Below the pieces are notes generated by a model. It saw only the letters and a list, made by a program, of their open reading frames with translations, had not been told where the DNA came from and searched no databases. This document shows positions 1 through 33,870 of a stretch of DNA of 33,870 nucleotides, piece by piece. Numbering within the stretch: the stretch's first letter is position 1; each line of letters begins with the position of its first letter. The DNA is from Ruminiclostridium sp. Its GTDB lineage: Bacteria; Bacillota; Clostridia; Oscillospirales; Ruminococcaceae. The stretch lies in NCBI GenBank assembly GCA_017635095.1, contig JAGBMA010000093.1, positions 1-33,870 of the forward strand. The letters are read 5' to 3'. The translations under genes and the position numbers were made by a program.

Positions 1-106
1 CTATCCACTTTATGCCGCTTTGTATGCGCGCGTCCTGCGCGCTTTTGGCGGCAATACCACGGCTTCCTGCCGTGACCGTCTACTGCGTCAAACCTCCTAA
101 CCGGGC
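1..106 (-). repeat. GGA-loop double-hairpin repeat, copy 1 (cut by window edge)
   Basis: These 106 bases are the exact reverse complement of 33730-33835. Read on the minus strand from 106, the copy starts GCCCGG, then forms hairpin A (arms 69-74 and 58-63, loop AGGAA) and hairpin B (arms 37-42 and 26-31, loop AGGAC). Hairpin B sits inside an outer stem GCCGC/GCGGC. The copy runs off the window before its 3' tail, which copies 2 and 3 keep. Structure and repetition are seen directly. The function is unknown. Confidence 0.85.
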
Positions 107-116
107 GCCAGCCCGG
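101..116. repeat. Palindrome at the junction of two divergent repeat copies
   Basis: CCGGGC (101-106), spacer GCCA (107-110), GCCCGG (111-116). Each arm is the first six bases of one repeat unit, so copies 1 and 2 lie head to head with a 4-nt spacer. The 106-bp identity with the right end of the window stops exactly at 106. Confidence 0.8.
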
Positions 117-253
117 CTGCGTCGGCTTTCCTTGTATCCGATGCCAGAGCAGGATGCTCTGACTATGCCGCCCCAATAGCGCATGGATGCGCTTAATCAG
201 CGGCATAAGAGCTATTCTCATTTTCTCTTTTCAAAGCGGTTTTTAGAGGTACC
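111..253 (+). repeat. GGA-loop double-hairpin repeat, copy 2 (diverged)
   Basis: Same layout as copy 3 but with different stem sequences. It has a GCCCGG start, hairpin A CAGAGC/GCTCTG (145-150 and 156-161) with loop AGGAT, an outer stem TATGCCGC/GCGGCATA (164-171 and 200-207), and an inner hairpin GCGCA/TGCGC (179-183 and 188-192) with loop TGGA. A pyrimidine-rich stretch and the tail TTTTTAGAGGTACC follow. Stem bases change in pairs relative to copies 1 and 3 while the GGA loops stay, which is what a selected RNA fold looks like. With the terminator at 262-297 it could be a small RNA gene; I found no clear promoter. Confidence 0.75.
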
Positions 254-261
254 CTAAAGCA

Positions 262-297
262 AAGCCTGAGTCCTTCTGAACTCAGGCTTATCTTATT
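262..297. terminator. Intrinsic terminator, probably bidirectional
   Basis: A perfect 10-bp stem AAGCCTGAGT (262-271) / ACTCAGGCTT (280-289) has an 8-nt loop. On the plus strand it is followed by ATCTTATTT, and on the minus strand by TGCTTT. It can end the minus-strand transcript from the gene at 402-1937 and any plus-strand RNA from repeat copy 2. Confidence 0.65.
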
Positions 298-326
298 TAA
301 TGTCTGCTCATCAGCCAACAAATTGC
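294..326 (-). repeat. Dispersed 3'-UTR repeat, copy 1
   Basis: 33 bp matching 10104-10136 in inverse orientation with one mismatch. It includes TGATGAGCAGACATTAAA. On the minus strand it lies after the stop codon of the 511-aa gene and just before the terminator, the same order as in the copies at 10087-10136 and 25317-25339. The 5' part of the repeat is at 394-409 (reverse complement ATAAATAATGTGTCCT) and contains this gene's stop codon. The two parts are separated by the hairpins at 340-393. Confidence 0.8.
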
Positions 327-339
327 TTCATAGCAACAT

Positions 340-393
340 CTGAAAATCTGTTTTGCAGATTTTCAGCCAATAACTGCCAAAAGGCAGTTATTG
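340..393. other. Two adjacent perfect 11-bp hairpins in the 3' UTR
   Basis: Arms CTGAAAATCTG (340-350) / CAGATTTTCAG (356-366), loop TTTTG, and arms CAATAACTGCC (368-378) / GGCAGTTATTG (383-393), loop AAAA. Neither has a U-tract directly after it, so they are not ordinary terminators. They lie directly downstream of the 511-aa gene on the minus strand and split the 3'-UTR repeat in two. Confidence 0.75.
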
Positions 394-401
394 AGGACAC
401 A

Positions 402-1937
402 TTATTTATTGACTTGTTTTGAAAGTTCAAGTGATGAAAGCGTTTCCTGCGATGCGGGAGCGGAAGCAGGAGCCGCTGACTGTGTGTTATTTCGCCTTTC
501 GGCTGCAAAATCGAGAAGCGCATCAGCCGCGGAACGTCCTCCGGTAAGACCTCCGAGACCGGCAAGACTGTTTCCGGAAGATCCGGAAGAGGTAGGGCTG
601 TTGTTGAGGAAGCGTTTGACGTTACCCTCCGTGTAATCACCATACATCTGCGCATATTTTTCTGCGACAGGCTTTAGCGCATTATAGTTTTTGTCCTCAG
701 TCTCGGAAATAAATTTGAATATTTCGTTTACCTTAGCGTCCATAATATATTTCAGTCTGTTGGTGACATAGCCGTATGCCGCCGAAAGATCCGGATTTTT
801 TATGATCGCGCCCGCAAAGTCGATAAAGCGCCTCTTATCCCTGAGCTGAAGGTAATTTATGGCGTAGGTTATGCTCTCATAGTAATTCTGCGAGATTATG
901 ACATTTCCCTCTTCGTCTGTGGTAGAGCCGCTGAGCAGTATCGAAAGATCGTTATCGGTAAGCTCGTTTATTGCAAGAGCGGACGCCATCATCTCCGCAT
1001 CGGGATAGCCTTCGATATTCTTGTCGATCGACGGCGAGATCTTTCGTGAAAGAACACCGTTGCTCAGCATTTTATCCGCTTTCCACTTGATCTCGTCGTA
1101 ATCTCTCGGAATAGAAACACTTCTGTTAATAAGGAAGTTTTCAAGCATTTTTCTCGAAATATCATTGAACGAGATCTTCACATACGGACAGGAAAGCGCT
1201 ACGATCTGGTTTTCATCTATACTTCCCGGATCGCCGTATATCACTCTGTTGAGCGGCTCGATTATGATGCAGTTGAAATCATAGTTGTTCGCGGCGCAGG
1301 CTGCGGCGTTTATATGACCTTCAAGAAGCGCGGAGAACATTCCCGAGAGGTGGAACGCGATACCGCCCAGCTTCTTTCCGGAAACGAGCTTTTCGGCCGC
1401 AGCACCGACGGCAGCTTCCGTATAGCCCGCAAAAGACTGGGTGGGGACGATGAACGGCGGCGAGAAGCATTTGTCGCTGCTTATCAAAGCGTTATAGGGC
1501 GCTGAACCCATGATCTCATGCTTTACGGTGAAAGCGTCCCAGAAGAAGTTACCTGCACCGTCGGTCGGATATACTTTTCCGATATGGACTACATACAGTC
1601 CGTTGGGGAGAAGTTCAAGCACAGGCATCACAGCTTTTGACAAAGGTGCGGAACCGCTGAAATAATTCTCACACGACTTGCTTAATCTCGATCCCAATAT
1701 GGTTTTTGCTTTATCTATGGAAGAAGTCTGCCATATAACGCGGTTCGACTCGTTGTTCTTCTCTCTGTACTGCATATTCACAAGGCTTTCACTGCCGGCA
1801 TAGAGAGTTTTTCTTGTTATACCGCTTTTCACCGATGTATCACATATGCCTATGATGCTGTCACTCGATGTAACGCTTGCAAGAATAAACTCGCCCACAG
1901 GTCCTTTAAGCGATTCTACCGAAACATTTGTCTTCAT
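402..1937 (-). CDS. Hypothetical protein, 511 aa
   Basis: I do not recognise this family. The chain has no signal peptide and no clear membrane segment. Residues 1 to about 440 look globular. The tail from about residue 445 is low complexity, rich in Ser, Gly, Ala and Asn (for example SSGSSGNSLAGLGGL), and is probably flexible. The ATG start follows AAGGA in ACGAAAGGATAG at a longish spacing; no better start is visible. The gene begins 32 nt after the stop of the YcxB-like membrane protein, so the two are probably cotranscribed. The stop codon TAA is part of a dispersed 3'-UTR repeat. Coding is well supported by length and codon use. The function is open. Confidence 0.85.
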   Translation of the reverse strand: MKTNVSVESLKGPVGEFILASVTSSDSIIGICDTSVKSGITRKTLYAGSESLVNMQYREKNNESNRVIWQTSSIDKAKTILGSRLSKSCENYFSGSAPLSKAVMPVLELLPNGLYVVHIGKVYPTDGAGNFFWDAFTVKHEIMGSAPYNALISSDKCFSPPFIVPTQSFAGYTEAAVGAAAEKLVSGKKLGGIAFHLSGMFSALLEGHINAAACAANNYDFNCIIIEPLNRVIYGDPGSIDENQIVALSCPYVKISFNDISRKMLENFLINRSVSIPRDYDEIKWKADKMLSNGVLSRKISPSIDKNIEGYPDAEMMASALAINELTDNDLSILLSGSTTDEEGNVIISQNYYESITYAINYLQLRDKRRFIDFAGAIIKNPDLSAAYGYVTNRLKYIMDAKVNEIFKFISETEDKNYNALKPVAEKYAQMYGDYTEGNVKRFLNNSPTSSGSSGNSLAGLGGLTGGRSAADALLDFAAERRNNTQSAAPASAPASQETLSSLELSKQVNK

Positions 1938-1969
1938 ATTTCCGAACTATCCTTTCGTAAGATACGTTT

Positions 1970-2839
1970 TCAGTCCTGATCCACTCTTGCAGCAATAAAC
2001 TCTGCAAGATCGTTCTGTACGTTCTTCTGAAACAGGTGCTTGGGTATAGAGCACACCGATTTATCCATACATACGATCGAAATGGAGTACTTTGTTTCGT
2101 AGAAGTATTTCGCGAAAGACCACGGTATAAGTTCCTTGCCGCAGTAAATACACTGCTCTATCGCGCCGAATCCGTCGGGAGCCACAATGAATACGATGCT
2201 TTCGACGGTGGATACGTCACGCTTCAGAAATCCCGAATATCTGTACCTTGCAATAATGCACATTATGAGGTATATGACGATACCGACACCGAGACCTATG
2301 AAAAAAGCGATAACAAGATAGAATATGTAGTTATCTTCGAGATTCTTGCCGAATCCCCACATAGCAAGGAAAGAACCTACCGCGGAAAGCGCGGCTATGA
2401 GCCATATAGGGAATCTGAGTTTGCTGTAGATATGCGAAACGCTTCCCGTATTGATATCCTTTTCGGAATAGATGCCGGTACCGGTGAAAACGCTTGATGA
2501 AAGATCCGCATTGGTGTAATTGTACTTCGGCGGGATAATTCGTTCCTTTATTTTTATATCAACGCCCTTGACTCCCGAGAGCATTCCTTCCACAATTGTG
2601 CGGAAATGAATGATCTCAAGATTATCGCCGAAAGCGTTCTTCGGGAGAACATACTCGGCTCTCTCAAAAGTCAGTTTAAAATGATCGTTCTGCTCGTAGT
2701 ATCCTTTCACCGAGCTCCATTCATATACATCGGGCGTATCGGTATCATCGTCAAAAACTGCAAAATAGTCGCCTATCACAAAAGTCTGGTTGGTCTGACT
2801 TACCGAAAGTCTGAATCCCGACAGTGCTTCAAATGCCAT
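1970..2839 (-). CDS. Membrane protein with two YcxB-like segments
   Basis: 289 aa. Two adjacent transmembrane helices (about 143-164 and 171-196) sit between two soluble parts. The C-terminal part (about 215-285) resembles the YcxB-like domain: W240-S, FYE, then PKHLF at 266-270. The N-terminal part carries a matching segment with W41-S-S, YYE and PKNAF at 66-70, so the protein looks like an internal duplication flanking the membrane hairpin. AAGGAAGG precedes the ATG at 9-nt spacing. It is probably the first gene of a pair with the 511-aa protein. YcxB-like domains have no firmly known biochemical role, so this is a family assignment only. Confidence 0.75.
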   Translation of the reverse strand: MAFEALSGFRLSVSQTNQTFVIGDYFAVFDDDTDTPDVYEWSSVKGYYEQNDHFKLTFERAEYVLPKNAFGDNLEIIHFRTIVEGMLSGVKGVDIKIKERIIPPKYNYTNADLSSSVFTGTGIYSEKDINTGSVSHIYSKLRFPIWLIAALSAVGSFLAMWGFGKNLEDNYIFYLVIAFFIGLGVGIVIYLIMCIIARYRYSGFLKRDVSTVESIVFIVAPDGFGAIEQCIYCGKELIPWSFAKYFYETKYSISIVCMDKSVCSIPKHLFQKNVQNDLAEFIAARVDQD

Positions 2840-2937
2840 TTTAATAAACCTTCCTTGATTTGCTGCTGCAATTAAAATAACTGCCTGTATATGTTATATC
2901 GTCAGAACACCGTAAAAGTTTAGACGGGTCCGCAAAT

Positions 2938-3921
2938 TTATCCGTTCATCGGCTCGCCGAAGAGCTGGATCCAGTAAACATATCCGCCTACCTGATAAAA
3001 TCCGAACCCCACATCTCTTCCGTCGGTATTAAGGATAGCGTCGCTGTGTGCTCTCGATATCATCCAGAGCTCCATGATCTTATCGGGATCCACACCCGTC
3101 CTGTCAAGCTTACCGTAGTTTTCCGAAGCGTACTTATGTATATATCCGAACTCAGCGAGAGTAGTCACCCAGCGCTTTCCGTTGGGGCGGGTATGACCGT
3201 TGTCATAATTGGTTGAAAGCTCCTTTGCCCTCACGAGAGCCGCGTCACACAGAGCCTTGTTGAGTTTCAGCGCGTACAGACCCTTCTCTGCCCTGATCTT
3301 GTTTGTGATATCGAGAGCGGCGTGAACATAGTCGGAGTAGGAATCCTCTGTAACGAGATCAAGAGGCTTTATTGAAGCCACCGAGCTTGTTTTCCAGCCT
3401 TTGAGGACTGCTATCGCCTTTATTTCACTGTCGTTCTTGACCGTAAGAGTATGTCCGCTTTCGAGCACTTCGGATTTTTCCGTAGGATCCTTGCCGTTGG
3501 TGGTGTAATGAATGACCGCATCTTCCTTTTCACAGGTCACTGTGACCTTCGCGGTTCCGTTGAGCTTGTCGAAAACAATAAACTTCGGCTTAGGGATAAG
3601 ACGCTCGATCTCAACTGTCTTGACCTTGGTCACCGCTTTCCCGCTGCTGTCATATTCGATGAGCTTTACTGTCTTAGCATCACGGAAGCCCAGCTTTTTA
3701 GTGTATTCTGCGGAATTCTGATCCGGATCCGTCCCGTCAAGCGTGTAATATATCTTGTCTCCTGCATTTTTCGGTGTAACCTGCAGAGTAGTGTAGTTTT
3801 CGGTATAAACCACGTTGAATTTCATGGAAGCGGCAGACGCGGTCACGCTGAGACCGGAAACCGCACAGTTTACCGTCATAAGAGCGGTGAGAAAAATGCC
3901 GCATATCTTTCTTTTATTCAT
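2938..3921 (-). CDS. Secreted CAP/SCP-domain protein with two chitobiase-type repeats
   Basis: 327 aa from the ATG at 3921, which has GGAGG five bases upstream; an in-frame ATG 27 nt earlier has no such site. The N-terminus is a classical signal peptide (basic MNKRK, hydrophobic core, AxA-like SAS-AAS cleavage region). Two chitobiase/hexosaminidase C-terminal-type modules follow, marked by YYTLDGTDP and HYTTNGKDP. The last ~130 residues are a CAP (SCP/PR-1) domain: NKIRAEKGLYALKLN, GHTRPNGKRW, ASENYG and the late AHSDAIL. CAP proteins of bacteria are extracellular and of mixed or unknown activity. The repeats suggest a wall or glycan contact. It lies 33 nt after the upstream membrane gene. 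Confidence 0.85.
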   Translation of the reverse strand: MNKRKICGIFLTALMTVNCAVSGLSVTASAASMKFNVVYTENYTTLQVTPKNAGDKIYYTLDGTDPDQNSAEYTKKLGFRDAKTVKLIEYDSSGKAVTKVKTVEIERLIPKPKFIVFDKLNGTAKVTVTCEKEDAVIHYTTNGKDPTEKSEVLESGHTLTVKNDSEIKAIAVLKGWKTSSVASIKPLDLVTEDSYSDYVHAALDITNKIRAEKGLYALKLNKALCDAALVRAKELSTNYDNGHTRPNGKRWVTTLAEFGYIHKYASENYGKLDRTGVDPDKIMELWMISRAHSDAILNTDGRDVGFGFYQVGGYVYWIQLFGEPMNG

Positions 3922-3954
3922 GTTACCTCCGTAAGTTTTATGTCTCACCCGGAT

Positions 3955-4968
3955 TTATTCTTCTTCGTCGTATGCGTCGGGAATGTCCACATCGGATATT
4001 CCGTCACCGAAGTAGTTCACAAGTGAAGCGAGTCTGTCGGCGTCGAAATCCGACTGATAATGCCAGTCTATATCAAGCTCGTACCTGTTCACCATATCTT
4101 CCGCCACAAAGTTTATAGTGCCGAAATTATACTGGAGCTTGTGCAGGTTATTGATGATCTGCTTGCAGTCCTTTGCAAATTCGCGTATAGTCATGGACGC
4201 GTCGGAAAAATTCACTTTCAGATTTATGATATCGCCGTCGGTAAGATCCGCGGGAGTATTGTACATCTCCGCGTCTTCCCCGAAAAGCTGAGTCTCGATA
4301 TCCACGCTCTTTATGTAGTCCTCGGCTATTGTGTCATGCAGCTCACTTGCGAGCATATTCTGTATTCTCTGTTCGGCGTAGATACGCTCTCCGGTTCCTG
4401 CGGAAGCGACTACCGAAACGACGGAAAGCACAGATGACAAAATTAAAAGCCCGGTTATCACTATTATACTGCGGAGATCTATCTTTATCCTGAGTGAGCT
4501 TTTTCTGATGACCGCAAAGATTATCTCGGCGCCGAGAAAGACGAGCATGACCGGTGCCAGCTTTATTGCAGCATAAGCGCCTATCGGCGAAGTGCATACC
4601 GAGATCAGCAGCGCAACGCCCATAAAAATGAGGGACGCTGCAGCCGAAAGCACACCTATCACATATGTGGGACGTTTTTTTGCGGCAGGCTGAGCCTGAA
4701 CCTGAGCACGGTGGGCGGAGAAGCGTCTGTCGAGATTTTCATTCTCCTGGGCTATCTCCTTCTTCATGCGCTCAACTGCGCTCATACTGTCCCGGATAAG
4801 TTCCTCCGGCGTGGGAGATGCAGTCTCGTCGTCATTTTCTTCCGTGAAATCCGGCTCGTATGCGTCATCTATGGTGACCTGACCACTTATTTCATCTTTA
4901 TATGCAAGTTCCTCTGTGTTTCCGCTCTTATCGCCCGTACCGAATAAGGTGGTCTGTAATTCTGACAA
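3955..4968 (-). CDS. Membrane protein of unknown function
   Basis: An acidic, Glu/Asp-rich N-terminal region with a charged helical stretch (SAVERMKKEIAQENENLD) is followed by three predicted membrane helices (VIGVLSAAASLIFMGVALLI; APVMLVFLGAEIIFAVI; IIVITGLLILSSVLSVVSVV) and a soluble C-terminal domain of ~150 residues ending in acidic DAYDEEE. I do not recognise the family. The start is uncertain. A good promoter (-10 at 5002-5007) overlaps the 5' end of the longest reading frame, so translation must begin at or after 4992. I chose TTG at 4968, preceded by GGGGTG at 5-nt spacing. ATG at 4992 or 4986 would be nearly leaderless. The CAP-domain gene follows after 33 nt. Confidence 0.7.
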   Translation of the reverse strand: MSELQTTLFGTGDKSGNTEELAYKDEISGQVTIDDAYEPDFTEENDDETASPTPEELIRDSMSAVERMKKEIAQENENLDRRFSAHRAQVQAQPAAKKRPTYVIGVLSAAASLIFMGVALLISVCTSPIGAYAAIKLAPVMLVFLGAEIIFAVIRKSSLRIKIDLRSIIVITGLLILSSVLSVVSVVASAGTGERIYAEQRIQNMLASELHDTIAEDYIKSVDIETQLFGEDAEMYNTPADLTDGDIINLKVNFSDASMTIREFAKDCKQIINNLHKLQYNFGTINFVAEDMVNRYELDIDWHYQSDFDADRLASLVNYFGDGISDVDIPDAYDEEE

Positions 4969-5001
4969 TGCGGCACCCCGTTTCATGAACATATTTCGTA
5001 T

Positions 5002-5030
5002 ATTATACCATAATTCAGCAAAAATTGCAA
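5002..5030 (-). promoter_or_regulatory. Sigma-A promoter for the minus-strand membrane gene
   Basis: On the minus strand: TTGCAA (5025-5030), 17-bp spacer, TATAAT (5002-5007). It predicts a start of transcription near 4995, which excludes the first in-frame ATG at 5040. Confidence 0.7.
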
Positions 5031-5065
5031 GCAATTTCACATAATCCGCGCAATTTTTTGTTCCA

Positions 5066-5095
5066 TTCCGGAAAATTACCTGAAATGTTCCGGAA
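5066..5095. promoter_or_regulatory. Pair of identical 8-bp palindromes between divergent promoters
   Basis: TTCCGGAA occurs at 5066-5073 and again at 5088-5095. The copies are 22 bp apart, about two helical turns, between the divergent promoters of the 4968 gene and aspS. This is a plausible operator for a cooperative repressor. The binding protein is unknown. Confidence 0.4.
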
Positions 5096-5143
5096 TTCTT
5101 TGAAGTCCGAAAATAAATTTACAGCTAAATTATCCGCCAACTA

Positions 5144-5172
5144 TTGAATTTCACAATAGTTTATGATATAAT
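5144..5172 (+). promoter_or_regulatory. Sigma-A promoter of aspS operon
   Basis: TTGAAT (5144-5149), 17-bp spacer, TATAAT (5167-5172). The -35 box lies inside the inverted repeat CTATTG-N7-CAATAG (5141-5159), which could be an operator. Confidence 0.75.
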
Positions 5173-5228
5173 AAATAGTTGATAAATTTCGCATATCAGA
5201 GATGTGCAGAAGAAAGGACATTAAAACA

Positions 5229-7001
5229 ATGGCAGACAATATGAAAGGGCTCAGACGCACACATTACTGCGGAGAAGTCGAAGGAATCGGAAACGAAGTC
5301 ACTGTAGGAGGCTTTACCCAGCGTATCCGCGACAAAGGCGGTCTTATATTCATAGACCTCCGTGACAGAACAGGCATTGTCCAGCTCGTTTTCGATGATA
5401 CCACAGACAAGGCTGTTTTTGAAAAGGCCAAGTCAGTAAGAAGCGAGTATGTTCTTATGGCAAAAGGTCTTCTCCGTAAGCGCGAAAGCGTCAATACAGA
5501 GATAAAGACGGGAGATGTGGAGATCCTCGTCTCAGATCTTCGCATTCTTTCAAAGGCGCAGACACCGCCTTTCGAGATCACAAACGACACCAAGGTGAAC
5601 GACGAGCTTCGTCTCAAATACAGATACCTTGACCTCCGCCGTAAAAAGCTCCAGGATAACATTATGATGCGCCACAAGATCGCGAAGATCGCCCGTGAGT
5701 ATTTCTATGACAACGGCTTCCTTGAGATCGAAACGCCTATGATGATAAAATCCACCCCGGAGGGCGCAAGAGACTACCTCGTTCCGTCAAGAATACACGA
5801 GGGCAAGTTCTATGCGCTTCCTCAGTCTCCCCAGATCTACAAGCAGCTCCTCATGATCTCCGGATTTGACCGCTATATCCAGCTTGCACGCTGCTTCCGC
5901 GACGAGGATCTCCGTGCAGACCGCCAGCCTGAGTTCACTCAGATCGATCTCGAAATGTCGTTCGTTGACGTTGATGATATACTTCTTATTGCAGAAGGCT
6001 TCATCAGCAAGCTCATGAAGGAGACCCTCGGTATAGATATCCCCACTCCCCTGCCGCGCCTGAGCTATAATGACGCTATGAACAGATACGGTTCGGATAA
6101 GCCCGATACCCGTTTCGGCATGGAGATCACCGATATTTCCGATGTTGTGAAGAACTGCGGATTCGGAGTGTTCACTTCCGCTATAGAGAACGGCGGTTCC
6201 GTCCGCGGTATAGTTGCAAAGAACGGCGCTTCCGTTCTTACCCGCAAGGAGATCGACAAGCTCACCGAAACTGCAAAAGGCATCGGAGCCAAAGGACTTG
6301 CATATATCCGCTGGGTAGATGAAACTCCCACCTGCTCTTTCGCAAAGTTCATGACCGACGAGGAAATGCAGGCTATACTGAAGACACTTGGCTGCGAAAA
6401 GGGCGACGTTGCTCTCATCGTTGCGGACAAGAACAAGGTCACACTGCCCGTTCTCGGCGCTCTTCGCCTTCAGGTCGGAAAACAGCTCGACATTATCCCC
6501 GAGGGCTGGAATTACCTCTGGATCACAGAGTTCCCGTTCTTCGAGTACAACGAGGAGACACAGCACTGGGACGCTATGCATCACCCCTTCACCATGCCCC
6601 TTGACGAGTGCATACCTCACCTTGAAGAGAACCCTGAGAAGGTATTCGCAAAATGCTATGACCTCGTTCTTAACGGCGTTGAGCTGTGCAGCGGCTCTAT
6701 CCGTATCAATGATCCCGAGCTCCAGCAGAAGATGTTCGAGCTTCTCGGTCTTACGGAAGAAGAGATCCAGGCTAAGTTCGGATTCCTCGTTGACGCGTAT
6801 AAGTTCGCAGCTCCGCCTCACGGAGGTATGGGCATAGGACTTGACAGACTTGCAATGCTTATCTGCGGTGCCGACAGTCTCCGCGATGTCCTCGCATTCC
6901 CGAAAGTAAAGGACGCAAGCGAGCTCATGAGCGACTGTCCGGCAGTCGTTGACGACAAGCAGCTTGAAGAACTGCACATAAAGACGGTTCTTTCGGAGTG
7001 A
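5229..7001 (+). CDS. aspS: Aspartyl-tRNA synthetase
   Basis: 590 aa, the usual length for the bacterial type. It charges tRNA-Asp with aspartate. The order is: OB-fold anticodon-binding domain (about 5-110), class II catalytic core with motif 1 around FLEIETPMMIKSTPEGARD and motif 2 RCFRDEDLRADRQPEFTQ, the bacterial GAD insertion (about 285-420), then motif 3 GGMGIGLDRLAML near the C-terminus. The start is the ATG at 5229 (MADNMKGL) after AGAAAGGA; a longer frame from 5202 is less likely. It is the first gene of a plus-strand run, and the next start codon lies one base after its stop. Whether the enzyme also serves tRNA-Asn cannot be told from this window. Confidence 0.97.
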   Translation: MADNMKGLRRTHYCGEVEGIGNEVTVGGFTQRIRDKGGLIFIDLRDRTGIVQLVFDDTTDKAVFEKAKSVRSEYVLMAKGLLRKRESVNTEIKTGDVEILVSDLRILSKAQTPPFEITNDTKVNDELRLKYRYLDLRRKKLQDNIMMRHKIAKIAREYFYDNGFLEIETPMMIKSTPEGARDYLVPSRIHEGKFYALPQSPQIYKQLLMISGFDRYIQLARCFRDEDLRADRQPEFTQIDLEMSFVDVDDILLIAEGFISKLMKETLGIDIPTPLPRLSYNDAMNRYGSDKPDTRFGMEITDISDVVKNCGFGVFTSAIENGGSVRGIVAKNGASVLTRKEIDKLTETAKGIGAKGLAYIRWVDETPTCSFAKFMTDEEMQAILKTLGCEKGDVALIVADKNKVTLPVLGALRLQVGKQLDIIPEGWNYLWITEFPFFEYNEETQHWDAMHHPFTMPLDECIPHLEENPEKVFAKCYDLVLNGVELCSGSIRINDPELQQKMFELLGLTEEEIQAKFGFLVDAYKFAAPPHGGMGIGLDRLAMLICGADSLRDVLAFPKVKDASELMSDCPAVVDDKQLEELHIKTVLSE

Positions 7002-7002
7002 T

Positions 7003-7596
7003 ATGTACGAAACAAGAAGTCCGGTAGATGACCGGTTCTCATTTTCTACAAAAGGGACATTCTGCTGCGCAAAACCTTCGGAGAGGGTGACGATCCTGAT
7101 CGTCGTGCTGTCGTTCGCTTTTATCGCAGTCGCATGGTATAAGATCCTTTTTGAGCAGCTCATGTGGTACTTCGTGAATGACGGGACCTATGTCGGTACC
7201 GAGACTGCGCGTACAATAGGCTACATCTATGTTTTCTCCCTCGCGTTCCTGCTTGCCGTTGACATAATAGTCATCAGGCTCGTTCTTCACGGAAATATCT
7301 ACAGCTACAGCGCCGACGAAAAGCATTTCAGCTTTCTTTCCGAAAAGGCTCATATCCGGAAGACCGATATCTTCTACGATGATGTGGTCTCTGTGAGCTA
7401 TGACGAATACTACCTTTTCGGAACGTGGCTCCGCGGGTACATCGTGTACATCACCACGCGCTCTCTCGGTACGCTGAGGCTCGAATATCTGTTCAACAGA
7501 AGCATAGCCGACAAGACCACACGGAATACACCTTTTCATATCATAGAGGAGCGTGTCGCGATGATAACCGAAAACGCATCTATATACGGGAGATAG
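7003..7596 (+). CDS. Small membrane protein, first of a tandem paralogue pair
   Basis: 197 aa. Two transmembrane helices (about 30-50 and 72-95) are followed by a soluble C-terminal domain of ~100 residues that could fold like a bacterial PH domain. Landmarks shared with the next gene: DDRFSFS-x-KG-x-F-x-C near the N-terminus, G-(N/D)-IY-x-Y after helix 2, TDIFY-x-DV and a late F-(H/R)-I-(I/L)-EER. Translation is probably coupled to aspS, because the ATG is one base after the aspS stop and the GGAG lies inside aspS. The family is not recognised. The C-terminal fold is inferred from pattern only. Confidence 0.8.
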   Translation: MYETRSPVDDRFSFSTKGTFCCAKPSERVTILIVVLSFAFIAVAWYKILFEQLMWYFVNDGTYVGTETARTIGYIYVFSLAFLLAVDIIVIRLVLHGNIYSYSADEKHFSFLSEKAHIRKTDIFYDDVVSVSYDEYYLFGTWLRGYIVYITTRSLGTLRLEYLFNRSIADKTTRNTPFHIIEERVAMITENASIYGR

Positions 7597-7600
7597 TCAG

Positions 7601-8212
7601 ATGGCTCCGCATTCAAATTATACCACTTCATACAGCGCCATTGATGACAGGTTCAGCTTTTCAAGAAAGGGCATCTTCTGGTGCAGGAAAAAGCATGAGA
7701 CCGGATATGTGGCCGCATATATTGCCATTTGTACCGTTGTTACGGTAATTATATGGGCATTCAGCATCAAAGCCGAGCCGCACCTTGCGGGGATACTATA
7801 CACACTGATCTTTGACGTGCTTAAACTCGCTTCTGTCATTGCGTACCCTCTCCTGCTCGTAGGCGGGGTAAGAACTATTCTTGCAGGCGATATCTATAAT
7901 TATACCGCCAATGAGGAAAAAATGCTCATCACCTGTCCGAAGAAAGATTACCGTACCGATATCTTTTACAGCGACGTGCTGAATGTGGAATACAAGGAAC
8001 GTCAGGGCGTGAAGAAGATCAAGGGATACGATGTCACTGTTTACTGCAGAGACATGATAAGGACATTCGCATTTGTCTTTCCCTCGAAGGCTGTCGTGCG
8101 TCACCCCGACATGACCCCGTTCCGTATTCTCGAAGAACGTTCCGGACTTCTCGAAAAACCCGAATTCATAGCCGGTCAGAGGATCGACAATGCCGGATTT
8201 TACGACAACTGA
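7601..8212 (+). CDS. Small membrane protein, second of a tandem paralogue pair
   Basis: 203 aa with the same plan as the preceding protein: DDRFSFSRKG, two transmembrane helices (about 38-55 and 72-92), GDIYNYTANE, TDIFYSDV, and RILEER near the end. The start ATG is four bases after the previous stop, and GGGAGA lies upstream. Identity is low apart from the shared landmarks, so the duplication looks old. The role is unknown. The position inside the aspS transcript says only that it is coexpressed with housekeeping functions. Confidence 0.8.
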   Translation: MAPHSNYTTSYSAIDDRFSFSRKGIFWCRKKHETGYVAAYIAICTVVTVIIWAFSIKAEPHLAGILYTLIFDVLKLASVIAYPLLLVGGVRTILAGDIYNYTANEEKMLITCPKKDYRTDIFYSDVLNVEYKERQGVKKIKGYDVTVYCRDMIRTFAFVFPSKAVVRHPDMTPFRILEERSGLLEKPEFIAGQRIDNAGFYDN

Positions 8213-8231
8213 AACAAAGGAAATAACCACT

Positions 8232-9452
8232 ATGAATATTTTTATTACTAAAGCTGCCGCAGTGATATCAGCGGTATTGTTTATTGCAGTATCATCATCG
8301 TGCTCCGGGAACGGTGCTTCGGAAACACAAAGCACAACATCGGCAGCCACGACCGAACCTATCACGATTCCCGAGCCGCTCCTTTCAACGGAAAAAACAT
8401 TCTTCCCCGACACCGATCATGCAAAACATATCGGCAGAACGCTTACGGAGAATGACACGCTTTGGCTCGCTCATTCCGCCAGCGGTATAGAATTCACATT
8501 CCGCGGAACAAAAGCTGAAATGGAGATAGTCGGCGACAGCGCCGCATTCGGTCAGACCGACTCTCAGGCACGGTTCGCCGTGTATGTCAACGGCGAGCGC
8601 ACCATGGACGAAATGGTCAAGGATTACTCGAAAGTCTATGAGATATTTTCGTCAGATGAAACGGAGGACGTCACTGTAAAGATCATCAAGCTTTCCGAAT
8701 CCCAGAATTCTTCCTTCGGCATCAAGAACATTACGGTATTCTCGGAGGGCGGATGCTCACCGACTCCCGAAAAAGATATGAAGATCGAGTTCATCGGCGA
8801 TTCCATAACCTGTGCTTACGGAGTCGATGACGAGAACAAGGATCATCACTTCTCCACCACCACCGAAGACGCGACAAAATCGTATGCATACAAGACTGCA
8901 CAGAAACTTGACGCGGACTACAGCCTCGTAAGCTACAGCGGATACGGTATCATATCAGGATATACGGGCAATCCCGATAAACAGAACAAGTCACAGCTCG
9001 TTCCTGCTATATATGAGCAGTTCGCGAGATGCGGCGGCAGCAGCGTTTATTACACCGAGACTACTCCGTGGGATTTCAGCAGCTTTGTACCGGACTATAT
9101 CGTTATAAACCTCGGAACGAACGATGACAGCTACATCAAAAACAAGCAGGAAAAGAAAGATGAATTTGTCAAGGAGTACTGCAGCTTCATAAAGACCGTA
9201 AGAAGCGATAACCCCGACGCGTACATAATCTGCGCCCTCGGTATAATGGGCGACAGTCTTTATTCCTCTGTGGAAAAGGCAGTTGAGCAGTACACCTCAG
9301 AGACAGGAGACACCAACGTTTCCGCTTTCCGGTTCGATGTTCAGGATATGAACGCAAACGGTATTGCAGCCGACTGGCATCCGTCCGAAAAGACCCATGA
9401 AGTATCAGCGAATAAGCTTGCGGAATATATTAAGACGCTAAAAAAAAATTGA
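8232..9452 (+). CDS. Lipoprotein acetylesterase, carbohydrate esterase family 2 type (SGNH hydrolase)
   Basis: 406 aa from ATG 8232 (AAAGGA upstream). The N-terminus is a lipoprotein signal ending at about Cys24 (FIAVSSSC), then a Ser/Thr-rich linker. A beta-sandwich domain (about 55-180) precedes the SGNH/GDSL hydrolase domain, an order typical of CE2 esterases. Catalytic landmarks: EFIGDSITCAYG (Ser190 in GDS), GTNDD in the NLGTNDDS block, and DWHP near the end (His383). CE2 enzymes remove acetyl groups from xylan or other sugars; here it would act at the outer face of the membrane. It overlaps the next reading frame through an A9 run. Confidence 0.85.
   Translation: MNIFITKAAAVISAVLFIAVSSSCSGNGASETQSTTSAATTEPITIPEPLLSTEKTFFPDTDHAKHIGRTLTENDTLWLAHSASGIEFTFRGTKAEMEIVGDSAAFGQTDSQARFAVYVNGERTMDEMVKDYSKVYEIFSSDETEDVTVKIIKLSESQNSSFGIKNITVFSEGGCSPTPEKDMKIEFIGDSITCAYGVDDENKDHHFSTTTEDATKSYAYKTAQKLDADYSLVSYSGYGIISGYTGNPDKQNKSQLVPAIYEQFARCGGSSVYYTETTPWDFSSFVPDYIVINLGTNDDSYIKNKQEKKDEFVKEYCSFIKTVRSDNPDAYIICALGIMGDSLYSSVEKAVEQYTSETGDTNVSAFRFDVQDMNANGIAADWHPSEKTHEVSANKLAEYIKTLKKN
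9440..9452 (+). other. A9 run at the esterase stop codon, possible slippage site
   Basis: Nine A residues (9440-9448) precede TTGA, in which the esterase stop TGA (9450-9452) overlaps the TTG that opens the next frame. The run contains A-AAA-AAA in the esterase frame. A -1 slip, by ribosome or polymerase, would bypass the stop and fuse the two products. There is no Shine-Dalgarno site before the TTG. Confidence 0.5.
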
Positions 9453-10090
9453 CCGCTGATGACAGCGATTCACCCATTCCTGTGAACATAGAGGTAAACT
9501 GTGAATATACCGATGAGGACAGAAAAATACAGGAATTTCTCTTATCGACACAGTCTGATATCGACGAATTCTGCTGGCTGTACTTCATCGGAAGAGTTTA
9601 TGACAACAGCCGGAGTATCTCCCAAAAATACCCTGATTCCTATGATCCTGAGCTTGAATATATCTATGGGATACAATCGGATGCAGGAAGCTTCAAAAAT
9701 ACCGGCGATCTGGACGAGTTCATGCAGAAGTATTTTTCAGCCGATCTTTATAAAACACAAAAAGCGATACTGATAGACGGCTGGTATTCTGACGGTTATT
9801 ACGTTCCGCCGTTTTTTATAAATGCAAACGGGAGGCTTTACCGCAGAGAGGCTGTAAGGAACCGTGAAGTCGAAATGGACTATAATACCGCGAAGGTCAT
9901 AGCTCACGAAGGCGATACTGTTATATACGCCTGTCTCGGAAGAGACTGGATAGTCGTGCCGGAGTATCAGGCTCTCTACGGAGCGCTCAGATACGAGGAC
10001 GGAGACCTGAAATACGAGGTGCTGCCGTGGTATATATATGAATATGACGGCTCGACATACGGAGATACAAAGGAGATCTGGGGAATATAA
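9449..10090 (+). CDS. Hypothetical protein, possibly the C-terminal part of an esterase fusion
   Basis: 213 aa with no signal peptide or membrane helix. It is rich in Tyr, Asp and Glu (KYPDSYDPELEYIYG, DGWYSDGYYVPPFF, YEVLPWYIYEYDG). The frame opens with TTG overlapping the esterase stop and has no ribosome binding site; in-frame TAA at 9431 limits it upstream. It is therefore either translated by termination-reinitiation or by slippage on the A9 run as an extension of the esterase. The pattern LDEFMQKYFSADL followed by a repeat of short beta strands vaguely recalls IseA-like inhibitor proteins, a weak suggestion only. The stop TAA lies in a dispersed 3'-UTR repeat. Confidence 0.65.
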   Translation: MTADDSDSPIPVNIEVNCEYTDEDRKIQEFLLSTQSDIDEFCWLYFIGRVYDNSRSISQKYPDSYDPELEYIYGIQSDAGSFKNTGDLDEFMQKYFSADLYKTQKAILIDGWYSDGYYVPPFFINANGRLYRREAVRNREVEMDYNTAKVIAHEGDTVIYACLGRDWIVVPEYQALYGALRYEDGDLKYEVLPWYIYEYDGSTYGDTKEIWGI

Positions 10091-10136
10091 ATAATGTTTC
10101 CTTGCAATTTATTGGCTGATGAGCAGACATTAAATA
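10087..10136 (+). repeat. Dispersed 3'-UTR repeat, copy 2 (most complete)
   Basis: A 50-bp unit starting ATAAATAATGTTTCCT, which holds the stop codon of the preceding gene, and ending with TGATGAGCAGACATTAAATA. The first 16 bp match 394-409 and the last 33 bp match 294-326, both inverted, one mismatch each. The copy near dprA (25317-25339) is a shortened version. A terminator follows at once. Confidence 0.8.
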
Positions 10137-10138
10137 CC

Positions 10139-10175
10139 GCCGCTGAATGACGACATCATTCAGCGGCTTTGTTAT
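10139..10175 (+). terminator. Intrinsic terminator of the aspS-esterase transcript
   Basis: A perfect 12-bp stem GCCGCTGAATGA (10139-10150) / TCATTCAGCGGC (10156-10167) with loop CGACA, followed by TTTGTTAT. Confidence 0.8.
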
Positions 10176-10185
10176 GACCTGTATC

Positions 10186-10215
10186 TTGTCATATATCCGT
10201 ACCTTTCCTCATAAT
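10186..10215 (+). promoter_or_regulatory. Weak sigma-A promoter candidate for the S1-domain gene
   Basis: TTGTCA (10186-10191), 18-bp spacer, CATAAT (10210-10215). It fits the consensus moderately. If it is used, the hairpin that can mask the ribosome binding site would be outside the transcript. Confidence 0.35.
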
Positions 10216-10250
10216 ATTGACAGAAAGACTTTTTCAAAGGAAAGGAACGG
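10197..10250 (+). promoter_or_regulatory. Inverted repeat that can pair with the S1-gene ribosome binding site
   Basis: CCGTACCTTTCC (10197-10208) is complementary to GGAAAGGAACGG (10239-10250) except for one A-A mismatch. The right arm contains the purine-rich ribosome binding region of the S1-domain gene. In a transcript starting upstream of 10197 this would hide the start region. Confidence 0.45.
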
Positions 10251-10258
10251 TATAAACC

Positions 10259-11191
10259 ATGAACAGGTATTTTCCCGAGGGAGAACTTTGTAAATGTCCC
10301 GTAAACACATCCGAGGCGGAAGAATATACAGAAAATGGCATGATAGCAGAAGCGGTATGCGTACTCTGCACAGGTGACCACGATCTTATCGTTGATCTCG
10401 GGAGTTTCAGAGGCAGGATACCGCGCTGTGAGGGAGCGATAGGCATAGATGACGGCACCACCCGTGACATAGCGCTTATCTCGCGGGTGAACAAGCCGGT
10501 GCAGTTCCGCATACTCGGCTTTGATACGGACGAAAGCGGCGTGAAGTACGCCGTACTCTCCAGACGGCTTGCTCAGGAAGAATGCATAAAGAACTATATC
10601 TCCCGGCTTAAATGCGGCGATGTGATACCCGCCCGGGTGACACATATGGAGCAGTTCGGCGCATTTGTGGATATAGGCTGCGGGATTCCCTCGCTCATAC
10701 CTATCGACCTGATTTCCGTGTCACGCATCTCTCACCCGTCGGACAGATTTACGGTGGGTCAGCATATATTATGCGCAGTAAAAAGCATAGAAAACGGCAA
10801 GATCACACTTACGCACAAAGAGCTTCTCGGAACATGGCAGGAAAACGCGGCTTCTTTCGGAATAGGCGAAACCGTCACAGGTATCGTGCGTTCAATAGAA
10901 AGTTACGGCATTTTCGTGGAGCTCAGACCTAATCTTGCAGGGCTTGCGGAACTTCGCCCGGATATAACCGTAGGAAGCAAGGTTAGTGTTTACATAAAAG
11001 CGATCATTCCCGAAAAAATGAAGATAAAGCTTATAATCGTGGATTCGTTCGACAAGTGCGACAAAGAAAAGCCGTCCGACATAGAATACTACATCACGTC
11101 GGGCAGCCTTAAAACATGGAGATACTCCACAGAAAGTTCATGCAAGAACATAATCACCGATTTTTCTCAGCAGATCACTTCCCGCCCTTGA
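10259..11191 (+). CDS. S1-domain RNA-binding protein (ribosomal protein S1-like)
   Basis: 310 aa, with about three S1 (OB-fold) repeats. The second begins around CGDVIPARVTHMEQFGAFVD and the third at GETVTGIVRSIESYGIFVE; a less regular first repeat lies around residues 25-100. Such proteins bind mRNA on the ribosome. This one is shorter than proteobacterial S1 and is not fused to LytB/IspH as in some Clostridia, so it may be an accessory S1-like factor. The ATG is preceded by AAAGGAAAGGAACGG at long spacing. The 3' end overlaps the convergent rarA gene by 17 bp, and there is no terminator between them. Confidence 0.85.
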   Translation: MNRYFPEGELCKCPVNTSEAEEYTENGMIAEAVCVLCTGDHDLIVDLGSFRGRIPRCEGAIGIDDGTTRDIALISRVNKPVQFRILGFDTDESGVKYAVLSRRLAQEECIKNYISRLKCGDVIPARVTHMEQFGAFVDIGCGIPSLIPIDLISVSRISHPSDRFTVGQHILCAVKSIENGKITLTHKELLGTWQENAASFGIGETVTGIVRSIESYGIFVELRPNLAGLAELRPDITVGSKVSVYIKAIIPEKMKIKLIIVDSFDKCDKEKPSDIEYYITSGSLKTWRYSTESSCKNIITDFSQQITSRP

Positions 11192-12431
11192 TCTTTCTGC
11201 GGTATTCGTATGCGGCCTGTTCAAACTTGTTGTCGCCGAATTTATAATACACTCTGTTCTTTATCGCGTCGGGGAGATACTGCTGTTCAACATAGTGGTT
11301 CGGATAATCATGGGGGTAAAGATAGTTTTGTCCCTTGACCGAAGCGCCCTCACCGTCACAGTGCACATTCTGGAGATGCCGCGGGAAATCGCCTGTGATA
11401 CCCTTTTCAACATCACTTAGCGCTTCGTTTATCGCCATATATGCGCTGTTGGACTTCGGGGCTGTTGCAAGAAGCACCACTGCGTCCGCAAGCGGGATCC
11501 GGGCTTCGGGAAAACCGAGCTGGAGGGCGCTGTCAACACAGGCTTTCACTATCGGTATCGCGTTGGGATATGCAAGCCCCACGTCCTCACAGGCGATAAC
11601 AAGCAGCCGCCTGCAGATCGACGCCATATCATCTGCGGCAATGAGCCGTGCAAGATAATGCAAGGCTGCGTTTTCGTCGGAACCCCGTATGGATTTCTGG
11701 AACGCGGAGAGAATATCGTAATGCTGATCCCCTGCCCTGTCATATTTCATAGCGCTTTTCTGGGTGAGCTGTTTTGCAAGGTCGAGGTCGATGATGCCGT
11801 TGTTGGCTGCAAGAATACACAGCTCGACGGTGTTCACGCCTTTTCTCACATCTCCCCCGCAGCCATAGGCGATGTACTCAAACGCTTCATCGGAGAACGT
11901 GTAGTCGAGATCGTTCTGTTCACAAGCTATCCTGAACGCCCGTTTCAGAGCAGGAAGAATATCATCTTTCTCCACGGGCTTGAATTCAAACACGGTGGAA
12001 CGCGACAGTATTGCATTATATACATAAAAATACGGATTTTCGGTGGTTGACGCGATAAGCGTTATATCGCCGTTTTCAATGTATTCGAGAAGGCTCTGCT
12101 GCTGTTTTTTGTTGAGATACTGGATCTCATCGAGGTAAAGCAGGATCCCCTTGTCCTTGCCGAAACCGAATGTCCCGCGCGACGCAATGATCTCCTTTAT
12201 ATCGGCAGTGGAACAGGACGTTCCGTTCAGCTTATAAAGCTGCATCTCAGTGGAATTTGCAATTATATTCGCCACCGTCGTCTTACCTATACCCGACGAA
12301 CCGTAAAAGATCATGTTCGGGATCTCGCCGCGCTCTATGATATTGCGAAGCGGTCGCCCCTCACCGAGGATGTGTTTCTGGCCGACCACGTCATCAAGCG
12401 TTTCGGGTCTGACACTGTCTGCTAACGGCAT
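11175..12431 (-). CDS. rarA: Replication-associated recombination protein A (AAA+ ATPase)
   Basis: 418 aa from the ATG at 12431, with AAGGAG six bases upstream; a longer in-frame start lacks this site. RarA/MgsA proteins are clamp-loader-like AAA+ ATPases acting at stalled replication forks. Motifs seen: N-terminal RPETLDDVVGQKH, Walker A in FYGSSGIGKTT, Walker B LLYLDEIQ, sensor 1 STTENPYF, and the C-terminal MgsA tetramerisation part with KSNSAYMAINEAL and the late YLYPHDYPNHYVEQQYLP. The terminator of the upstream prs gene abuts its ribosome binding site. Expression therefore depends on read-through or a promoter I cannot see. Confidence 0.95.
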   Translation of the reverse strand: MPLADSVRPETLDDVVGQKHILGEGRPLRNIIERGEIPNMIFYGSSGIGKTTVANIIANSTEMQLYKLNGTSCSTADIKEIIASRGTFGFGKDKGILLYLDEIQYLNKKQQQSLLEYIENGDITLIASTTENPYFYVYNAILSRSTVFEFKPVEKDDILPALKRAFRIACEQNDLDYTFSDEAFEYIAYGCGGDVRKGVNTVELCILAANNGIIDLDLAKQLTQKSAMKYDRAGDQHYDILSAFQKSIRGSDENAALHYLARLIAADDMASICRRLLVIACEDVGLAYPNAIPIVKACVDSALQLGFPEARIPLADAVVLLATAPKSNSAYMAINEALSDVEKGITGDFPRHLQNVHCDGEGASVKGQNYLYPHDYPNHYVEQQYLPDAIKNRVYYKFGDNKFEQAAYEYRRKIKGGK

Positions 12432-12443
12432 ATAATTCTCCTT

Positions 12444-12478
12444 AAAAACAAAGCCGCACACAAAAATGCACGGCTTTT
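12444..12478 (-). terminator. Intrinsic terminator after prs
   Basis: Minus strand: stem AGCCGTGCA (12475-12467) with TGTGCGGCT (12460-12452), containing two G-T pairs, then TTTGTTTTT. The T run runs straight into the AAGGAG of rarA. Confidence 0.65.
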
Positions 12479-12517
12479 AAACTGCAATATAATCGCCGCA
12501 GGCGATATATCAATCGG

Positions 12518-13681
12518 TTATATATTGTCTCCGCCCTTTACTCCGTACTGCTGGAGAAGGTTCTTGATCTTGCTGTGAGGATCTATGATCTTGCTGATGG
12601 AAACATCATGGTTGAGCGCGGTAATGAAGTAAGCTATGTACTTTGACACATCTACCTCGTGGAACCACGGCTTTGAGAGGAGCTCCGGGGGTCTGTATGT
12701 GAGGTTCGTACCGAGAACATGATCTATGATACCGTCTCTTACAGCCTGATCGAACTTTTCAACGCCGTTGGTAAAGATCGGGTATGTTGCATATCCGATG
12801 ATGCGTCTTGCATTTCTCTTCTTGAGTTCCTTTGCAACATCAAGCATGGATTCCCCGGAAGAAATGATGTCATCGGCAATGAAGATATCCTTTCCTTCTA
12901 CGGAGTTACCGAGATATTCGTGCGCAACGATGGGGTTTCTTCCGTTGACAACTCTCGAATAGTCACGGCGCTTGTAGAACATACCGAGCTGGACGCCGAG
13001 TACCGAAGCATAGTACATATTGCGGTGCATAGCGCCTTCATCGGGGCTTACGACTGCAAAAGTATCGGGTGTGATGTCAAGATCATCAATGGATCTGAAC
13101 AGAGTCTTGAGGACCTGGTATGTGGGCATCACGTTATCAAAACCTATAAGCGGGATAGCATTGCACACACGGGCATCATGAGCGTCAAAGCAGATTATGT
13201 TCTCTACCTGCATAGCGGCGAGTTCCTGGAGAGCAACCGCACAGTCAAGGGACTCACGGTAGTTTCTTCTGTGCTGTCTTCCGCCGTAAAGAAGCGGCAT
13301 GATAACGTTTATTCTGTGAGCCTTACCGCTCATAGCCTGGATTATTCTTTTGAGATCCTGGAAATGGTCATCGGGCGACATACAGTTCTCTTTTCCGAAA
13401 AGCGGATAGGTGCAGCTGTAATTTCCCGTATCTATGAGGATATAGATATCATCGCCGCGGATAGACTCTTTTATGAGAGCCTTGGCATCTCCCGAAGAGA
13501 AGCGCGGGCAGGTTGTCTCGACAAGGTACGAATCAACGTTCATACCGCTGTCCTGAGCCCATGTGACAAGATAATCGTTTATCTTGCCGCCGAGTTCCTT
13601 TGCACCCTCCATCGCGATTATTCCGATAGGAGCAACGGAATCCTGTGTATTGAGTACGATCTGACTTGCTTTTGTAGTCAT
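12518..13681 (-). CDS. prs: Ribose-phosphate pyrophosphokinase
   Basis: 387 aa from ATG 13681 (GGAG seven bases upstream). It makes PRPP from ribose 5-phosphate and ATP. This is the longer, divergent form seen in Clostridia. Motifs: MPLLYGGRQHRRNYRESLDC and the metal/ATP region FDAHDARVCN, the catalytic loop KRRDYSRVVNGR, and the PRPP-binding DIFIADDIISSGESM. It lies 48 nt after glyA and is probably cotranscribed with it, joining one-carbon and nucleotide precursor supply. An intrinsic terminator follows. Confidence 0.92.
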   Translation of the reverse strand: MTTKASQIVLNTQDSVAPIGIIAMEGAKELGGKINDYLVTWAQDSGMNVDSYLVETTCPRFSSGDAKALIKESIRGDDIYILIDTGNYSCTYPLFGKENCMSPDDHFQDLKRIIQAMSGKAHRINVIMPLLYGGRQHRRNYRESLDCAVALQELAAMQVENIICFDAHDARVCNAIPLIGFDNVMPTYQVLKTLFRSIDDLDITPDTFAVVSPDEGAMHRNMYYASVLGVQLGMFYKRRDYSRVVNGRNPIVAHEYLGNSVEGKDIFIADDIISSGESMLDVAKELKKRNARRIIGYATYPIFTNGVEKFDQAVRDGIIDHVLGTNLTYRPPELLSKPWFHEVDVSKYIAYFITALNHDVSISKIIDPHSKIKNLLQQYGVKGGDNI

Positions 13682-13729
13682 ATTTTTTCTCCGTTCATAC
13701 ATTCATTTTTCTGCATATTTATCTTAGGC

Positions 13730-14986
13730 TCATTCATAAAGCGGGTATTTTTTGCAGATAGCCGTTACCATATCTCTGATCTTGTCCTTTGAGTTATCAA
13801 AGTCCTTCGCTGTGAGGTAGATGCACTCGGCGATCTCCTTCATATCGTCCTCTTTAAGACCCCTCGTGGTAACTGCGGGAGTACCGATACGCACGCCGCT
13901 TGTGAATGCCGGCTTCTGAGGATCGTTCGGTATAGCGTTCTTGTTGACGGTGATATATACTTCATCAAGCTTTGTTTCGAGTTCCTTACCGGTGATGTTG
14001 AACGGTCTCAGGTCAACGAGCATGAGGTGGTTGTCCGTACCGCCGGAAACGAGATCGAATCCCTTTTCGAGAAGAGACGATGCGAGTACAGATGCATTCT
14101 TCACGATCTGTCTTCCGTACTCCTTGAATTCGGGCTTTAATGCTTCGCCGAAGCAGACTGCCTTAGCCGCGATGACGTGCATGAGCGGACCGCCCTGTGT
14201 TCCCGGGAAGATAGCCTTGTTGATCTTCTTTGCAAGCTCCTCGTCGTTTGTGAGGATCATACCGCCTCTCGGACCGCGGAGGGTCTTGTGTGTGGTAGTT
14301 GTGACTATGTCTGCATACGGAACGGGAGACTGATGTTCGCCCGCAGCAACAAGTCCTGCGATATGCGCCATATCTACCATGAAATAAGCGCCTACGCTCT
14401 TTGCAATTGCCGAAAGTCTTTCAAAATCTATCTTTCTCGGATAAGCGCTTGCACCTGCAACGATAAGCTTCGGATTATTTTCTTTTGCAAGCTTCTCAAC
14501 TTCGTCATAATCGAGCATTCCGGTCTCATCATTAAGACCGTAAGGAACGAAGTTGTAGTATTTACCGGAGATATTGACCGGAGAACCGTGCGTAAGATGT
14601 CCGCCGTGAGCGAGGCTCATACCGAGAACAGTGTCGCCGGGCTGGAGAAGTGCAAAATACACGGCTGTATTTGCCTGTGCGCCGGAGTGAGGCTGGACAT
14701 TCGCGAAGTTTGCGCCGAAAAGCTTCTTTGCACGCTCGATAGCTATCGTTTCAACAACGTCAACATATTCACAGCCGCCGTAATAGCGCTTTCCGGGGTA
14801 GCCTTCCGCATACTTGTTGGTGAGCACGCTTCCCATAGCTGCCATGACAGCGGGAGAAACGATGTTCTCACTCGCTATGAGTTCAAGGTTGCGCTTCTGA
14901 CGCCTGAGCTCGTCCAACATAGCGGCAGCTAACTCGCTGTCGGTCTTTCCGATGAAGCCGATTGTGTCGATCAGATCATTGTACAT
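13730..14986 (-). CDS. glyA: Serine hydroxymethyltransferase
   Basis: 418 aa, normal length. It interconverts serine and glycine with transfer of a one-carbon unit to tetrahydrofolate, in the cytosol. The PLP lysine lies in [16 protein letters not shown]. Other landmarks are [12 protein letters not shown] near the N-terminus, [15 protein letters not shown] and [18 protein letters not shown]. The start ATG has only a weak site (GTGGGAAA). A sigma-A promoter lies at 15088-15116, leaving a leader of about 95 nt that can fold into a three-helix structure. Confidence 0.97.
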
Positions 14987-14999
14987 ATAGATTTCCCAC

Positions 15000-15076
15000 T
15001 TTCGTAAAAATTACCCGTAAACACATAGGAAAACGGGGCAGATAGTCGGGACAGCACAATATCCCGACGAACGAAA
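15000..15076 (-). promoter_or_regulatory. Structured glyA leader, three-way-junction-like
   Basis: On the minus strand an outer stem (TTTCGT at 15076-15071 with ACGAAA at 15005-15000) encloses two hairpins: GTCGGGA/TCCCGAC (15068-15062 with 15051-15045, 10-nt loop) and CCCGT/ACGGG (15037-15033 with 15018-15014, 14-nt loop). The outer stem ends next to the weak ribosome binding site. It does not match a riboswitch class that I know by sequence. Regulation is inferred. Confidence 0.4.
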
Positions 15077-15087
15077 ACCATACAATA

Positions 15088-15116
15088 ATTATACCGAAAA
15101 ATGTCGCAAAATGCAA
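15088..15116 (-). promoter_or_regulatory. Sigma-A promoter of glyA-prs
   Basis: Minus strand TTGCAT (15111-15116), 17-bp spacer, TATAAT (15088-15093). Confidence 0.75.
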
Positions 15117-15138
15117 TCGGTATTTTAACAAAAAATAA

Positions 15139-15166
15139 CAAAAATTATCGTGTATTTCACAATACA
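15139..15166 (-). terminator. Weak terminator at the end of the rnf operon
   Basis: A 6-bp AT-rich stem TGTATT/AATACA (15166-15161 with 15156-15151) is followed on the minus strand by CGATAATTTTTG. The stem is weak, so read-through toward glyA is possible. Confidence 0.35.
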
Positions 15167-15174
15167 ATGACTAT

Positions 15175-16377
15175 TCATATCTGAGAGCCGCCGGCAGGCT
15201 TTCTGTCTTCGTGTATGAACGGCCTTCCCCTGAAGCCTATACAGTTTCTTCCGCTGTTTTTGGCGATTATGAGCTGGTCGTCCGCCTCGTTGAGCAGCTC
15301 GGAATAGGTATCCTTGCTTTTCAGCACAGCCGCCCCCGAAACGCCCACAGATACGGTAACAATACCGTTTCCGAAGGGCTGAGCCATGGTTTCCACACTC
15401 TGTCGGAGCTGTTCGGCAAGTTTTACGCCCTCTATCTCGTTCATGTTTTCGAGAACAAGAACAAAATCATCTCCACCAAACCTCGATACAAGGTCGGTGT
15501 ACTGCTTGGCTACTATCTTTATGCAGTTGCACACGCGGTAAAGACAGCTGTCGCTCGCATCATAGCCGTACATATGGTTGAACGCGCGGAAGTTGTCAAT
15601 ATCAATAAGGACAACCGAGATAGTCTTTTCCTGCATCGTATCGGTCATTTCCGAAAATTTCGCGGACAGCCCCGCCTTGTTCAGGAGCCCGGTGAGCGTG
15701 TCCTTTCTTGCGATCTGGGTACAGCGCTCTTCGGTCATCTCAAGCCTGTATTCTCCGATACGGATATTTGCATAGCAGCAGCGTACAACTGCGGCTATCC
15801 ATATATACGAGACAGTCACCGCCGCAGCGGAGATAAAGAACATAAACTCTTTCTCACAGGTCACGCCGTATATGACCGGGTATATGAACATAACGGCTGC
15901 AAAAGCAAAACTTTCATAAACATTCACGACAGGAACGGAAAAAACCGCCGCAATATAAATCAGGAAAGAATAAGGAAAAAGCCCGCCAAGCTGTTCAGCT
16001 ACGGCTATCATGAGCACACCTGCCGTGAAGCACAGCCAGAATATCATGGTAAACAGCCGGAGAAGCGAATGATCCGGCGATTTCATAAGCAGTGTCCTTG
16101 TGCACAGCCAACAAAGTACCACAGATGAGATGATAAGTATTATGGAGCCGATATTGCAGAAAATCGTTCCTACTCCCGAGACGAGCTCAAACACTCCCGC
16201 AAGCAGCGAGAATATCGAAAACACCGACACTCTCCCCGCATTCTTGTACACAAGATGATTCTGGAGCGAACGATAGGCGCCCGGATCCTCCGTTTGTGCA
16301 TCTTTTTCATATCTTGCAGTAAGGACTGCTTTAATGTTCTCGATTTTCATATTCAAGAACGCTGATATGCTTTCCAA
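15175..16377 (-). CDS. Membrane-bound GGDEF protein (putative diguanylate cyclase)
   Basis: 400 aa. Five to seven transmembrane helices fill about residues 50-205, followed by a GGDEF domain (about 225-385). The signature is RFGGDDF, an Asp variant of GGDEF. The usual inhibitory RxxD site five residues before it reads QYTD, so product inhibition is probably lost. LTGLLNKAG and the late LNEADDQLIIAKNSGRN fit the family. Diguanylate cyclases make c-di-GMP from GTP. It starts with TTG (GGAGTAGG upstream) 20 nt after rnfB and is the last gene of the rnf operon. Activity cannot be assured with the altered motif. Confidence 0.88.
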   Translation of the reverse strand: MESISAFLNMKIENIKAVLTARYEKDAQTEDPGAYRSLQNHLVYKNAGRVSVFSIFSLLAGVFELVSGVGTIFCNIGSIILIISSVVLCWLCTRTLLMKSPDHSLLRLFTMIFWLCFTAGVLMIAVAEQLGGLFPYSFLIYIAAVFSVPVVNVYESFAFAAVMFIYPVIYGVTCEKEFMFFISAAAVTVSYIWIAAVVRCCYANIRIGEYRLEMTEERCTQIARKDTLTGLLNKAGLSAKFSEMTDTMQEKTISVVLIDIDNFRAFNHMYGYDASDSCLYRVCNCIKIVAKQYTDLVSRFGGDDFVLVLENMNEIEGVKLAEQLRQSVETMAQPFGNGIVTVSVGVSGAAVLKSKDTYSELLNEADDQLIIAKNSGRNCIGFRGRPFIHEDRKPAGGSQI

Positions 16378-16397
16378 TTTTTCCTACTCCGTTCTTT

Positions 16398-17222
16398 TTA
16401 TTTTTGTTCCGCACAGACGGCCTGACTGTTCAGAGGCAGCCCCGTGATGCATTTCACCGGACATACGCTCATACAGATCCCGCAGTTCGTGCATTTCGCG
16501 TGATCTATGTACGCGTGGTTGTTTTCAATTATTATAGCGTCCGAGGGACATTTCTTCTTACATATACCGCAGGCTATACAGCCGTTCTTGCATATCTGAC
16601 GGGTGTCCTTTCCCGTATCAAGGGAGCTGCACCGCACCATGTACTTCCGGCTCTCCTTCACAAGCACGATAAGCTTGTTAGGACAGGCTTTCACGCACTT
16701 GCCGCAGCCGGTACAGTTTGTCGGATCGACCGTCGCGACCCCGTTTATCACGCTTATACAGCCGTTTTCACATACCCTTGTGCAGTCTCCCATTCCGTGA
16801 CAGCCCGCCCGGCATTTGCCCTTGCCGTTGTAAAAACGCTCTATCGCCGCACAGCTTCCCATACCGATATATGTGAACTTGTCCTCGGTGGCGTCGCAGT
16901 TCCCGTTGCATCTTACAAATGCCGTTACCCGTTCGACGTCGCCTACTTCCACACCCATTACTGCGCCGATCTTCTTTGCAGCTTCCGCACCTCCGGGCTT
17001 GCACAGATCGGGCGGCGCCTCGCCTGCCGCGACTGCCCTCGCATAGCCGTCACAGCCCGAATAACCACAGCCGCCGCAGTTTGCACCGGGCAGAGCGTCG
17101 GATATCTGAGAGACTGTTTCATCGGTCTTTACAAAGAAAACCTTTGACGCCACAGTCAGAAGAACTCCTATTACTGCACCTATCAGCAGAAAAAACAGGA
17201 TCGGTAAAACATACTGTTCCAT
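16398..17222 (-). CDS. rnfB: Rnf complex subunit B, multi-ferredoxin
   Basis: 274 aa from ATG 17222 (GGAGG five bases upstream), one base after the rnfA stop. It is the entry point for electrons from reduced ferredoxin. There is one N-terminal membrane helix, then the 4Fe-4S domain NCGGCGYSGCDGYA with a later Cys, a Cys-rich CRAGCHGMGDCTRVCENGC segment, and three ferredoxin motifs CTGCGKCVKACP, CIACGICKKKCP and CTNCGICMSVCP. This many clusters is usual in clostridial RnfB. Confidence 0.96.
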   Translation of the reverse strand: MEQYVLPILFFLLIGAVIGVLLTVASKVFFVKTDETVSQISDALPGANCGGCGYSGCDGYARAVAAGEAPPDLCKPGGAEAAKKIGAVMGVEVGDVERVTAFVRCNGNCDATEDKFTYIGMGSCAAIERFYNGKGKCRAGCHGMGDCTRVCENGCISVINGVATVDPTNCTGCGKCVKACPNKLIVLVKESRKYMVRCSSLDTGKDTRQICKNGCIACGICKKKCPSDAIIIENNHAYIDHAKCTNCGICMSVCPVKCITGLPLNSQAVCAEQK

Positions 17223-17223
17223 C

Positions 17224-17826
17224 TTATCCTCCGAATATACCGTCAACAATACCGCTGAATCCTACGAACGACAGCGATGTGAGTGATGCCGCGATAAGTG
17301 TTATCGGCGTTCCTTCGAGAGCCTTCGGCACATCGCATCTGCTTATACGCTCACGAACTCCGGAAAAGATCACCATTACGAGCAGAAATCCTATTCCTCC
17401 GGATAATGCGTTTGCGACCGATTCGATAAACCCGAACTCATTGTCTATGTTGAGTATGGTAACGCCGAGGACCGCGCAGTTCGTCGTTATGAGCGGAAGA
17501 TAAACGCCGAGTGACTTATAAAGAGGCGGGACATACTTTTTCAGTATCATTTCCACGGTCTGAACGAAAGCCGCGATTATCAGTATAAAACATATCGTTT
17601 TCAGATATTCTATATTGAGCGGCAGAAGAACATAGTGGTAAATAGGATATGTGACCGCGCTCGCACCGACCATTACCGCAGTCACCGCAAGCCCCATTCC
17701 CACAGCTCCGTTTGTGGTCTTTGAAACGCCGAGGAACGGACATATCCCGTAGAACTTGTTCAGTATGAAGTTCTCAGTAAGTATCCCCGTAAAGAGGATC
17801 ACCATAAGGTTTTTAACAAGCTCCAT
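17224..17826 (-). CDS. rnfA: Rnf complex subunit A, integral membrane
   Basis: 200 aa with six predicted membrane helices. Family landmarks are ENFILNKFYGICPFLGVS and LGVYLPLITTNCAVLGV, each with a conserved Cys. It pairs with RnfE in the membrane core that carries electrons and ions. Its start overlaps the rnfE stop by one base (TAATG), so translation is coupled. Confidence 0.95.
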   Translation of the reverse strand: MELVKNLMVILFTGILTENFILNKFYGICPFLGVSKTTNGAVGMGLAVTAVMVGASAVTYPIYHYVLLPLNIEYLKTICFILIIAAFVQTVEMILKKYVPPLYKSLGVYLPLITTNCAVLGVTILNIDNEFGFIESVANALSGGIGFLLVMVIFSGVRERISRCDVPKALEGTPITLIAASLTSLSFVGFSGIVDGIFGG

Positions 17827-18488
17827 TATACGCCCTCCGCTTTTTCGGGCTTACTGCAGCTCTCTCTTGCAGGACAGCCCGCACAGTCTATCTTCTTCGG
17901 CTTTTTACGGGTGATGACGCCAAGTACGGCGATCACACAGCCAAGCGTGAAAAATCCGCCTGCAGGCAGAATGAAGATAGTCATGGGCTCTATGAAATCC
18001 GGCGCTACGTTCATGCCGAAGATCTTCCCAGTTCCGAGAAGCTCGCGGACAGCACCCACGACTATGAGTGAGCAGGTAAATCCGAGACCCATTCCGAGAC
18101 CGTCGAGTATCGAAGGAATGACCTTGTTCTTGCAGGCAAACATCTCGGCTCTTCCGAGTATGATGCAGTTTACCGTTATGAGGCTCAGAAATACGCCGAG
18201 CGCTTCCGAAAGATCCGGAAGGAACGTATCGAGCATTATGCTTACAAATGTGACAAATCCCGCAATTATTACGATGAAACAAGGAAGCCGCACCGTATCG
18301 GGGATCACTTTCTTGAGAAGTGAGATCACGAGGTTTGAGCAAACGAGCACAAAAGTGGTCGCAAGCCCCATTCCAAGCCCGTTTTCAGCCATTGTGGTGA
18401 CTGCGAGCGTCGGACACATCCCGAGCAGCATCACAAGGTTCGGGTTCTCTTTTATGAGTCCCTTCGTAAATTCCTTCATATAGCTCAT
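17826..18488 (-). CDS. rnfE: Rnf complex subunit E, integral membrane
   Basis: 220 aa with six predicted helices, paralogous to RnfA. Landmarks are NPNLVMLLGMCPTLAVT and FLSLITVNCIILGRAEMFA. The C-terminal tail (IDCAGCPARESCSKPEKAEGV) carries three extra Cys residues. Its start overlaps the rnfG stop by four bases (ATGA). Confidence 0.95.
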   Translation of the reverse strand: MSYMKEFTKGLIKENPNLVMLLGMCPTLAVTTMAENGLGMGLATTFVLVCSNLVISLLKKVIPDTVRLPCFIVIIAGFVTFVSIMLDTFLPDLSEALGVFLSLITVNCIILGRAEMFACKNKVIPSILDGLGMGLGFTCSLIVVGAVRELLGTGKIFGMNVAPDFIEPMTIFILPAGGFFTLGCVIAVLGVITRKKPKKIDCAGCPARESCSKPEKAEGV

Positions 18489-19048
18489 TGTCCGCCCACC
18501 GCCATTCTCCTGTAAACTCCGAGCGCCGTGTTTACCGCGGCAGCCACGCCCTTCGATGAATATGTGGCTCCTGTGACAGCCTCGACCTCTCCTGCTTCGG
18601 ACGGGGTTTTTTTCACGATCACCGCATTGTCTGAGATCCCGCCGAACAGTGAGAGAAACGCTTCATCATTCACATTTGTGCCAAGTCCGGGAGTCTCCGT
18701 TATAGAGACGATCTCTATCCCCGCGATGCTTCCGTCCGTCTGCATTGATATGAGCAGGTCGAGCCCGCCCTTGTTATAGCCGTTGGCTACGATCTCAAAC
18801 GCAACCGCGCCGTTGTCACCGACTATGAGCTTGCTGACACTGTCAGGTTTATCTATCGCGTACCCGGCTGCTCTCCAGTCCGTCACTATCGAATACTCGC
18901 CCTCGCCCATGAGAGAAACACACTTCTTCATGAGCTTTTCCGTGATGATCCCGGAAGTGTCCACATATGTAAGATTGTGTGCAACTATCAGAAGCGCTGC
19001 GACAACTGTCGTCACACAGGAAAGGACAAGTGCAGGTTTTATGTTCAC
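18485..19048 (-). CDS. rnfG: Rnf complex subunit G, covalent FMN carrier
   Basis: 187 aa, with one N-terminal membrane helix and an extracytoplasmic FMN-binding domain. The flavin attachment motif reads TGATYSS, with Ser where most RnfG have Thr. It also has the ETPGLGTN segment. The start is GTG inside GTGA, overlapping the rnfD stop, with GGGAGG upstream. ApbE-type flavin transferase would be needed and is not in this window. Confidence 0.94.
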   Translation of the reverse strand: MNIKPALVLSCVTTVVAALLIVAHNLTYVDTSGIITEKLMKKCVSLMGEGEYSIVTDWRAAGYAIDKPDSVSKLIVGDNGAVAFEIVANGYNKGGLDLLISMQTDGSIAGIEIVSITETPGLGTNVNDEAFLSLFGGISDNAVIVKKTPSEAGEVEAVTGATYSSKGVAAAVNTALGVYRRMAVGGQ

Positions 19049-20004
19049 TGTACCGCCTCCCTGTTCTTACGCGGGGTCTTTTTAACTTTTGCCCCGAACG
19101 GCTGAGGACGCACATATCTGTCGATGAGCGGTGTGATTATGTTCATTATAAGTATCGAGAATGAAACGCCCTCCGGATAAACACCGAAAAACCTGATTGC
19201 CGATGTTATGAGTCCGCAGCCTACCCCGAAGATGAGCTTACCTCTGCGGGTAAGCGGAGTCGTCGAGTAATCCGTTGCCATAAAGAAAGCTCCGAGTACA
19301 AGTCCGCCTGACATGAGCTGCATCGGTACATCATGCCCGCCGACAAGCGCACAGAGAGCGACAGTTCCTATAAAAGCGACCGGCGTTACAGGGTCGATGA
19401 GCCCTCGCACGATAAGGTACAAGCCGCCCAGCAGAAGTGCAGCTATACACGTCTCGCCTATACAGCCGGCTCTTATGCCGAGAAACATATCAAGATACGA
19501 CGGCATGACGTCCGGTGCTGCAAGAGGAGTAGCCGAAGAAACCGCGTCCGGCGAAGTGAGACTCCCGACTATCGGAGCCGACCAGGTGGTCATGTACCGC
19601 CCGAATGAGAGCATCAGAACTATTCTTGCGGTTATTGCCGGATTGGCAAAATTCTGACCTATCCCGCCGAAGAACTGTTTTACCACGACTATCGCGGCGA
19701 AACAGCCTATAGCTGCCATATATATCGGCAGAGACGGCGGAAGATTAAGTCCGAGCAGCACTCCCGTAACTACAGCAGACAGGTCGGATATAGTCTGCTT
19801 ACGCTTAGTTATCTTGTTGAAAAGCCATTCGGATAAAACACAAAAAGTCGCACACAGCACAACAAGAACAAGCGCTCTCAGCCCGAACAGCCATGTCCCC
19901 GCAATTACCGCGGGAAGCAGAGCTATAAGGACATTCAGCATTACTTTCTGTGTTGTGAGTGTGCACCTGATATGCGGTGACGGCTCTATGAGAAGCTGAG
20001 ACAT
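19045..20004 (-). CDS. rnfD: Rnf complex subunit D, integral membrane flavoprotein
   Basis: 319 aa, with about nine or ten membrane helices. Landmarks are the N-terminal SPHIR, GGIGQNFANPA, the covalent FMN motif VSSATPL and the C-terminal GVYPEGVSFSILIMNIITPLID. It lies 19 nt downstream of rnfC. With RnfG it forms the flavin branch of ion-pumping ferredoxin:NAD+ oxidoreductase. Confidence 0.95.
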   Translation of the reverse strand: MSQLLIEPSPHIRCTLTTQKVMLNVLIALLPAVIAGTWLFGLRALVLVVLCATFCVLSEWLFNKITKRKQTISDLSAVVTGVLLGLNLPPSLPIYMAAIGCFAAIVVVKQFFGGIGQNFANPAITARIVLMLSFGRYMTTWSAPIVGSLTSPDAVSSATPLAAPDVMPSYLDMFLGIRAGCIGETCIAALLLGGLYLIVRGLIDPVTPVAFIGTVALCALVGGHDVPMQLMSGGLVLGAFFMATDYSTTPLTRRGKLIFGVGCGLITSAIRFFGVYPEGVSFSILIMNIITPLIDRYVRPQPFGAKVKKTPRKNREAVQ

Positions 20005-20023
20005 TTGTGGATTTCCTTCCGCT

Positions 20024-21319
20024 TTATCGTTTTAATGAAGCCTGCTCTCTTATATACATTTTGGCAAGCTGGTTCTTTTCCGAGAGGTTTCGTTTTGCGG
20101 GACATACATATGAGCAGGCACCGCAGTTCATGCAAAGATCAACGTCGAGTTTTTTGAGCCTTTCTACGTCTTTAAGTTCAAATGCCCGTTCGAGCTCCGT
20201 CGGCATAAGTCCCATAGAGCAGGCTCTCACGCATCTGCCGCACCGTATGCAGGCGGTATGATGAGGCTTCTTTGTTTCCGCAAACAGAAGAAGCGAATTG
20301 GTGGTCTTAGTCGTGGGCATTTCCTCGTCATAGAACGTTATCCCCATCATCGGTCCGCCCACTATCGCCCTGTCCGGAGCAGTTCTTACATCGGCCGCCG
20401 TGATGATGTCACAGGCGCGGGTACCGATCGGAACTATAAGATTCTTCGGCTTATTCACCACATTTCCGTCAACCGTTATCCTGCGCTTTATTAGCGGGAT
20501 CCCGGTCCGCAGATAATCGGAGATGAAAGCCGCGGTAGAGCAGTTCAGCACAATGCAGCCCACAGATGACGGGAGCTCACCTTTTTTTACCACACGCCCG
20601 GTAACACTGTGGATAATTACCTTCTCGGCACCCTGGGGATAAGCCGGGGGCAGAGATACGACGGATATACCTGTCTCTCCGGCTGCAAGCCCGGAAAGCT
20701 TCTCTATTGCGTCCGGTTTATTGGATTCGATAGCAATTACTGCTCTGTCTATATCAAGGTATTTCTTTATCTGCTTCGCCCCGTCGATTATCTTCTCGCT
20801 TTCCTCAAGCATCGCACGGTGGTCCGAGGTTATGTACGGCTCACATTCGGCGCCGTTGATGATAAGTGTGTCTATCTTTACCGAACCGGGATCATACGAG
20901 AACTTGATATGTGTGGGAAATCCCGCTCCGCCGAGACCGACAGACCCGCTTTTTCTGACGGCAGCGATAAAATCCTGTCTGCTGTTTATAACGGGCGGGG
21001 CAATCTCATCGGAAAGCACCTGATTTGGCACAGTCTCGATAACAAGCGCTTCATGGACATTGCCGAACACATTGAGCACAGTGGTGACTCCGGTGACTTT
21101 TCCAGTGACACTGGAATGGATAGGAGCAGACATCACCGCGTCGGTATCGCCTATAAGCTGACCGGTCTTTACCTCATCTCCCACGGACACAAGAGGCTTG
21201 CAGGGAACTCCGCCGTGCTGGGACATAGCGATAATGACCTTTTCGGGCAGCTTTATATCCACAGTGCGCAAAGACGCGGATTTTTTGAGATGAGGGATCT
21301 TTATAGAATTAAGCTTCAT
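20024..21319 (-). CDS. rnfC: Rnf complex subunit C, NADH-side flavoprotein
   Basis: 431 aa from ATG 21319 (AGGTGG upstream). It is the cytoplasmic subunit that passes electrons to NAD+. It has the N-terminal barrel (PCKPLVSVGDEVKTGQLIG), a GLGGAGFPTHIK nucleotide/FMN region and NGAECEPYIT, then two 4Fe-4S motifs CIRCGRCVRACSMG and CMNCGACSYVCP. It overlaps the end of the preceding lipoprotein gene by 11 nt, so the rnf genes are coupled to that lipoprotein. The order rnfC-D-G-E-A-B is the usual clostridial order. Confidence 0.96.
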   Translation of the reverse strand: MKLNSIKIPHLKKSASLRTVDIKLPEKVIIAMSQHGGVPCKPLVSVGDEVKTGQLIGDTDAVMSAPIHSSVTGKVTGVTTVLNVFGNVHEALVIETVPNQVLSDEIAPPVINSRQDFIAAVRKSGSVGLGGAGFPTHIKFSYDPGSVKIDTLIINGAECEPYITSDHRAMLEESEKIIDGAKQIKKYLDIDRAVIAIESNKPDAIEKLSGLAAGETGISVVSLPPAYPQGAEKVIIHSVTGRVVKKGELPSSVGCIVLNCSTAAFISDYLRTGIPLIKRRITVDGNVVNKPKNLIVPIGTRACDIITAADVRTAPDRAIVGGPMMGITFYDEEMPTTKTTNSLLLFAETKKPHHTACIRCGRCVRACSMGLMPTELERAFELKDVERLKKLDVDLCMNCGACSYVCPAKRNLSEKNQLAKMYIREQASLKR

Positions 21320-22271
21320 CGCTTTCCACCTTTTCACCCGCGCCGAGTTCATCTGCAAGTGCGGTTATTCTTCCCGAGGGGCTCTCAAAATACGAATTGC
21401 TGACGCTAATGATCTTTCCCGCGGTAACGGCGTCAAGGCTCCCGAAAACTTCATCTCCGAGGAGTTCTTCCTTTGATACGTCGCTGTTCAGTACTATAAT
21501 ATCGGGCTGTTCATCTTTCAGAAGGCTTTTGTCAAAGGAATAACCCGACGCGTTTTCTGCAATATTATGCCCGAAAAGCGAGAGCACAGAGCTCTCAAAA
21601 GTGTCACCGCCGGCAACTGCACCGCCCTCGGTAACATAAACGAAATTTCCGAGCGACAGCCCGCACCCCGCAAGAGCGTTCTTTACTGCGGAAAATGCAT
21701 CATTTCCGGTCTTTTCTCCGTCGAAAAGCCCCTCATATACCATTCCGAGAGCAGAATATATCCTGCCGTATTCATCAAGCGAACGCGGTGAGGGTATATA
21801 AAGCACAGCTATGCCGGACTCCGAAAGTGCGGTCACGTCTTTACCGGATACGGAAGTCGCAGTAACCACAAGATCAGGTGCGGCATTCTTTATCGCTTCA
21901 AAATCCGGTGATGCCGGTTTTCCGTAATCGGTAAGCGCCGCGACGCTCTCGGGATAACTGCAGTAGCTTCCCCGGCCTATAAGACTGTCGCCGAAGCCGA
22001 GTTCACAGATGATCTCGGTGAGACTGCTTGAAAGGCATATCACCTTTTCCGGTCTTTTCCGTATTACTGTATCATTTATGGTCACAGGGTACTCGGACGG
22101 CTCATCGTCGCTGTCATCTATGAGCAGTTCTCCCGTTACCCGCATCACCGAGTCCTGTGCATCAACGGTTTCCGTGCTCTCGGCAGGTTTGCTGTCACAG
22201 CCGCAGGCCAAGAGCATGAAGACAGCCGCAGCTGCTCCAAGCGACCTTCTTATCGCATTTCTATGATCCAT
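21309..22271 (-). CDS. BtuF-like ABC-type substrate-binding lipoprotein
   Basis: 320 aa. A lipoprotein signal (FMLLACGCDS, Cys23 or Cys25) and an acidic linker are followed by a two-lobed periplasmic-binding-type domain of the cobalamin/iron-chelate class: KRPEKVICLSSSLTEIICELG, GRGSYCSYPE, FEAIKNAAPDLVV, and the late QPDIIVLNSDV. This class captures corrinoids, haem or ferric siderophores at the cell surface. No permease or ATPase gene lies nearby, so either it feeds a transporter encoded elsewhere or serves another role. It sits between the DUF815 ATPase (4-nt gap) and rnfC (11-nt overlap). The ligand cannot be told from sequence. Confidence 0.85.
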   Translation of the reverse strand: MDHRNAIRRSLGAAAAVFMLLACGCDSKPAESTETVDAQDSVMRVTGELLIDDSDDEPSEYPVTINDTVIRKRPEKVICLSSSLTEIICELGFGDSLIGRGSYCSYPESVAALTDYGKPASPDFEAIKNAAPDLVVTATSVSGKDVTALSESGIAVLYIPSPRSLDEYGRIYSALGMVYEGLFDGEKTGNDAFSAVKNALAGCGLSLGNFVYVTEGGAVAGGDTFESSVLSLFGHNIAENASGYSFDKSLLKDEQPDIIVLNSDVSKEELLGDEVFGSLDAVTAGKIISVSNSYFESPSGRITALADELGAGEKVESDEA

Positions 22272-22275
22272 ATAA

Positions 22276-23469
22276 TCAACTCTTTACTTCAGCCGTTATA
22301 CCGCTCTTTACGGCAGGACTTTCAAGTGAATCAATGAACTGTCTCGCAGTTCTCGGAGAACGGTTTCCTTTACGGACAGCAAACCTCTCCGCAAGCAGAC
22401 CGAGCTCTTCCGTTATCTCAAAGCCCTCATCTTCGGCTATCTTGTTCACAATGTCAAGGTATGTTTTCTTATCGGGCGAGAAGTAGGTGATGTAAAGCCC
22501 GAATCTGTCAGAGAGTGAGGCTTTTTCATCGCGCGCATCCGCTGCGTTCATCTCGCTCTCGTTCTCCGATAAGCTTTCCCGCACTATATGACGTCGGTTG
22601 GTGGTGGCGTAGATCACGCAATTGTCCGGCATTACATTCACAGATCCTTCAAGCGCCTGTTTCAGGAACCCATACTCGGGATCGCTGTCATCAAAATGCA
22701 TATCATCAAGGAAAAGTATAAATCTCAGCGGAAGTGAGCGGAGCTTGTCATATATCCCGTAAAGGCTCATGATCGAACTTTTGGGCACGAAAACTATGCG
22801 AAGCTCGGGATATTCATTTACAACAGCCTTTATCGTGCATGACTTGCCCGTTCCCCTGTCGCCATAGAGAAGAACGTTGTTGTGATTTCTTCCGTTTATG
22901 AAACGAACCGTATTCTCAACTACCGCATTTCTTTGCGTCTCATAGTTCTTGAGATCGGATATGCGGACTTTGTCGAAATGCTCAACGCTCACAAAATCCC
23001 CGTTCTCATAAATAAACGCCTTGTTGTTTGCAAAAAAGGCGGAGCCGTAGCTTTCTATGTATTTCTCGGCCTGCTCAAAGCTTATTTCCGCATTGCCGTT
23101 ATCGTACATCGGGAAGACCGTATTTTCGGGAATGCCGAATCGGGCGCGCAGATCACCGATAAGCTCATAGGAGCCTACCTGCGAGAGCTCGGTGAGAACA
23201 GCGAAATCATGGCGGATATTATAGCGCAGAAGCTCCGAATGAGTACGGAGATATTCGGTGAACAGGGCGTTCTCGTTTTTTACGGTAAGCGCGGAAAGGT
23301 AATCGGAAAACGTCTTGCCGCTGCAGAGGAGTATCTCGCAGAGACGCGAATATGCACGGACAGCCTTTTCCCTGCTGTCCGAGAAAACATCTGACATACA
23401 CACAAGCGCTTCGTCGTTCTTGAACTGCGATGTTACAAGAGATGATATCATAAGGACTATGTCTTTCAT
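22276..23469 (-). CDS. DUF815-family AAA+ ATPase
   Basis: 397 aa from ATG 23469 (GGAGG upstream). The N-terminal half (about 1-175) is helical and not recognised. The C-terminal half is a P-loop ATPase with Walker A LLYGDRGTGKS, Walker B FILFLDDMHF, sensor YATTNRRHI and the lid NRSPRTARQFIDSL, which fits the DUF815 family. No biochemical function is settled for this family. It is the first gene after a strong promoter and leads the rnf operon. Confidence 0.85.
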   Translation of the reverse strand: MKDIVLMISSLVTSQFKNDEALVCMSDVFSDSREKAVRAYSRLCEILLCSGKTFSDYLSALTVKNENALFTEYLRTHSELLRYNIRHDFAVLTELSQVGSYELIGDLRARFGIPENTVFPMYDNGNAEISFEQAEKYIESYGSAFFANNKAFIYENGDFVSVEHFDKVRISDLKNYETQRNAVVENTVRFINGRNHNNVLLYGDRGTGKSCTIKAVVNEYPELRIVFVPKSSIMSLYGIYDKLRSLPLRFILFLDDMHFDDSDPEYGFLKQALEGSVNVMPDNCVIYATTNRRHIVRESLSENESEMNAADARDEKASLSDRFGLYITYFSPDKKTYLDIVNKIAEDEGFEITEELGLLAERFAVRKGNRSPRTARQFIDSLESPAVKSGITAEVKS

Positions 23470-23513
23470 TATTCCTCCGCTTTTAACAGTCATAAGCAAT
23501 CAATATATAGTAT

Positions 23514-23542
23514 ATTATAACTCATTCTCCACAAAATATCAA
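23514..23542 (-). promoter_or_regulatory. Sigma-A promoter of the DUF815-rnf operon
   Basis: Minus strand TTGATA (23537-23542), 17-bp spacer, TATAAT (23514-23519). Nothing inside the operon looks like a second strong promoter, so it probably drives nine genes down to the GGDEF gene. Confidence 0.75.
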
Positions 23543-23559
23543 TACTTTTATTGCAATTT

Positions 23560-24270
23560 TTATATAAATATTTCTCCTTTTGAGAATTCTTCACGGAGCT
23601 TGTCGATCGCGTGCTTTTCTATGCGGGAAACATATGAACGCGATATGCCGAGCTTTTCGGCGACTTCCCGCTGAGTGAGCGGCTTTTCGGCCTTTCCGTC
23701 CACTGCAAGTCCGTACCGTGCTATGATTATCTCTCGTTCTCTGCTGTCAAGTACAGAGTTCACGAACCTGTAAAGCTTTTGTGTATCTATCTTCAGATCG
23801 ACCTCGTCGTCAACGCATACATCATCGCTGAAAATATCCGCCATGGTGATCTCATTCCCATTCTTATCGGTATCTATGGGGTCGTTAAGATAGACTTCCG
23901 AAGCGCGGTGCTTGTTTTTGCGGAAATGCATCTTGATCTGGTTCTGTATGCAGGTACTTGCATATGTTGAGAAACTTATGTCCTTAGACGGGTCAAACGT
24001 CTCCGCCGCCCTTATAAGCCCGATCGTTCCGATGGATACAAGGTCGTCTGTATCGCGGCAGTCTCCGTAGTGCTTGTTCACGATATACGCTACGAGCCGC
24101 AGATTGTGCTCTATGAGCTTATTACGCGCCTTGCTGTCACCGAGAGCGGCTTTTTCGGTAAGCTTCTCCTCCTCCTTTTTAGTAAGCTGGCGCGGATAGC
24201 TGATGCCGTCAAGATGCAGCGCGAGAATAAAAAGACTTCGCAGCGCTGTCTGAAGCAGTTCCTCAAACAT
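23560..24270 (-). CDS. sigK: RNA polymerase sporulation sigma factor SigK
   Basis: 236 aa. It is the late mother-cell sigma factor of endospore formation. Seen: a hydrophobic N-terminal pro-like segment (LFILALHLDG), then LTKKEEEKL, region 2 (ARNKLIEHNLRLVAYIVNKHY, DLVSIGTIGLIRA, ISFSTYASTCIQNQIKM) and region 4 (LTQREVAEKLGISRSYVSRIEKHA). The gene is one piece, with no sign of a skin-type interruption. The start is ATG 24270 or the GTG just before it, both after GGAGG. It is divergent from dprA. Presence of an intact sigK suggests that the organism, or its recent ancestor, sporulates. Confidence 0.92.
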   Translation of the reverse strand: MFEELLQTALRSLFILALHLDGISYPRQLTKKEEEKLTEKAALGDSKARNKLIEHNLRLVAYIVNKHYGDCRDTDDLVSIGTIGLIRAAETFDPSKDISFSTYASTCIQNQIKMHFRKNKHRASEVYLNDPIDTDKNGNEITMADIFSDDVCVDDEVDLKIDTQKLYRFVNSVLDSREREIIIARYGLAVDGKAEKPLTQREVAEKLGISRSYVSRIEKHAIDKLREEFSKGEIFI

Positions 24271-24302
24271 CACATGATCCTCCGTTTCAATATTATATTA
24301 CA

Positions 24303-24332
24303 ATTTTATGAAACGAAGCTTGAACACTATAC
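24303..24332 (-). promoter_or_regulatory. Candidate sigma-E-type promoter of sigK
   Basis: Minus strand GTATAGT (24326-24332), 15-nt spacer, CATAAAAT (24303-24310), close to the sporulation sigma-E pattern. The other candidate, a TATAAT at 24292-24297, would start transcription inside the GGAGG site and is therefore less likely. Confidence 0.45.
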
Positions 24333-24350
24333 AAAATTTTCGACATTCTA

Positions 24351-24379
24351 TTGATTATTGGGATAAAATATGCTAAAAT
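24351..24379 (+). promoter_or_regulatory. Sigma-A promoter of dprA
   Basis: TTGATT (24351-24356), 17-bp spacer, TAAAAT (24374-24379). Confidence 0.6.
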
Positions 24380-24412
24380 CATATTAATAAAAGCATTCAG
24401 CGGGGTGATATA

Positions 24413-25294
24413 ATGCAGGAAAACATGGACAGCTATAACATATGGCTCACGCAGGTATTCGGAACTGCAAATCCGAAGATACATAAAGTAACCGAAAAAT
24501 ACGGCTCGCCCAAGAAAGCATATGAAGCGATATCCGACGGAGATCACTCCGTTCTTACCAAGGAAGAACAGCAGATGCTTGGCTATGTAACCATGGATAA
24601 GGTACACAGGCTGATAGAATACTGCAATAAACGAAGCATATCTCTATGCTCCCTCGGAAGCCCCGAATATCCGAAAATACTCGCCGAGATCTATGATCCG
24701 CCCGCCATACTGTATTACCGGGGAGATCTGAGCTGCTTCGATGAGCTCAGCCTGACATTTGTCGGGGCGAGGAATGCCACGAACTACATTCTCCGGCTCT
24801 GTTCCCGTATCACCCGCGATATCGGAAGACTCGGCATCACCCTTGTCAGCGGAATGGCTCACGGCGTTGACGAATGTGTTCATATGACCTGCATCAACAA
24901 CGGACTTGTCACTGCCGGCGTTCTCGCCTGCGGAATAGAGTACGACTACCCCTACGGAAGCAAGATAATGCGCGAGAAAATGGTAATGAACGGCGGCGCG
25001 TACATTTCCGAGCTGCTGCCTAACGTCGCTCCCACAAAAGAGTACTTTAACCCGAGAAACCGTATCCTTGCAGGGCTTACCCGCGGGACTGCCGTATTCC
25101 AGGCTTCTATCGACAGCGGTTCGCTCATTACCGCGTCTTATGCGCTTGATGAAGGCAGAGATGTGTTCTGTGTTCCTCCGCCCACACTGTTCAGCCCGCT
25201 TTACGAAGGAGTCGTGGAGTTTCTTGAAGACGGTGCTATCCCGATCTTCAACCACGATGATATCCTGAAAGAATATGTGGGACTGTACATATAG
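24413..25294 (+). CDS. dprA: DNA-processing protein DprA/Smf
   Basis: 293 aa. DprA binds incoming single-stranded DNA and loads RecA in transformation. The Rossmann-type core has FVGARNATNYI, LVSGMAHGVDECVH, ACGIEYDYPYGS, YFNPRNRILAGL and SGSLITASYALDEGRDVF. The sequence departs from the norm in places: GARNAT where most have GSR, and Gln in VFQAS where Glu is usual. It lacks the C-terminal winged-helix part of longer DprA proteins. The start ATG follows GGGGTG. Its 3' UTR has the dispersed repeat and a strong terminator. Confidence 0.9.
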   Translation: MQENMDSYNIWLTQVFGTANPKIHKVTEKYGSPKKAYEAISDGDHSVLTKEEQQMLGYVTMDKVHRLIEYCNKRSISLCSLGSPEYPKILAEIYDPPAILYYRGDLSCFDELSLTFVGARNATNYILRLCSRITRDIGRLGITLVSGMAHGVDECVHMTCINNGLVTAGVLACGIEYDYPYGSKIMREKMVMNGGAYISELLPNVAPTKEYFNPRNRILAGLTRGTAVFQASIDSGSLITASYALDEGRDVFCVPPPTLFSPLYEGVVEFLEDGAIPIFNHDDILKEYVGLYI

Positions 25295-25316
25295 TAAGAC
25301 CGATACGATCACCTCG

Positions 25317-25339
25317 TTCCTTGATGAGCAGGTATTAAA
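25317..25339 (+). repeat. Dispersed 3'-UTR repeat, copy 3 (short)
   Basis: TTCCTTGATGAGCAGG followed by TATTAAA. It matches the copy at 10087-10136 if about 12 bp of that copy are deleted. TGATGAGCAG is followed by (A/G)(C/T)ATTAAA in all copies. It lies 22 nt after the dprA stop and just before a terminator. Confidence 0.65.
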
Positions 25340-25347
25340 CAGCGACA

Positions 25348-25388
25348 CAAAAACCTCCCGACTTACTCGTCGGGAGGTAATTTTTATT
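25348..25388. terminator. Strong bidirectional terminator between dprA and hydA
   Basis: A perfect 10-bp GC-rich stem ACCTCCCGAC (25353-25362) / GTCGGGAGGT (25369-25378), with AATTTTTATT on the plus side and GTTTTTGTG on the minus side. It serves both convergent genes. Confidence 0.9.
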
Positions 25389-25396
25389 AGATTGTC

Positions 25397-27145
25397 TTAC
25401 TTGCGGAGACCGGAAGCCTTATATGTTGTATGGAGATATTCGTGAGCCTTATGGCCGCCGATCTCTCCGAGATAATCATATACAGACTTGATATCATCTG
25501 TCTCGTGAGACTTTCTGATCTTGTTTGCTTCATCAAGACCGTAAAGCGCTTTTGCACGCTCAGCGCGTACATCAACGAAGTTGCGTACATCAGCGGGAAC
25601 GATCACCTGACCGCCGCCGTTTACACAGCCGCCCGGGCAAGCCATGATCTCGATGAACTGAACATCAACCTCACCGCTCTTTACCTTTTCAAGAAGCTCT
25701 CTTGCATTTGAAAGACCGGAAGCTACAGCTACCTTTACCTTAACGCCGCCTGCCTCGTATTCTGCAAACTTAACGCCCTGAACACCGCGGACTTCCTTGA
25801 ACTCAACGGGGCTGTCGTTCTTTTCGCCTGTGAGCTTCCATACCGCAGTTCTGAGTGCTGCTTCCATAACGCCGCCGGTAGCACCGAAGATAACTGCTGC
25901 GCCGGAACCGCTCGACATAGGAACTTCAAACTCTTCGTCGGGAAGATCTCTGAAACGAAGGCCTGCACGGTTTATCATCTTTACAAGCTCTCTTGTAGTG
26001 ATAACTATATCAACATCGGGAACCCCTGCCGCAGACTGGTCTGCTCTGCCGATCTCGAACTTCTTCGCAGTACACGGCATTACAGATACGGAAACGATAT
26101 TCTTGGGATCTATACCGTTCTTTTCAGCCCAGTATGTCTTTATCATAGCTCCGGACATCTGCTGAGGAGACTTGCAGGTAGAGAGATTCGGGATCATCTC
26201 GGGATAATAAGCTTCGCAGTATCTGATCCAACCGGGCGAGCACGATGTTATCATCGGGAGAACGCCATTGTTCTTGATCCTTTCAAGAAGCTCATTGGAC
26301 TCTTCCATTATGGTAAGGTCAGCACCGAAATCGGTATCGAAAACATGGTCAAAGCCAAGTCTCTTAAGCGATGCGGCAAGCTTGCCCTGGACATTTGTGC
26401 CCATAGGATAGCCGAACGCTTCGCCGAGAGAAGCGCGTACTGCGGGAGCTGTCTGAACAACAACGACCTTCTCGGGATCGTTGATAGCTGCCCATACCTT
26501 CTCGGTATCGTCCTTTTCGGAGAGAGCGCCTGTCGGGCAGACAGCGATACACTGACCGCAGGATACGCAGGCTGTATCGGCAAGATCCATATCGAATGCA
26601 CAGCCGATAGATGTCTTGAATCCGCGGTTGTTTGCGCCGATAACACCTATACCCTGTGTTACGCCGCAGGCTGCCACACATCTGCGGCAGTTGATGCACT
26701 TGTTGTTGTCGCGATACATATGAGCTGCGCTCGTATCGATCTCGTAATGGTTTCTGGCGCCTTCAAAGAGGAGCTCGTCATCAACGCCGAGTTCACGGCA
26801 GAGAGCCTGAAGCTCGCACTGGCCGCTTCTTGCACACGAAAGGCACTTTCTCTCGTGGTTGGAAAGAAGGAGCTGAAGCGTCATTCTTCTGCTCTCAAGG
26901 ACTGCGGGAGAATGAGTGAGGATATTCTTACCCTCATCGAACTTGGATAAAGGATAAACGCAGGCTGCAACAAGGCTTCTTGCGCCGGTCATCTCAACAA
27001 CGCATATACGGCAGGCACCGATCTCATTTATATCTTTCAGCCAGCAGAGCGTAGGTATTCTTACCCCGTTGTCTCTACAGGCTTTCAGTATGGTAGTACC
27101 CTCTTCAACGGAAACATCTACGCCGTTAATTTTAATATTAACCAT
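25397..27145 (-). CDS. hydA: [FeFe]-hydrogenase catalytic subunit of a trimeric NAD-linked enzyme
   Basis: 582 aa. Order: N-terminal 2Fe-2S domain (CWLKDINEIGACRICVV), His-Cys cluster region (CLSCARSGQCELQALC), two 4Fe-4S motifs (CINCRRCVAAC, CVSCGQCIAVCP), the H-cluster domain and the small-subunit tail. H-cluster loops: TSCSPGW (Cys302, Ser303), MPCTAKKFE and EIMACPGGCVNGGGQ. Ser303 replaces the second Cys of the common TSCCP motif. It lies 23 nt after hydB. With HydB and HydC it probably makes H2 from NADH plus reduced ferredoxin, or the reverse, by electron bifurcation. That mode is inferred from the gene set. Confidence 0.95.
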   Translation of the reverse strand: MVNIKINGVDVSVEEGTTILKACRDNGVRIPTLCWLKDINEIGACRICVVEMTGARSLVAACVYPLSKFDEGKNILTHSPAVLESRRMTLQLLLSNHERKCLSCARSGQCELQALCRELGVDDELLFEGARNHYEIDTSAAHMYRDNNKCINCRRCVAACGVTQGIGVIGANNRGFKTSIGCAFDMDLADTACVSCGQCIAVCPTGALSEKDDTEKVWAAINDPEKVVVVQTAPAVRASLGEAFGYPMGTNVQGKLAASLKRLGFDHVFDTDFGADLTIMEESNELLERIKNNGVLPMITSCSPGWIRYCEAYYPEMIPNLSTCKSPQQMSGAMIKTYWAEKNGIDPKNIVSVSVMPCTAKKFEIGRADQSAAGVPDVDIVITTRELVKMINRAGLRFRDLPDEEFEVPMSSGSGAAVIFGATGGVMEAALRTAVWKLTGEKNDSPVEFKEVRGVQGVKFAEYEAGGVKVKVAVASGLSNARELLEKVKSGEVDVQFIEIMACPGGCVNGGGQVIVPADVRNFVDVRAERAKALYGLDEANKIRKSHETDDIKSVYDYLGEIGGHKAHEYLHTTYKASGLRK

Positions 27146-27168
27146 TATATTACTGTTCCTTTCCTGAA

Positions 27169-28959
27169 TTATTCTTTAACTATAGCACCGAAGTTGCAGT
27201 TCGACATACAAGCGCCGCACTTTATGCACTTTGCCTGGTCGATAACGTGCGCTTCCTTGACCTTGCCGGTGATAGCATTGACAGGGCAGTTTCTTGCGCA
27301 CTTTGTGCAGCCCTTGCACTTATCTGCAACTATCTTGTAGCTGAGAAGATCCTTGCAGACGCCTGCGGGGCACTTCTTATCCTTGATGTGAGCTATGTAC
27401 TCGTCCTTGAAGTAGCGCAGAGTGGAAAGGATCGGGTTAGGAGCAGTCTGACCGAGACCGCAGAGAGAGTTGTTCTTTACATAGTAGCAGAGCTTCTCCA
27501 TCTTGTCGAGGTCTTCCATTGTAGCTTCGCCCTTGGTGATCTTTGTGAGCATTTCATGGAGACGCTTTGTACCGATACGGCAGGGTGTGCACTTACCGCA
27601 GGACTCGTCAACGGTGAATTCCATGAAGAACTTTGCAACATCGACCATACAGTTGTCTTCGTCCATAACTATAAGTCCGCCGGAACCCATCATGGAGCCT
27701 ATAGCGATAAGGTTATCGTAGTCGATCGGAACATCGAGATGCTCTGAGGGAATGCATCCGCCGGAAGGACCGCCTGTCTGTGCAGCCTTGAACTTCTTGC
27801 CGTTCGGGATACCGCCGCCTATCTCGAATACGATCTCACGGAGAGTCGTACCCATAGGGATCTCAACAAGACCGGTATTGTGGATCTTGCCGCCGAGAGC
27901 GAATACCTTTGTGCCCTTGGACTTTTCGGTACCCATGGACGCGAACCATTCAGCACCCTTGAGTATGATCTGGGGAACGTTTGCGTAAGTTTCAACGTTG
28001 TTGTTTACGGTAGGCTTTCCGAAGATACCCTTTTCTGCCGGGAACGGAGGACGGGGCTTAGGCTCACCTCTGTTGCCCTCGATAGAAGTGATGAGCGCTG
28101 TCTCTTCGCCGCAGACGAATGCACCTGCACCGAGACGGACGTCAAGATCGAACTCGAAATCGCTTCCGAAGAGCTTCTTGCGGAGGAAACCTCTCTCACG
28201 AGCCTGCTCAATAGCTACCTGAAGTCTGTGAACAGCGATAGGATATTCCGCTCTTACATAAACGAATCCCTTTGTAGCGCCGATAGCGTAACCTGCAATA
28301 GCCATAGCCTCGATTATTGCATGAGGATCGCCTTCGAGAACGGAACGATCCATGAATGCACCCGGGTCGCCCTCGTCGGCGTTGCAGCATACATACTTCT
28401 GATCCGCAACGGGAACGATGGTGCGAGCCATCTGCCATTTTCTGCCGGTGGGGAATCCGCCGCCGCCGCGTCCGCGGAGACCGGAATCGCTGATGACTTT
28501 GATGACATCTTCGGGGGTCATTTCGGTAACGACCTTTTCAAGAGCCTTATAACCGTCCTTGCTGATGTAATCGTCGATATTTTCGGGATCTATGACACCG
28601 CAGTTACGGAGCGCAACACGGTGCTGTTTCTTATAGAAATTAGTCTGGTTATATGCGATTATTCCGTCGGGAGTCTTCGTCTCTTCATAAACGTACTCTT
28701 CAACGATACGATCATTTACGAGATGTTCTTCGACTATCTTTTCGATATGATCCTCGCTCATCATCGAGTAGAATGTTCCCTCGGGATATACTATCATGAT
28801 CGGTCCGAGAGCACAAAGACCGAAGCAGCCTGTTCTGACCACTTTTACATGATCGGCAATACCTTTGCTTTTGATGACCTCTTCAAGCTTGTCGGCAATC
28901 TTCATGCTTCCGGAAGAGGTACATCCCGTACCGCCGCAAATTAAAACCTTACGATCCAT
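27169..28959 (-). CDS. hydB: NADH-binding flavoprotein subunit of hydrogenase (NuoF-like)
   Basis: 596 aa. Order: thioredoxin-like 2Fe-2S domain (CGGTGCTSSGS, TGCFGLC), NuoF core with FMN/NADH loop GRGGGGFPTGRKW and CNADEGDPGAFMDR, SLBB-like part, 4Fe-4S motif ESCGKCTPCRIG with a later Cys in NSLCGLGQ, and two C-terminal 4Fe-4S motifs (CKGCTKCARNCP, CIKCGACMSNCN). This layout is that of HydB/HndC proteins rather than complex I NuoF. It lies 45 nt after hydC. Confidence 0.95.
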   Translation of the reverse strand: MDRKVLICGGTGCTSSGSMKIADKLEEVIKSKGIADHVKVVRTGCFGLCALGPIMIVYPEGTFYSMMSEDHIEKIVEEHLVNDRIVEEYVYEETKTPDGIIAYNQTNFYKKQHRVALRNCGVIDPENIDDYISKDGYKALEKVVTEMTPEDVIKVISDSGLRGRGGGGFPTGRKWQMARTIVPVADQKYVCCNADEGDPGAFMDRSVLEGDPHAIIEAMAIAGYAIGATKGFVYVRAEYPIAVHRLQVAIEQARERGFLRKKLFGSDFEFDLDVRLGAGAFVCGEETALITSIEGNRGEPKPRPPFPAEKGIFGKPTVNNNVETYANVPQIILKGAEWFASMGTEKSKGTKVFALGGKIHNTGLVEIPMGTTLREIVFEIGGGIPNGKKFKAAQTGGPSGGCIPSEHLDVPIDYDNLIAIGSMMGSGGLIVMDEDNCMVDVAKFFMEFTVDESCGKCTPCRIGTKRLHEMLTKITKGEATMEDLDKMEKLCYYVKNNSLCGLGQTAPNPILSTLRYFKDEYIAHIKDKKCPAGVCKDLLSYKIVADKCKGCTKCARNCPVNAITGKVKEAHVIDQAKCIKCGACMSNCNFGAIVKE

Positions 28960-29004
28960 ATTTGAATTTTCCTTTCAATTTATTGACAGTAATCTATTTT
29001 GCGA

Positions 29005-29505
29005 TCAATCCGCATATTTATCAAGAATGCCTTTGAGCTGATCGTTGGTCAGCTTTCCGTAAACATCGTCGTTTACGGTCATGACAGGCGCAAGTCCGCA
29101 CGCGCCTATGCAGCGGCACGCATCAAGGGAGAACTTTCCGTCGGGTGTACACTGGCCCTCTTCTATGCCGAGCATCTCCTTGAGCTTGTTGAAAACATCT
29201 CCGGAGCCCTTTACATAACAGGCGGTACCGAGACATACAGAGATCCTGTACTTTCCCTTGGGATAGAGGGAGAACTGAGCATAGAACGTGGAAACACCGT
29301 AAACCTTTTCCATAGGGATACCTGTTTCCTCGGAAATAATGCTCTGCACCTCAATCGGAAGATAACCGTAGATCTCCTGTGCCTTCTGAAGGATAGGCAT
29401 GAGCGAGCCAGCCTGTCCCTTGTGCTCTCTGATCATACTGCGAAGCGCCTTTTCCTGCTCGGCAGTACCATTAAAAGCAACCTTTACTTTTTGTGTGGAA
29501 CTCAT
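29005..29505 (-). CDS. hydC: 2Fe-2S subunit of hydrogenase (NuoE-like)
   Basis: 166 aa. A helical N-terminal part (LMPILQKAQEIYGYLP, GVSTFYAQFSL) is followed by a thioredoxin-like 2Fe-2S domain with ligands in CLGTACYVKG and CRCIGACGLAPVM. It passes electrons between HydB and other partners. AGGAGG precedes the ATG. It is the first gene of hydC-hydB-hydA. Confidence 0.95.
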   Translation of the reverse strand: MSSTQKVKVAFNGTAEQEKALRSMIREHKGQAGSLMPILQKAQEIYGYLPIEVQSIISEETGIPMEKVYGVSTFYAQFSLYPKGKYRISVCLGTACYVKGSGDVFNKLKEMLGIEEGQCTPDGKFSLDACRCIGACGLAPVMTVNDDVYGKLTNDQLKGILDKYAD

Positions 29506-29561
29506 TTATAGAACCTCCTTTTATTGGATCGCCGCACAGCGTCCTCGCATTATGTGAAAAA

Positions 29562-29594
29562 TATAACACATATATACAAACAGATTATAACACA
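29562..29594 (-). promoter_or_regulatory. Extended -10 promoter of hydCBA with a repeated TGTGTTATA
   Basis: Minus strand TGT-TATAAT (29592-29584) is an extended -10 box, with no convincing -35 box. TGTGTTATA occurs here and again 24 bp downstream (29570-29562), so one copy overlaps the promoter and one lies in the leader. It could be an operator pair or chance in AT-rich DNA. Confidence 0.5.
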
Positions 29595-29904
29595 AATGCA
29601 CCAAAAAAGCTACTGATTTTATTTTACAATTTTTTATACCAATTTTGTATATTTTTTACAAATCTAACCAATTAGCAGAGGCTAACTGTTATGCAATATA
29701 AACACATTGCATTAAAGCGATATCGGTTTACAGTAATTGTTTTCTGCTTATTTACGCTATATTGAAGGCATATTTACTTCATTTATAATATTTCCGGCAA
29801 GAAATTTCAGCCATTTCCCTGATCCCTGTTTTTTCGTAAAAAACCACAGAATAAAATTTTCAGACACAAATTTGATAAATTTTTATAAAAATTTTAAAAA
29901 ACTA
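29595..29904. other. AT-rich intergenic stretch without a supported gene
   Basis: About 310 bp between the divergent hydCBA and GH13 promoters. One short hairpin TTAGC-AGAG-GCTAA is seen at 29672-29685. I see no gene, RNA or repeat here. Confidence 0.6.
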
Positions 29905-29933
29905 ATGACAAACTCAGTAAAATGTGCTATAAT
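29905..29933 (+). promoter_or_regulatory. Sigma-A promoter of the GH13 gene
   Basis: ATGACA (29905-29910), 17-bp spacer, TATAAT (29928-29933) with TGC just before it (extended -10). Confidence 0.75.
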
Positions 29934-29970
29934 ATAAACAATATTTTTGAAACGGAGAGTGATTACTATC

Positions 29971-31278
29971 ATGGAATGGTATCAGAAATCGTCTTTCTAT
30001 CACATTTACCCATTGGGATTCTGCGGTGCGCTCGAACCCAATGATTTCACAAGCGAGCCCAAAAGCCGTATTCTCGATGTGATCGACATTATTCCTCACA
30101 TAAAGGATCTCGGCTGCAACGCTGTATATTTCGGTCCTGTGTTTGAGTCGGCATATCACGGATATGATACTGCAGATTACACCAAGATCGACCGCCGTCT
30201 CGGCACCAACGAGGATTTCAAGAAAGTTTGCGACGCTTTGCATGAAAACGGCATCAGAGTAGTGCTCGACGGTGTTTTCAACCACGTCGGAAGAGAGTTC
30301 TGGGCTTTCAAGGACGTCCGCAGCAACCGCTGGGAAAGCAAATACAAGGACTGGTTCCACCTTCATGACGGAAGAAGCCCATACGGTGATAATTTCAGCT
30401 ACGACGGCTGGGAAGGTCACTACGAACTCGTTAAGCTCAACCTTTACAACGGAGATGTCAAACAGTACATAAAGGACTGCATCACCGGCTGGTTCAACGA
30501 ATTCGGCATCGACGGTCTCCGTCTCGATGTGGCGTACTGCCTCGATCTCAACTTTCTCAAGGAACTCCACGGACACTGCAAGTGGCTCAGGAACGATTTC
30601 TGGATCATGGGCGAGACACTGCACGGAGACTACAACCGCTGGATGAATTCCGAGATGTGCGACAGCGTGACTAATTACGAGTGCTACAAAGGTCTGTACT
30701 CAAGTTTCAACGATATGAACATGTTCGAGATCGCTCATTCTCTCAACCGCCAGTTCGGCAAGGAGAGCTGGTGCCTCTACCGCGGAAAGAGCCTCTATTC
30801 TTTCGTTGACAACCACGATGTGAGCAGGATCGCAACTATGCTCAAAAACAAGGAAAACCTCGATCCTATTTATGCCCTGCTATATACTATGCCCGGGATC
30901 CCGGGGCTCTACTACGGAAGCGAGTACGGCTGGGAAGGCGATAAAAAGAACGGCGATGAGAGCCTTCGCGTGAAATATGTCAAGGAAGAAGACAACAAGC
31001 TCACGAAACATATCGCAAAGCTTTCTAAATTCCGTACCGAAAGCGATGCACTCGCAGGCGGTGACTACAAACAGCTTGAACTGCACAATCACGATTACGC
31101 ATTTATGCGCGAGTATAACGGCGATATCGTGGTCGCAATGATAAACGCGGGTGAAGATCATTCATTCAATGTGAATGTCGGAGGTGAATTCGAGGACATT
31201 CTTACCGGAGAAAAGTTTGATCTTTCCGGAAGTGTTCATGTTCCCGCACATTCATCACGTGTATTCAGGAAAATATGA
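29971..31278 (+). CDS. Cytosolic alpha-amylase family (GH13) enzyme
   Basis: 435 aa from the ATG at 29971 (MEWYQKSSFYHIYPLGF). It has no signal peptide, so it is intracellular. The four GH13 regions are present: DGVFNHVG (Asp100), GLRLDVAY (nucleophile Asp186), GETLHG (acid/base Glu215) and FVDNHDVSR (Asp283). The barrel is followed by a short C-terminal beta domain. It lacks the N-terminal domain of typical cyclomaltodextrinases. It probably cleaves maltodextrins or related alpha-glucans taken up by the cell; the exact specificity is not readable. The tautomerase-like gene follows 48 nt later. Confidence 0.93.
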   Translation: MEWYQKSSFYHIYPLGFCGALEPNDFTSEPKSRILDVIDIIPHIKDLGCNAVYFGPVFESAYHGYDTADYTKIDRRLGTNEDFKKVCDALHENGIRVVLDGVFNHVGREFWAFKDVRSNRWESKYKDWFHLHDGRSPYGDNFSYDGWEGHYELVKLNLYNGDVKQYIKDCITGWFNEFGIDGLRLDVAYCLDLNFLKELHGHCKWLRNDFWIMGETLHGDYNRWMNSEMCDSVTNYECYKGLYSSFNDMNMFEIAHSLNRQFGKESWCLYRGKSLYSFVDNHDVSRIATMLKNKENLDPIYALLYTMPGIPGLYYGSEYGWEGDKKNGDESLRVKYVKEEDNKLTKHIAKLSKFRTESDALAGGDYKQLELHNHDYAFMREYNGDIVVAMINAGEDHSFNVNVGGEFEDILTGEKFDLSGSVHVPAHSSRVFRKI

Positions 31279-31326
31279 ACGTTTATAAAGCAGCAAATAA
31301 TGCACAATAACGGAGGACAATAAATT

Positions 31327-31563
31327 ATGCCGCATATCTCGATCAAAATGCTCGCAGGAAGAAGCGAGGAACAGAAGAAAAAAGCTGCCGAAGCAGTCAA
31401 GAACGCACTCGCGGAGTCTCTCGGAATGAGCGACCACTACATTACTGCCACAATAGAGGACTTCTCGCCCGAAGAGTGGCAGACCGTATTCAAAGAAGAG
31501 ATCACAGATAAACCCGATAAAGTCTATGTGAAACCTCAGTACGATCCGAAGTCGCTTCTCTGA
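31327..31563 (+). CDS. 4-oxalocrotonate tautomerase-like protein
   Basis: 78 aa. MPHISIKMLAGR has the family start: after Met removal Pro1 is the catalytic base, and Arg11 lies where expected. A helix (SEEQKKKAAEAVKNALAESLG) and the YITATIEDF strand complete the beta-alpha-beta unit. It is slightly longer than the classical ~62-aa enzymes, with a C-terminal extension. Substrate unknown. GGAGG upstream; likely cotranscribed with the GH13 gene. Confidence 0.88.
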   Translation: MPHISIKMLAGRSEEQKKKAAEAVKNALAESLGMSDHYITATIEDFSPEEWQTVFKEEITDKPDKVYVKPQYDPKSLL

Positions 31564-31588
31564 ACAGGCGCGAATAAATGATATCAAA

Positions 31589-31630
31589 ACCTCCGACATG
31601 GCATTTTGCTGTTGTCGGAGGTATATTTTT
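31589..31630 (+). terminator. Intrinsic terminator after the tautomerase-like gene
   Basis: A 10-bp stem ACCTCCGACA (31589-31598) / TGTCGGAGGT (31613-31622), followed by ATATTTTT. Confidence 0.88.
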
Positions 31631-31662
31631 ACTGCAAAATAAACAAAATTGACAAATATCTA

Positions 31663-31691
31663 TTGATTGATATTAAATGATATGTTATAAT
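31663..31691 (+). promoter_or_regulatory. Sigma-A promoter of the chemoreceptor gene
   Basis: TTGATT (31663-31668), 17-bp spacer, TATAAT (31686-31691) with TGT before it. No motility sigma-28 pattern is seen. Confidence 0.7.
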
Positions 31692-31722
31692 ATATAAAAG
31701 TGTATTTTCCGGAGGTCACGCT

Positions 31723-33678
31723 ATGAAAGAGTTATTCAAAAAACTTGGAGCGCAGATAATCCTGCTCTCCGTCATATCACTTGCATTGACCGTTGCTATC
31801 GTACTTATCACTTCCCTTTCTATGTTCGGCAATTACAATGATTCCATTCTCACAGAACGCGCCCATGTAGGTATGCAGGTACTTGTCAATACATTGGAGG
31901 AAAAGGTCGCATCGCTGGAAAGCACATTCACCACATGGTCGGGCCAGTCAAGCTTCGTTAGTGCCATGACGTTCAACGACATAGGCTTTTTCGAGCGTAC
32001 ATGGAACGAGCTTAAAACATCGGACGGAGACTTCTGCGCTATCGCTAATCCCCGCGGAGGCATGATGTACAAGAGCGACAACTATCCCTTCACTTCCCTC
32101 GACCTGGGCGGTGTTGCAAAGGGTGAGCTGAACATAAACGGCATTTTCCTGCAGGACGATGTTCTTACCGCAGTTTACGCCGGTCAGGTATCCGCAAACG
32201 GCGTCTCCAGTGGCCTTGTTGTCGGGTTCAGGCTCGATTCCACCGACTGGATGGACAATCTGAAAAAGATGATAGACTGTGATACCACCATATTCAAGGG
32301 CAATACCCGTTACTCCACCACTATAGTTGACCCTTCCACAAATCAGCGCATTGTCGGTACGACTATGGCTTCCAATATAGAAAATACCGTCATTAATTCC
32401 CACAGTGACTTTGAGGGTAAAGCCAATATAGTTGGCAAACCGTATTACGTTTCATACAGACCTCTGTATGACTACCAGAACAAGGTCGTAGGCGCTTATT
32501 TCTCGGGAAACAACGCAAGCGCCGCAAATGACGAGTTCTCGCTCGTCATTACGATCTCGGTGATAATCGCACTCACTGCTATCGCTGTTACCGGAATAAT
32601 CGTTTTGATATTCACCCGCCGGAAAGTCGTAAAACCCATTAACATGGTAACGATCCTCGCAGATGAGATGCAGAACGGAAAGCTCAGCACCACCGATGTC
32701 GATTATGAATTTTCCGATAATGAGATAGGCAAGTTCGCAGCCAAGCTCCGTGCGGCCAAGTCCGACCTTAGCAACTGCATATCCGATATATCCGGCATCA
32801 TGCACAATATGTCACAGGGGGACTTTACTTCTTCTCCCGAAGTTGCCTACCCCGGTGATTTTGAAGAGATCAGGAACAGCATTCTCCGTATCGAGAACGA
32901 TCTCGGTCAGACACTCAGCAAGATGAATATGTCTTCGGACGAGGTACTCTCCGGTTCAAATCAGATGGCGGAAGGTTCACAGTCCCTCGCAGACGGCACA
33001 ACCAAACAGGCGGCAGCAATCGAGGAGATCTCCGCTACTATAGCAGATGTTTCCTCAAAGGTAGCTGCAACGGCAAAGAACGCCGCAAAAGCCGGTGAGA
33101 TCTCAAAAGAGACGGAGAACGAGGTTAATCTTCAGGATGCTTCGATCACAAACATGGTCGCTGCAATGAACGAGATAAGCGATACTTCCAGAGAGATCGA
33201 AAAGATCATCAAGACTATCGAGGATATCTCTTTCCAGACCAATATTCTTGCCCTTAACGCCGCTGTTGAAGCTGCAAGAGCAGGAGACGCAGGAAAAGGC
33301 TTCGCGGTCGTTGCGGACGAGGTGCGTAATCTTGCAAACAAATCTGCGGAAGCCGCAAAGAGCACTACCGCACTTATCTCCGCTTCTATAGATGCAGTCA
33401 GCAAGGGCTCGCGCATCGCCGATGAGACTGCGGAATCCATGAAGAAAGTCAAGGAAAAGACAGCAGCCACCGGCGAGCTTATCGTAATGATAGCGGACGC
33501 GAGTGCGGAACAGACGGAAGCTATAGGCGAAATAACCTCCGGAATAGAACAGATATCCCAGGTCGTTCAGATGAACTCCGCCACCGCGGAAGAGACCGCA
33601 GCTTCCTGTGAAGAGCTCAACGGTCAGTCGAGACTCCTCAAGGATCAGGTATCAAGGTTCAGGATAATAGATCAGTAA
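31723..33678 (+). CDS. Methyl-accepting chemotaxis protein
   Basis: 651 aa. One membrane helix (about 11-34), an extracellular Cache-like sensor (about 40-268, with [22 protein letters not shown] near its end), a second helix (about 272-296), HAMP (about 297-350), and the coiled-coil signalling domain with the hairpin tip [20 protein letters not shown] near residue 500. It detects a small molecule outside and signals to CheA/CheW. GGAGG precedes the ATG. It has its own promoter and terminator. No other che or flagellar gene is in the window; the receptor may serve flagella or pili. Confidence 0.95.
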
Positions 33679-33687
33679 TGATAACAA

Positions 33688-33728
33688 ATAACCGTGCAGT
33701 CATGAAAGCGGCTGCACGGTTATTTTTA
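33688..33728 (+). terminator. Intrinsic terminator after the chemoreceptor gene
   Basis: A 12-bp stem ATAACCGTGCAG (33688-33699) / CTGCACGGTTAT (33712-33723), then TTTTAT. Repeat copy 3 begins two bases later. Confidence 0.88.
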
Positions 33729-33729
33729 T

Positions 33730-33870
33730 GCCCGGTTAGGAGGTTTGACGCAGTAGACGGTCACGGCAGGAAGCCGTGGTATTGCCGCCAAAAGCGCGCA
33801 GGACGCGCGCATACAAAGCGGCATAAAGTGGATAGCTCTTTTTCTCTCAAATTGGGTTTTTAGAGGTTCC
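33730..33870 (+). repeat. GGA-loop double-hairpin repeat, copy 3
   Basis: GCCCGG start, hairpin A CACGGC/GCCGTG (33762-33767 and 33773-33778) with loop AGGAA, outer stem GCCGC/GCGGC (33784-33788 and 33818-33822), inner hairpin B GCGCGC/GCGCGC (33794-33799 and 33805-33810) with loop AGGAC, a pyrimidine-rich stretch and the tail TTTTTAGAGGTTCC that ends exactly at the window edge. The first 106 bp equal copy 1 exactly. An AGGAGG sequence lies at 33738-33743 but no ORF with recognisable content follows. Confidence 0.85.

What the first reader, a model, noticed from the sequence alone, without database searches (positions are those of the whole stretch)
33730..33870. A repeated element with covarying hairpins and GGA loops: candidate new RNA (or mobile hairpin) family
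Seen: three copies (1-106, 111-253, 33730-33870) share one layout, hairpin A, then hairpin B inside an outer stem, then a pyrimidine-rich tail ending TTTTTAGAGGT-CC. Stem A is CACGGC/GCCGTG in one version and CAGAGC/GCTCTG in the other. Stem B is GCGCGC/GCGCGC versus GCGCA/TGCGC. The changes keep pairing, while every loop keeps GGA (AGGAA, AGGAC, AGGAT, TGGA). Known: CsrB-type RNAs that sequester CsrA carry CAGGA(U/A/C)G in hairpin loops, and three of the four loops here fit that pattern (CAGGAAG, CAGGACG, CAGGATG). The TwoAYGGAY motif of Clostridia also has GGA terminal loops. Inference: a multi-copy protein-titrating RNA, a variant of a known motif, or a small non-autonomous mobile element.
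Basis: partly seen in the sequence, partly recalled or inferred. Interest (0 to 1): 0.75.

Follow-up and report, generated by a model that had tools for sequence, protein, structure and literature searches.

The report
Jumping DNA with shared hairpin cassette
The repeat is a short parasitic DNA element that most likely borrows another element's enzyme to jump around a rumen bacterium's genome, and it carries a two-hairpin cassette whose shape is kept while its letters change and which also sits in other repeats, so it is a mobile element rather than a proven RNA gene.

Summary
The hairpins are real, but the three "copies" are not three genes: 1-254 are the two inverted arms of one element cut by the contig start, and 33730-33870 is one arm cut by the contig end. 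The element is a MITE ("F1"): ends GGGNACCTCTAAAAACC, 4-bp AT-rich target duplications (68 of 86 exact, shuffled mean 8.2), 182 end hits in the genome against 3 for the control, patchy presence (23 of 71 genus genomes). The same ends flank IS5-family transposase genes elsewhere, so an IS5-type transposase in trans is the likely mover. Its arms carry a ~72-nt two-hairpin module with strong covariation (34 distinct rows, 18 of 18 pairs). The module also occurs outside F1, including in a second MITE family; there the loop is C-ANGAN-G, with GGA in both loops in 1 of 11 rows. csrA is present, beside fliW, but a CsrA sponge is not supported. Few G-U pairs (9 of 583; tRNAs 39 of 420) hint at DNA-level upkeep. 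No Rfam family reached its cut-off. Closest kind: modular MITEs such as BOX. What the module does is open.

The parts
1..254 (.). F1 MITE, two inverted arms; left end cut off by the contig start
   Evidence: Same layout as complete TIR-bounded elements; 1-106 is the inverse of 33730-33835
3..75 (-). two-hairpin module in the left arm (loops AGGAA and AGGAC)
   Evidence: R1 82.9 bits, R2 84 bits
144..215 (+). two-hairpin module in the right arm (loops AGGAT and TGGA)
   Evidence: R1 81.2 bits, R2 67.7 bits; RNA fold z -4.32 for 144-216
238..254 (+). right terminal inverted repeat GGTTTTTAGAGGTACCC
   Evidence: Read; pattern hit
255..258 (.). presumed right half of the target duplication, TAAA (left half lost with the contig end)
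   Evidence: Read; TAAA is one of the duplicated sites; inference for this copy
33730..33870 (+). single arm of an F1 element, cut by the contig end; no left terminal repeat
33761..33833 (+). two-hairpin module (loops AGGAA and AGGAC)
   Evidence: R1 82.9 bits, R2 84 bits; RNA fold z -3.78
33855..33870 (+). right terminal inverted repeat GGTTTTTAGAGGTTCC, last base lost at the contig end

Best explanation
The repeat is a MITE (called F1 here), a non-autonomous DNA transposon. Its 17-bp inverted ends GGGNACCTCTAAAAACC are those of IS5-family insertion sequences. Most likely an IS5-type transposase supplied in trans cuts at these ends and inserts the element at AT-rich 4-bp sites, which are duplicated (ends, duplications and empty sites shown; mobilisation in trans inferred). 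The element is modular: a core of 157-158 bp, to which a ~72-nt two-hairpin module in either arm and a centre hairpin module can be added. The two-hairpin module is a cassette kept by shape (hairpin A, then an outer stem with hairpin B, loops C-ANGAN-G) and shared with a second MITE family and with other intergenic sites (shown). I infer that it spreads by recombination or template switching between palindromic elements and acts as a folding passenger, like boxB in streptococcal BOX elements, affecting any transcript or single strand that runs through it.
For: 89 deduplicated TIR-bounded elements of 33-398 bp; 68 of 86 with identical 4-bp flanks, re-paired flanks mean 8.2, maximum 18. 182 end hits in the host against 3 for the control; 23 of 71 genus genomes have exact ends, 0 of 24 genomes of other families. 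Two empty orthologous sites. Insertion sequence with identical 17-bp ends and IS5-family transposase, NF033581 272.8 bits against a cut-off of 140, TSD CTCT; intact relative with ends at 2 and 1 mismatches and TSD AATC; exact right end beside a transposase in another family; truncated transposase with an F1-like end in the same genus. Module: 18 of 18 pairs with two-sided change in 34 distinct rows; present outside F1 and in the second MITE family. Few G-U pairs.
Against: No transposase of this kind was found in the host or in G010, which has 134 end hits; the host is a draft. No transposition or transcript was observed. 18 of 86 elements lack an exact duplication. The spread of the module between carriers is inferred, not seen as an event. 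The low G-U fraction rests on related, non-independent rows.
Confidence: 0.85

Rival explanations
1. The two-hairpin module is a functional structured RNA (or single-stranded DNA motif) in its own right, recognised by a protein through its C-ANGAN-G loops, and was captured by MITEs. This can be true together with the MITE explanation.
For: Loops and joints are kept while stems change; 16 of 18 pairs have two-sided changes in the 11 non-F1 rows; a structure-blind search finds hairpin B fully paired at 21 of 235 CACGATG sites, shuffled mean 2.3, maximum 6; sites without an F1 end within 500 bp.
Against: G-U pairs are 9 of 583 paired cells against 39 of 420 in tRNAs of the same loci, unusual for an RNA. 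No Rfam family reached its cut-off. Several non-F1 copies lie in MITEs or other hairpin clusters rather than at a constant gene neighbour. No transcript data.
Confidence: 0.2
2. A CsrB-like sponge: transcripts of the many copies titrate CsrA through the GGA loops.
For: GGA in loop A in 26 of 34 and in loop B in 21 of 34 distinct rows, mostly F1-borne; csrA in the host, 73 bits; a published, untested proposal of CsrA-binding sRNAs in Clostridia (PMC4333381, passages).
Against: In the 11 non-F1 rows GGA stands in loop A in 6, in loop B in 2, in both in 1. csrA lies beside fliW, a protein that in Firmicutes controls CsrA (recalled). No Rfam Csr/Rsm match at the cut-off. The host copies behave as mobile DNA.
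Confidence: 0.06
3. A REP/RAYT- or IS200/IS605-type element mobilised as single-stranded hairpin DNA.
For: Hairpins with kept loops; few G-U pairs; stable DNA folds.
Against: F1 has true inverted ends and 4-bp duplications, which such elements lack (recalled), and its ends match IS5 elements. Not tested for the module on its own.
Confidence: 0.04

Closest known systems
BOX elements of Streptococcus (boxA/boxB/boxC; PMC3049150, abstract and passages seen)
   Same: Short interspersed repeats with inverted ends and target duplications, built from end modules around optional inner modules; in S. suis two end families surround the same boxB module; ends likened to those of an insertion sequence.
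   Different: Different genus, end sequence and module. In BOX the inner module comes in tandem; here one module sits in each arm, pointing outward. Sequences were not compared.
IS5-family insertion sequences (NF033581 transpos_IS5_4)
   Same: Same inverted ends (identical in L229) and 4-bp duplication.
   Different: F1 encodes no transposase; it is at most 398 bp in the elements listed.
TwoAYGGAY RNA motif (RF01731; PMC2864571 and PMC4333381, passages)
   Same: Two hairpins with GGA in terminal loops, reported from Clostridiales; CsrA-site hypothesis in print.
   Different: Not listed in the Rfam scans; loop consensus ANGAN; hairpin B is enclosed in an outer stem; rides in MITEs.
CsrB/RsmX-type RNAs
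   Same: GGA in hairpin loops of the F1-borne versions.
   Different: Two hairpins per module, GGA not kept outside F1, mobile DNA, no Rfam match at the cut-off.

Membership tests
MITE | terminal inverted repeats | tested here: met
   89 deduplicated elements bounded by GGGNACCTCTAAAAACC and its inverse, up to 3 mismatches
MITE | target-site duplication | tested here: met
   68 of 86 exact 4-bp duplications, re-paired flanks mean 8.2, maximum 18; two empty sites
MITE | short, without a gene for its own transposase | tested here: met
MITE | moved by a transposase acting in trans | not testable with these tools
   Inferred from matching ends
IS5-family-related element | same ends as an insertion sequence with an IS5-family transposase | tested here: met
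   L229: identical ends, NF033581 272.8 bits against 140; L297: ends at 2 and 1 mismatches
IS5-family-related element | cognate transposase in the same genome | tested here: not met
   No match in the host draft; only a decayed PF01609 gene with a stop inside
CsrB/RsmX RNA | match to Rfam Csr/Rsm models | tested here: not met
   RsmY only at 8.2 bits, E 9.8, cut-off 57
CsrB/RsmX RNA | GGA conserved in the loops | tested here: not met
   Both loops GGA in 1 of 11 non-F1 rows; typical only of F1-borne rows
CsrB/RsmX RNA | csrA in the genome | tested here: met
   PF02599 73.1 bits, beside fliW
CsrB/RsmX RNA | transcribed and bound by CsrA | not testable with these tools
   No RNA or binding data
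TwoAYGGAY (RF01731) | match to the covariance model | tested here: not met
   Not listed at E up to 5, 10, 5, 2 and 2
BOX element | boxA/boxB/boxC sequences | not tested
   Only the architecture was compared, from paper passages

The most novel reading that the evidence does not exclude
The two-hairpin module is an autonomous kind of genomic unit: a shape-conserved cassette, marked by its C-ANGAN-G loops, that jumps or is copied between unrelated MITE families and plain intergenic sites. That would make it either an undescribed structured RNA or a hairpin mobilised as single-stranded DNA.
Probability: 0.25. Interest if true: 0.7.

Novelty: new variant of a known kind. Interest (0 to 1): 0.45.

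Why it matters
Covariation is the standard sign of a functional RNA; here it sits inside mobile DNA and looks as if it may be kept at the DNA level. That makes the family a test case for telling RNA selection from palindrome upkeep. It also shows two MITE families with different ends sharing one hairpin cassette, outside the streptococcal BOX elements where a similar sharing is in print. Practically, such repeats break assemblies: this contig ends in the element at both sides.

Tried and rejected
Autonomous F1 copy in the host or in G010: of the 134 end hits in G010, 100 were listed. I fetched 19 that had no close partner; one more at the very start of a contig was left out. 16 of the 19 proved to be MITEs with a mutated partner end. 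Three (L202, L205, L214) had no convincing partner end, and I noticed no transposase-like protein in their long frames (by eye, no family search). The other 34 hits were not examined.

PF01609 in six genomes: four matches, one of them a decayed gene beside an F1 copy in the host, the rest without F1-like ends at up to 3 or 4 mismatches. PF13586 in 60 genus genomes: matches in 5, none with convincing F1 ends on both sides. A viral-contig search with the L265 transposase found no relative. Module pattern in viral contigs: none. Window 1-260 in plasmids and phages, distant mode: no match. R2 in 48 loci, most from other families or viral contigs and five from the same genus: only one site, seen twice, at 13.3 bits, E 0.7. 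ANGAN pentaloops as a genome-wide feature: not among the 15 most stem-prone loop patterns in 797 kb (its own value was not printed). RAYT/REP reading dropped for F1 because of the duplications. Literature searches. None of the listed papers names this repeat in title or abstract start; a sequence cannot be searched that way, so this does not show that it is unpublished.

Limits of the counts: alignment A6 used 28 chosen loci; its 38 rows collapse to 34. Non-F1 hits seen elsewhere (two in L190, L195, L174, partial L200, L035:217-289, L427:14456, weak L193) are not in the 11-row count. The alignments were fitted to, and the copies found by, models that score structure. Shuffles treat related copies as independent.

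Full report
WHAT IS THERE. The window is a whole contig, C15 of a 3.83-Mb, 236-contig draft genome. The first 106 bases are the exact reverse complement of 33730-33835. Together with complete elements elsewhere this shows that 1-254 is one element made of two inverted arms, cut by the contig start, and that 33730-33870 is one arm, cut by the contig end.

IT IS A MITE. The pattern TTTTTAGAGGTNCC with up to one mismatch occurs 182 times in the genome, against 3 for the reversed control. Of 86 with both flanks, 68 have identical 4-bp flanks (TATA 15, TTAA 10, TAAA 9, ATAA 9, TTTA 7 and others); re-paired flanks give a mean of 8.2 and a maximum of 18. Of 97 elements of both families with exact duplications whose flanks were joined and searched against the loci, two F1 insertions have an empty orthologous site in another genome of the genus: L078 in L087 (81% over 184 nt) and L345 in L396 (79% over 198 nt). 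The other spanning hits are self-matches or same-place matches of short elements, or belong to the second family. The L345 element, 223 bp, contains the module, so element and module can insert as one unit. Exact ends occur in 23 of 71 genus genomes and in 0 of 24 genomes from other families of the order.

WHO MOVES IT. A viral-contig record (L229) holds a 1,296-bp insertion sequence with exactly these 17-bp ends, duplication CTCT and a 396-aa transposase (NF033581 transpos_IS5_4, 272.8 bits against a cut-off of 140; PF01609 and PF05598). In the same genus, L265 has a truncated relative (38% identical to the L229 protein; 178.6 bits) with an F1-like end, one mismatch, about 105 bp beyond its stop. 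In other families of the order, L271 has a transposase (79% identical to L265's) followed by an exact right end and TAAA, and L297 is an intact element (350 aa) with ends at two and one mismatches and duplication AATC. No homologue was found in the host or in G010. Movement in trans is therefore inferred.

MODULAR BUILD. The core is 157-158 bp (44 of the 89 elements). Larger classes (about 204-225, 256-290, 345-398 bp) add a module in the left arm, the right arm or both, and/or a centre hairpin module between the arms; the smallest are little more than the two ends. In the F1 elements whose ends and module hits I compared, the module points outward in both arms; this was read, not formally counted.

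THE MODULE. From 5 variants a covariance model was built (6 of 20 pairs with two-sided change). It found diverged copies inside and outside F1. A second model from 11 variants (15 of 18 pairs) was run over 830,871 bases and gave 19 hits at E up to 1. Seven of them, 64.3 to 27.7 bits, have no F1 end within 500 bp. Further copies outside an F1 element are in L126 (two), L347, L351, L172, L174, L190 (two), L195 and, cut, L200; in L126, L347, L351 and L190 an F1 element lies nearby but does not include the module. On the fitted alignment (38 rows, 34 distinct) 96.5% of cells pair, against at most 44.9% when partners are slid, and 18 of 18 pairs have two-sided changes. In the 11 non-F1 rows it is 16 of 18 pairs and 186 of 196 cells, shuffled mean 62%, maximum 71%. 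Both models score structure, so pairing is partly built in. A structure-blind check found hairpin B fully paired at 21 of 235 CACGATG sites (shuffled mean 2.3, maximum 6), and at 10 of 18 sites with the 5' joint (shuffled mean 4.2, maximum 7), against 0 of 18 and 0 of 7 sites with control loops.

A SECOND CARRIER. Elements bounded by GGC(A/T)ATACCGCNCAAA (27 found; 11 of 26 with exact duplication, shuffled mean 1.7, maximum 7) also carry the module: L422, L427, L347 and L035, each with an exact duplication, and weakly L193 (18.8 bits). So two MITE families with different ends share one cassette. The transposase of the second family was not sought.

RNA OR DNA. Only 9 of 583 paired cells are G-U, against 39 of 420 in 19 tRNAs from the same loci (Fisher p 1.4e-8, but rows are related). 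RNA under selection usually passes through G-U (recalled), so I read this as a hint that the stems are kept as DNA palindromes, for instance by template switching. RNA and DNA folds are both stable. No RNA data were at hand.

THE CsrA IDEA. csrA exists, next to fliW. A published, untested proposal makes TwoAYGGAY and Bacillaceae-1 CsrA-binding sRNAs (PMC4333381, passages). Over all 34 distinct rows GGA is in loop A in 26 and in loop B in 21, but in the 11 non-F1 rows in 6 and 2, and in both in 1; what is kept is C-ANGAN-G. No Rfam family reached its curated score. The likeness to CsrB loops is best read as a property of one recently amplified version.

COMPARISON. The nearest kind is the BOX element of streptococci: modular, inverted ends, target duplications, inner boxB modules, and in S. 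suis two end families around the same boxB (PMC3049150, abstract and passages). The architecture agrees; the sequences were not compared. I class this as a new variant of a known kind.

Noticed in passing
L005:1500-1849; beside the modules in L408, L174 and L190: The centre hairpin module of F1 (GTCTCCCC...CGGGGAG...CTGACCGACAGAC) also stands beside two-hairpin modules outside F1. In L190 the Rfam family whalefall-1 is listed over it at 23.1 bits, below its cut-off of 37.
   Followed up: partly
window 33730; L003; L016:1501-1641: Three single arms start at the same base (GCCC) instead of with a left terminal repeat; L016 has TTAT on both sides. A single arm may be able to insert on its own.
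   Followed up: partly
L422:9453, L427:14412, L347:84, L035:189: A second MITE family with ends GGC(A/T)ATACCGCNCAAA and 4-bp AT-rich duplications; its transposase is unknown.
   Followed up: partly
window 294-326 and 10104-10136: 33-nt inverted repeat, 97% complementary, not related to F1 as far as seen.
   Followed up: no
window 33690-33728: A terminator-like hairpin with a T run stands between the end of a chemotaxis receptor gene (MCPsignal, 31723-33678) and the element.
   Followed up: no
L107 (G000:C5), about 1450-1890: A decayed DDE transposase gene (PF01609, one stop inside) lies just beside an F1 element.
   Followed up: partly
G092: This genus genome of about 3.0 Mb has 208 exact F1 end hits, the most of the 71 searched.
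   Followed up: no
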